Below are positions 1 to 64,000 of a DNA stretch of 64,000 nucleotides, piece by piece. This DNA comes from an uncultured Prevotellaceae bacterium (lineage in GTDB: Bacteria > Bacteroidota > Bacteroidia > Bacteroidales > Bacteroidaceae), in NCBI GenBank assembly GCA_946404865.1, contig CAMJFC010000007.1, forward strand, positions 18,297 through 82,296, given 5' to 3'. How positions within the stretch are numbered: the stretch's first letter is position 1; every line of letters begins with the position of its first letter. The position numbers and the translations under genes are program-made. A model generated the notes under the pieces. The model was not told the origin of the DNA. It saw nothing but the letters and a program-made list of their open reading frames with translations, and did no database searches.

Positions 1-35
1 CAATTATCATCAAAAACCTAATAATTATTAATCTT

Positions 36-3000
36 ATGAGAAAGAGAAAACTACTTATCACATGCCTTTTGTCGCTGATAGGTGCGCTGCAAATGACCGC
101 GCAAACCACTTTGACGGAAGACTTCAACAGCGTCACCATCCAGAAAGACGGTGTCAATGTCTCCGGCTGGCAGACTGGCAACGGACTGAGCAACGGATGG
201 TATCTAATTGGCACAGGCGGTATTTATACCGATGATGACTATAGCACGGGTTATTATGGCCTTATCTCGGATGGTGATGGCGGTAAATGCATCGGTTACA
301 GTTATGGCACCACAAATACCGCTTATCTCGCCGTTCCCGATAAACTGACGGGCGAAGTGACCTTCAAAGCCAGATCGACCACCACCAACAGCCGATACCT
401 GTCGTATGTCCAGGTAAGCCTGTATGAAGTGAACGATGACAATACGATTGGTAGTTTGATAGAGACAGTGAAACCTTCGACCACTTCATGGAGCAGTTTT
501 TCCATTGATTTAGGTACTGAGGGCAAGAAAGTGGCTGTCTATATGATTCGTGCCGCCATCGACGATTTCAGCGCTACGATTTATGAAGACGGCGCTGAGG
601 TGAAGGCCATGGCTGTCACGGCATTTGAAGCTTTAAATACCAACGTCAATGCGGATGCCGACGGAAATTATGTCGCCGAATTCGCTGTCACGGTGGAGAA
701 CAAAGGCAATGTGGATCTGACCAGTGCCGACGGCGCTGCCATCAGTCTGCTCGACGCTTCGAAAAACGTGATTGCCACTATGCCTGTTGACGTGGCACTG
801 GACGAGCTCGTCATTGTTACCATTAATTATGAAGGCACCGCCACTCAAGATGGCGAAGTGACATTCTATGTGAGAGAAGACCTCAGCGGTAAGGAGTTCG
901 CCATACCAGTCACCATCACGGTGCAATTGGCTGGTGCCCGCTTCGCTATCGATGTGATTGAAGGCAGCCGGCATGACCTTGGCTTCGTGGCGCAGGACGG
1001 AACAGCCGAGAAGACCTTCACCGTCACCAACAGCGGCAACGCTGACCTCGACGTCTCGTTCGACGCACCCGATTTCTTGATTGTTCCCTCTCCGCTCGCA
1101 GTGGGTGCTGACTCTTCCGACGAATTTAGCATAGGACTGTCAACAGAAACACAGGGAATCAAGAACGGCATCGTGTCGCTGACAACCAATGCCGTCGATG
1201 TCAAATCGTTTGAATTCATCGTCTCGGGATACGTATATCCCGCTGATGCCGAGCATCTTGACTTTGCTGAACTGCCCGACAACTGGACGGCTTCAGGTTT
1301 CACCTTTGCCGACGGTCTGGCCACTGCGGGTTATGGCACCAACACCCTCACTTCGCCTGCCATCCTCTTCCAAGAGGGCTATTCGTTAGGCATCAAGGCA
1401 CGCTTTGACTCATCGGTGGGCGAATTCGAGGTGAAAGGTTCCTCTGATGGCGGTGAGACGTGGACAGCTTATAGCGCGGTGTTCAGCGCGGAAAGCAGCC
1501 AGTTTACTGGCAACGAGTTTGCCACCGTCGAACTGACCGACATCCCCTCTACCGTCAATATGTTGCAAATCAGCGGCCAACGTTTCACCATCGATGATAT
1601 CGCAGGATTCAACTACAACGACAATGCGCCGCGTATGGCCGTGACTAAAGATGGCGCTGCTGTCAGCGAGGATGATTTCGGCACACTCACGGCTTCATCG
1701 TCACATACCTATACCGTGGCCAACATCGGAACGGGCACACTCAGTGTGGCTGTCACCTCTGACAGCGACGACTTCACAGTCAGTCCCGCAACGTTAGATG
1801 TGGATGGCGGCGAGAGCGCTACCTTCACCGTGACGTTCAACTTCGATGAGGAGAATTTTGGTGAGAAGAATGCTGCCATCACTGTCACACCGCAGAACGA
1901 AGGGCTCGCGGCTGTTTCCTTCAACGTGAAAGCCCTGACCAAAGACCCCAACATCTGGGATGAGGACTTCGAGGGCGGCGAGATGCCCGCTTACTGGAGC
2001 AGCGAAGGCGGATGGTATATCACAAAGCCGACTTATAGCGGCAACAACGGCACTTATATGGCTTATATCCGTTCGTATCAGAACCCGAAAGCGTTGACCA
2101 CACCGCGCCTCCTGGCCAATGCGGGCGATGTGCTTACTTTCTATGTGGGTATGGAATACGACGATGAACCGATGAAGATTGAATACTCCGCCGATGACCG
2201 TGCGTCATGGAATGTCATTGAAGAGAGTGTCACCGAGTCGGGCGAGATCAGTTTCACCGCTCCTGCCGACGGGTTATACTACCTCCGTTTCACCGCCACC
2301 TATGCCATGCTCGATAATTTCGTAGGCTTCAAACTGGCGATAAAGGATCACGACATGGCAATCACCGCTTCTAATATCCCCGCTACAGGCAAGCAATTTG
2401 AGGAATACACCGCCACCGTGACTGTGCAGGAACTCACAGGCAAGGACGAGTTGGTGGGTGTTATACTCTATGTGGACAACAACGTGGTGGCAGAGACCTA
2501 TGAAGTGGAGGTGGAGGCCAATGGCTCGCAAACCATCACTTTGTCCTTCATGCCTGAAACCGCCGGTGAAAACTTACCCGTCTATTTCGAGGTGTTCTAC
2601 GAGGGCGGCACACTCAAGACTGATGAGGTGGTTGTGACCTTCGAACCGGCCTATACACTCTCTGAGAATGGCGGCAATGCCATTGCGGAAGGTTCTTACG
2701 ATGTGGTCAACCTCGACTATACCATCGCAAGTCAGTGGAACACCATTTGTCTGCCCTTCAAGGTGACCGACCTCTCGCTCTTGGGCGAGGGCACCGAGGC
2801 CTATGAACTGGCTGGGTTCAAGGGCGGACTGTTGCAGTTCTCACAAGTCACAGAGCTGCAAGCCGGCTATCCCTATCTGTTGAAAATCACGGCTTTGCCC
2901 GAACAAATCACCTTTAATAATGTCACCATCTACAGCTTCACCACCGAGGCGCAGTCTGATACGAAGGACGGTGTCACCTTCTTCGGTTCATACGAGCCTG

Positions 3001-3296
3001 TGGCTGCTCCCGGCATGGATGGCATGTACGGTGTGACGGAGTCGGGTACCATCGCACGTGGTGGCAGCGGTGCCTCACTCCTCGGCCTGCGCGGCTACTT
3101 CCAATTGCCCGATGATGCGACGGCCAGTGAATACGGTATGATGATTGGCGGCGAGACCGTCACGGCCATCCGTGGCATCGATGCTCCGGCTCTCGGTGGT
3201 GATGTCTATGACCTGAGTGGACGTAAGGTGACCGACACCAAGTCGCTCCAACCGGGCATCTATGTGACCAATGGTAAAAAAGTGGTGGTGAAATAA
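36..3296 (+). CDS. Large secreted choice-of-anchor/adhesin-like protein with T9SS-type C-terminal sorting tail
   Basis: Signal peptide MRKRKLLITCLLSLIGALQMTAQ; repeated beta-sandwich-like segments; C-terminus VYDLSGRKVTDTKSLQPGIYVTNGKKVVVK typical of T9SS type A sorting domains. Confidence 0.85.
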   Translation: MRKRKLLITCLLSLIGALQMTAQTTLTEDFNSVTIQKDGVNVSGWQTGNGLSNGWYLIGTGGIYTDDDYSTGYYGLISDGDGGKCIGYSYGTTNTAYLAVPDKLTGEVTFKARSTTTNSRYLSYVQVSLYEVNDDNTIGSLIETVKPSTTSWSSFSIDLGTEGKKVAVYMIRAAIDDFSATIYEDGAEVKAMAVTAFEALNTNVNADADGNYVAEFAVTVENKGNVDLTSADGAAISLLDASKNVIATMPVDVALDELVIVTINYEGTATQDGEVTFYVREDLSGKEFAIPVTITVQLAGARFAIDVIEGSRHDLGFVAQDGTAEKTFTVTNSGNADLDVSFDAPDFLIVPSPLAVGADSSDEFSIGLSTETQGIKNGIVSLTTNAVDVKSFEFIVSGYVYPADAEHLDFAELPDNWTASGFTFADGLATAGYGTNTLTSPAILFQEGYSLGIKARFDSSVGEFEVKGSSDGGETWTAYSAVFSAESSQFTGNEFATVELTDIPSTVNMLQISGQRFTIDDIAGFNYNDNAPRMAVTKDGAAVSEDDFGTLTASSSHTYTVANIGTGTLSVAVTSDSDDFTVSPATLDVDGGESATFTVTFNFDEENFGEKNAAITVTPQNEGLAAVSFNVKALTKDPNIWDEDFEGGEMPAYWSSEGGWYITKPTYSGNNGTYMAYIRSYQNPKALTTPRLLANAGDVLTFYVGMEYDDEPMKIEYSADDRASWNVIEESVTESGEISFTAPADGLYYLRFTATYAMLDNFVGFKLAIKDHDMAITASNIPATGKQFEEYTATVTVQELTGKDELVGVILYVDNNVVAETYEVEVEANGSQTITLSFMPETAGENLPVYFEVFYEGGTLKTDEVVVTFEPAYTLSENGGNAIAEGSYDVVNLDYTIASQWNTICLPFKVTDLSLLGEGTEAYELAGFKGGLLQFSQVTELQAGYPYLLKITALPEQITFNNVTIYSFTTEAQSDTKDGVTFFGSYEPVAAPGMDGMYGVTESGTIARGGSGASLLGLRGYFQLPDDATASEYGMMIGGETVTAIRGIDAPALGGDVYDLSGRKVTDTKSLQPGIYVTNGKKVVVK

Positions 3297-3311
3297 GGAA
3301 AGGATAGAACA

Positions 3312-3518
3312 ATGAAAAAGACATATATTCAACCTGAGGTGAAAGAGGCGAAGGCCTGCACCGACAAACTCATGGGTGAGTTGATTATCGGCAGCGACGG
3401 ACGCACCGTGGAGTCTGACACCGAAGAGGAGGAAGAGGATTACAACGGAACTTTCCGTGCCGAAGAAACCCGTATGTGGGAAGATATCTACTACCGCTCT
3501 AATGTGTGGCAGAGATAA
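3312..3518 (+). CDS. Small acidic protein, family MKxYIxPExK...(L/I)GS...VW (copy 1)
   Basis: 68 aa, 15 nt after the T9SS gene; MKKTYIQPEVK N-terminus, LIIGS, EEEEED, ...NVWQR end; shares motif layout with 25240-25416 and 30770-30943. Confidence 0.8.
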   Translation: MKKTYIQPEVKEAKACTDKLMGELIIGSDGRTVESDTEEEEEDYNGTFRAEETRMWEDIYYRSNVWQR

Positions 3519-3534
3519 TAACCATTAATCATTT

Positions 3535-3593
3535 AACGCAGAACTTGATGATTACCAGTGCTAACATGCATGGAAATCATCAAGTTCTGCGTT
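3535..3593 (+). terminator. Long perfect inverted repeat, terminator-like
   Basis: AACGCAGAACTTGATGATT / AATCATCAAGTTCTGCGTT, 19-bp perfect stem, 21-nt loop, just downstream of the small acidic ORF. Confidence 0.6.
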
Positions 3594-3610
3594 TATGGTT
3601 GACATCTTCA

Positions 3611-3739
3611 TCGGCCGTTAGGCCGACAATTCCTTGATTCCTATGTTCCTTAGACATAGAACCCTCGGCCGTCAGGCCGACCTATTCGTGTTCATTCGGT
3701 AGATTCGTGTTCGTAAAAATCTCATCGGCCGTAGGCCGA
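3611..3739. repeat. Cluster of three REP-like hairpins TCGGCC-GTnA-GGCCGA
   Basis: 3611-3626, 3665-3680 and 3725-3739: TCGGCC(GTTA/GTCA/GTA)GGCCGA. Confidence 0.8.
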
Positions 3740-3790
3740 AATCATTCGTAAAATTCGAGTAATTCGTAGTCGGTCTTTTCTCCCTTCAGC

Positions 3791-4708
3791 CTACTTGTTC
3801 AGCTTGATTCCCCCATCTTCGAGTATAGTGATGAGTCGACGCTTGTAGAGGTCGCCGATGGCACGTTTAAATGTCTTCTTGCTGACGCCGAAACGGGCGG
3901 TGATGTCGGCGGCATCGCTTTTGTCGCCGAGGTCGCAATGTCCGTCATGGTCGTGCAAGTAGGTTAGCAGAGTGTCGGCAAAGTCGGTCGTGGCACGTCG
4001 CCCTGTGGGTTGCAGGGTGATATCGATTTTCCCGTCGGGACGCACGTTGTCAACGAATCCACGAAGGCGGTCGCCCGTGTGTATGTCTGTGAAGAGTTGG
4101 TCACGATACACCAGTCCCGCATATTCATTGCCCACGATGACTTTGAAACCCAGGTCTGTCTTTTGCCACACCAACAGTGGCACCTCGTCGCCGTGCTGAT
4201 AGGGTGGGGGCGCGTCGTTCAGATACCGTTCCACCTTGGCGGATGCCATGATGCGGTAACTCTCTTCGTCGATGTGTACGTGTACGATATATCCTTTCCC
4301 CTTCTCCATCCGCATCTTTTGTTCGCGGAAGGGGCAAAACAGGTCTTTCATCAGTCCCCAATCGAGGAAAGCGCCGTATTCATTCACCCATGAACATTGC
4401 AGAAAGGCGAAGTCGCCCACTTGAGCCAGAGGACGTTCAGTTGTGGCGATGAGTCGTTCGTCTTGGTCCAGATAGATGAACACCTCGATTTCATCTCCTA
4501 TCCGAGTGTCTTGTGGCACATAGCGGGAGGGCAGGAGGATTTCTCCATCTTGGCCACCATCGAGATAGAGGCCGAAATCGACACGTTTCACAACCCTCAA
4601 ACGGTTGAACGCACCGAGTAAAACTTGAGCCTCCTTCGTACCCTCTCCAGTGGAGGGGGACTCAGGTCGCATCTCTTTTCCAGTCCTTTTTTTGTATGTC
4701 ATACCCAT
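3791..4708 (-). CDS. S1 RNA-binding domain protein, CvfB/YitL-like
   Basis: VKRVDFGLYLDGGQDGEILLPSRYVP, repeated S1-like modules and a C-terminal winged-helix-like segment (FGVSKKTFKRAIGDLYKRRLI). Confidence 0.8.
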   Translation of the reverse strand: MGMTYKKRTGKEMRPESPSTGEGTKEAQVLLGAFNRLRVVKRVDFGLYLDGGQDGEILLPSRYVPQDTRIGDEIEVFIYLDQDERLIATTERPLAQVGDFAFLQCSWVNEYGAFLDWGLMKDLFCPFREQKMRMEKGKGYIVHVHIDEESYRIMASAKVERYLNDAPPPYQHGDEVPLLVWQKTDLGFKVIVGNEYAGLVYRDQLFTDIHTGDRLRGFVDNVRPDGKIDITLQPTGRRATTDFADTLLTYLHDHDGHCDLGDKSDAADITARFGVSKKTFKRAIGDLYKRRLITILEDGGIKLNK

Positions 4709-4819
4709 AGTCCAAATGATTTGTGATATCTTTCAGGGGTGTATCAAGTCGTTTATTTGTGCTCTCATCCTCCCGTTCTGTATGCTGCGGCACTGCCGCA
4801 GCTCCCTCTCTCCATTCTT

Positions 4820-5545
4820 TTACCCGATTGAATCTTCCTCAATCGGCTTTTCCCCTTCTTCTGGTTGGGGCTGGGGGAGGCCCTGTAGGGGAAGATTCTC
4901 TATCTCCCCGTCCTTCAAGTGGATGGTTCGGTCGGTCAGGGTGGCGAGACTTTCGTCATGGGTAACGATGACGAAGGTCTGACCGAATTGGTCGCGAAGG
5001 TCGAAGAAGAGCTGGTGCAACTCTGACTTGTTCTTGGTGTCCAGACTGCCCGACGGCTCGTCGGCGAGGATAACGGCGGGATTGTTGACAAGGGCACGGG
5101 CCACTGCCACCCGCTGTTTCTCGCCTCCCGACAACTCATTGGGTTTGTGCTTGGCACGGTCGGACAGTCCCATGAAGGCAAGCAGTTCTTCTGCCCTTTC
5201 CCGTGCCTTGGCAGGTGCGGTGCCGGCGATATAGGCGGGTATCATCACGTTTTCAATAGCCGTGAACTCCGGCAGCAGTTGGTGAAACTGAAACACAAAT
5301 CCTAAGTTCTTGTTGCGGAACTCCGACAGTTGGTTGGTCGACAGTGTTCGCACATTGACTCCGTCGATGATGATATCACCCTCATCCGGTTTGTCGAGGG
5401 TGCCGATGATTTGCAACAATGTGGTCTTGCCAGCACCGCTGGGCCCTACGATGCTCACCACTTCGCCTTTGTCGATGTGCAGGTCGATGCCCTTGAGCAC
5501 TTGCAGGTTGCCAAAACTCTTTTTGATATTTTTGATGTCAATCAT
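4820..5545 (-). CDS. ABC transporter ATP-binding protein, LolD/MacB-type
   Basis: Walker [11 protein letters not shown], signature [15 protein letters not shown], Walker [13 protein letters not shown]. Confidence 0.9.
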
Positions 5546-5564
5546 ATCTGGGTTGGGTGTTAAG

Positions 5565-7721
5565 TTATCGTGAAGAGTGTCCTTCTCCTTGCGAGGGGGG
5601 ATGGGGGAGGCCCCTCTTAATCATCTCTATAATGCTTTGGTAAGCGCTCTTTTCCTCGTGGTGCTGCGGCTCGGCGAAGGTCAGGTCGTTCATGCGGTCG
5701 CCATACTGGTCGGGGAAAATCATCATCAGGTTCTTGCCGCTGTAGTGGTCGTCCAGTTCGTCTGGCAGTTTTTCAAGCGCACTCTTATAGGAGATAGAGC
5801 CTTTTCGCGCGGTGATGACAACCAACAGGTGGTCGTCGTTGACGCTATGGGCCAGCTTGGGCAACTCATTCCAGTGTTTCATCTCGCGGTATTCGGCACG
5901 CACGTGAGGATGGCGCACCTTCAGGTAGTCGCTGATGAGGTCGTGTATGTCGGCCCGTCCATGGAACACGATGCGGCAGTCGAGGTTACCTGATAACCGC
6001 GCCAGTCGTTCGAGCCAGCGGTAGAAACCCGGTTCAAACTCTGCCCTCGAGGGGATGGCCACCTGGATGCGTCTGAGGGTGTTGAGCGGTTGTTTCAGTC
6101 TGACGAGGATGATTTGCCGCTCCAGACCGTTATAGAGGCTTTGGGCAAAGGTGCCCCAGAATCCTTTGGCCTGTTCTTTATGTACGTGAACGCCCATGAC
6201 AATCTCCGAGGCGTCATATTCCTTGAAAGCGTGCTTGATGCCGTTGGCGATGTTGGCGGCAATGCGCACTTGTGTCTGCATGCGCACACCGTAGTTGACG
6301 GCTTGTTTCTCGATATCGGCCAACAGACGACGGCCTTTCTCCTGTTCTTGTTGCCGTTTGATGTCATCATACACCACATTGAGCGCCACCATGCCCCGGT
6401 TCAAGCGTGTGTTGCGCATCATGGCTGCCACAGAGAGCAACCCTCCCGCTATCTCAGGGTATTTCACGCAGATAAGTATCTTCTCGTCATCGGTCAACGG
6501 CTCGGATGTGGCTTGCTGGTTGTCGGTCAGGATGAGCCGTTTCGCGGTGCGCTCCGTCACCATCGATGAGATGATGCAAGTGAACAGTATCATGATAATG
6601 ACCCCGTTGAGCATGTCGGCACTGACGAGATACTCGCCGGGTGCCACTTCCAAACGGCGTCCCACCATAATCATGGCGATGGCACCGGCGGCGTGTGCCG
6701 ATGTCAGTCCGAACATCATGTGACCCGACGAGAGGGGCAGTCGCCCGATAATCGTTGCCACATAGGCGGCCAGGCCTTTACCGCAGGTGCCGACGAAGAC
6801 GAACAACAATACCACCCAGACAATGCCGCCGCCCTGGAACAGCAGACGGATGTCGATGAGCATGCCCACACCAATCAGGAAATAGGGGATGAAGAGCGCA
6901 TTGCCGATAAACTCGATGCGGTTCATCAGGGGCGACAGACGGGGAACATAGCGACTGAGAATGAGCCCGGAGAGGAATGCACCGAAGATGCCTTCCAAGC
7001 CGATGGCTTCGGAGAGCACAGCACTGATAAACAATTCTGCCAGGATGAAGATGAATTGCATGACGGCATCGGAATAACGGCGCAAAAACCATCTTGTGAG
7101 CCGTGGCAGCAACATAATCAATCCTACACAGTAGGCCGCCAACTTGACGGTGAAAATCAGCCAGTAAACGAGTCCGCCGCCGCCAGAATAGGCTCCTGCG
7201 ATGGCTGCGATAAACACTAAGGAAAGGAAAAGGGCTATCATCGTGCCACCCACGCTCAGTGCCACACTGCGGTGCTGTTGCAAACCGAAACGGCTCACGA
7301 TAGGGTAGGCCACCAATGTGTTCGACGACATGATGCAACCCAGCAACAGCGAGGCGATGGTGGTGTAACCCAATAGCGGACCGATGCAGAAGAGGGTCAT
7401 CAGAAAGGGTATGGTGAAGGTGAGCAGCCCGAAGGCGAACATCTCACGCTTCATCTTGCGGATACTCTCCAGGTCCATCTCCAGACCGGCAAGGAACATG
7501 ATGTAGAGCAGTCCCACCTTGCCGAACAACTCAAACGACTCGTCACGTATGAGGATGTTCAAACCATATTCGCCGAAAAGCACGCCGGCGAGCACCATGC
7601 CGATGATATGCGGGATGCGCAGTTTGCCCATGACAATAGGGGCAAAGAGGATGATGCACAACACCACGAAAAACTCTATCGTGGGATTGGTAATGGGGAA
7701 ATACTGCGACAAGTCGGGCAT
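5565..7721 (-). CDS. Cation:proton antiporter (CPA2/Kef-type) with C-terminal USP-like region
   Basis: Multi-TM N-terminus ([25 protein letters not shown]...), [17 protein letters not shown]; cytosolic tail with universal-stress-like segment. Confidence 0.85.
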
Positions 7722-7761
7722 AGGCTTCGCTTTGATGCTGCAAAAGTAATCATTTTTTTAA

Positions 7762-7900
7762 ACATAGGAACATAAGGGCCTGTTTTTTTGACATAGGAAC
7801 ATAAGGACATAATTTTCAGACATAGGAACATAATGACATAATTTTTAGACATAGGAACATAAGGACATAATTTTTAGACATAAGAACATAAGGACAAATT
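7762..7900. repeat. Tandem 29-bp intergenic repeat (5 units)
   Basis: Units beginning ACATAGGAACATAAGGACATAATTTTTAG at 7762, 7791, 7820, 7849 and 7878 (exact 29-bp period). Confidence 0.85.
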
Positions 7901-8008
7901 TTTTACTCGCTTATTTGTACTTTTGGCTCCGCTGAAAGTTCTCTCGCTCTTTAGCCTTTGCACTTATGGGACATGTTTAGGTCTAAGAAATGGAAAATCC
8001 TCAAAAAA

Positions 8009-8040
8009 TTTGGGATTTTACTCGCTTATTCGTACTTTTG
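8009..8040 (+). promoter_or_regulatory. Bacteroidetes-type promoter upstream of asd
   Basis: TTTG (8009-8012) - N20 - TACTTTTG (8033-8040); partial duplicate of the -7 region at 7918-7925. Confidence 0.65.
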
Positions 8041-8087
8041 CACCGATTTTTGCAATAATATATCATTATCAATATCAATCAGCAACA

Positions 8088-9086
8088 ATGAAAGTAGCAA
8101 TTGTAGGTGCAAGCGGTGCCGTCGGACAAGAGTTCCTGCGTGTGCTCGCTGAGCGTAATTTCCCCATCGATGAACTTCTTCTCTTCGGCTCGCAGCGTAG
8201 CGCTGGCACGAAATATGTGTTCCGCGACAAAGAGTACGAGGTGAAACTGCTTCAGCACAATGATGATTTCAAGGGAGTTGACATCGCCTTCGCCTCGGCC
8301 GGAGCTGGCACTTCGAAAGAGTTTGCCGACACCATCACCAAATATGGCGCGGTCATGATTGACAATTCCAGCGCCTTCCGTATGGATGAGGATGTGCCTC
8401 TGGTGGTACCTGAGTGCAATGCCGCTGACGCGCTGGTACGGCCGCGTGGCATTATCGCCAACCCCAACTGCACGACCATCATGATGGTGGTGACCTTGCA
8501 GCCGTTGGAGAACCTCTCGCATATCCGCCGTATCCATGTGTCATCCTATCAGAGCGCTTCCGGTGCAGGAGCAGCGGCCATGGCCGAATTACAACAACAA
8601 TATCAAGAGATTGTGGAGGGCAAACCCGTCACGGTGAAGAAATTCCCCCATCAGTTGGCCTACAATGTCATACCTCAGATAGACGTCTTCCAAGACAATG
8701 GTTATACTAAAGAGGAGATGAAGATGTATAACGAGACACGTAAGATCATGCACTCTGACGTCTGCTGCTCGGCCACTTGTGTGCGTGTGTCATCGCTCCG
8801 CGCCCACTCTGAGAGTGTGTGGATTGAGACCGAACGCCCCATCAGCGTGGAAGAGGCACAACAGGCGTTGGCTGCCGCTCCCGGCGTGACTTTGGTCGAT
8901 GACCCCGCCAATCTGGTTTATCCCATGCCTTTGGAGACTGCCGGCAAGGATGATGTGTTCGTAGGACGTGTGCGCAAAGACCTCGCCAACGAATGTGGAC
9001 TCACCTACTGGCTCAGTGGCGACCAGATACGCAAGGGTGCCGCCCTCAATGCCGTGCAGATAGCAGAGTATCTGATTAAGAGGTGA
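8088..9086 (+). CDS. asd: Aspartate-semialdehyde dehydrogenase
   Basis: [30 protein letters not shown] active-site region, [16 protein letters not shown]; start moved from ORF-track 7923 to ATG 8088. Confidence 0.93.
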
Positions 9087-9167
9087 GAGGTAAGAGGTGA
9101 GAGGTAAGAGAATAGTTTTGGGGCAGGGGGCAAGGTGCAGGGGGCAGGAGAATAGTTCGCCGCGCAT

Positions 9168-9247
9168 GTAGGGACAGGGCGTGCCCTGTCCGTAAGCAGG
9201 TGTCTTCATCGATGGCGTGTTGCGGACAGGGCACGCCCTGTCCCTAC
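9168..9247. repeat. REP/BIME-like inverted pair GTAGGGACAGGGCGTGCCCTGTCCG
   Basis: Left arm 9168-9192 and right arm 9223-9247 are perfect reverse complements (25 bp); each is itself palindromic (GGACAGGGC-GT-GCCCTGTCC). Confidence 0.85.
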
Positions 9248-9430
9248 TTCCCAATCAGATAACTATTGTCTAAACTCCCACACTCCTACACTCCCACACT
9301 CCGAACATATCTCCTGCCCCCCGCCCCTTAAAAAGAACCTTTCACCGAGAAAAATGCGCTTTTGACTGATAGTTTTTGCTGGATTGAGGTAAAAGAGATA
9401 CTTTTGCACCGTAATCCTATAATTGGATCA

Positions 9431-10615
9431 ATGGAAAAGCGCAGCAATGTAAAAGAATATATCGTCTATCTGGCCGTCATCATCCTGCTGTTGGTGGCGC
9501 CGGTGCTGAGTGAGTCGATGCGCACCCTGTCGGGCGAAAGCGTCGACTTCAACTGGAGGCATGTATTACGGGTGTGGGTGTTCTACATCCCATTCTTCGT
9601 GGCGTTTCTGATACACAATTTCTTTATCGCCCCCCTGCTGATAGAACGGAAGAAGAAGGTGCTCTATTTCGGCACCACCGCCGTTCTGGTGCTGGTGTTT
9701 CAGTTGGTGCAGTGTGCGCAGAAGCCCGACATACCCGACCACATACGGCAGCAGCACCGCATGGAGCAGGGTCCCGGCCTCCCCGCAGATGTGGGCGGCA
9801 AACCAGTCGATGGTCCTGATGTCGGCGGCAAGCCAGCCGATGGTCCTGACGTGGGCCGTCCTGAGGGTCGTCTGTCAGGTGGTGATGGCGAGCGTATGCG
9901 TCGTCATGGTCCGCCACCCTTCATCGGCGAGCGCGATGCCATCGCCTTCTTCGTCATCCTGATGCTCATCGGCATGAACCTCGGCGTGAAGCTCTACTTC
10001 AAGTCAGAGCGCGACCATCATCTCATGGACGAGATGCGCCGGCAGAACCTGGAGCAGCAGATAGCCTATCTGACCTATCAGATCAACCCCCACTTTTTCA
10101 TGAACACGCTCAACAATATCCATGCGTTGGTTGACATCGAGCCCGAGAAGGCCAAGGCCACCATACTGGAGTTGTCAAAGCTGATGCGGTTTGTGCTGTA
10201 CGACGGCAACAAGAGCATGGTGCCGCTGAGCAAGGAACTGGCGTTTCTGAAGAACTACATCACGCTGATGCGGCTGCGCTATACCGAAAAGGTGCGCATC
10301 GAGGTGTCGTTGCCCGAGCCTGTGCCCGAGACCGACGTGCCGCCGCTGCTTTTCATCACCTTTGTGGAGAATGCCTTTAAGCATGGCGTCAGTTATAATA
10401 AAGAGTCGTTTGTGGACATCAGTGTCACCTGCGATGAATCGTCCATCTTCTTTCACTGTCGCAATAGCAAGGCCGGCAAACCGCACGGCGATAAGGGTGG
10501 GGTGGGGTTGAGCAATGTAAAACAGCGCTTAGACCTGATTTACGGCGACCGTCACACCCTCGACATCCAAGACCAAAACGCCACCTTTGAAGTCACATTA
10601 ACCATCAAAAAGTAA
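9431..10615 (+). CDS. LytS/YpdA-type sensor histidine kinase
   Basis: QQIAYLTYQINPHFFMNTLNNIHALVDIEPEKA His_kinase motif and C-terminal GGVGLSNVKQRLDLIYG; ATG 9431 preferred; TACTTTTG promoter element at 9399-9406. Confidence 0.9.
   Translation: MEKRSNVKEYIVYLAVIILLLVAPVLSESMRTLSGESVDFNWRHVLRVWVFYIPFFVAFLIHNFFIAPLLIERKKKVLYFGTTAVLVLVFQLVQCAQKPDIPDHIRQQHRMEQGPGLPADVGGKPVDGPDVGGKPADGPDVGRPEGRLSGGDGERMRRHGPPPFIGERDAIAFFVILMLIGMNLGVKLYFKSERDHHLMDEMRRQNLEQQIAYLTYQINPHFFMNTLNNIHALVDIEPEKAKATILELSKLMRFVLYDGNKSMVPLSKELAFLKNYITLMRLRYTEKVRIEVSLPEPVPETDVPPLLFITFVENAFKHGVSYNKESFVDISVTCDESSIFFHCRNSKAGKPHGDKGGVGLSNVKQRLDLIYGDRHTLDIQDQNATFEVTLTIKK
9788..9862 (+). repeat. In-frame 30-bp tandem repeat in the histidine kinase
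   Basis: GATGTGGGCGGCAAACCAGTCGATGGTCCT x2.5, encodes (DVGGKPxDGP)n. Confidence 0.85.
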
Positions 10616-10685
10616 ATAATTACTATTGTCTCCACTCCTCCACTCCTTCACTCCTAAAAAACTATTGTCCAAACTCCCAAACTCC

Positions 10686-11402
10686 ATGAAATGTTTAGCC
10701 ATTGATGACGAGCCGTTGGCTCTCAAACAGTTAGAAACGTATATCAGCGATATTCCGTTTTTGGAATTGGTAGGCGCCTGTCAGAGTGCCGCCGAGGCCG
10801 AAGTCATGATGAAAGCAGACTCCATCGATGTCATCTTCATCGACATCAATATGCCTGACATTAACGGATTGGAGTTCGTGCAAAGTCTGGCCACACCCCC
10901 TATGGTGGTGTTTACCACGGCCTATTCTGAGTATGCCGTTGACGGATATAAGGTAGATGCCGTCGATTACCTGCTTAAACCTTTCGGACTGGAAGAATTC
11001 AAGCGGGCAGCCAACAAGGTGAAACAGCGCTATGACTTGCAGAATATGGCTGCGGTGTCGGTTGTGGACCAAGATGATGCCATGTTCCTCAAGACCGAAC
11101 ATCGGATTGTCCGCATCAACATCAGTGACATCCGTTACATTGAGGGCATGAGTGAATATTTGAAGATACACCTTGAAGACAAACAGAAACCGCTCATCGT
11201 GTTGTTAAGTATGAAGAAAATCGAAGAGCATCTGCCATCCTCCTTCATGCGCATCCATCGGTCGTATATCATCAACCTGAAGAAAATTCAGGAGGTGAAT
11301 AAGAATCGTGTGATTATGGATGCCGACACCTATCTGCCCATCGGCGACCTGTATCGTGAATCTTTCATGGGTTATCTCGAATCTAAATTTTTGGGAAAAT
11401 AA
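10686..11402 (+). CDS. LytTR-family response regulator
   Basis: MKCLAIDDEPLALKQLETY receiver start, DVIFIDINMPDINGLE, C-terminal LytTR (YIEGMSEYLKIHLED... FMRIHRSYIINLKKI). Confidence 0.92.
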   Translation: MKCLAIDDEPLALKQLETYISDIPFLELVGACQSAAEAEVMMKADSIDVIFIDINMPDINGLEFVQSLATPPMVVFTTAYSEYAVDGYKVDAVDYLLKPFGLEEFKRAANKVKQRYDLQNMAAVSVVDQDDAMFLKTEHRIVRINISDIRYIEGMSEYLKIHLEDKQKPLIVLLSMKKIEEHLPSSFMRIHRSYIINLKKIQEVNKNRVIMDADTYLPIGDLYRESFMGYLESKFLGK

Positions 11403-11439
11403 GACAAACACCCCCAAACTTTCAAAACTATTGGCCCCA

Positions 11440-11522
11440 TTTAACTCCCCCCCTTTTTAACTCCCCCCTTTTTAACTCCTCTTTTTAACTCCTCTTTTTA
11501 ACTCCCCCTTTTAACTCCCCAA
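11440..11522. repeat. Short tandem repeat (TTTTTAACTCCYC)n between convergent genes
   Basis: About six degenerate copies of a ~13-bp unit. Confidence 0.8.
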
Positions 11523-11526
11523 ATAA

Positions 11527-11554
11527 AAAGGGACCGCCTCACGGCGCTCCCTTT
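11527..11554. terminator. Bidirectional terminator-like hairpin
   Basis: AAAGGGACCGCC-TCA-CGGCGCTCCCTTT between convergent response-regulator genes. Confidence 0.55.
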
Positions 11555-11561
11555 CGTTATA

Positions 11562-12209
11562 TCAAATTTCTGTAGGGTTGATATACCCTCTTGATATGGC
11601 CTTAATAATGAGGTCGGCGATGTTGCGCGCCTTCAACTTGAAGAAGAGGTTCTTCCTGTGCGCCTCCACAGTGTTTTCCGAGATAAACAGATGTTCCGCT
11701 ATCTCTTTTGATGTCAGTCCTTTAGCCATGGCTTTCAGCACGTCAATCTCGCGAAGCGAGGGAGGTTCCTGAGAGGGCTCGCTTTTTAGCAAACTTTTCA
11801 GTTCAGGGCTGAAATAGCGGTGGCCGTTCATCACCGATTCGATGGCATCGAAAATCTCTGCAGCATCCTCAGAGTCATAAATCACACCATCAACATTTTT
11901 CTCCACCAACTGCCGCAGCGCCAAGAAGTCGAAACGCATCGTGTTGACGATAATTCGGGCATCTTCATGACGCAAGTGTATCTCGTCGATAAGTTGCACC
12001 CCGTCGATGTCATGGAGCGATATGTCCATGATATATACATCATAGGGATGCGAAGCGATGGCGTTGAGCAGTTCCTGACCTGAATGAAAAGTATCAACGT
12101 GCTTGACATGACCACAAAGGATACTTTTCAGTCCCTCGGTGATGATGTCATGGTCGTCGGCTACAGCAATGGCCAGGTTTTGGATGATATATTTGCTCGC
12201 TTCGTTCAT
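11562..12209 (-). CDS. NarL/FixJ-type response regulator with LuxR HTH
   Basis: VADDHDIITEGLKSIL receiver, PSLREIDVLKAMAKGLTSKEIAEHLFISENTVEAHRKNLFFKLKARN HTH. Confidence 0.9.
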   Translation of the reverse strand: MNEASKYIIQNLAIAVADDHDIITEGLKSILCGHVKHVDTFHSGQELLNAIASHPYDVYIMDISLHDIDGVQLIDEIHLRHEDARIIVNTMRFDFLALRQLVEKNVDGVIYDSEDAAEIFDAIESVMNGHRYFSPELKSLLKSEPSQEPPSLREIDVLKAMAKGLTSKEIAEHLFISENTVEAHRKNLFFKLKARNIADLIIKAISRGYINPTEI

Positions 12210-12472
12210 TCGGCTGCAAAAATAGTAGTAAAGTTGGTTATAATCTTCACGGATTTCCGTAATTTTTCATTTTTCTTCGTTTTTTAGACCAATGTATCGG
12301 AAAAAGTACCATTTTTTCAGTATAATATTGTCTTGATATCTTTATTTCGTTCCTTTGTTCTTGTGTCTAAAAAGTCCCTGTGTCTTTAAGACTTAAAAAT
12401 GTTCCTTTGTTAAAAAAACAATCTTCTTTTGTCAAAGTGCAAAAAAAATATGGCCGTTTCATTTTTTTTCGT

Positions 12473-12480
12473 TACTTTTG
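12473..12480 (+). promoter_or_regulatory. Bacteroidetes -7 element (TACTTTTG)
   Basis: TACTTTTGCAAAC 50 nt upstream of ATG 12531. Confidence 0.55.
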
Positions 12481-12530
12481 CAAACTGATTATTATCGAAA
12501 ATAGAATCATAATTATAAATTTTTACAACA

Positions 12531-15500
12531 ATGAAAAAACGCTACTACTTATTATTTGCTGCCTTGGCAGGAATGTTTTGCACCCATGCACAGGCGCAAA
12601 CCATTCTCGACGAAGGCTTCGAGACATCGAGCACGCAGTCGGTGTCGCAGCCCGTGGCCGACGGTTGGGCAACGGTTAACAGCTATTCGGGTACCACCGC
12701 TCGTTTTGTGTGGCATAACGAATATGTGGAAAATGAAAATAACGCGACCATCACAGGCCACCACTGCGCTGCCTGTGACGCTCCTATCTCTTCCAATGCG
12801 ACCGATGGCAACGGGCCGCGTGAAGAGGTGCTCCTCACACCTGAGCTCGACCTCAACGACATCTACGAGTTGGCTTTCACCTTCCGTATCAGTCCGATGA
12901 ACTACAAAGACGGACCTGTCTATGACTTGCAGGTGCGTGTGGTGGAAGACGACAATCTGGCTGATGCCGAGACCGTCTTCTCCATCCAAAACGAGAAGAT
13001 GATGCGTGAGTGTGATGTGATGGACTATCCCATCACCACATGGAATCCGCGCACTCCGAAAGTGTATCTGGGCGACTGGAAAGGAAAGAAGGTGAAATTG
13101 GCTTTCGTCTATAAGATGCTCACTGACTACGCCAACGTGGTGTGGCTCGACGATGTGAAAGTGTATCGTGTGGAGGAGGATGTGACCCCGCGCCCGGTAC
13201 TCAACGCCGACAGCTATAAGTTCCCCGACATGTATATTGGCGAGAAGTTCTACAGTGAAGTCTTCACCATGACCAACAAAGGTAAGAACGGACTGAAAGT
13301 GGAGAGTATCGACCTCCCGCAGGGCGTCTCCATCTCGCTCGACCCCACTACAGTGAACCTGAACAAATATGAGAGCGTCAGCTTCCAACTGGCTTATACT
13401 GCTTCGCTCACCAGTCCCGCATCAAGTACCGTGGTGCTCCACACCAATGGCGGTGATGTGAAGATTGCGCTCTCCACCACGAAACTGGAATTGCCCGACG
13501 GCATGACCTTAGAGAACTTTGAGGGTTACTTCCCGCCCGCCGGATGGAAGAACAACGGTTGGGGTGCCGTCAACACGTCTATTGAGGGCGACCAGTGCGT
13601 TTATACTGGTGCGGAATTCTCCAACGTCTATCTCACCTCGCCACGTCTGGACCTCAGCAAAGGTGGCGATTTCACCTTCACCTATTATAATAGGTACGAT
13701 GGCGATGAAGAGGGCTATTTGCAGAGCAATGACTTCTATGTGCAGGTGTCGTACGACGGCGGCAACTCTTGGAAGACCGTTTGGACCTTCGACTATAACT
13801 TAGGCGACTACACCGAGACGCTGACTGTGCCCCTCGGCACTGGCACCGACGACTCTTATGTGCGCTTCGTCAATACCGGCGTGTCGTCAGAAGATGGCGA
13901 AATCGACCCCTATTCCAGCATCTATATCGACCGTGTGCTGCTGCCCCATGTCTATGGCATTGACGGACTGCCTCTGAGCGTGACCATGATTTCTCCGAAG
14001 AACGGCGCACAGTCGGTCTATCCGCAGGACATCGTCTTGAACTGGGGACCGGCACAGTTTGCCGAAGGCTATAAGGTGTATGCCGGTAGCAATGCAGAAG
14101 TCAACGACTTGGTTAATGGCGTTGACGTGGGCGACGCTCTCACCTATACCATTCCTCAGGCTCCTTACGAGACCACCATCAATTGGAAGGTTGTCCCCTA
14201 CAACAGTGTGGGCGATGCCATCGCAGCCAATGTGCCCGTATGGTCGTTCACCACTCAGCCCGACGCCTCTGTCATGGAGTTCCCATATAAAGAGAATTTC
14301 GACGGATGTACGAATGCCCAGCCGGTGCCCACAGGATGGCTCAGTGTCACCACACATGATGCTGCCTTTGCCAAATGGAGCCCCAACAACATCTATCCTT
14401 ATGGTGGAAAAGGTGTCAGCCTTGCTGCAGGTTGGCTCAATGCTGGCGAAACGTCCACGCTCACCTCTGCTCCCTTCCGTCTGCCTGCTGATGGCAAGAG
14501 CATGAGCGTCTCATTCGACTGGGCCAATGGACATCCCAGCGATCTCGTCATCGACGAGACGGGTCTGCTCGAGAAACAGAATGTGGCTGGTGGCAATGGC
14601 AAGGACGAGGTGGTCTTTGAAATCTTCTGTGACGGCGTATGGAAACAAGCCTCCTATCTGTCGGAGAACGCTGACGAAGATGGTAAGAACTACTGGCGTC
14701 ATGAGACCATCGACTTGAACGAATATGCTGGTAAGACGGTGCAGTTCCGTTGGATTGCCAGAGCCTTTGTCACTTACTTTGGCTATGGCACACTCGACAA
14801 CGTCGTCATCGACGGTACCGTGGAGAGCGGTGTGATGTTCAATAAGGAAGGTTGGGATGCTTTGAAGGTCAACTACCAAAAAGCTGTCAACTCCGGCGAC
14901 ATCTTCACCATGAAGAACAACGGCAAACAGAAAGAGACGGTGAAGAACGTGTCGTTCGGCACCAACGACTTCCAGAGTTCTATCGCCGCAGGCGATGCGT
15001 TGGAAGTGGGTCAGGGTATGCCCTTCAACCTTACCTTCACTGCCAACAACGCAGCGCAAGTGGTAGAGGATGAGATGACCATCGAGTTCGAGAGCGGACT
15101 GACTGTCACCTTCCCCGTGCGTGGTGAGGGTATGGCTGAGGATGTGCTCTACTACGGCTTCGAACCCAACCCGCTCGACTATGAGTGGAACGTTGACTTC
15201 ACGCAGATTGACGTGGACAGGAAAGTGAACTACATGCCTAACTATCACCTGACTCTCTTCGAGAACGAGGGCGGACGCTTCGCTTTCACTGCATGTACCA
15301 ACAACAATATTGATAACCTGCCCGCACATAGCGGTACGCACACCATCGCTGCCTTCGCACCCGATGACAATTCTGCTGCCGACGACTGGCTCATCAGCAA
15401 GCAAATCATCCCGCAGGCTGGTGCCACCTTCGACTTCTATGCACGCAACCTTGGTACCACAGGCTCTGTATTTATTGGCGACAACGACTTGCACTCAGTG

Positions 15501-15914
15501 ACTGTGCTCGTCAGCGAGGACGGCAACACCAAGACCTCCGACTTCAAGGTGGTGATGAAAGCTGTGGAGATGCCTTATCTCGATGGCAACGAGTACAACC
15601 ACTACACCGCTGACCTCTCGGCCTACGAAGGCAAACCCGTGTATGTGGCTCTGCGCCATACCACAGTGTCGGCCAACTGGTTCGCGCTGTTCGATGACTT
15701 CACCTTCACCCATGTGGGCGATGCTACCAATGCCATCCAGGAGGTGAACACCGAGATTGACGGCAATGCACGTGTCAGCGTGTTTAACGCTAATGGTGTG
15801 CTGGTCAGCGAGGGTATTGGTCAGGGTGCCATGCAGTCGCTCAACCGCGGCCTTTACATCGTCAAGGTGCAGGAAGGCGACAGCGTGAAGACCTTCCGCG
15901 TGACGAAGAAATAA
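12531..15914 (+). CDS. Large secreted choice-of-anchor J/cleaved-adhesin-like protein, T9SS sorting tail
   Basis: Signal peptide MKKRYYLLFAALAGMFCTHAQAQ; DDWLISKQIIPQAGATFDFYARNL; tail GLYIVKVQEGDSVKTFRVTKK. Confidence 0.87.
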   Translation: MKKRYYLLFAALAGMFCTHAQAQTILDEGFETSSTQSVSQPVADGWATVNSYSGTTARFVWHNEYVENENNATITGHHCAACDAPISSNATDGNGPREEVLLTPELDLNDIYELAFTFRISPMNYKDGPVYDLQVRVVEDDNLADAETVFSIQNEKMMRECDVMDYPITTWNPRTPKVYLGDWKGKKVKLAFVYKMLTDYANVVWLDDVKVYRVEEDVTPRPVLNADSYKFPDMYIGEKFYSEVFTMTNKGKNGLKVESIDLPQGVSISLDPTTVNLNKYESVSFQLAYTASLTSPASSTVVLHTNGGDVKIALSTTKLELPDGMTLENFEGYFPPAGWKNNGWGAVNTSIEGDQCVYTGAEFSNVYLTSPRLDLSKGGDFTFTYYNRYDGDEEGYLQSNDFYVQVSYDGGNSWKTVWTFDYNLGDYTETLTVPLGTGTDDSYVRFVNTGVSSEDGEIDPYSSIYIDRVLLPHVYGIDGLPLSVTMISPKNGAQSVYPQDIVLNWGPAQFAEGYKVYAGSNAEVNDLVNGVDVGDALTYTIPQAPYETTINWKVVPYNSVGDAIAANVPVWSFTTQPDASVMEFPYKENFDGCTNAQPVPTGWLSVTTHDAAFAKWSPNNIYPYGGKGVSLAAGWLNAGETSTLTSAPFRLPADGKSMSVSFDWANGHPSDLVIDETGLLEKQNVAGGNGKDEVVFEIFCDGVWKQASYLSENADEDGKNYWRHETIDLNEYAGKTVQFRWIARAFVTYFGYGTLDNVVIDGTVESGVMFNKEGWDALKVNYQKAVNSGDIFTMKNNGKQKETVKNVSFGTNDFQSSIAAGDALEVGQGMPFNLTFTANNAAQVVEDEMTIEFESGLTVTFPVRGEGMAEDVLYYGFEPNPLDYEWNVDFTQIDVDRKVNYMPNYHLTLFENEGGRFAFTACTNNNIDNLPAHSGTHTIAAFAPDDNSAADDWLISKQIIPQAGATFDFYARNLGTTGSVFIGDNDLHSVTVLVSEDGNTKTSDFKVVMKAVEMPYLDGNEYNHYTADLSAYEGKPVYVALRHTTVSANWFALFDDFTFTHVGDATNAIQEVNTEIDGNARVSVFNANGVLVSEGIGQGAMQSLNRGLYIVKVQEGDSVKTFRVTKK

Positions 15915-15930
15915 TTCTGTGATCAGATCG

Positions 15931-15974
15931 TTAAGTAGTTAAGCAGTTAAGTAGTTGACTGCTTAACTACTTAA
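15931..15974 (+). terminator. Inverted repeat, terminator-like
   Basis: TTAAGTAGTTAAGCAGT / ACTGCTTAACTACTTAA, 17-bp stem, 10-nt loop, 17 nt after the stop. Confidence 0.6.
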
Positions 15975-16130
15975 TATCGTTATAACGCCATGACGTTATT
16001 TCGTTTTTCTGTCATTACGTCATTTCGTTAACACGTCATTTCGTCATCACGTTATTCCGTTATTTCGTTATTTCATTATCACGTCATTTCATTATTTCGT
16101 TTTTTTGTTATCCCGAAGAAAAAACCACCT

Positions 16131-18626
16131 ATGAAAAAAACTCTACTATTATTACTCCTGATTTGTGGCACGATGGCCACATACGCGCAAAAACGCGACA
16201 AGACAGTACATATAGAAGTGTCACTCGCCACGGGCGAGACACTTTATGAACAACCAGTCAAACTGGTGCATACCGAATATTCACTCACCTATTCCAATGT
16301 GGTGCTCGATGCAGAGGGCAAATGTACGGTCAAGGTCTATGCCGGACCGCACCATATCAGTGTCAGCCGCGATGGATATGAGACCGCTGAGGCCGACTTC
16401 AACATCGATGAGAGCAACGACGGACTGACCGTCAGTCTTGCCCTTGTTGAGAAGGTGCGCACTCCTTTCGCCCTGAATACACGTGTGGAGCACGATGCTG
16501 TGACGGGCATGAATGAGGTGAACATGGAGTGGAACATCGAACCGCCTGTCTTCTTCGACGATTTCGAATCGTATGAGCCCTTCGCCATCCAGTTTGGTGA
16601 ATGGACCGGCATCGACGGCGATCAAGAGGCAGCCGCGGCTCTCTTAGGCAGCTACCCCAACCGGGGCGGTTTTCAGTATGCCCAGATCATCAACCCGCTG
16701 ACCGTGGAACCCACCTGGTGGTACGACTATCCCATCTTGCGGCCCTATAGCGGCAAACAGTATGTGGGATTCACCCGCACCTCATCGGGACGCCCCAACG
16801 ACGACTGGCTCATCTCGCCGGCCATTCAGCCCGGCACAGAGCAAGTGTTGATGTTCAAGGCCAAAGCCTCTGACCAGTTCCCCGAGCGCTTCCAAGTGTA
16901 TATCACCACCAAGACCGACAACCCCGTTGAGAGCGACTTCGTCAGGTTGGACAAAGAGAATTACGAGACGGTGGATTACAAAGGATGGCAGACGATGCAG
17001 TACGACCTGAGCGCCTATGCCGGACAGACCGTGAAATTTGCCATCCGCTATATGAACGAGTATAACCGTTACGGGTCGTTCATGCTCATGGTCGATGATG
17101 TGTTCGTGGGTCAGGCCAGTGCTTATGAAAAGGTGTCGGCTCAGATGGTTGCGCGCAGAGCACGCCGTTCTGAGGCCAACCCTTACGAGGTGTTCCACAT
17201 CTACCTCGACGGGGTGATGAAAGGGCAGACCGCCTATTACAACTATACCCTCACCGATGTGCCGACAGGCAATCATACTGTGGGTGTGAAAGCCGTGTAT
17301 AAGGCCACTGAGAGTGAGTTGGTGACTGCCGAAGTAAATATTCCTTCTGATGGTTATGCCAAAGTCACGTTCAAGGTGTCAACCAATAGTGTGTTGAGTG
17401 CCGACGGACAAGTGCTCGAACTGGTCAACACGGCCACATCGGAGACATATCGTCTGACGATTACCGACGGTCAGGCATCGCTGGCTTCACTCCCCGTGGG
17501 CGATTATATCGTCAATGTGGAGGAAGGGGCATTCAATGCCTGCCAAGAGACCGTGCATGTGACGGGCGACCAGACCATCGACATTCAACTGACCGACAGA
17601 ATGCTCACTCCGTATAATATCACGGCCGATGTGACCACCGACGACGTGACGCAGATGTCCTCCGCTGTACTCCGCTGGAATCAGGAACTCATCTTCACTG
17701 ACAGTTTCGAAGATTATCCCGACTTCGCCACAGGAGCGTTTGGCGACTGGCTCGCTCTTGACCTCGACCAGACACCCGTCTATCCGATTTCCTTGGGCAA
17801 CTTGTCCAACATCGTGTCATTCCCCGGGTCTGGCACGGCTACCAACCCCATGCCGCTCGGTCCTATCGTCTTCAACCCATGGAAAACCGTGCCGGCCATG
17901 ATGCCTACCGACGTCGCTGTCATGGCACCCACGGGCGACAAGACCATCGCTTTCTTCTCGCCCCAGCGAGGCTCGGCCGACAAATGGCTCATCTCGCCAC
18001 TGATGGACATCCATGAGGGCTATTCGCTCCGTACCACCCTAAAATCGTATGCCGGACAGTATTTGGAGTCGGTGGAGTTCTGCGTTTCCACAGGCAGCAC
18101 CGATCCCTACGACTTCGAAGTGCTGAGCACGGTGAAGAGTGTGCCTGCCGAGGAATGGAACATCTTCGAGACCGACCTGTCGATGCTCGAGGGCATGCAG
18201 GTGCGCCTGGCGGTGCATTATACCTCATACGACACGTTCTTCCTCCAACTCGATGACTTCACCGTGGGTCCGGGCGAGGGTGAGGCACCGTTCGTCGATT
18301 ATGGCAACGTGTTGCGCTACGACATCTTCGTGGATGGTGAAAAGGCAGGCGAGGCAACCACGCCCACCTTCACGCTCAACAACCTGACGCAGGGCACACA
18401 TACCGTGGGCATCGTGGCTGTCTATCAGAACGGACAGTCGGAGCAGGCTGAGTATGTCATTGACATAGCGACGGGTATCAAAACGGTGCACCTCGACAGT
18501 CAAGTGCCTGCCGGCGAGGTCTATAGTCTCTCCGGTCAGCGCCTCGGTCAGCGTTATGCCGACCTGCCCGCCGGCATTTATCTGGTGAAGAAAGGTAATC
18601 ATTATCAAAAGATTCAGAAACGATGA
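16131..18626 (+). CDS. Secreted protein with two cleaved-adhesin-like modules and T9SS tail
   Basis: Two FFDDFESY/IFTDSFEDY...DDWLISPAIQ/DKWLISPLMD modules; tail VYSLSGQRLGQRYADLPAGIYLVKKGNHYQKIQKR. Confidence 0.85.
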   Translation: MKKTLLLLLLICGTMATYAQKRDKTVHIEVSLATGETLYEQPVKLVHTEYSLTYSNVVLDAEGKCTVKVYAGPHHISVSRDGYETAEADFNIDESNDGLTVSLALVEKVRTPFALNTRVEHDAVTGMNEVNMEWNIEPPVFFDDFESYEPFAIQFGEWTGIDGDQEAAAALLGSYPNRGGFQYAQIINPLTVEPTWWYDYPILRPYSGKQYVGFTRTSSGRPNDDWLISPAIQPGTEQVLMFKAKASDQFPERFQVYITTKTDNPVESDFVRLDKENYETVDYKGWQTMQYDLSAYAGQTVKFAIRYMNEYNRYGSFMLMVDDVFVGQASAYEKVSAQMVARRARRSEANPYEVFHIYLDGVMKGQTAYYNYTLTDVPTGNHTVGVKAVYKATESELVTAEVNIPSDGYAKVTFKVSTNSVLSADGQVLELVNTATSETYRLTITDGQASLASLPVGDYIVNVEEGAFNACQETVHVTGDQTIDIQLTDRMLTPYNITADVTTDDVTQMSSAVLRWNQELIFTDSFEDYPDFATGAFGDWLALDLDQTPVYPISLGNLSNIVSFPGSGTATNPMPLGPIVFNPWKTVPAMMPTDVAVMAPTGDKTIAFFSPQRGSADKWLISPLMDIHEGYSLRTTLKSYAGQYLESVEFCVSTGSTDPYDFEVLSTVKSVPAEEWNIFETDLSMLEGMQVRLAVHYTSYDTFFLQLDDFTVGPGEGEAPFVDYGNVLRYDIFVDGEKAGEATTPTFTLNNLTQGTHTVGIVAVYQNGQSEQAEYVIDIATGIKTVHLDSQVPAGEVYSLSGQRLGQRYADLPAGIYLVKKGNHYQKIQKR

Positions 18627-20566
18627 AAAAAATCATATTTGCGATATTTGCACTGTTGGCCACAACCGCTGCCATGGCGCAGCACCACGTGGCCGTGACA
18701 GAACGCCCCGCTGCGGGACAGGTACAGGCTGCGGCGCCGGCTGTGTCCGGTCCGCGTCATGCCGAGGGACTCTCCTCTGCACAACGTCCTGTCGGTTACT
18801 GGCCTACCGACAGCATCACACTCACTAATGTGGCTATCGGCGCCTCGGGCACCTATCCCGTGGGTGCCTATATCACCAACAACATGCTGCGCTCCTATGC
18901 CGGGTGCAAGGTGGTGGGCGTGCGCTTTGCCGTGGGTGAGTATATCGGACGTACGCGAGCGTTTATTTACAAGGTGAACAGCGATGGCAACATCACTGAG
19001 GAGCCCGTGACTCAGATGCAACGTGCATACGAGGGATGGAACAATGTGTTCTTCAACGCCGAAAAGGAGTTTGAACTTGATGGCACCGAGGAACTGATTG
19101 TCGGTTATGACTATATCGAGAGCGATGAGATGGTGGCGGCCGACCGGGGTGCCATCTGCACCGTGGGCATGGAAGCCGACGAAGAGGATGAAGGCAAGTT
19201 ACAAGGTACGGAGTTTGTCATCTACGGCAACTTCGGACAGGGTGAGGATTGGTTTTCCATCACCAATACCGGCATGCTCTGCGCACAGCTCATCCTCGAC
19301 GTGAGCTCTCTCCCAGCCAAGGCCATCGACATGAGCTATCTTGATACCGGCTTCCGCTACAAACAGGCAGGTGAGCTCATCGAGATGCTGGCTACGGTGG
19401 CCAATGTGGGACGCGAAGAGGTGAACAACTATGAGCTCTTTTGCCAAATCGACGACCTGGAGCCCACAGTGGTGAGCTCGGAACGCCGGTTGGACGAGGG
19501 CGCCTCAGAGACTTACCAACCTGTGCTGCAAGTGCCTGCCGACATCGCTGTGGGCAAGCATACGGTGCGTGTAGGTGTGAAGTCGATAGAGGGAACGGCA
19601 GTGGCGGCTTCCGCACGCACTGTCTTCGAGCAGCAGTTCTACGTTTATGCCCATCCCTTGACCCGCAACAAAGTGTATGTGGAGCAATATACCGACCAAG
19701 ATGCTGCGGTGGCTAATGACGTCAATGCGGTGTTCAACAGCGCCCTCAGCATGTATCCCAATGCGTGCATGGTCAATATCTATAAACCCGGCAACCCCCT
19801 CGCTATCAGTGAGTCGGCCTATCTCACCAACCTCTATGCCTATACGTTACCCTGTTTCACCAGCAACCGTTCTTACTTCCCGGGTGAGATGTATATTGCC
19901 TACGATGTCAACGACTACTTGCAGATTGGTACACAGAATGTCATCAACTGGCTAGTGCTGCCTGTCATTGACCAAGACTACTCTTTCGCCTCATTTGCCA
20001 CCATCGGGATGAAACCCGCTTACGACCCCGCCACACGACAGCTCACCGTCGAGGTGAACGGCTCGTTGTCGGAGGACGCGCTGCCCATCTATGGCGATCT
20101 GGCGGTGACGTTGATGCTCACCGAAGACGGCGTGACATCCTATCAGCGGTATGTGAATACGCGCACTGGCCGCATCGCCACCAACAACAACTATAAGCAC
20201 AACCATGTGCTGCGGGCTTATATCACGGCTCCCACCGGCGACAAGGTGGAGACGCAAGGCGACACCTATTCGGGCAGTTTCTCCATCACCCTCGATGAGG
20301 CATGGAACCCCGAGAATCTCAACCTCGTGGGCATCGTCACCCGCTATGCCGAGGCCGTCACGGCCGACAACATCAAAGAGATGGATGTGACCAATGCCGA
20401 TGCCATGTCGCTGAAAGCGGTGGTGTCGGGCATCTCGGAACTCTCTAACAACGCCGAAACCTCCGAACCCGCTGAGATGTACAACCTCTCCGGCCAGCGG
20501 GTGAACCGTGGCTACCGTGGCATTGTGGTGGTCAAAGGGAAGAAATACCAATCTATTCAATACTAA
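18623..20566 (+). CDS. Secreted Omp28-like protein lacking the CxxC-type motif, T9SS tail
   Basis: ATGA overlap with upstream gene; NKVYVEQYTDQDAAVANDVNAVFNSALSMYPNACMVNIYKPG resembles Omp28-like thioredoxin-fold region; tail MYNLSGQRVNRGYRGIVVVKGKKYQSIQY. Confidence 0.7.
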   Translation: MKKIIFAIFALLATTAAMAQHHVAVTERPAAGQVQAAAPAVSGPRHAEGLSSAQRPVGYWPTDSITLTNVAIGASGTYPVGAYITNNMLRSYAGCKVVGVRFAVGEYIGRTRAFIYKVNSDGNITEEPVTQMQRAYEGWNNVFFNAEKEFELDGTEELIVGYDYIESDEMVAADRGAICTVGMEADEEDEGKLQGTEFVIYGNFGQGEDWFSITNTGMLCAQLILDVSSLPAKAIDMSYLDTGFRYKQAGELIEMLATVANVGREEVNNYELFCQIDDLEPTVVSSERRLDEGASETYQPVLQVPADIAVGKHTVRVGVKSIEGTAVAASARTVFEQQFYVYAHPLTRNKVYVEQYTDQDAAVANDVNAVFNSALSMYPNACMVNIYKPGNPLAISESAYLTNLYAYTLPCFTSNRSYFPGEMYIAYDVNDYLQIGTQNVINWLVLPVIDQDYSFASFATIGMKPAYDPATRQLTVEVNGSLSEDALPIYGDLAVTLMLTEDGVTSYQRYVNTRTGRIATNNNYKHNHVLRAYITAPTGDKVETQGDTYSGSFSITLDEAWNPENLNLVGIVTRYAEAVTADNIKEMDVTNADAMSLKAVVSGISELSNNAETSEPAEMYNLSGQRVNRGYRGIVVVKGKKYQSIQY

Positions 20567-20572
20567 CCTCTT

Positions 20573-23500
20573 ATGAAAAAAGTAAAATTACAACTGTTGA
20601 TGCTGCTCGCCATACTGGGGTATGGCAGGGCACAGGCCGAATATACCGTGGATTTCAACACGGCAATAGCGACCTCGAGCAGCGACTTCAAGGTCGCTTC
20701 CAACTGGCAGCACATCGTTGATGTCGATACCTACTACGACAATAACATGTCGTATTCCTACAGAGAGGACATGGGTATCGACGGCAGCGGCACCTTGCTG
20801 GCCATGAAACAAGAGATGTCTGACTGGGGTTCCACTGGCACTCCCACTTACGACATGCTGGTGACACCTGTTGTCTCAGGCACCGTCACTATCTATGCGT
20901 TTCCCTACTCGGCATCGTCATCGAACAGAGCCTTTGTGGAGTTCTACAGTTTGAACAGCAGTGCTACGGCTCGTGTGGCCAAACTGGGAAGCAAGGAGTG
21001 GACCTCGACAGCCGGCGCTTCCTGGACAGCCGTCACCATCACGGTGTCGGAACCACAACGCATCGGTATCCGGGCACAATACGTCTATTTGGATAATTTC
21101 TATGCCCAAAATGCCGAGATTGTGGCAGAAACCAGTCTGAGTGTCTCGGCGGTGATGAACAGCGACGGACAGACTGGCTACAACGGCACCAATCCCACCT
21201 TCTATCAGCAGGCTGACGGCAATATGTTGGCTGAACTCAAGGTGACGCTGATCAACGACGGCGATGTGGATTTCGTGGCGGGCTCAACACCCAACTACAC
21301 GCTGACACCCGCGTATGCCAGCGCTTCCAATGGTGCCAAAACCTATGTGGAAGAGGCTGCCGTTCCCATCACAGTCGATATTCCTGCAGGACAGTCGAAG
21401 ACCATCGATGTGGCTTTCTCCGTACCCTTCTTGACGGGTTATAAGTTCTGGTTTGTCCGCGAGAACGTCTCCGGCACCACCTCCACATCGTTCCGTTATG
21501 CCACCTCGGTGGCCTACGAACCGAAGTTCGCCTTCCGTGCCGTCGGCACTACCACCGGCCTGACTGGTGCAGAGGCATGGGGTGTCATCTCGGCATCGAC
21601 CACAAAGAACTATGAGATTTACAACAGCGGTACGGCACCGCTCACCGTCAAGAGCATTACCTTGCCCAACGGTTTCACTTCCGACAACGCTCCGACGGAA
21701 CAGTTCGTCGTTCCCGCTGGCGAGAGCCAGGCCATCGACATCACGCAGGATGCGGCTGTCGCAGGACAGTACGCCGGAAACCTTGTCATTGTCTATCTCG
21801 ATAAGAATGGTAACGAGACCACTTACACCCTCGCACTTTCGACCACTGTCATCGCGGCGGGCACATGGTGGGCCGACTTCAACAGCAGCAGGGAGGCTTC
21901 TGTTACCTTCCCCGCTGGGTCTGTGGCCGAGGCTGGCATCCGTCAGGGCACCGTCTATGTGTCGGCTGGCAACTACGATGGTTATCTCTATTCCTATACG
22001 TCAAACAGTTACGCTTCGGAGAACAATAAATTCATCACTCCGTTGCTCCATGCTGATGCCGGCGATGCGCTGACCTTCGAGGCACGACGCGACGAAAGCG
22101 CTTCGGCTACCTACAATGTGAAGGTGTATATCTCGACCGACCGCAAGGATTGGGGCTCGCCCGTCTTGACGGTGAGCGCGGCCGACCTGACAACGGCATT
22201 CCAAAGCTTCACGGTCAACTTCCCCACAGAGGGCAACTACTATGTGGCCTTCGCCGTCTATGGTGTGCGCATCGACAACCTCGTCGGTCTGCAGCAGGTG
22301 GAGGTAGAACACGATATGTATATCAAGAGTGTCAACTGGCCCGACGCCAGCATCAAGAGCGGAACGGCCCAGACCAAACCCATTGTGGATGTGATACCGC
22401 TGACCACCGAGGCAGCCTCTGACTATACCGTGCAGTTCATCTATGGCGACAATGTGGTGGAGGGCACGCCCGTGGCACTGACTGCCAGCAACACCTCCTC
22501 GAGTTCGAAGAGTTTCTCGTTCGCCTACACTCCGGTGGTGGAGCAAACCACGGCGTTCACGGGTGCCAAAGTGGTGTTCACGTTCCAAGACGGCACCACC
22601 ATCGAAACAGAGACCTACGACTTCACCGTCACCAACGAGCCCAAGTTCCACTTCCTCAACAGCATCCCGACAAGCAAGTGGTATGAGCCGACCGACCGCA
22701 GCGAGCCTATCGTCTTCGGCCGCACCAACAAGGAGGAGACGCAGAGTTTCTATTTCTACAACTGGGGCACCGCACCGCTTACCATCAGCGACATCCGTCT
22801 GCCCGAGGGCTTCACCGCCTCTGTCAAGACTCCGCTCACCGTGGCCCCCTTCAATGAGAACAATCTGAGTGCAGCCGCACAGCCTGTGGATATCATCTTC
22901 AATCCTGAAGCACCTGGCGATTATAGTGGTCAACTTGAGGTGGTCTATATCGACGCCACAGGCGAAGAGGCTACGTTTGCCCTACCTGTCAGCGGTACGA
23001 AACTCGACCCAGCCAAGTGGTATGCCAACTTCGATGACAACAAATTCCCTCTGGGCACGACCTATCAGGACAATATGAGCGTCACGTATGTCTCTGAAGA
23101 CAATTATGCCATCGTCTCTTCGGCCACCTCCAAAAACCTCTTCATCACGCCGTTGTTGACTGCCGAGACTGGCGAGACCATGCGGTTCGACGCTAAGCTG
23201 TACAACTCATCGTGGTCGGAAGGTCAGGTGGTGGTCTATGCCGCCGCCACGCGCGACGACCTCATTGACACCGAAGCGGGCAACCGTCAGGAACTGTTCA
23301 GCGTGAATGGTGAACGTGGACTGACTGCTACGATGCAGACCTTTGAGTTCACCATCCCGTCGGCCGGCGACTACTATATCGGTTTCGAAATCAGCAACCG
23401 GGCGTATGTGGATGAGGTGTATGGATTGGAACTTGGCGAGACGGGTTTGGACTTGGCACTCGCCTCGTACAACATCCCGACACAGGGCATGCAGAACATC

Positions 23501-25219
23501 CCCATGACAGCAACATTCAATGTGCGCAACTTCGGTCTTGAAGATGTGGCTGGCGAAGATTATCTCATCCTCGTGGGCATCGGCGATGTGAAGAGCACTG
23601 CAGAGGAGGGTCCTGTGACCTTGAAGATGACTCCGAAACTCTCCGACGACGGCACATCGGTCAGCGTCAGCATACAATCACCGAAAGCAGGCACCTTCCC
23701 CGTTACCATTGCCTTTACCGACACGGAGGGAAACAGCCTCATTGAGGTAGAACAGGATGTGACGTTCACTGAGGAAACGGCAAGCGGAGAATTAGTCATT
23801 GGCAATAAGAAATCAACCAGTAATTATGTCCCGTTCTATGCTACATGGGCAGATGACAGTTCAGGAAAGGCGATGGCCGACTGGATTTATACTCCGGAAC
23901 AGTTGGAAGCTTTTGGCTTGACAAGCGGTGCGACCATTACGCAGATTAAGTTCATCGGAACTCCGGGGGGGCCAAGGACGTTCAACAATCTATCTGTTGA
24001 TGTGTGGATAGCACAAGAGAATGTAAATGATTTTGTTGCCATGTCGCCTGATAAAGAGGCCATGACGCATGTTCAGGTCTATAACGAGGAGACAGTCGTT
24101 TTCACTCAAAATGTTGAACATGAGTTTATCATTGACTTGTCAGAGAATCCTATTGTTTATGATGGCGTCTCCGGCATCCATATCTTTACGAACATCAATG
24201 GACACGGGCAGTATTTAGGAATAGCATTTGACATTGACACGGACTATCCGTATTCTTATTACGCGCATGGTTCGGGCTCTTATAGTTCAGTGGGTGGTAA
24301 ACCTGTGGCTTATTTATCGTTGGCTGTCAACCCTGTCGCTATCGCTGGCACAGTGACCAACGAGTCGGGTGAACCCGTGGCAGACGCTACCGTGACACTT
24401 AAGAGTGCCGATGGCGAAGGTGTGCAGTATGAAGGCACAACCGATGCTGATGGTAAGTTCAACTTCAATGTCATCCAGTCAACGCGCAACTATGATGCGA
24501 CAGTCACTGCCGAGGGCTATGACGAGACAACCGTCGAGAACCTTGATTTTTCTGCGGCTGTGGATGGAGTACTGACGCAGAATTTCACCCTCATGGCCAC
24601 ACCGGCGTTCGTTGAGGTGACCATCTTGGAGGGACGCACGGGCACAACGCTGTCGAGCAAGTATGCGCTCGACCTCTCCGATGTGGAGGGCCTGACTGCC
24701 TACAAGGCGATTGGCAAGGTGACCACCAACGCGGCATATATCATCACCGACGAGGTGAATACCGTCGCTCCTGCCGAGGAGGGTCTCCTCCTGAAGGGTG
24801 CTGCCGGTAAGTATCAGATTCCGGTGGCTAAGGTCGACGAGGCCGATGAGGCAGCCTTTGCCGACAACTTGCTTGAACCTGCCCTTGAGGGTTATACACC
24901 GACCGACGAAGACATCGCTGCTAAGACCGTCTATCTTTATGTGAAGGTGGGCGACGAATGTGGATTCCAACTCGTGACCAACACCTCGCAGACCCTGGCT
25001 GCGGGCAAGGCCTACCTCCGGCTGACGGATGAGTTGGCCGATGCCGCCGCGAAGTATGGCATCACCTTCGAAGAGGGTGGTGTAGTGAACGGCATCGACA
25101 CCGCTGTTTCCGGACAGTTGGATGTCAACGCACCGATGTATAACCTCGCCGGACAGCGAGTGGAGCGTTCCTACCGTGGTGTGGTCATCCAGAATGGCAG
25201 AAAATATGTGAAGCATTGA
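20573..25219 (+). CDS. Very large secreted repetitive adhesin-like protein with carboxypeptidase-regulatory-like module and T9SS tail (paralogue A)
   Basis: MKKVKLQLLMLLAILGYGRAQAEYTVDF; AIAGTVTNESGEPVADATVTLKSADGEG; tail MYNLAGQRVERSYRGVVIQNGRKYVKH. Confidence 0.87.
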   Translation: MKKVKLQLLMLLAILGYGRAQAEYTVDFNTAIATSSSDFKVASNWQHIVDVDTYYDNNMSYSYREDMGIDGSGTLLAMKQEMSDWGSTGTPTYDMLVTPVVSGTVTIYAFPYSASSSNRAFVEFYSLNSSATARVAKLGSKEWTSTAGASWTAVTITVSEPQRIGIRAQYVYLDNFYAQNAEIVAETSLSVSAVMNSDGQTGYNGTNPTFYQQADGNMLAELKVTLINDGDVDFVAGSTPNYTLTPAYASASNGAKTYVEEAAVPITVDIPAGQSKTIDVAFSVPFLTGYKFWFVRENVSGTTSTSFRYATSVAYEPKFAFRAVGTTTGLTGAEAWGVISASTTKNYEIYNSGTAPLTVKSITLPNGFTSDNAPTEQFVVPAGESQAIDITQDAAVAGQYAGNLVIVYLDKNGNETTYTLALSTTVIAAGTWWADFNSSREASVTFPAGSVAEAGIRQGTVYVSAGNYDGYLYSYTSNSYASENNKFITPLLHADAGDALTFEARRDESASATYNVKVYISTDRKDWGSPVLTVSAADLTTAFQSFTVNFPTEGNYYVAFAVYGVRIDNLVGLQQVEVEHDMYIKSVNWPDASIKSGTAQTKPIVDVIPLTTEAASDYTVQFIYGDNVVEGTPVALTASNTSSSSKSFSFAYTPVVEQTTAFTGAKVVFTFQDGTTIETETYDFTVTNEPKFHFLNSIPTSKWYEPTDRSEPIVFGRTNKEETQSFYFYNWGTAPLTISDIRLPEGFTASVKTPLTVAPFNENNLSAAAQPVDIIFNPEAPGDYSGQLEVVYIDATGEEATFALPVSGTKLDPAKWYANFDDNKFPLGTTYQDNMSVTYVSEDNYAIVSSATSKNLFITPLLTAETGETMRFDAKLYNSSWSEGQVVVYAAATRDDLIDTEAGNRQELFSVNGERGLTATMQTFEFTIPSAGDYYIGFEISNRAYVDEVYGLELGETGLDLALASYNIPTQGMQNIPMTATFNVRNFGLEDVAGEDYLILVGIGDVKSTAEEGPVTLKMTPKLSDDGTSVSVSIQSPKAGTFPVTIAFTDTEGNSLIEVEQDVTFTEETASGELVIGNKKSTSNYVPFYATWADDSSGKAMADWIYTPEQLEAFGLTSGATITQIKFIGTPGGPRTFNNLSVDVWIAQENVNDFVAMSPDKEAMTHVQVYNEETVVFTQNVEHEFIIDLSENPIVYDGVSGIHIFTNINGHGQYLGIAFDIDTDYPYSYYAHGSGSYSSVGGKPVAYLSLAVNPVAIAGTVTNESGEPVADATVTLKSADGEGVQYEGTTDADGKFNFNVIQSTRNYDATVTAEGYDETTVENLDFSAAVDGVLTQNFTLMATPAFVEVTILEGRTGTTLSSKYALDLSDVEGLTAYKAIGKVTTNAAYIITDEVNTVAPAEEGLLLKGAAGKYQIPVAKVDEADEAAFADNLLEPALEGYTPTDEDIAAKTVYLYVKVGDECGFQLVTNTSQTLAAGKAYLRLTDELADAAAKYGITFEEGGVVNGIDTAVSGQLDVNAPMYNLAGQRVERSYRGVVIQNGRKYVKH

Positions 25220-25239
25220 TCACCTAAAATCGTATTGTC

Positions 25240-25416
25240 ATGAAAACATATATCAGACCTGAGATCAAGTATCTCTCCATCGTTCATGAACAGGCTGTCC
25301 TCTTGGGCTCAGAGAAAGTGTTCGACCCCAATGATGAGTCGGAGGAAACGGCAGAGGAATGCACTATCTTCGACGAGATGAACGTCTATAAGAAGAGTAA
25401 GACGGTGTGGGAATGA
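25240..25416 (+). CDS. Small acidic protein, family MKxYIxPExK...(L/I)GS...VW (copy 2; not in ORF track)
   Basis: Hand translation: MKTYIRPEIKYLSIVHEQAVLLGSEKVFDPNDESEETAEECTIFDEMNVYKKSKTVWE (58 aa), 20 nt after the T9SS gene. Confidence 0.82.
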   Translation: MKTYIRPEIKYLSIVHEQAVLLGSEKVFDPNDESEETAEECTIFDEMNVYKKSKTVWE

Positions 25417-25449
25417 TTACGTTGAACGTTGAAGGTTGAACGTTGAACG

Positions 25450-25511
25450 TGAATCAAGGGGACAGGTACTTTGACCCAATCCTGGGTCAAAGTACCTGTC
25501 CCCTTGATTCA
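25450..25511. repeat. Perfect 29-bp-stem hairpin of REP type (GGGGACAGGTACTTTGACCC)
   Basis: TGAATCAAGGGGACAGGTACTTTGACCCA-ATCC-TGGGTCAAAGTACCTGTCCCCTTGATTCA. Confidence 0.9.
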
Positions 25512-25563
25512 TTCCTTCATAAAGAAGTGTCAGCGTTTTTTTATCATGGTGAAGAGAATATAA

Positions 25564-25616
25564 AAAAGGAGGAAAAAGGAGGAAAAAGGAGGAAAAAGAA
25601 ATAAAAAGAAATAAAA
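25564..25616. repeat. Decamer-type purine repeat (AAAAAGGAGG)n
   Basis: aaaaaggaggaaaaaggaggaaaaaggaggaaaaag followed by aaataaaaag repeats. Confidence 0.8.
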
Positions 25617-25763
25617 ACGCCCTGTCCCTACATTAAAAATATGTCCTTCTGTTCTTCTGTCAAAAAAGCACGCCCTGTCTCTACATTAAAAATATGTGCT
25701 TCTGTCAAAAATGTGACAAATTTTAGGGTAAAATGATATTTTTTCAGAAAAATCGGCCAAAAT

Positions 25764-25794
25764 TTTGGCAGTTTGTAAATAAATCGTAACTTTG
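25764..25794 (+). promoter_or_regulatory. Consensus Bacteroidetes promoter
   Basis: TTTG (25764-25767) - N19 - TAACTTTG (25787-25794) upstream of paralogue B. Confidence 0.7.
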
Positions 25795-25888
25795 CAGGTT
25801 GTTATTTCATCATGTTTCGGCATTTCTTTCGCCAACACAACCCTACGTCTTTACATTATTATTATATATTCACTCAATTCTAACGCTT

Positions 25889-28800
25889 ATGAAACAAGCA
25901 AAATTTCTACTACTGACATTGCTCGCTGTGCTGGGGTATAGCGAAGCAAGGGCCGACTATACCGTGAATTTCAACACGGAAATAGCGACCTCAAGCAGCG
26001 ATTTCAAAGTCGCTTCAAATTGGCAACATATTGTTGACGTAGATACCTACTACGACAATAATATGTCTTATTCATGGAAAGAAAGCGATGGTATCGACAG
26101 TTCGGGCGCATTGCTGGCCATGAAACAAATGAAGAACGATTGGGGCTCTTCTGGCACCGAAACTTACGACATGCTGGTGACACCTGTCGTGTCGGGTACA
26201 GTGACCATTTATGCTTATCCCTATTCGGCTTCTTCCTCTAACAAGGCATTCGTTGAGCTGTACAGCTTGAACAGTGCTGGCACTGCCCGTGATACGAAGT
26301 TAACCAGCCAGGAGTGGACCTCTACTACTGGTGCCGAGTGGACTGCCGTGACGATTGAGGTGTCAGAGCCACAGCGCATCGGTATCCGTGCTCAGTATGT
26401 GTATTTAGACAACTTCTCCGCAACTACTGCTGATATCGTGGCTGAGTCAAGCTTGAGTGTCACCAAAGTGATGGACGAGAACGGAAACGAAAAGTACCAA
26501 GGTACATACCCCATTTTCTATCAGCAGCCTGATGGAAATATGTTGGTGAAACTGAAAGTGGCCTTGTTGAACAATGGTGATGTGGACTTTGTCGCTGGCT
26601 CGACAGAGAATTACACAATTACCTTGGCAAAAGGAACTTCTTCCGCAGCCGATACATATTATGATGATGCGACCGTCGCTATTACAGAGGATTTGGCGGC
26701 TGGCGAGTCCAAAACTATCGATGTGTCATTTACTGTGCCGTACGTGTCTGGTTATTCGTATTGGTATGTTAGGGAGAATGTGACGGGTACCACCTCGTCT
26801 TCGTTCCGCTATGCGAATTCTGCCGCTTACGAACCTAAATTCCTGTTCCGTGAGGCTGGCTCTACTTCAACGTCAAGCCTTACCAATGCCGCTTGGGGTA
26901 CGATTTCCGAATCGACCACGAAGAACTATGAGATTTACAATGACGGTACTGCACCGCTCATTGTTAATAGCATTACGCTGCCCGATGGCTTCACTTCAAC
27001 AGCCATTGACGGTGGTACCAGTGTGAAACTCATTCATAGTGGCTTTGACGATGCAGGTGCTGTGTTCTATGCTTGGACATGGATTGACGGACAAGATGGC
27101 CGTTGGGTGGCTGGAAATGATGATGTCTATGAAGGCCTCGACAATAATGTCATCTTTGTAAGGATGAACCCCAACGGTGCTCCCAGCTGGGATGCTAAAT
27201 GGAATCAGACGGGCAATCTCACGCTGCAAGGTGGCGGCTATGTGTTAGACAGTTATAATGGAGACGAAATGGTGGGTCACTGGGTGGCTGCCATCGTTGA
27301 CGCTAAATCGTCTAAGGCCATCGACATCACGCAGGATGCTGCTCAGACAGGTACATTCAGTGGCGATGTGGTTGTCAAATATATGGACGCCTCCAGTACG
27401 GAGAAGACCCACACCATGTCCATCTCGACTACTGTCATCGGTGCTGGCACATGGTTTGCAGAATTCAATAGTTCTACCTCTGGAAGCGTCACCTTCCCCG
27501 AAGGTTCTTTGGCAGAAAACGGCGTTCGTCAGGGTACTACATACGTGTCATCGGGTAACTACGATGGCTATCTGTATTCTTATACAAGCAGCAGCTATGC
27601 AACCGTCAATAATAAGTTCATCACCCCGAAACTCCATGCCAATGCTGGCGACCAACTGACATTCGACGTGGCTCGGGAAGCAGGAAGTAGCTCTTCATAC
27701 AATTTGAAAGTATATGTATCTACCGACCGTCAGACATGGGGCGAGCCCGTTTATTCGGTGACCGCTGCTGATTTGACAACTGCCTATCAGAACCAGGCTA
27801 TCACGTTTGATACCGAAGGCGATTATTATGTGGCATTTGCTATCTATGGCGTCAAGATTGACAACCTCGTCGGTTTGCAGAAGGTGGATGTGACTCACGA
27901 CCTCTATATCAAGGAGGTGACTTGGCAGGATGCCGAGGTCAACAGCGGTGCTGAGATTTCATCGAAACCCAAAGTGACGATTATCCCGTTGACCAATGAG
28001 ACTGCCGATGCTTATACCGTGAAGTACATCTATGGTGACAACGAGGTTGTTGGCACTCCCGTGGCTCTGACCGCCAGTGCTACGTCAACCAAAGACTTCA
28101 CCTTCACCTTCACACCTGAGGTGGAGAGCACCACGACATTCGAAGGCACCAAGGTGGTGTTCGAGTTTACTGATGGAACCAAGTTCGAGTCTGAGACCTT
28201 CGACTTCACTGTGAAGAATGAGCCGAAGTTCCACTTCGTCAAGACATTGCCGACAAGCAAGTGGTCTGAGCCTTCTGATTACACCACTCCGATTGCTTTT
28301 GGCAAGACCAATCAAGAGGATGCACAGACTTACTACCTGGTCAACTGGGGTTCTGCTCCTCTGAACGTGAAGAGCATCAGTCTGCCTGAGGGTTACACCG
28401 TTTCTGTGGAGACACCACTGACAGTGGGCGCATTCGATGGCACCAATGAGGGCATTGCTGCTGCTTCGCAGAGCTTCGACATCATCTTCTCTGCCACAGA
28501 GACTGGCACATACAGTGGCGACATGGTCATCACCTACGTGAATGGTGCTGGCGAAGACGCTACCTTCACCATCGCAGTCAGTGGTACAAAACTCGACCCG
28601 AACAAGTGGTATGCTAACTTCGATGACAACAAGTGGCCTGCTGGTTCTACCTATCAGAACAATGTGAGTATGACAAATGGTGGTACTTATTCTGCTCCTA
28701 ACTACTATATTTCTTCAAGTAGTACGACGAATAACCTCTTCATCACTCCGAAACTGACGGCTACTGCCGGCGAGAAGATACAGTTTGATGCGAAGTATTA

Positions 28801-30739
28801 TAACTCATATAACACCTCTGGTAAAGTGGTGGTGTATGCCGCTGCTACCCGTGACGCATTGACTGACACTGAAGTGGAGAAGACTCCTATCTTCACCACC
28901 GAGGGTATGACCACCGACTACCAGACCTTCGAGGTAACCATCCCAGAGGCTGGTGACTACTATCTTGCTTTCGAAATCACCGGTCGTCCATACGTCGATG
29001 AGATTTACGGTCTGACACGGGCTGATGTCGATTACGACCTCGCTTTGGGTACCACCAACATTCCTACAGAGGCCATGCAGAACGTGACCGCTACGGCTAC
29101 TGTCAATGTGAAGAACTATGGCTTGGCGGCTGTTGCAGCTGAAGACTATCAGATTATGGTTGGTATTGGCGACATCAAATCTACTGCCGAGCAGGGCACC
29201 GTGGAACTGCCGATGACACCTGCGCTCTCTGCAGCTGGCACAGCCATTTCTGTCTCCTTCCTGTCGCCTAAGGCTGGCACCTATCCTGTCACTATCGCCA
29301 TCACCGATAACGAGGGCAACATCCTTACCAAGACTGAGCCTGTGAACGTGACGTTTGCTGAAGAAGAGGCTTCCAGCGAGATTGTAGTCGGAACGCAGCG
29401 TTCTGGTTCGGCATCGAGAGATTATGCCATCATCGACTTCTACAATCTGGATAACTATGCTCTTACGTCTGACATCCTTTACACAGCTGCTCAATTGGAG
29501 GAGTTTGGTGTGATTGCTGGTACTAAGATTACTGCCATCACGTTTAAGGGAACCATTTCAAGTGCAAAGACCATTTCTAACTCCTTGACAGCATGGGTCG
29601 GAACAAGCACAGGCGAAATCACGTATAATAGTCCCGACAAATCTGCCATGCAGGAAGTGACCATATATGATGGTACAATGGCATTTGTATCAGGTGAGAA
29701 CGACATTGTGGTAACGCTTCCCCAACCGATTGTCTATGACGGAAGCTCTGACCTTCGCGTTTACTTCGAAGGAACAAAAGGCGGATGGGCATCTTTGTCT
29801 TTCAATTATGATAGTAAATATAGCAATATGAAGTGGAGTAATGCTTCCAGCATGAAGTATAATCCTCTTGCCTATCTGTCAATTGAAGCTACCATTCCCA
29901 CCATCGCCGGTACAGTGACCGACGCTGACAACCAGCCTATTGCCAATGCCACTGTTACGCTCGTGAGTGCCGACAGTGACCAGGTGCAGTATGAGGGCAC
30001 GACCGATGACGACGGTAACTACAGCATCAGCGTGATTCAATCTACACGTACCTACGATGCGACCGTCTCTGCTGAAGGCTACGATGATGAGGTCGCTGAG
30101 GATGTCAGCTTCGCCGAGGCTGTTGATGGCGTGCTGACAAAGGACTTCACGCTCACACAGACTCCTGAATTTGTGGAGGTGACTATTGGCGTGCGTGGTG
30201 CTGCTTCGTTCAGCAGCAAGTATCCGCTCGACTTCTCGTCGACAGATGTCACTGCTTATATCATCACGGGTAAGGAAGGTACCATCTTCACTCGCCAGGC
30301 GGTGACCGAAGTGCCTGCTAATACCGGTATCTTGGTTTACGCTGCTCAGGGAACCTACCAGATTCCTGTGGCTGCAAATGAGCCCGAGGACATCGACAAC
30401 AATCTGCTCGTGGCTACCTCTAAAGGTGAATATACTGTGACGGAAGAAGACTATGGTCGTGTCTATGGCCTGTTCTACTCTACCAAGCAGCAGAAAATGG
30501 GATTCCAGAAGAAGAGTGTAGGCTACACCTTCGGTGTCGACAAGTGCTATCTGCTCCTGCCTGAGGGTGCCAACGCTAATGAGTTGTTCTTCGATCTTGA
30601 CACGTTGACTGGTATCGATGCCATCGCTACAGACGCTGCTGACGAGAAGGGTGATACCTTCAACCTCAGTGGTCAGAAAGTGAACGCATCTTACAAGGGC
30701 GTCATCATCCGCAATGGTAAGAAGATGATCCAGAAGTAA
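25889..30739 (+). CDS. Very large secreted repetitive adhesin-like protein, T9SS tail (paralogue B)
   Basis: MKQAKFLLLTLLAVLGYSEARADYTVNF start preferred over ORF-track 25799; near-collinear with 20573-25219 plus a ~100-aa inserted module; tail TFNLSGQKVNASYKGVIIRNGKKMIQK. Confidence 0.88.
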   Translation: MKQAKFLLLTLLAVLGYSEARADYTVNFNTEIATSSSDFKVASNWQHIVDVDTYYDNNMSYSWKESDGIDSSGALLAMKQMKNDWGSSGTETYDMLVTPVVSGTVTIYAYPYSASSSNKAFVELYSLNSAGTARDTKLTSQEWTSTTGAEWTAVTIEVSEPQRIGIRAQYVYLDNFSATTADIVAESSLSVTKVMDENGNEKYQGTYPIFYQQPDGNMLVKLKVALLNNGDVDFVAGSTENYTITLAKGTSSAADTYYDDATVAITEDLAAGESKTIDVSFTVPYVSGYSYWYVRENVTGTTSSSFRYANSAAYEPKFLFREAGSTSTSSLTNAAWGTISESTTKNYEIYNDGTAPLIVNSITLPDGFTSTAIDGGTSVKLIHSGFDDAGAVFYAWTWIDGQDGRWVAGNDDVYEGLDNNVIFVRMNPNGAPSWDAKWNQTGNLTLQGGGYVLDSYNGDEMVGHWVAAIVDAKSSKAIDITQDAAQTGTFSGDVVVKYMDASSTEKTHTMSISTTVIGAGTWFAEFNSSTSGSVTFPEGSLAENGVRQGTTYVSSGNYDGYLYSYTSSSYATVNNKFITPKLHANAGDQLTFDVAREAGSSSSYNLKVYVSTDRQTWGEPVYSVTAADLTTAYQNQAITFDTEGDYYVAFAIYGVKIDNLVGLQKVDVTHDLYIKEVTWQDAEVNSGAEISSKPKVTIIPLTNETADAYTVKYIYGDNEVVGTPVALTASATSTKDFTFTFTPEVESTTTFEGTKVVFEFTDGTKFESETFDFTVKNEPKFHFVKTLPTSKWSEPSDYTTPIAFGKTNQEDAQTYYLVNWGSAPLNVKSISLPEGYTVSVETPLTVGAFDGTNEGIAAASQSFDIIFSATETGTYSGDMVITYVNGAGEDATFTIAVSGTKLDPNKWYANFDDNKWPAGSTYQNNVSMTNGGTYSAPNYYISSSSTTNNLFITPKLTATAGEKIQFDAKYYNSYNTSGKVVVYAAATRDALTDTEVEKTPIFTTEGMTTDYQTFEVTIPEAGDYYLAFEITGRPYVDEIYGLTRADVDYDLALGTTNIPTEAMQNVTATATVNVKNYGLAAVAAEDYQIMVGIGDIKSTAEQGTVELPMTPALSAAGTAISVSFLSPKAGTYPVTIAITDNEGNILTKTEPVNVTFAEEEASSEIVVGTQRSGSASRDYAIIDFYNLDNYALTSDILYTAAQLEEFGVIAGTKITAITFKGTISSAKTISNSLTAWVGTSTGEITYNSPDKSAMQEVTIYDGTMAFVSGENDIVVTLPQPIVYDGSSDLRVYFEGTKGGWASLSFNYDSKYSNMKWSNASSMKYNPLAYLSIEATIPTIAGTVTDADNQPIANATVTLVSADSDQVQYEGTTDDDGNYSISVIQSTRTYDATVSAEGYDDEVAEDVSFAEAVDGVLTKDFTLTQTPEFVEVTIGVRGAASFSSKYPLDFSSTDVTAYIITGKEGTIFTRQAVTEVPANTGILVYAAQGTYQIPVAANEPEDIDNNLLVATSKGEYTVTEEDYGRVYGLFYSTKQQKMGFQKKSVGYTFGVDKCYLLLPEGANANELFFDLDTLTGIDAIATDAADEKGDTFNLSGQKVNASYKGVIIRNGKKMIQK

Positions 30740-30769
30740 GCAGCCGAATTGTTTAATATTAAAGAGCTA

Positions 30770-30943
30770 ATGAAAATGAAAGAGTATATCAAACCCGAGC
30801 TCAAATATATCATCTACAATGGTGGTATCATGGAAGATGAAGAATTGGGTTCCATTCCAGAAGGCGAAGAAGGTGAAGACCTCTCCAACCAAGCCTCCTT
30901 TGACGAGAATGAGGTACCCGTTTCTAAATCCGTCTGGGATTAA
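30770..30943 (+). CDS. Small acidic protein, family MKxYIxPExK...(L/I)GS...VW (copy 3)
   Basis: MKMKEYIKPELKYIIYNGGIMEDEELGSIPEGEEGEDLSNQASFDENEVPVSKSVWD; start at ATG 30770 or 30776 rather than ORF-track 30749. Confidence 0.82.
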   Translation: MKMKEYIKPELKYIIYNGGIMEDEELGSIPEGEEGEDLSNQASFDENEVPVSKSVWD

Positions 30944-30982
30944 TAGATTCGCACGCTAACCCCCACACCAAGGGGCTCTGTT

Positions 30983-31020
30983 ACCTCTCTCATCGCATCC
31001 GCGATGGGAGAGGTTTTTTA
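30983..31020 (+). terminator. Rho-independent terminator
   Basis: ACCTCTCTCATCGC-ATCC-GCGATGGGAGAGGTTTTTT. Confidence 0.85.
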
Positions 31021-31130
31021 ATTTCTTGCGTTAAAATTTTGTAGTTCCCGTTTATTTCATTATTTTTGCACAATCAAGCGGATTTCGTCCGTATTCATAC
31101 ACATCTACTTAAAAAACAATCAACAAATCT

Positions 31131-32564
31131 ATGCCAGACACAACATATTTCTTTGCTGTCGATCTGGGCGCTACCAGCGGCAGAACCATCATCGGACATC
31201 TGGATGACGGACGTATTGTACAAGAAGAGGTCACACGGTTCGACAACCGTCTCATACAGACCGGCGGACATTTCTATTGGGATATCTTCGCCCTCTACGA
31301 CGAGGTGATTCGTGGTCTGAAAACGGTGGTGGCGCGGGGCATCACGCCCGCCTCTATCGGTATCGACACCTGGGGCGTCGATTTCGTGTGCATCGCCGAC
31401 GATGGCGCCATCATGCGCAACCCCATCGCCTACCGCGACCCGCAGACCTTCCAGGCCATGCAACGTTATTTCGATGAGGTGATACCACGCGAACAGGTGT
31501 ATCGCATCACTGGCATACAACTCATGAACTTCAATTCGCTCTTCCAGCTTTATGCCATGAGGATGAATCATGACGCGGCTTTGCGCGAGGCGCAACGCAT
31601 CCTCTTCATGCCCGATGCACTGGCATGGATGCTCACCGGAGAGGCCGTGTGCGAATATACCATCGCTTCAACCAGTCAGATGCTCGACCCCCGAACGGGC
31701 GACCTCGACCCGCTGCTCCTCGAGAGCGTGGGGGTGCAACGGCAGCAGTTCGGTCGCAGCGTCATGCCCGGCACCATCATCGGCACGCTGACCGATGAGG
31801 TGCAGCATATCACCGGCCTCGGTCCCGTACCGGTGGTGGCGGTGGCCGGACACGACACGGCAAGCGCCGTGGCTGCCGTGCCAGCATCCGACGAGCACTT
31901 CGCTTACCTGAGCAGCGGCACATGGTCGCTCATGGGCATAGAGACGCGCGAGGCGGTCATCAACGACCGCAGTTATGAACTGAACTTCACCAACGAGGGT
32001 GGGGTGGAGGGAACCACCCGTTTCTTGAAGAATATCTGTGGCATGTGGCTCTATGAGCGGTGTCGCAAGGAGTGGCCCGCAGAGGTGCGGCAACTCTCTC
32101 ATCCCGAGTTGCAGGGGTCGGCGATGACGGTGGAACCCTTCCGCAGTATCATCAACCCCGACGACCCGGCGTTTGCCAATCCCCCGTCGATGATTGAGGC
32201 CATACAGCAGTATTGTCGGCAGACGGGCCAACCTGTACCCGAGTCGCCGGCGGAAATCTGCCGTTGCATCTTCGACTCGTTGGCTATGCGCTACAAGCAG
32301 GTGTTCGAATGGCTGCAAGAGTTTGCCGGGCACGACTTGCGTGTGCTGCATGTCATCGGTGGCGGGTCGCTCAACGGCCTTCTTAATCAGCTCACTGCCG
32401 ATGTGCTCGGCGTGGAGGTGATAGCGGGTCCGCAGGAGTGCACAGCCATTGGCAACATCATGCTCCAGGCCAAAGCCGCCGGCATCGTCACCGACATCTG
32501 GCAGATGCGCCGCATCATCGCCAACAGTGTTGAGACAAAACGATTTACACCAAAATCATTATAA
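31131..32564 (+). CDS. rhaB: Rhamnulokinase-family FGGY kinase
   Basis: FFAVDLGATSGRTIIGHL, GIDTWGVDFVC, VAVAGHDTASAVAAVPA, VIGGGSLNGLLNQLTAD. Confidence 0.88.
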   Translation: MPDTTYFFAVDLGATSGRTIIGHLDDGRIVQEEVTRFDNRLIQTGGHFYWDIFALYDEVIRGLKTVVARGITPASIGIDTWGVDFVCIADDGAIMRNPIAYRDPQTFQAMQRYFDEVIPREQVYRITGIQLMNFNSLFQLYAMRMNHDAALREAQRILFMPDALAWMLTGEAVCEYTIASTSQMLDPRTGDLDPLLLESVGVQRQQFGRSVMPGTIIGTLTDEVQHITGLGPVPVVAVAGHDTASAVAAVPASDEHFAYLSSGTWSLMGIETREAVINDRSYELNFTNEGGVEGTTRFLKNICGMWLYERCRKEWPAEVRQLSHPELQGSAMTVEPFRSIINPDDPAFANPPSMIEAIQQYCRQTGQPVPESPAEICRCIFDSLAMRYKQVFEWLQEFAGHDLRVLHVIGGGSLNGLLNQLTADVLGVEVIAGPQECTAIGNIMLQAKAAGIVTDIWQMRRIIANSVETKRFTPKSL

Positions 32565-32591
32565 AAGAATAATTCTGTAAATAAACGATAT

Positions 32592-34022
32592 ATGAGTAAA
32601 CCATTAGTAGAAACCAAAGCAAGGGTAGGGGTGTTCTCCATCGCATTAGGAGCATACCTGCCGCAATTCCCGCAACTCGTTCCTGAGTTCGAAAGCCAAT
32701 ACGAGGCATTCAAACAAACACTGCCCGACACCGTGGAAATCATCGACGGCGGACTGGTGACCACCAAAGAACAAGCACAACAAGCCGGCGACCAGTTCCG
32801 TGCAGCCGATGTTGACCTTGTCATCTTGCAACTGCTCACCTACGCCACCTCGTATAATATGCTGCCCGCCGTGCGCGACCTCGACGTGCCCGTGGTGCTG
32901 GTGAACGTGCAGAAAAAGAAAGCACCCGACTATGCCAATACCGACATCCCCACCTGGCTCGGCGAACTCTATGCCTGCGGAGCCGTGGGCGAGATGGTGG
33001 CCGACCTGGAACGCGCCGGAAAACGCCATGCCGTCATCACCGGTGTGGTGGAAGGCGGCGACCCGCAGGTGCAAGCCGAGATTGAAGACTGGTGCCGTGC
33101 CGCACAGGTGCGACGCCGTTTCCGCGACACCAACATCGCACAGATAGGACGACCCTATCCCGGCATGATGGATCTCTATATCGATGAGACCAACCTCTAC
33201 CACCGCATGTGGCTCTACACCAAACAGTTTGACTGGGAGAAGATGTGGGCCATCGCCGATGATATCAACGACGAGGAGGCCATCCGTGCCAAAGCGCAGG
33301 ACATCCTCGATACGTTCGACATTGAAGGTGGCGGCACCATTGAGAAGGTGTGGGACATGGCACGCTATGTGGTGGCCTTCGAACAGTGGGTGAAAGATGA
33401 ACAACTGGGCCTTATCGCCTCGCACTATGACGGTTTCGCTAAGGGTGTTGCCGGGAAACTCGACTCCATGCTCATTCCGGCCTTCTCGATGCTTATCAAA
33501 CAGCATACCGCCTGTGCCGTGGAGGGCGACATGAAGGTGGCCATGGCCATGTCGATTCTGAAGACTATTTCTGGCACCGGCACACTCTCGGAGATGTACT
33601 CCATCGACTTCAACGAGGATATCTGCATCATCGGCCATTCCGGCTCGGGCGACTTCGACATCTCGCAAGCCAAGAAGCCCACCATGAAGATTGTGCCTGT
33701 GTTCCATGGCAAGAGTGGCGGTGGTTACCTCACCCAGTTCTACCCGCCCACAGGCCCTGTCACCTATCTCGGCATCACGCAGGATAAGAACGGCGTGTTT
33801 AAGTTTGTCGTGGCAGAGGGCGTCAACGAAGACGGTCCCATCTTCACCTTCGGCGACACCAACATGCGCACACGCTTCTCCATCGGCGCACGTGAGTTCT
33901 GCAACCGCTGGAGCGAGGCCGGTCCCACCCACCACATGGCTGCCGCCGTAGGACATCATATCAACACCATCCTCAAAGTGGCCAAAATCTTCAATGTAGA
34001 AGTGGATGTGGTGTGCAGGTAA
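32592..34022 (+). CDS. AraA/FucI-like sugar isomerase family protein
   Basis: RVGVFSIALGAYLPQFPQL, GGLVTTKEQAQQAGDQF, FHGKSGGGYLTQFYPP; sits between rhaB-like and rhaD-like genes. Confidence 0.7.
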   Translation: MSKPLVETKARVGVFSIALGAYLPQFPQLVPEFESQYEAFKQTLPDTVEIIDGGLVTTKEQAQQAGDQFRAADVDLVILQLLTYATSYNMLPAVRDLDVPVVLVNVQKKKAPDYANTDIPTWLGELYACGAVGEMVADLERAGKRHAVITGVVEGGDPQVQAEIEDWCRAAQVRRRFRDTNIAQIGRPYPGMMDLYIDETNLYHRMWLYTKQFDWEKMWAIADDINDEEAIRAKAQDILDTFDIEGGGTIEKVWDMARYVVAFEQWVKDEQLGLIASHYDGFAKGVAGKLDSMLIPAFSMLIKQHTACAVEGDMKVAMAMSILKTISGTGTLSEMYSIDFNEDICIIGHSGSGDFDISQAKKPTMKIVPVFHGKSGGGYLTQFYPPTGPVTYLGITQDKNGVFKFVVAEGVNEDGPIFTFGDTNMRTRFSIGAREFCNRWSEAGPTHHMAAAVGHHINTILKVAKIFNVEVDVVCR

Positions 34023-34036
34023 GACCTACCCCCTTC

Positions 34037-34167
34037 CCCTCCCTTGTAGGGAGGGGCGTGGTTGTTATTATTCGACATTGAAAATGTATTACAACAAATA
34101 GAAAACGATCTCCATGAGTAATCAATCATCTCACAATCAATCTACTCCCCTCCCTACAAGGGAGGGG
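34037..34167. repeat. 21-bp inverted REP-like pair enclosing the MFS start codon
   Basis: CCCCTCCCTTGTAGGGAGGGG (34037-34057) and its exact reverse complement CCCCTCCCTACAAGGGAGGGG (34147-34167); ATG at 34114 lies between. Confidence 0.88.
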
Positions 34168-35493
34168 CCGGGGGGTGGGTCTCTCAAGAGCACCATCGCG
34201 GTGTCTCTCACCAATTATCTGGATGCCGGTGCCATTGTGGCGGGTGCCAGTGGACTGACCCTTTGGCAGAACTATCTCGGACTGTCGGAAGTGCATCTCG
34301 GCTGGCTCAATTTCATCAGTGCCAACTGTCTCGGCGCGGCACTCGGCGCCATCATTGGTGGGTTCCTCGCCGACAAGTACGGGCGTAAGTTCATCTTCAC
34401 CTACAACCTCCTGGTCTATATGACGGGCGTGTTGCTCATCATGCTGAGTGTCAACTTCCCCATGTTGCTGGCCGGATTCCTGATCACCGGTGTCTCCGTC
34501 GGTGTGGGCGTGCCAGCCTCGTGGACCTATATCTCCGAAAATTCGGAAATCAACAACCGCGGACGTAATATCTGCATCTCGCAGATGTCGTGGGGCATCG
34601 GGCCGATGTGTATCTTATTGCTTGGCATGCTCTTCGCCCCGGGCGGTTATCTGTTCAGCTGGGTGCAGAGCCTCGGTCATGCCATCGGCGGAGCAGGTCT
34701 GTCTGAACCCGCACTCAATGTCTTCTCTTCGCGTGTGGTCTTCTTCTCGCTCTTCATCGTGGCGTTCATCGCATGGAACCTGCAACGTAAGTTGCACGAG
34801 AGCGCGGAGTTTGAGACAGCGAAGGAGAAAGGAAAGACGGCCGGACTGATAGATAATATCAAGGTGCTGTTCCAAAGCAAGGTGGCGGTGAAGACGGTGT
34901 GCTTCCTCGCTGGTATCTACCTCACGTGGAACCTCGTGGCATCGGTCATGGGATTCTTCCAACCGCACATCTATGAGACGGCGGGCGGCGTGAGCAACGA
35001 ACAGGCCAACTGGATGAACTGCATACAATGGGCCATCATCGTGGGCGTCACCTTCATCGTGTCGAAGCTCATCGACAAGAGTAACCATAAACTCATCTAT
35101 GTGTTCGGACTGCTTGTGGCCATCTCGGCATGGCTCATCATCGTCACCATCGGTGTGAACGGCAAGGTGGGACTATGGGCGTTCGCCATCCTCTGGGGTA
35201 TCCAGGGCGGCACATCTGTGCAAATTTTCTACGCACTGTGGGGCACTGAACTGTTCCCGGCCAAGTTCCGTGCCGGTGCGCAGGGACTGATGTTCTTCAT
35301 CGTTCGTGGTCTGTCGGCAGTGTGGGGACTCGTCTTCACCTATATCTATGGCGAGAATGGCGAGGGCTTCACCATCGCTGCTTACTGTATGATTGCCCTG
35401 TTGCTCATCTCCCTCATCGTCGGTTTCATCGGTGCACCCAATACACGAGGCAAATCGCTTCAACAAATCACCAAAGAACGTTACGGGGAATGA
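34114..35493 (+). CDS. MFS sugar permease
   Basis: GGFLADKYGRKFIFTYNLLVYMTG, 12-TM pattern; N-terminus carries REP-derived PLPTREGPGGGS. Confidence 0.85.
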   Translation: MSNQSSHNQSTPLPTREGPGGGSLKSTIAVSLTNYLDAGAIVAGASGLTLWQNYLGLSEVHLGWLNFISANCLGAALGAIIGGFLADKYGRKFIFTYNLLVYMTGVLLIMLSVNFPMLLAGFLITGVSVGVGVPASWTYISENSEINNRGRNICISQMSWGIGPMCILLLGMLFAPGGYLFSWVQSLGHAIGGAGLSEPALNVFSSRVVFFSLFIVAFIAWNLQRKLHESAEFETAKEKGKTAGLIDNIKVLFQSKVAVKTVCFLAGIYLTWNLVASVMGFFQPHIYETAGGVSNEQANWMNCIQWAIIVGVTFIVSKLIDKSNHKLIYVFGLLVAISAWLIIVTIGVNGKVGLWAFAILWGIQGGTSVQIFYALWGTELFPAKFRAGAQGLMFFIVRGLSAVWGLVFTYIYGENGEGFTIAAYCMIALLLISLIVGFIGAPNTRGKSLQQITKERYGE

Positions 35494-35506
35494 ATCAAGA
35501 TGCGAC

Positions 35507-35600
35507 TTCGGTCATAGACCTCAACAATTAGTCAAAATTCGTCATTCTTCATCGCCGTAGGCGACCATTCAACATTCAACATTCAAAATTCAACATTCAA
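35507..35600. repeat. Dispersed intergenic repeat: TCGCC-GTA-GGCGA hairpin plus (CATTCAA)n tail
   Basis: TTCGGTCATAGACCTCAACAATTAGTCAAAATTCGTC...ATCGCCGTAGGCGACCATTCAACATTCAAC; related copies at 36420-36545 and 46896-47020. Confidence 0.8.
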
Positions 35601-35602
35601 AC

Positions 35603-36409
35603 ATGAGCATATTAACAAGCAGACCCGCTCTGGAGCGGGAAGTCATGAAGATTGCCGAGGTGGCAGGCTACCTCTGGCAAAACGGATGGGCCGAGCGCAA
35701 TGGCGGCAACATCACAGTGAATATTACAGAGTTCGCCGATGATAAGATGCGGCAGATGCCAGCCATCAGCGACGTGCGACCCATCGGCATTACACTGCCC
35801 GAACTCAAGGGTTGTTACTTCTATTGCAAAGGCACAGGCAAAAGGATGCGCGACCTGGCGCGCCGGCCCATGGAAAACGGCAGCATCATACGCATCCTCG
35901 ACGATTGCGCCTCGTATGTCATCATCGCCGACCAACCTGTGGCGCCGACCAGCGAGTTGCCTAGCCACTTGATTGTCCACGCACGTCAGATTGCTACTGG
36001 CTCCGGCTATAAGGCCACGGTGCACACTCATCCGATTGAACTGGTGGCCATGAGCCACAACCGTGCGTTCCTCGGCAAGGACGTACTCACACGTATCTTA
36101 TGGTCGATGATTCCTGAGACCAAGGCATTTTGTCCACTCGGACTCGGTATCGTTCCTTATCAGTTGCCGGGTTCCAACGACCTCGCCCAAGCCACCCTCA
36201 AAGAGTTAGAGGAGTATGATGTGGTGATGTGGGAGAAGCACGGTGTCTTTGCCAAAGGTCTCGATGTGATGGATGCCTTCGACCAGATTGATGTGCTCTC
36301 CAAGAGTGCCAAGATTTATATCAGTTCGCGTTGCATGGGCTTCGAACCCGAAGGTATGAGCGACGAACAGATGGCAGAGATGACACGCGCCTTCCATCTG
36401 CCAAGATGA
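35603..36409 (+). CDS. rhaD: Rhamnulose-1-phosphate aldolase (class II aldolase family)
   Basis: NGWAERNGGNITVNI, YKATVHTHPIELVAMSHNRAFL, VVMWEKHGVFAKG. Confidence 0.88.
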   Translation: MSILTSRPALEREVMKIAEVAGYLWQNGWAERNGGNITVNITEFADDKMRQMPAISDVRPIGITLPELKGCYFYCKGTGKRMRDLARRPMENGSIIRILDDCASYVIIADQPVAPTSELPSHLIVHARQIATGSGYKATVHTHPIELVAMSHNRAFLGKDVLTRILWSMIPETKAFCPLGLGIVPYQLPGSNDLAQATLKELEEYDVVMWEKHGVFAKGLDVMDAFDQIDVLSKSAKIYISSRCMGFEPEGMSDEQMAEMTRAFHLPR

Positions 36410-36419
36410 GTGCTGAGTT

Positions 36420-36545
36420 TTGAGTGTTGAATGTTGAATTCTTCATCGCAATTCAACATTCAACACTCAACATTCAACATTCAAAATTCTTCATCGCCGC
36501 AGGCGACAATTCAACACTCAACATTCAACATTCAACATTCAGAAA
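36420..36545. repeat. Intergenic repeat with TCGCC-GCA-GGCGA hairpin and (CATTCAA)n
   Basis: Hairpin 36494-36506 embedded in ATTCAACATTCAACACTCAAC tracts. Confidence 0.8.
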
Positions 36546-36547
36546 GG

Positions 36548-36621
36548 TGGACCGTACGGGACTCGAACCCGTCCTAGGAGCTTGCGGAGCTCCCGTGCTA
36601 GCCGACTATCACTAACGGCCC
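36548..36621 (-). tRNA. tRNA-like gene; anticodon loop TCCGCAA (CGC by position), G3:U70 (Ala-like), atypical C33
   Basis: Reverse complement GGGCCGT-TA-GTGA..GCAC-G-GGAGC-TCCGCAA-GCTCC-TAGG-ACGGG-TTCGAGT-CCCGT-ACGGTCC-A folds as a 74-nt cloverleaf. Confidence 0.75.
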
Positions 36622-36732
36622 AAAGAAATAAAAGGGTGATGAAACAATGGCATCAACGCTGCAAAAGTATAGTTTTTTTTAATTGTGACAATATTTTTTA
36701 AACATTTTTTTTTATTATTTGAAAAATGTTTT

Positions 36733-36740
36733 TACTTTTG
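36733..36740 (+). promoter_or_regulatory. Bacteroidetes -7 element upstream of susC
   Basis: TACTTTTGCACC 46 nt before ATG 36786. Confidence 0.55.
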
Positions 36741-36785
36741 CACCCGACAAACTATCTACTAAGTCAAATTTTTTATCTTACAAAC

Positions 36786-39700
36786 ATGATGAAACTACAA
36801 TTGAAGAGAGCCTTTGTGGCTTTGCTATTGCTCATTGTGGGTTTCGCTGCATACGCGCAGCAAACTGTCAAGGGCACAGTGAAGGACTCAAACGGCGAAC
36901 CGATGATTGGTGTGACCGTCGTGGCTAATGGCACGACTAATGGTGCCGTGACTGACATCGACGGCAATTTCACACTGACCAACGTGTCATCGTCCGACGT
37001 CCTTAATGTCTCGTATGTCGGCTACAAGACGCAGAACTTGAAAGTCGGCAGTAAAAGCTCGTTCAACATCGTGCTCGAGGAAGACAACACCACACTCGAC
37101 GATGTGGTGGTCATCGGTTACGGTACCATGCGCCGTCGCGACCTTACCGGTGCCGTGGCTTCTGTCTCCGGCGACAAACTGGCATCCAACCCTGTGGCCA
37201 ACGTGGCTCAGGCGCTGCAAGGACAGCTGCCAGGTGTGAGCGTTACCTCACAGGACGGACGTCCTGGTGCCACCATGTCTATCCGCGTGCGTGGTGGAGG
37301 CTCTATCACCCAGAGTAACGAACCTCTTTACATCGTTGACGGTGTGCAGGTGAGCGACATCAGCGACATTCCCGCCGACAACATCGAGAGCATCGATGTG
37401 CTGAAAGACGGTGCTTCGACAGCCATCTACGGTGCTCGTGGTGCCAACGGTGTGATTCTCGTCACCACCAAAGGCTCACAGGGCGACGGCAAGGCTCGCG
37501 TGAAGTATAATATGTATTATCAGGTGAAGAGCGCACCGAAGAAACTCGATGTGCAAGACGCTTACGGTTATGTGCTGCACAACTGGAGCTATGCCAAAGC
37601 CTATGGCAATAACGAGGATGAAGGCATCGCCGAGTATTTCGGACTCGGTTCAAAGTACGGTAACCACCTCAATGAATACCGCAACGTGGATGTGCACAAC
37701 TATGTGGACGACGTGATGCGTACGGCCAGCTCATGGAGCCATGACCTGTCGCTCTCCGGTGGTAATGCCAATACGAAATACTACGCCACGGTCAACTACC
37801 TCACCGATGACGGTATCCGTATCAAGTCGGGTTTCCAACGCTGGAACGCCAACTTCAAAATCTCGCAGAAAATCACCCGCAGCCTGACCTTCGACGCCGA
37901 CCTGCGCTATAGTGAGATGAAATTTGAAGGCACCAATTTCGATTATGCCGCCGGTAACTCTGTCTATGGCTATCGCCCCATCGACAATCCGTTCGGCAAC
38001 GATGACCCCTCGCTCCTCTCCATGGGTAGCTCAAGCGTGGAAGACAAAGAGAACCCCACTGCTATCATCGACAACTATACCAATATCACCAAACGCTACC
38101 GCGTGCGTGGCATGGGCACCCTGACATGGAACATCATCAAGGGACTCACCGCCAAGACCGAACTCTCACTCAGTCGTAACTGGAGCGAGACTCGCTACTG
38201 GGATGCCGGACAGTCAACTAACCCCTACAACCAGGCACAACTGACTCAAGGCAATGGCTACGGCACTCGCTGGGCCACCACCGTCAACTACGAGGTGCAG
38301 GGCCTGGGCGAGGACCACTCGCTCACATTGCTCGCCGGTAACGAGGTGCTCGCCAGCAAGAGTCTCTCCAACCGCATGACGGGTGCAGGTTATCCCTCAG
38401 AGTTTAGCATGGACCGTGCTTTCGGACTGATTAACATGTACAACATGAAGGACGACTACTATGAGCAGACCAAAAAACTCTCTGACTTCTACAACACAGA
38501 AAACGATCCCAAACATACCCTGTCGTGGTTCGGACGTGTCAACTACGACTTCCTGGGCCGCTACCTCTTCACCGCTACGTTCCGTGCCGATGGTAGCTCT
38601 AACTTCTCCTCTGAGAACCATTGGGGTTATTTCCCCTCGGCTGCCTTCGGTTGGCGTATCTCCGATGAACCCTTCATGGAGAGCACACGCGGTTGGCTGG
38701 ACAACTTGAAACTGCGTATCTCTTATGGCTCGTCAGGTAACGATGACATCGACGCCAGCCTCTTCAAAGAGTATTGGGTGCCGCAAATCACTTGGAATGG
38801 CGACAAACGTACCGTGACCTTCAAACCTGGTGACATCCTCGCCAACCCCGACCTGAAGTGGGAGACCACCATCTCGCGCAACCTCGGTTTGGACTACAGC
38901 TTCTGGAATGGCAAACTGCGTGGTAGCATCGAGGCCTATTGGAACACCACGAAAGACATCTTGATGAAAGTGCCTGTGGCTGAGACCACCGGACACAGCT
39001 ATCAGTATCAGAATGTGGGTGAGACATCGAACAAGGGTCTTGAACTGTCCGTATTCTATGAGATTGTCCGCAGCAAGGAATTCAACCTGAGTTTCAACGC
39101 TACCTATAACTACAACCACAACAACGTGGAGAAAGTGGTTGAGGGTGTCAATGCCGATACTCACACCGACTGGGGTTCGTCTATGAAACGCCCCTACAAC
39201 GACTATATCATCCGTGAGGGCAGCCCCGTGGGCACCATCTTCGGTTATAAGTCGGATGGTTTCTATACTGTCGATGACTTCAATGTGGTCAATGGCTCTT
39301 GGGTGCTCAAAGATGGTGTACCCGACATCTCGGGCGTGGTCAACTACTCAGGCGGTGGCGTTTATAACCGTCCGGAGGGTCAGGTGGCCTTCCCGGGTAT
39401 GGTGAAGTTCGCCGACACCAATGAGGACGGTGTGGTGACTGAAGAAGATGCTTGTGTCATCGGTCACACCATGGCGAAACACACGGGTGGTTTCAACTTC
39501 CTTGCCAACTGGAAGGGCTTCGACGCTGCTGTCGGTTTCACCTATCAGATTGGTGGAAAGGTATATAATGCCAACCGTATGCACTCGATGATGGGTAACA
39601 AGAACACCTCTTACGGTTGGAACCGTCTGGCCTTCATCGACGACTGCTGGAAGATGTATGACATTGACGCCAACGGCGACCTCTACGCTGTGACCGACCC

Positions 39701-40043
39701 CTCGGCTCTGGCTACACTCAATGCCAATGCCGAATATGCACTGCCTTACTGTGAGTATGGTATGGTGTCGTCGGAGTTTGTAGAGAACGCCTCTTATCTG
39801 CGTCTCAACACCCTCACCATCGGTTATACGCTGCCTAAGACGCTCACCAGCAAGGTGGGCATCAGCAACCTGCGCGTCTATTTCACCGGTGGTAACCTCT
39901 TCTGCATCTCTGGCTACAACGGCATTGACCCGGATGTGAACACCCGCCCGGGCGGACAAAACGGATTCCCCGTGCCCAACTACGACTGGAACTCATATCC
40001 GCGCGCCAGAACCTTTACTTTCGGTCTTAATGTCGCATTCTAA
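36786..40043 (+). CDS. SusC-family TonB-dependent outer membrane transporter
   Basis: CarboxypepD_reg-like TVKGTVKDSNGEPMIGVTVVANGTTNGAVTDIDGNF; LDDVVVIGYGTMRRRDLTGAVASVSGDKL plug; beta-barrel C-terminus; start at 36786 rather than 36726. Confidence 0.95.
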   Translation: MMKLQLKRAFVALLLLIVGFAAYAQQTVKGTVKDSNGEPMIGVTVVANGTTNGAVTDIDGNFTLTNVSSSDVLNVSYVGYKTQNLKVGSKSSFNIVLEEDNTTLDDVVVIGYGTMRRRDLTGAVASVSGDKLASNPVANVAQALQGQLPGVSVTSQDGRPGATMSIRVRGGGSITQSNEPLYIVDGVQVSDISDIPADNIESIDVLKDGASTAIYGARGANGVILVTTKGSQGDGKARVKYNMYYQVKSAPKKLDVQDAYGYVLHNWSYAKAYGNNEDEGIAEYFGLGSKYGNHLNEYRNVDVHNYVDDVMRTASSWSHDLSLSGGNANTKYYATVNYLTDDGIRIKSGFQRWNANFKISQKITRSLTFDADLRYSEMKFEGTNFDYAAGNSVYGYRPIDNPFGNDDPSLLSMGSSSVEDKENPTAIIDNYTNITKRYRVRGMGTLTWNIIKGLTAKTELSLSRNWSETRYWDAGQSTNPYNQAQLTQGNGYGTRWATTVNYEVQGLGEDHSLTLLAGNEVLASKSLSNRMTGAGYPSEFSMDRAFGLINMYNMKDDYYEQTKKLSDFYNTENDPKHTLSWFGRVNYDFLGRYLFTATFRADGSSNFSSENHWGYFPSAAFGWRISDEPFMESTRGWLDNLKLRISYGSSGNDDIDASLFKEYWVPQITWNGDKRTVTFKPGDILANPDLKWETTISRNLGLDYSFWNGKLRGSIEAYWNTTKDILMKVPVAETTGHSYQYQNVGETSNKGLELSVFYEIVRSKEFNLSFNATYNYNHNNVEKVVEGVNADTHTDWGSSMKRPYNDYIIREGSPVGTIFGYKSDGFYTVDDFNVVNGSWVLKDGVPDISGVVNYSGGGVYNRPEGQVAFPGMVKFADTNEDGVVTEEDACVIGHTMAKHTGGFNFLANWKGFDAAVGFTYQIGGKVYNANRMHSMMGNKNTSYGWNRLAFIDDCWKMYDIDANGDLYAVTDPSALATLNANAEYALPYCEYGMVSSEFVENASYLRLNTLTIGYTLPKTLTSKVGISNLRVYFTGGNLFCISGYNGIDPDVNTRPGGQNGFPVPNYDWNSYPRARTFTFGLNVAF

Positions 40044-40064
40044 TTTAAGGGAGGAAACACAATT

Positions 40065-42194
40065 ATGAAAAAGATATTCAAATCAATGTTATATGCTGCC
40101 GGCGTGCTGACCTTGACCACCGCTTGTGGCGATTTCCTGGAGACGGATTCTCCATCGAAGACCGATGCCAATTTCGTCTTCTCCACCAGCGAGACGGCAC
40201 GTGCTGCCCTCGAGGCCGCATACGCTGACTGGGCGAACGCCGCACAGAACAGGGTGTTCGGCGACGGACTCTTCTACGCTTCCGACGTGGCTGGCTCTGA
40301 CATCGAACGCCATCCCGAGAAATTTGAGAACCAGCCCGGACGTCACTGGCCGGAGTCGTTCTATCAGAACGGCACCTATGCAGGAAAATACGCGCTGACC
40401 AGCTATCAGAAAGAGGATGACACTTATGCTGCCCTCTATAAGATTATCAATGAGGCCAATATCGTGGTGCAAGCTCTGCAGACTTCTGACGGCTTCAATG
40501 AGATGATTGCTGCAGGCGTAGAGAGCACGCAGGGACAGATGTACGGCGAGGCCGTGGCTCTGAAGGCTACCGCATATCGCGAGTTGCTCAAGTACTTTGG
40601 CGATGTGCCTTATCTGAGCGGTAAAGTCACTGACAGCGGCAATCTCTGCGGACGCGATTCTATCTATGATGTCATCCTCGGTGAGTTGGAGCAGGCTGCT
40701 CCGCTGATGTACCGTCTGGGTTCCATCCCCGGGGTGACGGGTAAGAACTATTTCTCTCGCACTTATGTTGAGGGACTGATTGGACGTATCGCGCTCGAGG
40801 CTGGCGGCTATCAGATACGCCGCGGCGACATCACACGTCTTGATGGGCAGGGTAATCCCCTCTCTTTCGAGACCATGGGCAAACCGAACAACGGTGCTGA
40901 GTATGGCCGTCGTACCGATTACAAGAAATACTATGAACTGGCTCAGAAGTATTTCAAGGCTGTCATCGACAACCCCGGAACGGCTGTGTTCCATACCACC
41001 GACCCGCGTCAGAATGAGAGCGGTCGCACTTACGGCAACCCCTATCAGTATTTCTTCCAGCAGATGCATGGTGATGACAACGCCTTCGCTGATGAGTCCA
41101 TCTATGAGGTGTCCATTTCTCAGGGTGCTGGCAACGACGCTCGCCCCTATTCCTTCGGACGGCCTTCAACTGGTGCAAAAGCTGATAACTATCCCTGTAA
41201 GAACTATGGCCAGGGACGTATCAATCCCGCCTTCTACTATGGCGTGTTCGACCCGGCCGACATGCGACGTGATGTGTCTTGCGCAGTCACGGGTACCAAC
41301 GGTGCCAGTGGAACTGAGGTCTTGCTCCCCTTCGCACCGGGTTCACAGGCCAACGGTGGTGGCATCTCCTTAAATAAATGGGATGAGAACCGCCAGACCA
41401 AACCATGGACGGCCAACCAACGTAAGTCGGGCATCAACGGACCGTATATGCGCCTGTCGGAGATTTACTTAGGCTATGCCGAGGCATGTGCTGTGTTGGG
41501 CAATGATGCTGAGGCTAAGAACTACCTCTCTATCATCCGCAACCGTGCCTTCCCTGCTGGCAAGGCTAATGTCGATGCTTTTATCGCCAAAGAGGGCTCG
41601 CTGCTTGAGGCTATCATCGACGAGCGCGGCTTTGAATTTGCTGGCGAGGGCGACCGTCGTACAGTACTCATCCGTACGGGTCTCATCGGTAAAAAAATCA
41701 AGGCCATCAAGGATCTGACCACCAAGATGATGGACGGACTGGCTAAAGACGGATACTACAAGTTTGATAACGGCAACATCATATCCTCGGTCATCTATAC
41801 CAAGCAGGTGGATGCCAAGGCTGCAGTGAAACATCGTCTGACAGCTCAATGTCCCGTAGGCATGGAGAACGACCCCATCCTCTTCCCGGGATGGCGCGGC
41901 GTGAACGACGACTGGTCACAATTCGGTTTGGATTATAAAGGCAATACACTGACCAATCTGGCCATTCAGGGCTTGTTCGAGAAACTCACGGACAATGATA
42001 GGGGCACGTTGCTACAACAGGGTTATACTGAGGTTCCTTGGGGCTCGGAACTGCTCAAATATCGTGATGAGTATGAGAAATACCTCTTCTACGATTGGGA
42101 CTACGAGACCGCACCTATTCACTACTGGCCCTTCACTCCCAATGTGATGACTAACGGTGGATTCACCAATGGCTACGGATTCGCACAGCAATAA
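40065..42194 (+). CDS. SusD-family nutrient-binding lipoprotein
   Basis: LTTACGDFLETDSPSKTDANFVFSTSETARAALEAAY; KATAYRELLKYFGDVPYL; LIIDERGFEFAGEGDRR-type motif. Confidence 0.94.
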   Translation: MKKIFKSMLYAAGVLTLTTACGDFLETDSPSKTDANFVFSTSETARAALEAAYADWANAAQNRVFGDGLFYASDVAGSDIERHPEKFENQPGRHWPESFYQNGTYAGKYALTSYQKEDDTYAALYKIINEANIVVQALQTSDGFNEMIAAGVESTQGQMYGEAVALKATAYRELLKYFGDVPYLSGKVTDSGNLCGRDSIYDVILGELEQAAPLMYRLGSIPGVTGKNYFSRTYVEGLIGRIALEAGGYQIRRGDITRLDGQGNPLSFETMGKPNNGAEYGRRTDYKKYYELAQKYFKAVIDNPGTAVFHTTDPRQNESGRTYGNPYQYFFQQMHGDDNAFADESIYEVSISQGAGNDARPYSFGRPSTGAKADNYPCKNYGQGRINPAFYYGVFDPADMRRDVSCAVTGTNGASGTEVLLPFAPGSQANGGGISLNKWDENRQTKPWTANQRKSGINGPYMRLSEIYLGYAEACAVLGNDAEAKNYLSIIRNRAFPAGKANVDAFIAKEGSLLEAIIDERGFEFAGEGDRRTVLIRTGLIGKKIKAIKDLTTKMMDGLAKDGYYKFDNGNIISSVIYTKQVDAKAAVKHRLTAQCPVGMENDPILFPGWRGVNDDWSQFGLDYKGNTLTNLAIQGLFEKLTDNDRGTLLQQGYTEVPWGSELLKYRDEYEKYLFYDWDYETAPIHYWPFTPNVMTNGGFTNGYGFAQQ

Positions 42195-42212
42195 TCCTCC
42201 TGTCATAACCAT

Positions 42213-42244
42213 AAAAGGGGTGCTCATCACGAGCACCCCTTTTT
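42213..42244 (+). terminator. Rho-independent terminator after susD
   Basis: AAAAGGGGTGCTC-ATCAC-GAGCACCCCTTTTT. Confidence 0.9.
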
Positions 42245-42287
42245 CGGAATGATAGTTTTATGTCATCAGTTCAACTGACGAATTCGG

Positions 42288-43730
42288 CTATGCCTTGTAG
42301 TGTGTGTCGAGATACACCACCTTGGTAACAAGGTATTCCTCTACACCGTGCTTGCCGTCGGCGCCGCCGATACCGCTCTTCTTCAGTCCGGCATGGAAGC
42401 CTTGAATGGCCTCGAAATGCATGCGGTTGATGTAGGTCTCGCCAAACTCCAGTTCACGGCAGATGCGGGTGGCGGTGTCGATGTCTTTCGTGAAGACCGA
42501 CGAAGCCAGACCGTACTCACAGTCGTTGGCCCATTCAATCACCTGGTCGATGTTGTCAAACTCCACCAACGGCAGCACCGGACCGAAGGTTTCCTCGTGG
42601 ATGATATCCATATCCTGACGGCAGTCGTCAAGCACGGTGGCGGGGTAGAAGTAACCCTTGCCCTCGATGCGTTTGCCACCGCATAGAATCTTGGCTCCTT
42701 GCTTCACGGCATTCGCCACCTTTGCCTCCACACTCTCCAAAGCAGCTTTCTCCACCAACGGACCCATATCGACATCCTTCTCGATGGCGGGATTGCCCAC
42801 CTTCACCGCCTCGAATTTCTTCACGATGAGGTCGGTGAACGCTTTCTTGATGTCCTTATGCACATACACGCGCTCGGCATTGTTGCATATCTGCCCGGTG
42901 TTGCCGATGCGGCTCTCCAAGATGGCTTGTGCCGCCAGTTCCAAGTCGGCGTCGGGGAAGACGATGGCGGGTGCCTTGCCGCCCAGTTCCAGACTCACCT
43001 TTGTGATGTTGGGTGCGGCGGCCTCCATGATTTTCACACCTGCGCCCACGCTGCCGGTCAGACTTACAATGCCCACCTTCGGGTGCTTGGCCAGTGCGTT
43101 GCCCACGACCGAGCCCTTGCCGGTGACCACGTTGAACAGTCCGGCGGGCAGTCCGCTCTCATCCACGACCTTACAAAACTCACAGCAGTTCTCCGGTGTG
43201 ATTTGTGCCGGTTTGATGACGATGGCATTGCCGGTGATAAGGGCGGCAGCGGCCTTGCGGGCGATGAGGAAGAAGGGGAAGTTCCACGGCAGGATGCCGG
43301 CGGCCACACCGATGGGACGCTTCACCAGTATCATTGTCTCGTTGGGTGCGTCGCTCTGGATGACCTCACCTTCGATGCGGCGTGCAAACTCAGCCATGTA
43401 GTCGAAATAGGTGGCGGTGACACCCACCTCGACGCCGGCGAGTGCCTGCGTCTTGCCCTGTTCGCGCACCAGGATTTCCTGGAACTTGTCAAAATTCTTG
43501 CGGATGCCGTCGGCCATGCGATGCAGATAAACGGCACGCTCGCACGACGGGGTCTTCGCCCATTGTTTCTGGGCTTGGTAAGCTGCGTTGACGGCTTCCT
43601 CCACGTCTTCCACGGTGCCTGCCGGCTGCCGGCTGGTCACTTCTTCAGTGCTGGGGTTCAATACGTCAATCCACTCGCCGGAACGGCTTTCAACGAACTT
43701 GCCGTTGATGTACATTTTCAGATTTGTCAT
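42288..43730 (-). CDS. Aldehyde dehydrogenase, probable lactaldehyde dehydrogenase (AldA-type)
   Basis: MTNLKMYINGKFVESRSGEWIDVLNPSTEE start at 43730; VSLELGGKAPAIVFPDADLE, GNTGQICNNAERVYV catalytic Cys. Confidence 0.85.
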   Translation of the reverse strand: MTNLKMYINGKFVESRSGEWIDVLNPSTEEVTSRQPAGTVEDVEEAVNAAYQAQKQWAKTPSCERAVYLHRMADGIRKNFDKFQEILVREQGKTQALAGVEVGVTATYFDYMAEFARRIEGEVIQSDAPNETMILVKRPIGVAAGILPWNFPFFLIARKAAAALITGNAIVIKPAQITPENCCEFCKVVDESGLPAGLFNVVTGKGSVVGNALAKHPKVGIVSLTGSVGAGVKIMEAAAPNITKVSLELGGKAPAIVFPDADLELAAQAILESRIGNTGQICNNAERVYVHKDIKKAFTDLIVKKFEAVKVGNPAIEKDVDMGPLVEKAALESVEAKVANAVKQGAKILCGGKRIEGKGYFYPATVLDDCRQDMDIIHEETFGPVLPLVEFDNIDQVIEWANDCEYGLASSVFTKDIDTATRICRELEFGETYINRMHFEAIQGFHAGLKKSGIGGADGKHGVEEYLVTKVVYLDTHYKA

Positions 43731-43800
43731 AGTGTTTTGGTTTTTAGTTGTTAACAGACGAACATAATAGTAATTGCTCTGCAAAAATAATCTTTTTTTT

Positions 43801-43910
43801 CGACATATGAACATAAGAACAAATATTTTTACATAAGAACATATTTTTTTCGACAGATGAACATAGGAACATTTTTTTGACAGATGAACATAGGAACATA
43901 ATTTTTCTTT
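43801..43910. repeat. Degenerate copies of the GACATAGGAACATAAGGAC-type repeat
   Basis: CGACATATGAACATAAGAACA..., ACATAAGAACATATTTTTTTCGACAGATGAACATAGGAACAT..., GACAGATGAACATAGGAACATAATTTTT. Confidence 0.75.
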
Positions 43911-43989
43911 ATTATTTGTCTATTTGTCAGAAAAAGGTCGTACCTTTGTTGCAGTGACTAAAATACAACTCTGTTAAAACGATACGATT

Positions 43990-44802
43990 ATGTTGAAAAA
44001 ACGTTTTGTGACCATTCTCCTGATGACCGTCGTCTGTGCTTATGTCTCAGCACAAGTGACTTTTGCACACCCATGGCAAGGCAAGCGCGTAGCGTATTTT
44101 GGCGACAGTATCACCGACCCGAACAACAAAGGTTCGAAAACCAAGTATTGGAATTTCTTACAATCGTGGCTCGACATCACACCCTATGTCTATGGTGTGA
44201 GCGGACGGCAGTGGAATGATATCCCGCGTCAGGCGGATAAGTTGCAGGCCGACCACGGACAAGATGTCGATGCCATCCTGATTTTCGTGGGCACCAACGA
44301 TTTTAATGCGGGCGTTCCCATCGGTGAATGGTGGGACGAGTGCGATACCACCGTGATGGCGGGCATCCACAAACCCAAGGCTATGGTCGCCCGTAGGCAG
44401 CGCATGCCGCAGATGAACCCTGACACCTATCGCGGACGCATCAATATCGCTCTCGACAAAGTGAAACGGATGTTTCCCGATAAACAAATCGTCTTGCTCA
44501 CGCCGTTGCATCGCGCCTTCGCTGAGTTTAGCGATAGCAACTGCCAACCCGATGAGTCGTATCAGAACGAGTGCGGCGAGTGGGTGGATGCCTACGTGCA
44601 GTCGGTGTGTGAGGCGGGACGTATTTGGGCTGTGCCTGTCATCGACTGGAATGCCTCGTCGGGACTCTTCCCCTTGCATGAGGAGGGATTGCGTTACTTT
44701 GCCAAGCCCGATACCGACCGTTTGCACCCCAACGACGCTGGCCAGGAGCGTCTGGCACGCACCCTGATGTATCAGTTGCTCACACTGCCGTGTAGATTCT
44801 AA
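43990..44802 (+). CDS. SGNH/GDSL hydrolase, secreted
   Basis: Signal peptide; VAYFGDSITDPNN (block I), FVGTNDFNAG (block III), DRLHPNDAGQERLA (block V). Confidence 0.88.
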   Translation: MLKKRFVTILLMTVVCAYVSAQVTFAHPWQGKRVAYFGDSITDPNNKGSKTKYWNFLQSWLDITPYVYGVSGRQWNDIPRQADKLQADHGQDVDAILIFVGTNDFNAGVPIGEWWDECDTTVMAGIHKPKAMVARRQRMPQMNPDTYRGRINIALDKVKRMFPDKQIVLLTPLHRAFAEFSDSNCQPDESYQNECGEWVDAYVQSVCEAGRIWAVPVIDWNASSGLFPLHEEGLRYFAKPDTDRLHPNDAGQERLARTLMYQLLTLPCRF

Positions 44803-44856
44803 CCCCGTCGTCGTATGTTTCCGCACGTTTAGCGTGGAAATTACTCGGTTGATCTT

Positions 44857-45510
44857 CACGCTTCGCGTGGAAATTTTTCAAATTTAGTTCAAATTTTTCA
44901 AATTCATAATTTGAATCATTTCTTCGCGTCAGCTCGCCAAAGTTTTATCTATAAATATAAAGACGATGGATTGGAATAATGAATACAATAGAAAATACAA
45001 GTTCTTTCACGAAATCACAGGAGAGGCAATGAGGGTTCATTCAAAATACAAACCCGGCTTGCTTGAGTCTGCCTATGAGGCAGCTCTCAAATACTTGTTG
45101 GAACAGAATGGGCATCAAGTGGACAGACAGGTCTATCTTCCTATCTATTGGGATGAAGTGAAACTGGATCAGAATTATAGGATGGATTTGGTGATTGACT
45201 CCAATATTATCGTTGAATTGAAAGCAGTTTCACATATTGAAACCATACATCGCAGACAGTTATTCAACTATATGAACCTAACTCATTTGCCCTACGGAAT
45301 GATTATCAATTTCGGAGCCGAGAGTCTCTATTCAGAATGGTATCACAGAAACCCTACGACAGGTCAAATCGATAGAGTAAAACTGCTATGAGAATAATGT
45401 TTACAACTCTTGTCACCTATTTATTTAATAATAAACCGTAGTAATACACGCGTAGCGTGATAATTTGAAAAATTTGGATCTAATTTGAAAAATTTCCACG
45501 CGTCAGCGTG
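44857..45510. mobile_element. Candidate inverted-repeat-bounded element carrying a GxxExxY gene
   Basis: Left CACGCTTCGCGTGGAAATTTTTCAAATT(6)AAATTTTTCAAATT (44857-44904); right end 45462-45510 is its near-exact reverse complement. Confidence 0.6.
44966..45391 (+). CDS. GxxExxY protein (PD-(D/E)XK-like family)
   Basis: MRVHSKYKPGLLESAYEAALKYLL (GLLESAY = GxxExxY), YRMDLVIDSNIIVELKAVSHI (D...ExK nuclease-like core). Confidence 0.88.
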   Translation: MDWNNEYNRKYKFFHEITGEAMRVHSKYKPGLLESAYEAALKYLLEQNGHQVDRQVYLPIYWDEVKLDQNYRMDLVIDSNIIVELKAVSHIETIHRRQLFNYMNLTHLPYGMIINFGAESLYSEWYHRNPTTGQIDRVKLL

Positions 45511-45565
45511 CCAAAGACAAACACGCGTCAGCGTGCCAACCATCATCCTTCTAAAAAACCGCGTT

Positions 45566-46861
45566 ATGACACCGCAAAAATCAGCTTTCACCGCCCTCAT
45601 TGTGGCTATCACACTGTCAGTATTCATCCTTTTCCCCTTGAATCTCGCAGCGAAGAACCCTGCATCGCCTCCTGACCGGTGGCCTGACGGTACCCCCATC
45701 GACACATGGTTCAGCGATACCACCCGCATTGATGTGGCGTCGCTCGGCCGGCAGTACGTCATCACCGACTATGGTGTGCAAACTGACAGCACCCTGCTGC
45801 AGACCGAAGCCATACAAGGTGTGATTGACCGCGCTGCCCAAGAGGGTGGGGGCGTGGTCGTCGTGCCCCGCGGCACATTCCTCACGGGAGCACTCTTCTT
45901 CCGTCAAGGCACGCACCTGCACCTGAAAGAGGGAGGCGTGCTCAAAGGCATCGATGCCATCAAGCATTACCCCATCGGACGCACACGCATGGAGGGACAG
46001 ACACTCAATTACTTCGCCGCCTTGGTCAATGCCGATGGCATCGACGGTTTCACTATCACGGGCAAGGGCACCATCAACGGCAACGGACTGCGCTTCTGGG
46101 AGGAGTTCTGGTTGCGGAGGCGTTTCAACCCACAGTGTACCAACCTCGAGGCGCTGCGACCGCGGTTGGTCTATCTCTCCAACTGCCGTAATGTGCAGGT
46201 CCAAGACGTGCACCTCATCAATAGTGCTTTTTGGACCAACCATCTCTATCGTTGCGAGCGGGTGAAGTATCTCGGTTGCACCATCTACGCACCGCATACC
46301 CCCGCGGATGCGAAGGCACCGTCGAGTGATGCCATCGACTTAGATGTGTGTCACGATGTGCTGATTCACGGTTGTGATATCAGTGTCAATGACGATGCCG
46401 TGGTGTTAAAAGGAGGCAAGGGCACGTGGGCGGACCAAGACCCTGACAATGGTCCGAATGAGCGTATCATCGTGCAGCAATGCCATTATGGATTCGTTCA
46501 TGGCTGTCTGACCTTTGGAAGCGAGTCCATTTACGACAGGAATGTCATCTTGCGCAACTGCAAGGTAGAGGAGGCACAACGTGTGCTGTGGTTGAAGATG
46601 CGGCCCGATACCCCCCAGCATTATGAGTATGTCAAGGTGGAAGGAATCACCGGTTCGTGTGGCAGTTTCCTTTTTATCCATCCATGGACACAATTTTATA
46701 AGCCAGGCGACCGACCAGACATGCCGCTCTCGCTGTGCAACAATATCACAATCAAACAAATTAACATGACTTGCGGCCAATTCCTGAATGTGAAGACATC
46801 AGATAAATATGTGTTGAAGGACTTCACCCTCGACGGTGCCCCGTTGTCCTTTGAACAATAA
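45566..46861 (+). CDS. GH28-family pectinase (polygalacturonase/rhamnogalacturonase-like)
   Basis: YGVQTDSTLLQTEAIQGVIDRAAQEGGGVVVVPRGTFLTGALFF; SSDAIDLDVCHDVLIHGCDISVNDDAVVLKGGKG; GxxTFGSESIY; ATG 45566. Confidence 0.85.
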   Translation: MTPQKSAFTALIVAITLSVFILFPLNLAAKNPASPPDRWPDGTPIDTWFSDTTRIDVASLGRQYVITDYGVQTDSTLLQTEAIQGVIDRAAQEGGGVVVVPRGTFLTGALFFRQGTHLHLKEGGVLKGIDAIKHYPIGRTRMEGQTLNYFAALVNADGIDGFTITGKGTINGNGLRFWEEFWLRRRFNPQCTNLEALRPRLVYLSNCRNVQVQDVHLINSAFWTNHLYRCERVKYLGCTIYAPHTPADAKAPSSDAIDLDVCHDVLIHGCDISVNDDAVVLKGGKGTWADQDPDNGPNERIIVQQCHYGFVHGCLTFGSESIYDRNVILRNCKVEEAQRVLWLKMRPDTPQHYEYVKVEGITGSCGSFLFIHPWTQFYKPGDRPDMPLSLCNNITIKQINMTCGQFLNVKTSDKYVLKDFTLDGAPLSFEQ

Positions 46862-46895
46862 AACGGGCAAGAACATATCCCATGAATGACAATTG

Positions 46896-47020
46896 TTCGG
46901 TCATAAACCTCAACAACTCGTCAAAATTCAAAACTCAACATTCAAAATTCAGCAATTCTTCATCGCCGAAGGCGACCATTCAACATTCAACATTCAAAAC
47001 TCAACATTCAACATTCATTC
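46896..47020. repeat. Intergenic repeat with TCGCC-GAA-GGCGA hairpin and (CATTCAA)n
   Basis: TTCGGTCATAAACCTCAACAACTCGTCAAAATTC...CATCGCCGAAGGCGACCATTCAACATTC; collinear with 35507-35600. Confidence 0.8.
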
Positions 47021-47743
47021 CACCTTCAGATGCTCACGGTTTACGTACGACGGGTGGTCGAGCAACCGGCGTTTCAGATGCCAGAAATAGAAGATGGTAA
47101 TCAGTCCGATGGCTGCGTCCACCTCGAGGCTGTTTCCTGACATGTGGAGCAGGAAGTTAAACACCAAATGGAGTAGAGCCGCGAGTGCCATGAGACCACC
47201 CGTCATTGACAGGTCGCTGTCGAACACGTTGTATAGTCGTACACCCAGGACGATGGCACTCAGTTCGCCCATGACAAGCCACGAAGCCATGAAATAGAAC
47301 AGTTTGGGACGTTGCTCCTCGGCGGGGATACCATAGTTAGTGACCATATAGGCGACAACCAGATGGTACATCAACAATAGCAGCAGTGTAAGCCAGCAGT
47401 TGATGGTCAGGTGCCGGTATTCGAAGCGCAAACCATACATCAGCGCGAAGAGCAGAAGGCTCTCACCGATGGTTTTCAAGATATGCCCTATTGCCAAGAT
47501 ATTATGCCAAGGAATGAAATTGATGTCGATACCACGGTTGGTCAGAAATAGGAAAATCTGGCCTAAAGCCGCAAGGAGAAATGCCAGCGTGGTAAGTTTA
47601 TTTGACCATGGCGATTGGACATGGTCGATAAAATTGCTGCTGTTTAACTCTTTCAGGTGCAGTTCCCATTCACATTTCTGACAAACGAGGTCTTCCTCTT
47701 CTATAGGAGCGCCGCAGTGTGGACATTTGGTAGTCGTCTTCAT
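47015..47743 (-). CDS. Zinc-ribbon membrane protein
   Basis: CPHCGAPIEEEDLVCQKCEWEL zinc ribbon plus several hydrophobic segments. Confidence 0.75.
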   Translation of the reverse strand: MKTTTKCPHCGAPIEEEDLVCQKCEWELHLKELNSSNFIDHVQSPWSNKLTTLAFLLAALGQIFLFLTNRGIDINFIPWHNILAIGHILKTIGESLLLFALMYGLRFEYRHLTINCWLTLLLLLMYHLVVAYMVTNYGIPAEEQRPKLFYFMASWLVMGELSAIVLGVRLYNVFDSDLSMTGGLMALAALLHLVFNFLLHMSGNSLEVDAAIGLITIFYFWHLKRRLLDHPSYVNREHLKVE

Positions 47744-47992
47744 GATGATTCATTGAATGATTTTGAGCGCGCAAAATTAACTAAAAAATACCGAAAAGCG
47801 CATGTTTTCTCCGTGTTTTGGCGAGTTTTGTGTTATTTGTATATAATTAACATTTTTGTTGACGGATTGAAGAACCATTTTTCCCGTATTTTTTGCACCG
47901 ATTTTTTATGAAATGTCAGGTGATGGCATTTGAAATGGTGAAGGTGGTACCGTGGTATCCATGAGAATTGGACGGTAACTAAATAATCTGGC

Positions 47993-48667
47993 TCATCCTA
48001 TCAGCCGTTTGATTTGTTGGTCGGTTGCCCCTGGTAATAACTGGTGAAAATGGTCTGACAATCGTTGGTACGACTCCTCGGGCGAGCGGCTGCAAAGGCA
48101 GGCATCACGCCCGAGAAGCTGTTCCGGCGTGTTGAGCAAAGCCCAACCCCAACCATATTCCTTGCCGTGGCGGTCGGTGGGATAGACGAAATCCTCCGTC
48201 ACGATGTAGCACCCCATCTGCAAACGGGTGATGAAGGTGTCGAAACGGCTCCGCATCTTCGGACCCGTGAAACCGCAGGCAGCACGCAATTCACGTGTAA
48301 TCATACTACCCTCTACGCGCAAGGTGGTGAGGATGGCTTCTTCGATGCTCCCCTCTTCTGGCGCTGGATGCGTATGGCGCCGCCAGTTATAGAAATCAGA
48401 CCACCATGTCTGGCTGATGAACCCCGCCTTCTTGTCGAAAAACTTCCCATAGACGCAGTGCCCTTCCGTCACCACCGACCCTTTCCATTTCCACAGCGGC
48501 CAGTCCCATCCTCCGTCGGGCAGTATCACATATCGGCAGTCGTCTGCCACCATGGCTTCGGCGGAATAGCCTGCTATACCACTGTCTAAGAGCGGAAGAA
48601 ACCCGATTTGTTCTATCACCGCCATCAAGTCGGCAGCAGAGTGTATGTCGTTATAAGTCCTTTTCAT
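47993..48667 (-). CDS. AlkZ-related winged-helix protein
   Basis: LLDSGIAGYSAEAMVADDCRYVILPDGGWDWPLWKWKGSVV...ITRELRAACGFTGPKMRSRFDTFITRLQMGCYIV; ATG 48667 preferred. Confidence 0.65.
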   Translation of the reverse strand: MKRTYNDIHSAADLMAVIEQIGFLPLLDSGIAGYSAEAMVADDCRYVILPDGGWDWPLWKWKGSVVTEGHCVYGKFFDKKAGFISQTWWSDFYNWRRHTHPAPEEGSIEEAILTTLRVEGSMITRELRAACGFTGPKMRSRFDTFITRLQMGCYIVTEDFVYPTDRHGKEYGWGWALLNTPEQLLGRDACLCSRSPEESYQRLSDHFHQLLPGATDQQIKRLIG

Positions 48668-48840
48668 CGACTGCAAATTTACGACTTTTTCGGTTTTCTC
48701 GTATCTTTCGAGCACAAAAACTATCAATATCACGAGCCATCATCTCATTCCGTGTCACTATTTTAGTGGAATCATGCGATTTTATTTGTTTTTTTCAGTC
48801 TTTTGCTCTATTTTTGCAAATGTTTATCCAAGATTGAATC

Positions 48841-51348
48841 ATGAACAGGTTTTTCTCCTTTTTGCTGTTTTTGCTGACCCCTATATGTCTCAGCGCACAA
48901 AATTACACATTGAAGTATTTTGAACCGGCTAAAAGTTGGCTGCAAGCCCTGCCCGTTGGCAATGGCCATCTGGGTGCCATGGTTTATGGACGCTGTGATG
49001 AGGAGGTGATAGCCCTCAATGAGGACACTTTCTGGAGCGGTGCTCCCCATGACAACAACTCTTCTGAGGCCGTTGACCATCTCGCAGAGGTGCGCCAACT
49101 CATCTTCGACGGGAAGGAAGAGGATGCCGCAAAACTCATCAACCAATATTTCATCAAAGGGCCGCACGGACAGCGGTTCCTGCCCATGGCGGAGTTGTAT
49201 ATCCGCACCGGGATGGGGCAGCCCACGGGCTATCACCGCTTTCTCTATCTTGACAGGGCGGTGGCGGAAACCTGGTGCCATCCTTCATTGGAGGAGAACT
49301 GCAAATATACCGTCTTCGCATCCATGGCCGATGATGTATTGGTGGTGCATTTGGCTACAGAAGGCTCGGCACGGCTGCAATTCACGTTCGGCTTGCGCAG
49401 TCAGCTGCCCGCTACCCACCGCGTGGACGGACAGACGCTGATCACTACCATCGACGGGGTGGAGCATGAGGGTATACCAAGAGCGCTCAAGGCAGAGTGC
49501 CGGGTGAAGGTGGAGTGTAACGGTCAGGTGAGTGGCGGCACCGAGAGCATCAATGTGTCTGATGCCACAGAGGCCACCCTTTACATCGCTGCCGCTACCA
49601 ACTATGTCAACTATCACGATGTGAGCGGAGATGCCTCAGCCAAGAACGAGGCCACGTTGAATGCCATCAAGAAACTCTCGTATGAAAAACTCTTGAAACG
49701 GCATGAGAAAAAATACCAAGAACAGTACAACCGGGTGAGCCTGACCTTGAATGACTCGCCTTTCAGAATGGGGCAACCAAGCCTTGAAGCAACGGATAAG
49801 CGTGTGGTGAACTCATCGAAGACCGCTGACCCCGGACTGATTGCCTTGATGTTCCAATACGGACGTTATCTGCTCATCAGCAGTTCGCAACCGGGCACTC
49901 AGCCTGCCAATCTGCAAGGACTGTGGAACGACCAGTTCAATGCACCGTGGGATTCGAAATATACCATCAACATCAATGCCGAGATGAACTACTGGCCCTC
50001 GGACGTATGCAACCTGTCAGAGACGCAACAGCCCCTCTTCGAACTGATTAAGGACCTGAGTGAGACGGGTGCGGTGACTGCCCGGCAGATGTATCAGTGC
50101 GGCGGATGGATGGCACACCACAACACCGACTTGTGGCGTATCGCCGGACCCGTTGACGGGGCAGAGTGGGGCATGTTCCCCAATGGCGGCGCATGGCTCG
50201 CAACGCATCTCTGGCAGCACTATCTCTTCACGGGCGACAAGGCGTTTCTCCGACAGTGGTATCCGGTCATCAAAGGCACCGCCGACTTCTATCTCGACTA
50301 TCTGCAAAAGCATCCGCAGTACGGATGGCTGGTGGCCGTGCCGTCGGTGTCGCCTGAGCACGGGCCGATGGGTAAACGCACGGCTGTGACTGCGGGTTGT
50401 ACCATGGACAACCAGATTGTGTTTGACGCGCTGAGCAATACGCTGGCCGCCGCGCGCATCCTCGGCGAACCGACTGACTATCAACAGCGGCTGAAAACCG
50501 TTATCGACCAACTGCCGCCGATGCAGATAGGACGGCACGGGCAGTTACAGGAGTGGTTGATTGACGGCGATGACCCGAAGGACGAGCACCGCCATATCTC
50601 GCATCTCTACGGACTATACCCCTCGAACCAGATATCGCCTTATAGCCATCCCGAACTCTTTGCCGCGGCGGCCAACACCCTCCAGCAGCGCGGCGACATG
50701 GCCACGGGGTGGAGCCTCGGATGGAAAATCAATTTCTGGGCCCGTATGCTCGACGGCAATCACGCCTACCGCATCATCTCTAATATGTTGCACCTCATGC
50801 CGCCGCCGGGATTGGAGGGTGACTATTTTAAAGAGAACACCAGGGAGGAGGTGGCCAAAGGACGCACTTATCCCAACCTCTTTGATGCTCATCCCCCGTT
50901 CCAGATTGATGGCAATTTCGGCTTTACGGCAGGTGTGGCTGAGATGCTGCTCCAGAGCCATGACGGCGCCGTTCATCTCTTGCCCGCTGTGCCCGACAGC
51001 AGTTGGGGAGGCGAGGTCAAAGGTCTGAAAGCACGAGGCGGTTTCATCGTTGATGAGAAATGGAGCAGTATGTCGTCCGGGCAACCTACGGTGTCGGCTA
51101 CCATCCGCAGCACTCTTGGTGGCACGCTCCGTCTGCGTTCCTATTGGCCGCTGAAAGGCAAAGGACTGAAACCCGCCAGCGGTTCATGTCCCAATCCTCT
51201 GCTTGCAGGGGCGACAATCAAGAATCCGTTGGTATCGGAAGAACTCACTTCGGCGCCTGTCCCCTCGCTCCGCCCGGTGTATGAATACGATGTGGAGACA
51301 CAGAAAGGACAAGTGGTGGAGGTGAAGACGTTGAACGTTGAACGTTGA
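48841..51348 (+). CDS. GH95-family glycoside hydrolase (alpha-L-fucosidase/galactosidase-like)
   Basis: [73 protein letters not shown]. Confidence 0.9.
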
Positions 51349-51364
51349 ACATTGAACTCTCGTT

Positions 51365-51387
51365 CGGTCGGATTCGCAATCCGACCG
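51365..51387. repeat. REP-like hairpin CGGTCGGATT-CGC-AATCCGACCG
   Basis: Perfect 10-bp stem, 3-nt loop. Confidence 0.85.
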
Positions 51388-51762
51388 CATGGAGTATAAG
51401 CATTTGCAATGCGAAATAACTTTGGCGGATTGCGATTGGCTTTCCCTTCGGCCGCCGACCGTTGGTTCCACTCGAACGAAAGTATTTAGTGTACCGTGTT
51501 TAGTTTTCGTGGCATATCTCCTGCCCCTTGTCCCCTGCCCCTTGCCCCCAGACTACCTCCATTTGTCGTGACCGGCGTGCTAATCAATTCCCCCTCAAAG
51601 TTAGAGGGGGTGGATTCCTCCCCTGCCCGAGGGGAGGTGGCCAAAGGCCGGAGGAGAGGGAGAGGCCGGGGGCGTGTGTCCGTTTTGGCCGGAGGCCGTG
51701 GGCGTGTGTCGCGTTTAATGACAACTTCTTCATCCGTTTTTGTACGTATTTAGAATGTTTTT

Positions 51763-51960
51763 CGTAACTTTGGCTTCGCCGAAGTTACTGGCACTCGGTC
51801 AAGCAAAAGAAAAAGGGATTTTTCTTTTGCTTGACACTCGTTTTTTCGTAACTTTGCCACGTTGTGGCGAAGTTACTCTGTCTCGGCATAAAAAAGAAAC
51901 AGGTTTCTTTTGTTCTGCCCTCGACTTTTCGTAACTTTGCAGCGGAGTGCCATCAGCGGC
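51763..51960 (+). repeat. Tandem ~84-bp promoter/hairpin units upstream of AAA ATPase gene
   Basis: TAACTTTG at 51765, 51849 and 51932; hairpins GTCAAGCAAAAGAAAAA-GGGA-TTTTTCTTTTGCTTGAC (51798-51835) and AACTTTGCCAC-GTT-GTGGCGAAGTT. Confidence 0.8.
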
Positions 51961-51976
51961 ACGAAAGGAGAGCACG

Positions 51977-53596
51977 ATGAAACAGGAAGAGAATAATCGC
52001 ATAGGCTATGCCGTGGGCGTGCATGAGTTTGACTGGATACGCGAACGCGGAGCGAGGTATGTCGATAAGACGGCATACGTCTATCGGATGGTTGCTACAG
52101 AAGCCAAATATTTCTTTTTAAGCCGGCCGCGGCGCTTCGGCAAGTCACTGCTGGTGGATACCCTGCGCTGCTACTTCGAGGGGCGCAAGGAACTGTTCGA
52201 GGGTTTGGCCATCTACGACATGGAGAAGGAGTGGCGCAAGTATCCCGTCATCCGCCTCGACCTGTCGCGCGGCAAGTATTTCGCGCGCGAAGAAGTGCAC
52301 CCCATCTTCAACAGCATCCTCAGCGACCATGAGCGGCGGTGGAATGTGACGTGCCGCGATGAATACAGCTATGGAGCCCGTCTGACAGACATCATACAGG
52401 CGGCGCACCAGCAGACGGGCGAGCGCGTGGTGGTGCTCATCGACGAGTACGACGCGCCGATGCTCGACAGCATCAACGACCACGCCCTGCAAGAATATAT
52501 CCGCAACCGTGTGCGCTCGCTCTTCTCGCCATTGAAGGAGCAGGCGCAGTATCTCAGGTTCGTCTTCCTGACGGGTATCTCGAAATTCTCGCAACTGTCG
52601 GTGTTCAGCGAGCTCAACAACCTGCAGCAGCTCACGTTCAACCCCGCCTACGAGGGCATCTGCGGCATCACCGAGGAGGAACTGCTCACGCAGCTGAAGC
52701 CCGATATCGAACTTCTGGTAGAGAAACAGAACCACCTTGACAGGCATGAAGGCATCACCCACACCTTCGACAGCATCGTGGCCGACCTGAAATACTGGTA
52801 CGACGGTTACCATTTCTCCAAGGAAATGACTGATGTCTATTGTCCGTGGAGTCTGATCAACGCCTTCTCCATGGGCGACATCATGAACTTCTGGTTCTCC
52901 TCTGGCACGCCCACCTCGCTCATCAACATCCTGCGCACGCGCACGAATATCTCGCTGACCGAGCTGGAGGGCTACACCGCCAAATTGTCCCGCTTCGACG
53001 CGCCCACCGAGCGCATCACCGACCCCATACCGGCGCTCTTCCAGAGCGGCTACCTGACGCTGAAAAGCTACGACAGACGGCGCAATCAGTGGACGCTGGG
53101 CTTCCCCAATGAAGAGGTGCGCGAGGGCTTCGCCCACAGCCTCTACCAATACTACATGGAGGACTACGTGGGCAGCGCCGACGCACTGGCCATCGCCTTC
53201 AACGACCTGCGGTTCCAAGACAAGACGTTCGAGCAGTTTGTCGAGGTCATACGCAAGTGGTATGCCGGAATACCGTATAGCATCACGGATAAGAACCAAA
53301 ACGAGCAGCTTTATCAGTCATTGCTCTATGCGGGTTTCCTCGCTGTGGGTGCCGACATCCAGGCCGAGGACCAGACCTCAGACGGACGGATGGACATCGC
53401 GCTGAAGTTGCCGCACGGCATCTACATTCTCGAACTGAAATACAATAAGAGTGCCGAGGAGGCCACCGACCAGATCATCGCCAAGGACTATGCCGTGCGC
53501 TTCGCCGCCGACACGCGCCCCGTCTATGCCGTGGGCATGAACATCAGCGCCGACCGCCGCACCATCGACCGCGCCAAGATTGTCAGGGTGAAGTAA
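51977..53596 (+). CDS. AAA-ATPase-like/PD-(D/E)XK nuclease domain protein (DUF1703-type)
   Basis: YAVGVHEFDWIRERGARYVDKTAYVYRMV; FLSRPRRFGKSLLVDTLRCYF; DGRMDIALKLPHGIYILELKYNKSAEEATDQI; ATG 51977. Confidence 0.9.
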   Translation: MKQEENNRIGYAVGVHEFDWIRERGARYVDKTAYVYRMVATEAKYFFLSRPRRFGKSLLVDTLRCYFEGRKELFEGLAIYDMEKEWRKYPVIRLDLSRGKYFAREEVHPIFNSILSDHERRWNVTCRDEYSYGARLTDIIQAAHQQTGERVVVLIDEYDAPMLDSINDHALQEYIRNRVRSLFSPLKEQAQYLRFVFLTGISKFSQLSVFSELNNLQQLTFNPAYEGICGITEEELLTQLKPDIELLVEKQNHLDRHEGITHTFDSIVADLKYWYDGYHFSKEMTDVYCPWSLINAFSMGDIMNFWFSSGTPTSLINILRTRTNISLTELEGYTAKLSRFDAPTERITDPIPALFQSGYLTLKSYDRRRNQWTLGFPNEEVREGFAHSLYQYYMEDYVGSADALAIAFNDLRFQDKTFEQFVEVIRKWYAGIPYSITDKNQNEQLYQSLLYAGFLAVGADIQAEDQTSDGRMDIALKLPHGIYILELKYNKSAEEATDQIIAKDYAVRFAADTRPVYAVGMNISADRRTIDRAKIVRVK

Positions 53597-53645
53597 AAGT
53601 AAAAAAGTAAAGAAGTAAAAAAGTAAAGAAGTAAAGAAGTAAAAT
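53596..53645. repeat. Octamer-type microsatellite (AAGTAAAR)n
   Basis: aagtaaaaaagtaaagaagtaaaaaagtaaagaagtaaagaagtaaaa directly after the ATPase stop. Confidence 0.85.
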
Positions 53646-53792
53646 TAGGCGTTGGTTTGATGCAAAAACAAGGTGCGCTACGACTATAGTCTAAACTCCC
53701 AAACTTCCAAACTCCCAAACTCCAAAGAGTAAGCGGAGCTTGCGAAAGTTGAATATAATGACACTTTATTGTAACATTAAAATATTATCTTT

Positions 53793-54464
53793 ATGAAAAA
53801 AATGATTTTGATGGCCCTCTTAGCAATGGCTGTCACAAGCGTGAAAGCACAGTATGAACCCGGCAGGTGGTCGTTGAAACCCTTTGCTGCCCTCGGCTTC
53901 AGTACCCTCTCTAACATGGAGGCCCTGCCTCTGTTTCCCGGTGTGAAACTGGATAAAAAGATAGCCGCCGCCGCGCGGTCGGGCTTGGTCGTCGAATATC
54001 AGGTGGCTGAGCGCGTCGGCATCGAGGCGGGACTGATGTACGGCATGCAAGGCTGCGGCTGGGACGACTACAAGGCCGGTGACAACAAACTCGAAGACTT
54101 CGGACTCGAACTGCAGTACATACAGGTGCCTGTGGCTGCAAATATCTATCTGGTGAAGGGCCTGGCGCTGAAAGCCGGTGTGCAGGTGGGCTTCCTGACT
54201 TCGGCCGACGTGAAGTACACCACCGAGACGAAGATAAACGGTTATGACACCACTTCGGACACGAGAATCGATTTCAAGAAAGAGTGCAACACGGTAGATG
54301 TGTCTATCCCCGTGGGCCTGTCGTATGAGTTTGACAGTCACTGGGTGATCGATGCCACCTACAACATCGGACTCACGAAGGTGAACAAAGACAGCGACCC
54401 CGACGGGAACGACCATAAAAACGGGGTGTTCTTCGTTGGCTTCGGCTACAAATTCGGGCTGTAA
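53793..54464 (+). CDS. Outer-membrane beta-barrel (porin-family) protein
   Basis: Signal peptide MKKMILMALLAMAVTSVKAQ; alternating strands; C-terminal GVFFVGFGYKFGL. Confidence 0.8.
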   Translation: MKKMILMALLAMAVTSVKAQYEPGRWSLKPFAALGFSTLSNMEALPLFPGVKLDKKIAAAARSGLVVEYQVAERVGIEAGLMYGMQGCGWDDYKAGDNKLEDFGLELQYIQVPVAANIYLVKGLALKAGVQVGFLTSADVKYTTETKINGYDTTSDTRIDFKKECNTVDVSIPVGLSYEFDSHWVIDATYNIGLTKVNKDSDPDGNDHKNGVFFVGFGYKFGL

Positions 54465-54578
54465 GAATGTTTAGTGTTGAGTGTTGAGTGTTTAGTGTTC
54501 TACACGGTTGAGGTAGTTTGGGCATGTTTCATCATATTTGCGAGTAGGGACAGGGCTCTCCTGCCCCCCTATTAGTAG

Positions 54579-54612
54579 CGATGCAGGGATGTGAAAAGAC
54601 ATCCCTGCATCG
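54579..54612. terminator. Terminator-like hairpin
   Basis: CGATGCAGGGATGT-GAAAAG-ACATCCCTGCATCG followed by TATTTTT. Confidence 0.7.
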
Positions 54613-54717
54613 TATTTTTGTATAGAGTGCTCAATGTTAATGTGTAACGTTTTTTACGTTATTTACTTTATTAACGTTATTTACGTACGACGTTTTTAAC
54701 GTGCACGTTTTTTACGA

Positions 54718-55122
54718 TTATCGTGTCACCTTTCTTATGCCACGGCTGTCCTTGACGATATAGATGCCGCGGGGCAGGCCATTGAGCGAGGCGTCGCCAC
54801 GCTGCACCAGAACGCCCGACGTGGTATATACCTCGACGGTGGCGCTTGGAGCCGGCGTCACCTCCACTGACTGGATGGCAGTGGCTCCGGCGCCGAAATA
54901 CATCTTCTTCAGGCCGGTGAGAGGATAGGAGGCCATGGTGGCATCGCCGTTGATAATCACCATCTGGCCGTCGATAAACTTAATCTTGTCGAAACTGGCC
55001 AGTGCCGTCTGAGCTGTGGCGCCATCGGTCTGTTCCACCACTAAATACTCGATGCCGTCGGCGTGGCATACTGCCGTGGCCATCATCAGCAGCGCGGCTG
55101 TCAATGTGCGTATCTTTTTCAT
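54718..55122 (-). CDS. Small secreted protein dominated by T9SS sorting domain
   Basis: MKKIRTLTAALLMMATAVCHADGIEYLVVEQTDG...; tail VYTTSGVLVQRGDASLNGLPRGIYIVKDSRGIRKVTR. Confidence 0.8.
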   Translation of the reverse strand: MKKIRTLTAALLMMATAVCHADGIEYLVVEQTDGATAQTALASFDKIKFIDGQMVIINGDATMASYPLTGLKKMYFGAGATAIQSVEVTPAPSATVEVYTTSGVLVQRGDASLNGLPRGIYIVKDSRGIRKVTR

Positions 55123-55280
55123 AGCTTATGTGATTTGCCTGCAAAGATAATTGTTTTTGGCGGAATCGCACAAAAAAAACAAGCTTTTTTTGCTCAATCA
55201 AAATTTAATCATTACATTTGTGGCACTTTTAAGCACATACCTTTATTTATTAGATACTACTAATTATTCAGAAAACGACT

Positions 55281-55841
55281 ATGATAGACGTCAAAGAAAC
55301 ACTCAACGAGAGCGAAGAGAGAATGGAAATGGCGGCCATGTTCCTCGAAGAGCAGTTGGCACGCATACGCGCCGGCAGGGCCAATGTGGCCATCCTCGGC
55401 GGCGTGAGAGTCGATTCCTACGGGCAGATGGTGCCGCTCAACCAAGTGGCCAACGTTTCTACCCCCGACCCGCGCACCATCGCCATACGGCCGTGGGACA
55501 AGAAGATGATCAGAGCCATCGAAAAGGCCATCATGGACTCTGACGTAGGCATCACACCCGAGAACAACGGCGAAATCATCCGCCTGGGCATACCGCAGCC
55601 CACCGAGGAACGCCGCCGCGAACTGGCCAAGCAGTGCAATAAGATAGGAGAAAAAGCCAAGGTGGAGGTGCGCAACGTGCGCAGCGACATCAAAGACCGA
55701 CTGAAGAAGGCCATCAAGGACGGGCTGTCGGAAGACAACGAGAAGGATGCTGAACTGGAGTTGCAGAAACTGCACGACAAGTACATTAAGAAGCTCGACG
55801 ACCTGCTCGCAGCGAAGAACAAAGAGATCATGACCGTATAG
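55281..55841 (+). CDS. frr: Ribosome recycling factor
   Basis: LARIRAGRANVAILGGVRVDSYGQMVPLNQVANVSTPDPRTIAI; IPQPTEERRRELAKQ. Confidence 0.96.
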   Translation: MIDVKETLNESEERMEMAAMFLEEQLARIRAGRANVAILGGVRVDSYGQMVPLNQVANVSTPDPRTIAIRPWDKKMIRAIEKAIMDSDVGITPENNGEIIRLGIPQPTEERRRELAKQCNKIGEKAKVEVRNVRSDIKDRLKKAIKDGLSEDNEKDAELELQKLHDKYIKKLDDLLAAKNKEIMTV

Positions 55842-56774
55842 ATGAAGGGTCTCGTCGTCAAGAACACCGGCAGCTGGTACACCGTCCTCACCGACGATGG
55901 CCAGACTGTCGATAGTAAGATCAAGGGCAATTTCCGACTGAAGGGCATCCGCAGCACCAACCCCGTGGCGGTGGGCGACCATGTGGAGATTGTACGCAAC
56001 CAAGAAGGTACGGCGTTCATCACAAAGATTGATGACCGCCGTAACTATATCATACGCAAATCGTCGAACCTCTCGAAGCAGAGTCATATCATCGCCGCCA
56101 ATGTCGATCAGGCGTGTCTGGTGGTCACCATCAACTACCCGGAGACATCCACCACTTTCATCGACCGTTTTCTGGCCACGGCCGAGGCTTATAGCGTGCC
56201 GGTCATCCTCGTGTTTAATAAGACAGACCGGCTCAATGCCGACGAACTTCATCTACAGCAGATGATGATGACGCTCTACGAGACCATCGGCTATGAGTGC
56301 GTGGCCCTCTCGGCTGCCACCGGCGAGGGCGTGGAGGCTTTGGAGGGGAAACTGAAAGACCGCATCACCCTCTTCAGCGGCAACAGCGGGGTGGGGAAGT
56401 CAACCCTGCTCAACCGTCTCATTCCCGGCGTGCACCTGCGTACTGCCGAGATTTCTGATGCGCACAACACGGGCACCCACACCACCACCTTCAGCGAGAT
56501 GCTGCGGTTGCCCGCGGGCGGCTGGGTCATCGACACGCCGGGCATCAAGGGCTTTGGCACCTTCAACATGGAGCCTGAGGAGATATGCCATTATTTCCGT
56601 GAGATATTCCGTTTCTCGGCCGATTGCCGCTTTGGCAACTGCACCCACACGCACGAGCCCGGCTGCGCCGTGCGCCAGGCGGTAGAAGACCACTACATCG
56701 CCCAGTCGCGCTACAACTCATACCTCAATATGCTCGAAGACAAAGACGAAGGAAAATACCGCGCCGCGTATTGA
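55842..56774 (+). CDS. rsgA: Ribosome small subunit-dependent GTPase A
   Basis: [43 protein letters not shown]; circularly permuted GTPase; C-terminal Cys/His zinc motif. Confidence 0.95.
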
Positions 56775-56852
56775 GGGACAGTGGGTTTAGGGTTTAAGGT
56801 TTAGAGTTTAGTGTCCTTTGTGCCTTTCGTGGATAGTCTTTCGTGGACTGTT

Positions 56853-58151
56853 TTATAGAAAAGAGGCAAGATACAAGGGGAGGTAGAGAATGCCGTTGCG
56901 GTGCGTAACGTTGTATGGGCTAAACACAATGGCTCTGTTGATTATTTCGGGATAAGCCTCCATGGCTGCATCCAGGGATGGGTGCTTTTTGTAACTGTCG
57001 CCAGACTTCACTTCAATAATGGTGATCTTATTTTTTTCTTCAATGATGAAATCGAGTTCTTGTCTGCTTTTCTTGTCGAAATAATGGAGTGGGATGTTTT
57101 TGCCGGATAGCACACAGGCTATGTAATTTTCAGTCAAGGCACCCTCGTTGATGCTCAGATTGCCATTAAGGACATCAAACAGGTTGCCTTTGAGCAACAC
57201 GCTGCTCAAAAGCCCCGTGTCAACCATGTATAGTTTATAGAGCCTTCTGTTTTCTGTCGCCGCGAAAGGCAGTGAGAAAGCTGTGGTGTTGAACGAGTAG
57301 TAGGCAATGCCGGCGTCAATGAGCCATTGTGTGGGGTCTTCGTATTTTCGAAGGGAAGCCCCTTTCTCTAAATTGGCCAAAATGAAACGCTTGTCTTGTT
57401 TGCCCAGTTCTGAAGGGATGGCATCAAAAACACGCTTGACCAGTTGTTGGTCTTTGCCGGCGTAGTTGGTGATGTCTGCCCTGTATGTGGTCAGTATAGA
57501 GTGGTGTACTCTTGCCACGGCGTTGAGGTCAGGGTTGTCGATATAGGTCTGTACGGCATCTGGCATACCGCCGATAATCAGGTATTGGCGATAATACATC
57601 CCCATCTGCCCGTGTATGAAATCGGGCAATGCCTCCTCTTTCTGGCATGATTTGCGCAATAGGGAGATGATGTCGTCTGCCACACCCTTAGCCCATAGAA
57701 ATTCCTCAAAGTCAAGAGGATACATTTTTATCTCTTCTTCGTACCCTACAGGGAATGAGGGAACGGGCTTATAATTGATGCCTAATAACGACCCCGACTC
57801 GATATAGTCGTATTTTTGCTCCTCGACCAGAAATTTGATGGCAGTTCGTGCCTTCGGACATTCCTGTATCTCGTCAAAGAAGATGAGCGTCTTCCCCTCA
57901 ACAAAGGGGCCAAACCCCATTGCCGATAAATTGGTGACAATGGTTCTTGTGTCGAGGTCGTGTTCGAAGGCTTGTATGGCTGTTGGGTGCTTCACAAAAT
58001 TGATTTCTACAAAATGCGCATAATTTCGTTTGGCAAACTCCCTTACGGCAGTTGTCTTCCCTACTTGTCTGGCACCCGTAAGCAACAAGGCTTTTTTATT
58101 TTTCAAGCGATACCACTCTTCTATTTCTGTAATGACTTTTCTTTCAAGCAT
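56853..58151 (-). CDS. ATP-binding protein, AAA_14/DUF4143 family
   Basis: KNKKALLLTGARQVGKTTAVREFAKRNYAHFVEINF; KTLIFFDEIQECPKARTAIKFL; C-terminal LDFIIEEKNKITIIEVKSG. Confidence 0.92.
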   Translation of the reverse strand: MLERKVITEIEEWYRLKNKKALLLTGARQVGKTTAVREFAKRNYAHFVEINFVKHPTAIQAFEHDLDTRTIVTNLSAMGFGPFVEGKTLIFFDEIQECPKARTAIKFLVEEQKYDYIESGSLLGINYKPVPSFPVGYEEEIKMYPLDFEEFLWAKGVADDIISLLRKSCQKEEALPDFIHGQMGMYYRQYLIIGGMPDAVQTYIDNPDLNAVARVHHSILTTYRADITNYAGKDQQLVKRVFDAIPSELGKQDKRFILANLEKGASLRKYEDPTQWLIDAGIAYYSFNTTAFSLPFAATENRRLYKLYMVDTGLLSSVLLKGNLFDVLNGNLSINEGALTENYIACVLSGKNIPLHYFDKKSRQELDFIIEEKNKITIIEVKSGDSYKKHPSLDAAMEAYPEIINRAIVFSPYNVTHRNGILYLPLYLASFL

Positions 58152-58185
58152 TTAGTGTATTTTTTGTATATATTTGTTTTATACG

Positions 58186-58334
58186 TTTGCAACTTTTTAC
58201 AACTAAATTTGTGCTCTATTTACAACTTCTTGCAGCTAAATACACGTTTACTTTGCAACTTTTTGCAAGGGGTTATATGTCTTATTTGCAACTTTTTGCA
58301 ACATATTATGCCGCAAATTTACAACTTTTTTCAG
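58186..58334. repeat. Five 17-bp iterons at exact 33-bp period upstream of the DUF4143 ATPase
   Basis: TTTGCAACTTTTTGCAA-type units at 58186, 58219, 58252, 58285 and 58318, each separated by a 16-nt spacer. Confidence 0.92.
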
Positions 58335-58445
58335 AAAAACAAAATTTTTGAGAAGAAAATCATTTATTTACTTAAAAATGATGGTTGTCTATGACATTTT
58401 TATTATCTTTGCAACCGTTCTTAACTTAACGCGTATTAAATTGAC

Positions 58446-58627
58446 GAGGATTATTCTATTGGGACCGCAAGGGGCAGAACGAAATAGACATGATAGCCCT
58501 GAATGATATCGACAAGACGGCTGCAATAGCAGGAATCAATCGGCAGCGTAGGAAGGTGAGCCCACATTACCATCCCCCCTGCTTGGGCTATACATCAAGG
58601 AGCAGAAATGCTTTGACTAATGTCCTT
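58446..58627 (+). pseudogene. Remnant of a DUF234-type ATPase C-terminal nuclease-like domain
   Basis: Open frame reads ...RGLFYWDRKGQNEIDMIALNDIDKTAAIAGINRQRRKVSPHYHPPCLGYTSRSRNALTNVL*, resembling the C-terminal (E/Y)YWDRKGxNEIDxIAxNxxDKTAxIAExKR motif; no ATPase domain upstream. Confidence 0.6.
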
Positions 58628-58733
58628 TAACTTCCTTAACTTCAGAAAGTTGATTATTATACTTTGATTATTTGGAAAATTGAAGAAAAATGCATATTTT
58701 TGCAGCCAACAAATCAAATAAAGATTCACAACT

Positions 58734-58901
58734 ATGAATGTAAATGTGTTGCCAACACCGTCGTCAGCCACTGCGCCATATTGGTCAGAGTTGAAAAAAC
58801 TTAGCAATGATATTAAATTGGAACTATTATCTTTGCTTTGTAGCTCAATGAGAACCATGCCAAGTTGTTGCTATGTTTCTGACATAACTGTCATGGAGTA
58901 G
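58734..58901 (+). pseudogene. Short ORF, possible truncated antitoxin-like remnant
   Basis: MNVNVLPTPSSATAPYWSELKKLSNDIKLELLSLLCSSMRTMPSCCYVSDITVME (55 aa) with TATTTTTG element upstream; looks C-terminally degenerate. Confidence 0.4.
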
Positions 58902-59110
58902 AAGTAGTATGGTGCTTATAAAAGTACAAGGACAGAGTATAATTTGGCTATCATAAGTAACTCCATAATTCCAGATTTTTTAGTTGTTTGTCTTTGTTCA
59001 ATTTCGAATCATAAAAATCCAATTAACCAATGCCGGCATGGTCATTCAAATGTAACTCGTTAGTTAAGAGGATGATAGTTGTTATTATATAGAAAATCTT
59101 CACAATAGAA

Positions 59111-60388
59111 ATGATAGTTACTATAATTGTCATTATAATTGCGTTTATTATATACTCATTATCAATCCATTATATCAAAAATTGGATTCATGGTAAGGTA
59201 ATAGATGCAAATCCAAACAAAGACAAGGATGAGTTTTACAAAAAGCATCCTTCTGCAAGGCAGTATGTTGATAATGAACATGTCTGGAATCCCTCTTTTA
59301 AATTAGAACATCAGGGGTTTAGGGTTTTCAATATTCCATTTGTGCCAGAGGATAATGAAATTTTCTATATTGAAAATGATTATGATGAAGAAGCCAATCT
59401 GTTCATCCAAGAAAACCTTGATCTCATAAGAGAAATCCTTGCCAAGAAGGGGCTTACTTTTGTTTATTTGCCATACATAAGTGTTTCTAGAGAAATGGCA
59501 GAGTCGATGATAGCCTATTACTCGGCAAATCTTATAGTTAAATCTATCGATAATGAAGATTATAAGCATGGTCTGAAAAGTGATTTTCTCTTAGATTATA
59601 TGGTGAGTCCACAAAACCGTCCTCATATTACTCATGGCTTTTGCTGGTATAATCAGAAGAAATCTTTATTCAATTTCAAAAAAGTCTGGTATGTCTTTGA
59701 TTATATCTCATTTGATGGAGCTGAAGCAAGACAACATCCACGCGAGGTGTTAGAAGATATGCTTCCTGAATTGGGAACAAAAAAGATATGGAGAAAAGGA
59801 CTTTATAGTGAAGGAACGATAGAGAGTGATGGTCTTGCTGACGATAACTTTGATGCAGAAACAAAGAAGATCCTTTCGGAAATTCAAGAAAAGCTTAATT
59901 CTGTCAGACTTAAAGGTATCAGTGAGGCTATCATAGCGCAGTATGTGAAACCTTGCCCTCAATTAAGCCGGATAACTATAAGCAAAGACTTTACTATCAC
60001 CCTTAATGACTATAATCATTTAGAGATAACAATGGAGCCTCTTGTAAAAGCAGTGTTCATTCTCTTTTTGCGTCATGAAGAAGGCATCTTATTTAAGGAA
60101 TTGTCAGACTATCGGGCAGAACTCGAGATTATATATAGAGCTATAAAATCTAAGCATAATGACATAGAAGAAAAAATGCAATCAGGTTTTGCTCCCCAAA
60201 TAAGTAAAAGTGTAAAGAACCTTACTAATCCACTCAGCAATTCCATCAATGAGAAATGCACACGAATAAAAGAGGCATTTATACTTCATTTCCATGATAG
60301 TATTGCATCAAACTATTATGTACAAGGCTTGCGAGCGTCGGAAAAGTTAATTAGGATTTCAAGGAATTTGGTAATCTGGGAGAAATGA
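59111..60388 (+). CDS. Hypothetical protein with N-terminal TM and conserved-looking C-terminal helical domain
   Basis: 425 aa, low-GC; TM MIVTIIVIIIAFIIYSLSIHYI; C-terminus FILFLRHEEGILFKELSDYRAELEIIYRAI...SINEKCTRIKEAFILHF...LIRISRNLVIWE. Confidence 0.75.
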   Translation: MIVTIIVIIIAFIIYSLSIHYIKNWIHGKVIDANPNKDKDEFYKKHPSARQYVDNEHVWNPSFKLEHQGFRVFNIPFVPEDNEIFYIENDYDEEANLFIQENLDLIREILAKKGLTFVYLPYISVSREMAESMIAYYSANLIVKSIDNEDYKHGLKSDFLLDYMVSPQNRPHITHGFCWYNQKKSLFNFKKVWYVFDYISFDGAEARQHPREVLEDMLPELGTKKIWRKGLYSEGTIESDGLADDNFDAETKKILSEIQEKLNSVRLKGISEAIIAQYVKPCPQLSRITISKDFTITLNDYNHLEITMEPLVKAVFILFLRHEEGILFKELSDYRAELEIIYRAIKSKHNDIEEKMQSGFAPQISKSVKNLTNPLSNSINEKCTRIKEAFILHFHDSIASNYYVQGLRASEKLIRISRNLVIWEK

Positions 60389-61068
60389 TAATGAAGCAGG
60401 CAACACTTATTCGTCTTGAGCAAATACTCAATAAGGTAGAGAAAGGAAACGAATTTGTTATTATTGCAATAATCTCTATCATTATTTGCCCGTTCATTGC
60501 AATATACGAAGCATGTAAATATGTTGTAAGAAAGATTCGGGGGATGGTTCAGGGAATGGTCTATGACGCAGATAGGGACAAGTGGATAACTAAAAAAGAA
60601 AAGGCAAAGGAGCGTTTGAAAGAGAAACAGACTAATAGGGAGATTCCACTAAAAATCGAAAATCACGTCATGCCTGAAAAGAATGGCAGGTTTTATTTCT
60701 TTGAAAAAAGGAAAATTATTATCCCTTATGACAAACTTGTTTATGTAGAAACGACATATAACGAAAAAATGCATCGCTTCTTCGAGGAAAATGCAGAATG
60801 GCTTGATACTTGGCAGAAATGGCATGGATGGGATATCGTCTCATATAGTTATGAGGATATTAAAGAGGGTATGTTATATCCAGAGGACTTTGTGGTTTTC
60901 AAACATGGTTTCCTTTGGCACTCTCCTAGGAGTTCGTGGGATAAGGAGTCTGATATTTATGGAAATATTCATTATTATTTTGAAATCGATCCAGATTCGA
61001 CCACTTCTATAAAAGAGCAAATGGAACTATTCATACGTCAAATATATGATGCAATAGATTGGGCATAA
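60385..61068 (+). CDS. Hypothetical membrane-anchored protein
   Basis: ATGA overlap with the upstream ORF; TM segment FVIIAIISIIICPFIAIYEA. Confidence 0.7.
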   Translation: MIMKQATLIRLEQILNKVEKGNEFVIIAIISIIICPFIAIYEACKYVVRKIRGMVQGMVYDADRDKWITKKEKAKERLKEKQTNREIPLKIENHVMPEKNGRFYFFEKRKIIIPYDKLVYVETTYNEKMHRFFEENAEWLDTWQKWHGWDIVSYSYEDIKEGMLYPEDFVVFKHGFLWHSPRSSWDKESDIYGNIHYYFEIDPDSTTSIKEQMELFIRQIYDAIDWA

Positions 61069-61126
61069 TACGAAATGATGTCTTCATAAAAAACACGGTT
61101 TCACAAGCCTTGTGGAGCGAAAATGC

Positions 61127-61264
61127 TTGGTTGCAGAGAGAGGAATCTTTATCTTTGCAACCAAGATTTTTTTCATTGCTAAATGTTGTATGTTTCAAAA
61201 AATATATCTATATTTGCAGTGCCTAATCATATAGCCGAAGCCCTATGGGTTGAGGTCAGTGGAT
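61127..61264. repeat. 138-bp direct repeat, copy 1
   Basis: 135/138 identical by eye to 63043-63180, no gaps. Confidence 0.92.
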
Positions 61265-61570
61265 GGGCGCATTTACATACAGGCGTTTACTGCGCTTTCG
61301 TTTCGGCGTGTCGGAATCCGGAAAATTCAAATGTCAGTCTGAAACAAAGCAACGTGGCGCCCCCAAGTGTGTATCATATCTGTCTGTGCCGTAATATTTG
61401 TTACCCTTCAGGTGGCAAAGGTTGCCGGCAATATGGTGATATATACTCATGCGTGGGGCTTCGGCGTTGCTCGTCTTCGACTGGCAGGGCGATTTCCGGA
61501 GCCTCGACACCAGAAGCGGGCATCAGTACGGCTCCACGTTTTTGTATGTTTGATGCTAAACGCTTTTTTT
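61223..61570 (+). ncRNA. Candidate structured non-coding RNA (promoter to terminator)
   Basis: TATATTTG at 61209-61216; long-range helix GCCGAAGCCC (61234-61243)/GGGCTTCGGC (61456-61465); GGGCGC (61265-61270)/GCGCCC (61357-61362); 3' GCATCA/TGATGC and AGCG/CGCT pairing followed by T7; no convincing ORF. Confidence 0.5.
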
Positions 61571-61608
61571 AACCAACCGTTTGGAGCATACGGATAATTT
61601 CTAAAAAT

Positions 61609-61914
61609 ATGAAATGTCGCAAATGTGCTCAAGTCATAGACGATGATTCTAAATTTTGTAAGTTTTGTGGACATATGCAGAATTCGTCACAAGTAAAGAA
61701 AAAAATAAAAGGGTATCAAATAGCTGTTTTGTGCTTATGGATAGTAATAAACTTGTCTGGTGTCCTTTCATATACTCATGGAGATGCAAATAGACGACTG
61801 TTCCCATTAAATGGCTTAGATACGGGCTACTATGATTTTTCAGAGTTTCTCCTCTATGGTATAGGTGGGTGTGTTCTGTTATTAATAATATGGCTGTATA
61901 AAAACGAGAGGTGA
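61609..61914 (+). CDS. Zinc-ribbon small membrane protein
   Basis: MKCRKCAQVIDDDSKFCKFCGHMQ plus two hydrophobic segments. Confidence 0.75.
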   Translation: MKCRKCAQVIDDDSKFCKFCGHMQNSSQVKKKIKGYQIAVLCLWIVINLSGVLSYTHGDANRRLFPLNGLDTGYYDFSEFLLYGIGGCVLLLIIWLYKNER

Positions 61915-62031
61915 CAGTCGCATGTCTATATTATAATGAAGTTCAAGTTTTTCTACGTTTGCTGCGTGATTGCGTGGCGATAGCCACGCATAAGCAAATA
62001 ACTGATTTATAACAATTAAAACAAGAAAATT

Positions 62032-62232
62032 ATGGCAAGAGATTATGATTTTGGCTCTTACGAAGAGCAAGCAGATTACGAGTACGAAGATTATGAGTAT
62101 GACGACTATGAAGATAGAAGCCACAAGTGGACAGAAGAAGACTCATGGGATGCCTTGACAGATGGAATGTATGGTGAAATGCCAAGGAGTCCGATGGAGT
62201 ATGATGCCATGATGGATGCTTTAGGATTCTAA
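62032..62232 (+). CDS. Small Asp/Glu/Tyr-rich protein
   Basis: MARDYDFGSYEEQADYEYEDYEYDDYEDRSHKWTEEDSWDALTDGMYGEMPRSPMEYDAMMDALGF. Confidence 0.6.
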   Translation: MARDYDFGSYEEQADYEYEDYEYDDYEDRSHKWTEEDSWDALTDGMYGEMPRSPMEYDAMMDALGF

Positions 62233-62285
62233 GTAAATTGCTATTGTAAGATAAGTTAAGACGAGTATTAGTTAATCTTTAAATT

Positions 62286-62858
62286 ATGGAAGTCAAAAAA
62301 AGTATTATACCGTTATGGCAACGAATTATTGCCACCATCATTGACAAAGTGATTATCTTGTTGCTTTTTCTTCTCTTTTCCTTTGTTTTGATGACATATA
62401 CAATGCCGGGAAAGTTGGGAACATTTGTGGGGTTGGCAAATGTGCAATATAAAGATATGATGAGTAATTATCTTTTAGAAGATAGAATAGATGATTATTT
62501 CGAAGTTATCATTTTTTTCTCTATCTTTAATCTATTGTATTATATCTTGTGCGAGTTGTTCTTGAAAGCATCGTTGGGGAAAGTGGTGTTTAACTGTCGT
62601 ATATGTAGAAGAGATGGAAAAGACATCAATTGGCTTGATGTCTTGAAAAGAGCTGGTGTGTTGGCTCTATTGATAGTAGTAGCTGTTGGCTTGCAGATAG
62701 GCTTGAATGGGAATATATACGTTTCCTTTTTCTTGTTTTTTGCCCTGTTAGATATCATGGTTTTCACTAAGCAACAATCGGCCGTGGACTGGTCAACCGA
62801 CACCTATGTTGTAAAGAAGTATGCGGAGTATTTTATTGACAATCCAAATCATCAATAG
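62286..62858 (+). CDS. RDD-family membrane protein
   Basis: PLWQRIIATIIDKVIILLLFLLFSF (R/D pattern), FLKASLGKVVFNCRICRRDGKDINWLDVLKRAG. Confidence 0.8.
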   Translation: MEVKKSIIPLWQRIIATIIDKVIILLLFLLFSFVLMTYTMPGKLGTFVGLANVQYKDMMSNYLLEDRIDDYFEVIIFFSIFNLLYYILCELFLKASLGKVVFNCRICRRDGKDINWLDVLKRAGVLALLIVVAVGLQIGLNGNIYVSFFLFFALLDIMVFTKQQSAVDWSTDTYVVKKYAEYFIDNPNHQ

Positions 62859-63042
62859 CGGACTTATTCCACACAGATAGTATCATCGCTCAGATTTTCA
62901 GTTTTATTTCGGGGACGCGGCACGCCGCGCCCCTACTTCTCATACATATCGTGCATGGTGAGGCTGCGAGAGATAATGTCAGTGTGCTTGTTGCTTTTCA
63001 ATTCGTATGGGGTAATCATCGTCAAAGAAAGGCCTTTGGTGT

Positions 63043-63180
63043 TTGGTCGCAGATAGAAGAATCTTTATCTTTGCAACCAAGATTTTTTTCATTGCTAAAT
63101 GTTGTATGTTTCAAAAAATATATCTATATTTGCAGTGCCTAATCATATAGCCGAAGCCCTATGGGTTGAGGTCAGTGGAT
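63043..63180. repeat. 138-bp direct repeat, copy 2 (upstream of the kinase)
   Basis: Matches 61127-61264 with three mismatches. Confidence 0.92.
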
Positions 63181-63278
63181 AGGTGCTATGACACTGAAAG
63201 ACACTCTGTTAAGTAATTCGTAGTTTTTTTATTTTTGAGATTTCGTGTATATTGAATAGACTTAGATAGAACAGAATA

Positions 63279-64000
63279 GTGAACTATCCGCTTATATCAG
63301 AATACATAGACGCAATAAAATCATCAGAGGATAACTTCGGGGAACTGAGTTATCTGAGACCTGTATTCGGTGATGATGGGCTGCCTGTAATGACAGGTGG
63401 CAACTTCGCTGTGGTTTTTAAGATGAAAGATGAACGGAGTGGAAAATTCTATGCAATAAAGTGCTTCACAAAAGAGCAGGAAGGACGGGCGGAGGCTTAT
63501 CGTGAGATTGCAAAAGAATTGAAAGATGTATCATCTCCATACATTCTCTCCATTCGTTATATAGAAAAAGAATTGTTTGTAGATACAGACCAAACCGTAG
63601 AAACGGAGTTCCCCGTGCTGCTTATGGATTGGGTGGAAGGCAAGACGCTCGATAAGTATCTCCGTGAGAATTTAGATGACAGGTATGCATTGGAAATGCT
63701 GGCCTATCGTTTCAGTCAGTTAGCCCAGTGGCTTATTCCTCAGCCTTTTGCTCATGGTGACCTGAAGCCTGACAACATCTTAGTTCGTGGTGATGGCACG
63801 CTCGTTCTTGTTGATTACGATGGAATGTATGTGCCAGCAATGAAAGGGCAAAAGGCTCGTGAACTCGGCTCCCCTAACTTCCGTCATCCTCTGCGAACAG
63901 CTGATGATTTCGATGAGCATATTGATGATTTCCCAATCGTGTCAATATTGCTTTCTCTTAAGGCCATATCAATAAAACCTTTGTTGTTGAATAAATATGG
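63279..64000 (+). CDS. Eukaryotic-like Ser/Thr protein kinase, truncated by window end
   Basis: Open frame from GTG 63279 (not in ORF track): GGNFAVVFKM, FYAIKCF, MDWVEGKTLDKYL, HGDLKPDNILVRGDGTLVLVDYDGMYVP. Confidence 0.8.
   Translation, partial: MNYPLISEYIDAIKSSEDNFGELSYLRPVFGDDGLPVMTGGNFAVVFKMKDERSGKFYAIKCFTKEQEGRAEAYREIAKELKDVSSPYILSIRYIEKELFVDTDQTVETEFPVLLMDWVEGKTLDKYLRENLDDRYALEMLAYRFSQLAQWLIPQPFAHGDLKPDNILVRGDGTLVLVDYDGMYVPAMKGQKARELGSPNFRHPLRTADDFDEHIDDFPIVSILLSLKAISIKPLLLNKY

Follow-up and report, generated by a model that had tools for sequence, protein, structure and literature searches.

A GxxExxY nuclease-fold gene between inverted repeat arrays in an uncultured Prevotellaceae bacterium: a candidate selfish nuclease-plus-repeat element

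GxxExxY proteins form a widely annotated family without an assigned function, and in the available text of open-access articles the name is seldom mentioned, at least partly in passing only. A 64,000-nucleotide contig segment from an uncultured Prevotellaceae bacterium (the window) carries one such gene between two inverted repeats, and the initial annotation of this DNA, made from the sequence alone, took the unit for a mobile or homing-like element in which the nuclease-fold protein is the actor. Is the unit a discrete element, does its design recur around other genes of the family, and does the protein act on the repeats that enclose it? In this paper we compare the locus with other genomes of the same genus and with GxxExxY loci from other phyla.

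The element in the window and its protein

The whole unit spans window positions 44857-45510 and consists of an intact GxxExxY gene between inverted arms of ~48 bp, each made of one CACGC..GCGTG hairpin and four GAAAT/CAAAT units.

44824..44836, unstranded: left outer hairpin CACGTTTAGCGTG (pattern and inverted-repeat search)
44857..44904, + strand: left arm, hairpin CACGCTTCGCGTG plus GAAATTTTTCAAATTTAGTTCAAATTTTTCAAATT (GAAAT/CAAAT units; inverted-repeat search, arm score)
44966..45391, + strand: GxxExxY gene, 141 aa, predicted PD-(D/E)XK nuclease fold (TIGR04256, PF13366, alignment, AlphaFold2, Foldseek)
45447..45459, unstranded: hairpin CACGCGTAGCGTG directly inside the right arm (pattern search, folding)
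45462..45510, - strand: right arm, the left arm inverted, with hairpin CACGCGTCAGCGTG (inverted-repeat search, arm score)
45522..45535, unstranded: right outer hairpin CACGCGTCAGCGTG (pattern and inverted-repeat search)

The analysis confirmed an inverted-arm architecture far above chance. The ~48-bp inverted repeats described earlier pair at 90% complementarity over 41 nt (44864-44904 with 45462-45502, 557 nt between them), share AAATTTTTCAAATT-N6-AAATTTTTCAAATT (44871-44884 and 44891-44904; 45462-45475 and 45482-45495), and reach an arm alignment score of 66, vs an average of 18 between unrelated flanks. All five hairpins listed by the initial annotation are present, at 44824, 44857, 45447, 45497 and 45522 (the last had been placed at 45523, off by one), with folding energies of -3.9 to -4.9 kcal/mol when single-stranded in isolation. 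Three of the four window matches to CACG-N5-CGTG (1.4 expected per 64 kb) and both matches to CACGC-N4-GCGTG (0.1 expected) fall within the 0.7 kb of the five hairpins; the CAAAT-unit pattern, with a chance expectation of none, occurs within the window in the two arms only. GxxExxY is the only gene between the arms, and profile searches identified its neighbours as the GDSL/SGNH hydrolase and GH28 genes that had been named. Elsewhere in the window, at 35603-36409, an ORF stands between inverted copies of ATTCAACATTCAACATTCAAAATTCAACA, an intergenic repeat of a further type.

The window protein belongs to the family by its matches to TIGR04256 (E=1.7e-36, 125.1 bits, cut-off 35) and PF13366 (E=1.5e-33, 116.1 bits, cut-off 22), the latter its only Pfam match. 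Across an alignment of 40 diverse GxxExxY members, E34, Y37, D74, E84, K86, Q98 and Y102 are invariant; E34, D74, E84 and K86 compose the full E, D, E-x-K site of the PD-(D/E)XK core that had been claimed, and Q98 and Y102 the QxxxY motif, as in lambda exonuclease and Cas4. The best solved Foldseek matches to an AlphaFold2 model (pLDDT 92.2) were Cas4 SSO0001 and lambda exonuclease, with modest significance (Cas4 4ic1: probability ~1.0, E=0.002), and the predicted fold is Cas4/lambda-exonuclease-like PD-(D/E)XK, with all catalytic residues invariant. For the GxxExxY gene pN was 0.07-0.21 vs a pS of 0.79-0.96, so that nonsynonymous differences are far below synonymous ones and the protein is maintained by purifying selection. 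A role as Cas4 in CRISPR adaptation was rejected: the alignment lacks conserved (iron-sulphur) cysteines, the neighbours are SGNH and GH28 rather than cas genes, and the PADLOC Cas4 profile matched at E=0.0027 only. Rfam and phage searches gave no match.

Flanking repeats in the genus and in other phyla

The initial annotation had singled out the flanks of other GxxExxY genes for comparison. We aligned the 300 bp upstream of each gene with the reverse complement of the 300 bp downstream, for 83 distinct GxxExxY genes with full flanks from 60 same-genus genomes. The median score was 42, vs 18 when flanks of different genes were paired and 17 when flanks were shuffled, and 64% of the 83 genes lay above the cross-gene control's 99th percentile, where 1% is expected; about a third are without clear arms. 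By the same test, 5% of 121 neighbouring genes were above threshold, as were 1.8% of 1126 ORFs from sampled contigs and the window (a set that itself includes several GxxExxY, four-helix or Y1 genes) and, as a positive control, 54% of Y1 transposase genes. In direct orientation the flank similarity of GxxExxY genes was near background (median 20).

Arm sequences differ widely between genes (CACAGATT, carried for example by the divergent member at L075; CACGGATT, ACGAATT, CAAAT, GACAGAAGAAC and others), and their units are spaced at ~9 nt (lag 9 gives z=10.6, and lag 18 is its harmonic). The varied arms nevertheless follow a common plan of short units with a 9-nt period, inverted about the gene. 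Strong hairpins are a trait of the window's branch; what is general is the 9-nt-period unit array.

A scan of GTDB genomes with a 5-sequence GxxExxY alignment yielded 80 named loci in Bacteroidota, Planctomycetota, Cyanobacteria, Acidobacteria, Verrucomicrobia, Marinimicrobia, Calditrichia, Proteobacteria, Anaerolineae and others. Flanks were usable at 71 of them; 49% of these scored above 34, and 22% exceeded their own cross-gene 99th percentile, which is stricter here because related loci share arms. The arms include ACCACAGAGACACAGAG, CCACGAAGGGCACGAAG, CACGGAGACACGGAG and CGCCAAGACGCCAAG, and across many phyla are of CACAGAG, CACGAAG or CACGGAT type. In annotated records, Bacteroides finegoldii has a GxxExxY gene between radA and an FAD protein gene, with CACAGAG-type arms on both sides, and Sphingomonas has one between fabD and fabG, with the left arm alone recognisable. 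A design that recurs with different repeats in many bacterial groups suggests a common and as yet undescribed kind of selfish mobile DNA.

Protein and arms diverge together. At non-syntenic loci, proteins at least 70% identical had a median flank similarity of 42, vs a background of 18-19, with 80% above 30; below about 50% protein identity arm similarity drops to background (syntenic pairs excluded), and the protein/arm Mantel correlation, computed without full phylogenetic correction, was r=0.36, vs 0.09 for the largest of 999 permutations. The nearest relatives of the window gene in the sample lie in three other genomes at unrelated loci, all with hairpin and GAAAT/CAAAT arms. Since related proteins share arms at unrelated loci, the pattern shows that gene and arms were inherited or moved as a unit, which does not of itself prove recognition by the protein. 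A single ancestral insertion was rejected, arms differing between lineages and sites being empty in relatives. One Prevotella nigrescens gene was left uncounted, its distances to the window gene being equal to those of G012/L116, so that it is probably from the same species and no independent check. In P. nigrescens (L449:3437-3830), three near-identical CAAAT-type repeat copies of ~120 bp stand in tandem after the GxxExxY gene.

Gene-less copies, empty sites and exchange

The repeat of the window element had 11 matches in its own genome, nine of them away from the gene, and none with the reversed control. CAAAT arrays numbered 8-17 per genome in all five genomes with a window-type gene; among 15 genomes without one, nine had none, five had 1-3 and G041 had 15, the 20 genomes having been picked partly for gene or repeat. 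In G041 (61% complete, no window-type gene detected; loci L072, L326-L327 and L334), many of the arrays lie at contig ends as identical inverted pairs. For 20 genes from five genomes, arms occurred elsewhere in the gene's own genome at 1.8 sites per ~0.4 Mb, whereas the other genomes had 0.25 (p=5e-4). These copy numbers, from pattern searches and ~0.4-Mb samples, are lower bounds because most of the genomes are draft MAGs with assemblies broken at repeats.

Gene-less copies in G045 are clustered and MITE-like (arm, ~90 bp, inverted arm). Those in G006, G012 and G041 are oriented as in the gene-bearing unit; in G000 and G229 the order is reversed, the unit arrays lying outermost and the hairpins between them. 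Searches of open-access papers for the repeat sequences brought up nothing relevant. Copies at L097 and G041:C16/C7 are long nested palindromes, CACGACGTGACGGCATGCCGTCACGTCGTG, a separate family found beside a GxxExxY gene and elsewhere in G041.

Comparison with G229 adds two features to the window.

43802..43899, unstranded: gene-less array of GACAGATGAACATAGGAACATTTTTTT units in the ALDH-SGNH gap (comparison with G229)
44841..45642, unstranded: putative exchanged tract that takes in the element and the beginning of GH28 (~99% identity to G229, vs ~83-91% in the flanks)

The arrangement at the SGNH-GH28 junction is not fixed among relatives, in keeping with the mobility proposed earlier. In G313 the junction is empty, with <80 bp from SGNH stop to GH28 start and no hairpins; G006 has another gene there and no element, and G229 has the element in the same place as the window. 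The empty allele at the same site that characterises homing elements is thus found in G313, and at a second locus in G086. At the L003 junction, G000 and G229 carry GxxExxY at a shared site, and there divergence is greater within the element than in the flanks. In G086 this junction is a 45-bp gap with no element; in G313, G009 and G006 it is occupied by four-helix-bundle (PF05635) elements whose arms differ. The L002 junction is empty by coordinates in G086, G009 and G214 (gaps of about 65-78 bp). The junctions read had no clear target-site duplication, the relatives being too diverged for exact empty/full junctions to be readable.

Over the tract 44841-45642 the window and G229 differ by about 7 substitutions in 800 bp, against differences at roughly 10-17% of sites in the flanks, and this excess of identity over the flanks indicates recent exchange; its extension to the start of GH28 is what would be expected of exchange by recombination with co-conversion. 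G229 has in addition, at 45522..45535, a 32-bp segment with one further CACGC..GCGTG hairpin. In the ALDH-SGNH gap G229 carries a second GxxExxY gene between repeats, and the window has there the gene-less array of similar units. The identity spike and this pair of repeat-only and repeat-plus-gene alleles favour homing-like exchange, and the large number of scattered copies speaks for a further route of dispersal. A second tract, at window 51927-56777, is 95% identical to G229 amid flanks of ~75-88%; its ORFs were assigned by eye as AAA-ATPase/PD-(D/E)XK-type, outer-membrane protein and rsgA-like GTPase.

Mechanism, rival explanations and known systems

We think it rather probable that this is a selfish element of one gene, whose nuclease reads its own arms and drives its spread. 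The PD-(D/E)XK protein, encoded between inverted arms of short units with a period of ~9 nt, would recognise those units and cut or nick the DNA there. Spread would follow by one of two routes: coding and gene-less copies might move as in transposition, or break repair and gene conversion might carry the element into sites whose repeats match its own. With an arm sequence of its own for each GxxExxY lineage, gene and repeats would spread and diverge jointly and leave many gene-less copies behind. Co-divergence with the arms, an intact invariant active site and purifying selection make the nuclease the likely actor. Weighing against this reading are the absence of a readable target-site duplication, the reversed order of the gene-less copies in G000 and G229, the CAAAT arrays of G041, the third or so of GxxExxY genes that lack clear arms, and the greater divergence of the element at L003. 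The initial annotation was right that this is a discrete mobile unit, as the empty site, the exchange and the gene-less repeats attest; the part it gave to the nuclease is what we infer. Of the two findings that it had said would refute it, GxxExxY genes without flanking repeats and an arrangement fixed in all relatives, neither proved to be the rule.

In the main rival reading the repeats are spread by ordinary recombination or by another enzyme, for example a Y1/RAYT transposase, with GxxExxY as their passenger or as a modulator of copy number or expression. Four-helix-bundle (PF05635) genes, a family not known for nuclease activity, are built alike (56% lie between inverted repeats) and occupy in other species a junction that holds a GxxExxY element, so that spread might use shared machinery, for which these same-junction elements are the strongest evidence; Y1 transposases, moreover, occur in 35 of the 60 genus genomes. 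The Y1 genes of these genomes, however, have different, REP-type hairpin repeats; the arms are specific to family and lineage and, at unrelated loci, diverge in step with GxxExxY; the active site is invariant in 40 diverse members, and the protein is under purifying selection. We consider the passenger reading unlikely.

Less probable still is a host caretaker that would act on DNA or RNA structures arising from repeats, by resolving, trimming or silencing them, with the arms as autoregulatory sites. An intact nuclease with the QxxxY motif of lambda exonuclease and Cas4, long-term purifying selection, and arms at the positions expected of operators and mRNA ends all agree with such a role, but patchy presence with empty sites in relatives speaks more for an element than for a core function of the host, as do recent exchange between species and the excess of scattered arms in genomes that carry the matching gene. 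To mere coincidence, in which repeats and GxxExxY genes just share intergenic hot spots, we give almost no credence: some junctions are indeed hot spots for several kinds of element, but the association itself refutes this, given how rarely neighbouring genes and sampled ORFs have inverted flanks, the near-background similarity in direct orientation, and the correlation of protein and arm similarity at non-syntenic loci.

More widely, selfish elements made of a nuclease and its repeats may form a large, so far undescribed class across bacterial phyla, with GxxExxY nucleases as their cognate enzymes; they would be the source of the common CACAGAG/CACGAAG/CACGGATT-type intergenic repeats, each lineage with a co-evolved 5-7-nt unit read three or four times at ~9 nt. 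This wider claim we advance tentatively, as slightly less likely than not. Linking GxxExxY to cognate interspersed repeats would give the family a testable function and make its elements a likely source of intergenic repeats of a kind widespread in bacteria, and the pairs of nuclease and recognition unit would be a natural series for decoding DNA specificity.

Homing endonucleases with a PD-(D/E)XK fold exist, for example I-Ssp6803I. Like them, GxxExxY is a small stand-alone nuclease whose gene lies inside a repeat pair in some genomes and is absent in others, with an exchange tract (window vs G229) that takes in flanking sequence; unlike them, it lies outside any intron or intein, has its own inverted arms and has many gene-less copies at unrelated sites. 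The 23S rRNA intervening sequence or S23 (IVP, PF05635) elements, described as selfish (PMC4990558), are also small single-gene elements, and IVP genes of this genus lie between genes and are flanked by inverted arrays, but their protein is a four-helix bundle rather than a nuclease and their arms have GGAGTTA/GAAGTTA-type units. Such inverted arrays were seen among the PF05635 loci L126-L155, L142, L147 and L440. Bacteroidales also have MITEs with internal repeats, as in Porphyromonas gingivalis (PMC4596501), which are likewise short, gene-less and bounded by inverted ends, although for the GxxExxY element a coding partner with the same arms has been identified.

In RAYT and REP/REPIN systems (REPtrons, TIRtrons), a Y1/HUH nuclease gene is associated with short inverted repeats and scattered gene-less cognate repeats (PMC3733652, PMC3116915). 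Here too one small nuclease gene lies between short inverted repeats, there are several gene/repeat lineages per genome, and the flanking repeats of the window element are scattered gene-less in its genome. Strict REP/REPtron membership was rejected, the only Pfam match being PF13366 and not a Y1 (HUH) protein; the arms are arrays of short units with a ~9-nt period rather than GTAG-tagged REP hairpins, and Y1 genes of the same genus carry repeats differing from them. The locus would be best read as a selfish nuclease-plus-repeat element, analogous to RAYT/REPIN and built around an unrelated enzyme.

What the first reader, a model, noticed from the sequence alone, without database searches (positions are those of the whole stretch)
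58186..58334. Five 17-bp iterons with an exact 33-bp period upstream of a DUF4143 ATPase
Units TTTGCAACTTTTTGCAA (minus strand TTGCAAAAAGTTGCAAA) begin at 58186, 58219, 58252, 58285 and 58318, each separated by a different 16-nt spacer. Constant repeats plus non-repeated spacers at strict helical phasing (about three turns) look like a protein-binding array, not slippage. The array lies 35-183 nt upstream of the start codon of an ATP-binding/nuclease-like gene, so autoregulation or targeting by the encoded ATPase is an attractive hypothesis. It is not a CRISPR (spacers too short, no cas).
Basis: partly seen in the sequence, partly recalled or inferred. Interest (0 to 1): 0.72.

Follow-up and report, generated by a model that had tools for sequence, protein, structure and literature searches.

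The report
Self-linked DNA array of ATPase-nuclease gene
The five spaced repeats are real and belong to an apparently undescribed pattern: most copies examined of this very common candidate phage-defence gene (an ATPase joined to a nuclease), in many bacterial phyla and some archaea, sit behind their own row of gene-specific DNA sites three helix turns apart, which probably serve as the switch that the encoded protein itself reads.

Summary
In detail: five units begin at 58186, 58219, 58252, 58285 and 58318, exactly 33 nt apart, with unrelated 16-nt spacers. Two units are perfect; the others have 1, 3 and 3 mismatches. The gene behind them is AAA+ / winged helix / PD-(D/E)XK (AAA_14-DUF4143; PADLOC 'PDC-S01', a very common candidate defence gene of unknown mechanism). 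Across phyla, including an archaeon, 59 of 79 do. The period is fixed, but the unit differs by protein clade and covaries with protein sequence, locally with an AAA+ loop and the winged helix, not the nuclease. Units overlap the gene's own promoter. Array and gene move between loci together. The short DUF4143 clade has a dyad instead. Best reading: a cognate operator array bound side by side by the encoded ATPase, most likely for autorepression. Binding itself is inferred, not shown.

The parts
58318..58334 (-). array unit 1 (gene-distal), CTGAAAAAAGTTGTAAA
   Evidence: 3 mismatches to the consensus
58285..58301 (-). array unit 2, TTGCAAAAAGTTGCAAA
   Evidence: perfect
58252..58268 (-). array unit 3, TTGCAAAAAGTTGCAAA
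   Evidence: perfect
58219..58235 (-). array unit 4, CTGCAAGAAGTTGTAAA
   Evidence: 3 mismatches
58186..58202 (-). array unit 5 (gene-proximal), TTGTAAAAAGTTGCAAA, ends 34 nt before the ATG
   Evidence: 1 mismatch
58314..58321 (-). candidate Bacteroidota -7 promoter box TAAATTTG, overlapping the 3' edge of unit 1
   Evidence: read; TAnnTTTG boxes sit at preferred offsets from the unit across 106 Bacteroidota arrays; its use here is inferred
56853..58151 (-). AAA_14-DUF4143 gene, 432 aa (PDC-S01): AAA+ ATPase, winged helix, PD-(D/E)XK nuclease
   Evidence: Pfam AAA_14 9e-28 and DUF4143 1.9e-27; PADLOC PDC-S01 1.1e-152; model pLDDT 89
57714..57791 (-). codons of residues 121-146, AAA+ loop whose variation tracks the unit sequence best
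   Evidence: partial r 0.23 and 0.21 against a null maximum of 0.165
57222..57458 (-). codons of residues 232-310, winged helix; residues 235-254 also track the unit
56856..57221 (-). codons of residues 311-432, PD-(D/E)XK nuclease-like domain with E341, E365xD367 and E380xK382 conserved

Best explanation
The array is the gene's own recognition array (an operator). Each 14-17-bp unit is a binding site for the protein encoded next to it, an AAA+ / winged-helix / PD-(D/E)XK protein with the architecture of Orc1/Cdc6-type initiators plus a nuclease. Protomers or small oligomers sit side by side on one face of the helix, one per three turns (32-33 bp), probably reading the site with an AAA+ loop and the winged helix. 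The units overlap the gene's own promoter (they supply the -35/-33 element or abut the -10/-7 box), so occupancy most likely represses transcription and keeps a potentially dangerous nuclease low; changes in ATP state or titration by invading DNA would release it. Shown by sequence: family-wide presence, fixed period, clade-specific units, covariation, promoter overlap, co-mobility. Inferred: physical binding, cooperativity, direction of regulation, link to defence.
For: Homologues: 67/92 with significant arrays of period 31-34; 111 of 125 redundancy-reduced plus cross-phylum loci have 31-34 as the single best period, 11.6 expected. Other phyla including archaea: 59/79 at 32 or 33; 12 of 18 viral-contig relatives. 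Controls: 2/262 ordinary genes, 0/29 PF09820 genes. Unit distance follows protein distance (Mantel rho 0.267; 999 permutations, max 0.12) and units are better conserved than spacers between orthologues, 0.22 vs 0.39 differences. Local covariation with residues 121-146 and 235-254, none with the nuclease domain. Six paralogues in one genome have six different units. Promoter boxes at preferred offsets from units: TAnnTTTG at 12, 23 and 24 (20, 11 and 16 loci; mean 2 per offset), TATAAT-like at 24, i.e. 17 nt after the unit's TTGnAA. Homology between mobile copies starts at or a little before the array and stops near the stop codon. Best folds: archaeal AAA+ ATPase 2FNA, then Orc1/Cdc6-origin complexes 2V1U and 2QBY.
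Against: No binding or expression data. About a quarter of homologues have no array significant by this test, and some subclades use a dyad. In the window the candidate -7 box lies at the far end, so four units would be in the 5' leader, which leaves RNA-level control possible. Covariation tests do not fully remove shared ancestry. The promoter-offset enrichment was compared with the mean per offset only, not with a formal null. TM-scores to PDB folds are modest (0.46 at best).
Confidence: 0.66

Rival explanations
1. The array is bound by the encoded protein, but not mainly for autorepression: it is a loading or assembly platform for an ATPase-nuclease filament (as DnaA boxes, ORB elements or MuB/TnsC filaments are), used in sensing or destroying foreign DNA.
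For: Fixed three-turn phasing over 3-6 units, AAA+ initiator-like fold with MuB/TnsC/DnaA among lower matches, active-site residues conserved throughout, candidate-defence status (PMC12988326).
Against: The array is tied to the gene's own promoter and is absent elsewhere in the genome; a platform for defence would not need to lie there.
Confidence: 0.17
2. The array is the end sequence of a mobile unit: the protein recognises it, like TnsA/TnsC at Tn7 ends, and moves [array + gene] between sites.
For: Copies 95-98% identical in DNA share only -98..+14 or -208..+7 around the gene and have unrelated flanks; one filled/empty pair with an 11-15-nt direct repeat GCTTTTTTTAG; two 91%-identical copies in one genome at contig ends.
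Against: The 3' boundary is not constant, there is no repeat or inverted end at the 3' side, no DDE or other strand-transfer domain, and most pairs lack target-site duplications. Selection on gene plus operator with decay of flanks explains the more diverged pairs.
Confidence: 0.08
3. The units act in the RNA leader (binding of the protein or another factor to repeated A-rich motifs), not in DNA.
For: In the window four of five units would lie downstream of the candidate -7 box (read).
Against: Spacing is fixed to 32-33 nt with few gaps of 31 or 34 and none beyond in the unit table, as helical phasing on DNA predicts; in many loci units lie upstream of or inside the promoter; the protein fold is that of DNA-binding initiators.
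Confidence: 0.05
4. A common host factor binds the array, or it is a neutral minisatellite.
For: A-rich units could attract nucleoid proteins (no tool result supports this).
Against: Units are gene-specific within one genome and shared by orthologues across phyla; spacers are not repeated; the register is kept over 35-75% protein divergence.
Confidence: 0.03

Closest known systems
PDC-S01 (PADLOC phage-defence candidate; AAA_14-DUF4143, COG1373)
   Same: The protein is a member by profile, length and domain order.
   Different: No upstream array is mentioned in the passages on PDC-S01 read here (PMC12988326, PMC13356809) and DUF4143 appears in one paper only; the array, its phasing and clade-specific units appear undescribed.
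Orc1/Cdc6 ORB elements and DnaA boxes (AAA+ initiators on repeated boxes)
   Same: AAA+ plus DNA-binding domain, repeated directional boxes; best solved folds after 2FNA are Orc1/Cdc6 bound to origin DNA.
   Different: Array precedes its own gene, not an origin; strict 32-33-bp pitch; units differ between paralogues; a PD-(D/E)XK nuclease is attached.
Plasmid iterons with Rep autorepression
   Same: Direct repeats with helical phasing next to the gene of a winged-helix protein, acting also as operator (own knowledge).
   Different: Rep iterons are usually about 20-22 bp apart; here no replicon, chromosomal and single-gene; protein unrelated.
Tn7 ends with TnsA/TnsC
   Same: Repeated end sites, AAA+ ATPase and PD-(D/E)XK nuclease (own knowledge; TnsC 7MBW).
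   Different: Repeats at one side only, no strand-transferase, no fixed 3' end.
CRISPR array
   Same: Constant units with unlike spacers of fixed length.
   Different: Units 14-17 nt and degenerate, spacers 16 nt and shared by close orthologues, no cas genes, promoter inside the array.

Membership tests
PDC-S01 / AAA_14-DUF4143 | full-length match to family profile | tested here: met
   PDC-S01 1.1e-152 over 1-432; Pfam AAA_14 and DUF4143 above cut-off
PDC-S01 / AAA_14-DUF4143 | intact Walker A/B and PD-(D/E)XK residues | tested here: met
   G26, R28, G31-K32, D93-E94, E341, E365, D367, E380, K382
PDC-S01 / AAA_14-DUF4143 | anti-phage activity | not testable with these tools
   candidate only; validation pending for most such candidates according to PMC12988326
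cognate operator/iteron array | repeats with helical phasing conserved next to the gene in homologues | tested here: met
   with controls 30, 59
cognate operator/iteron array | unit sequence covaries with the putative binder | tested here: met
   Mantel, local windows; ancestry only partly controlled
cognate operator/iteron array | overlap with own promoter | tested here: met
   preferred offsets of -7/-10 boxes; no transcription start data
cognate operator/iteron array | binding by the encoded protein | not testable with these tools
   needs EMSA or footprinting
CRISPR array | near-identical repeats of about 23-50 nt, unrelated spacers between strains, cas genes | tested here: not met
   units with up to 3 mismatches, spacers conserved between close orthologues, no cas gene among the neighbours examined
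slippage minisatellite | whole period repeated, spacers alike | tested here: not met
   spacers unlike, unit better conserved than spacer between orthologues
Tn7-like transposon end | sites at both ends and constant boundaries | tested here: not met
   3' boundary varies by some tens of nt around the stop codon, no 3' repeat
AAA+ initiator (Orc1/Cdc6-like) fold | AAA+ followed by winged helix | tested here: met
   model and Foldseek; TM modest, so clade membership is not claimed

The most novel reading that the evidence does not exclude
The array is a 'self' tag of a selfish ATPase-nuclease cassette: the protein reads its own clade-specific code in an initiator-like filament, and this recognition both silences the gene and guides or licenses nuclease action or movement, so paralogous cassettes in one genome form orthogonal address systems.
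Probability: 0.13. Interest if true: 0.93.

Novelty: new variant of a known kind. Interest (0 to 1): 0.8.

Why it matters
PDC-S01 is reported as the fourth most common defence candidate in prokaryotes (PMC12988326) and the most frequent single locus in rumen genomes (PMC13356809), with no known mechanism. A family-wide cognate DNA site gives a first concrete ligand: it makes binding, regulation, nucleotide dependence and trigger directly testable, offers hundreds of natural protein-site pairs for reading a recognition code, and cautions that part of its abundance may reflect mobile cassette behaviour.

Tried and rejected
CRISPR-like array, slippage minisatellite and general host-factor site: rejected (see membership test). 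Coding-triplet artefact of period 33: rejected, because ordinary genes do not show it. Regulon elsewhere in the genome: only four lone 2-mismatch sites. Phage decoys: the exact two-unit array pattern has no match in viral contigs. Solved homologue by sequence: none (only midasin P-loop matches with the profile). Empty site of the window cassette: frr-rsgA is conserved in relatives and homology ends at the rsgA end, but the upstream flank has no long match in 149 relatives, so no joined empty site could be shown. Literature: DUF4143, COG1373, PDC-S01, guilt-by-embedding, SSO1545 and repeats gave no report of the array; subscription papers and preprints were not searchable.

Full report
OBSERVATION. 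On the minus strand, the strand of the gene, it reads CTGAAAAAAGTTGTAAA, TTGCAAAAAGTTGCAAA (twice), CTGCAAGAAGTTGTAAA, TTGTAAAAAGTTGCAAA, each start 33 nt from the next, with unlike 16-nt spacers, 35-183 nt upstream of the ATG. Five such sites in 64 kb are far beyond chance (0.24 expected), and 33 is the best of 43 periods with a score above all 2000 shuffles. In the rest of the 3.3-Mb genome there are only four lone two-mismatch sites.

THE GENE. The 432-aa protein has AAA_14 and DUF4143 domains and matches the PADLOC candidate PDC-S01 over its whole length. The model (pLDDT 89, pTM 0.88) shows AAA+ (about 1-158), a helical part, a winged helix (232-310) and a PD-(D/E)XK domain with E341, E365xD367 and E380xK382 conserved (domain limits are my reading of the secondary structure). 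No PDB chain is a close sequence relative. The best folds are the archaeal ATPase SSO1545 (2FNA) and Orc1/Cdc6 bound to origin DNA. TM-scores are modest, so this is a resemblance of architecture, not a claim of membership.

THE DECISIVE SURVEY. In 92 homologues from the same taxonomic family, 69 have a significant tandem periodicity (z > 3) in the 260 nt upstream, and 67 of those have period 31-34 (33: 46, 32: 16). After reduction to below 70% identity, 37 of 48 loci keep such an array, and over 125 loci (these plus the cross-phylum set) the single best period is 31-34 in 111, with 11.6 expected. Of 262 ordinary genes in random stretches of the same family only 2 show it. Of 29 genes of the other ATPase-nuclease family PF09820 none does. 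Between units the gaps are 33 (121), 32 (43), 34 (7), 31 (6).

BREADTH. A scan of named genomes returned 80 relatives from Bacteroidota, Bacillota, Actinomycetota, Spirochaetota, Verrucomicrobiota, Fibrobacterota, Alphaproteobacteria, Chloroflexota and archaea. 59 of 79 have a significant array with period 32 or 33. Many records are metagenome bins, where contamination can misplace a contig, but isolates agree: Bifidobacterium pullorum (L243), B. callitrichos (L248), Collinsella (L278), Parafannyhessea (L217), Odoribacter lunatus (L223), Ruminococcus bromii (L209). 12 of 18 relatives on viral contigs and a Bacteroides fragilis plasmid copy have it too.

THE UNIT IS CLADE-SPECIFIC. Aligning units of 144 loci gives a loose core cTTGgAAAA(a/g)TGt, but each clade has its own version: TTGCAAAAAGTTGCAA here and close forms of it in its 58-75% relatives, TTGGAAAAGTGT, TTGGAAAAACGGCAAA, TCGCTTGAAAAAGTGT, CCGAAAATGTGATTT and others. 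One genome (G165) has six paralogues with six different units. Unit distance follows protein distance (Mantel rho 0.267, permutation maximum 0.12) and orthologues conserve units more than spacers. Given whole-protein distance, units still track residues 121-146 and 235-254 (partial r 0.23 and 0.20; null maximum 0.165) and not the nuclease domain (-0.06). The first stretch is an AAA+ loop, the second is in the winged helix. Archaeal Orc1 contacts origin DNA with an AAA+ insertion and the winged helix (own knowledge), so this is what self-recognition would predict. Permutation does not fully remove shared ancestry.

PROMOTER OVERLAP. In Bacteroidota the -7 box TAnnTTTG prefers offsets 12, 23 and 24 from the unit (20, 11 and 16 loci; mean 2 per offset). 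In other phyla TATAAT-like boxes prefer offset 24, which puts the unit's TTGnAA 17 nt upstream, as a -35 element (7 loci against a mean of 1.8, so weaker). Bound protein would block the promoter. In the window the best box (TAAATTTG, 58321-58314) touches the far unit, so the other four may be transcribed; RNA-level action is therefore not excluded.

THE PAIR MOVES TOGETHER. Copies with 95-98% DNA identity share a block that starts at the distal edge of the array (or about 200 nt up) and ends within about 15 nt of the stop codon; flanks are unrelated. One insertion (L180) can be compared with the empty site in another genome and is flanked by GCTTTTTTTAG on both sides. In the window, relatives conserve frr-rsgA, but homology ends at rsgA. 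The 3' boundary is not constant and there are no matching ends, so a transposon is not claimed.

A SECOND ARCHITECTURE. The short, canonical DUF4143 clade (about 386 aa) has no 33-nt arrays. 72% of 29 loci have instead a strong dyad just before the ATG, e.g. GGTACAAATTCGGAATCGGATTCCTAATTTGTACC, against 3% of ordinary genes. Two geometries of self-linked site in one protein family strengthen the operator reading.

CONCLUSION. Family-wide cognate array: near certain. Binding by the encoded ATPase: likely (about 0.8). Autorepression as main use: more likely than not (about 0.65). Relation to defence: open. The pattern appears undescribed in the searchable literature.

Noticed in passing
L126-L155, about 0-50 nt upstream of each ATG: Short-clade DUF4143 genes have a 25-45-nt near-perfect dyad in place of the direct array (72% vs 3% of controls).
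   Followed up: partly
L005 (G000:C16): A truncated DUF4143 gene in the same genome has its 5' part replaced by four GAAAATGTGATTTT units with about 32-nt pitch: an orphan array or recombination scar.
   Followed up: no
L007 (G000:C90): Another DUF4143 gene of the same genome has five GTATCTTGCGGAATTGT-type units with 33-nt pitch.
   Followed up: yes
L330 upstream of 4001 (viral contig, 60% identical protein): The unit TTTGCAAAAAGTTGCAAA lies at the centre of a near-perfect palindrome of about 49 nt.
   Followed up: no
L179/L180: Filled versus empty site of a cassette at a terminator T-run, with an 11-15-nt direct repeat flanking the insertion.
   Followed up: partly
L194, L195 (G021): Two 91%-identical cassette copies both at contig ends: the cassette is a multi-copy assembly breaker.
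   Followed up: no
window 7755-7903 and 43794-43906: Two other phased repeat arrays (29-nt unit TTTTTAGACATAGGAACATAAGGACATAA, 5 copies; and related GACAGAAGAACATA repeats) between genes unrelated to DUF4143; origin unknown.
   Followed up: no
window 51780-51940: 83-nt tandem duplication directly upstream of the AAA-ATPase_like/PDDEXK_9 gene (51947-53596).
   Followed up: no
G000:C44:9460-9978 (L325): A 96%-identical 3' half of rsgA fused out of context to another reading frame in the same genome.
   Followed up: no
window 59111-60388 and 60385-61068: Two adjacent ORFs (425 and 227 aa) with no Pfam match.
   Followed up: no
upstream regions of the family: Weak secondary periodicities near 21-23 and 42-43 nt, as if A-tracts were phased every helical turn (possible intrinsic curvature).
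   Followed up: no
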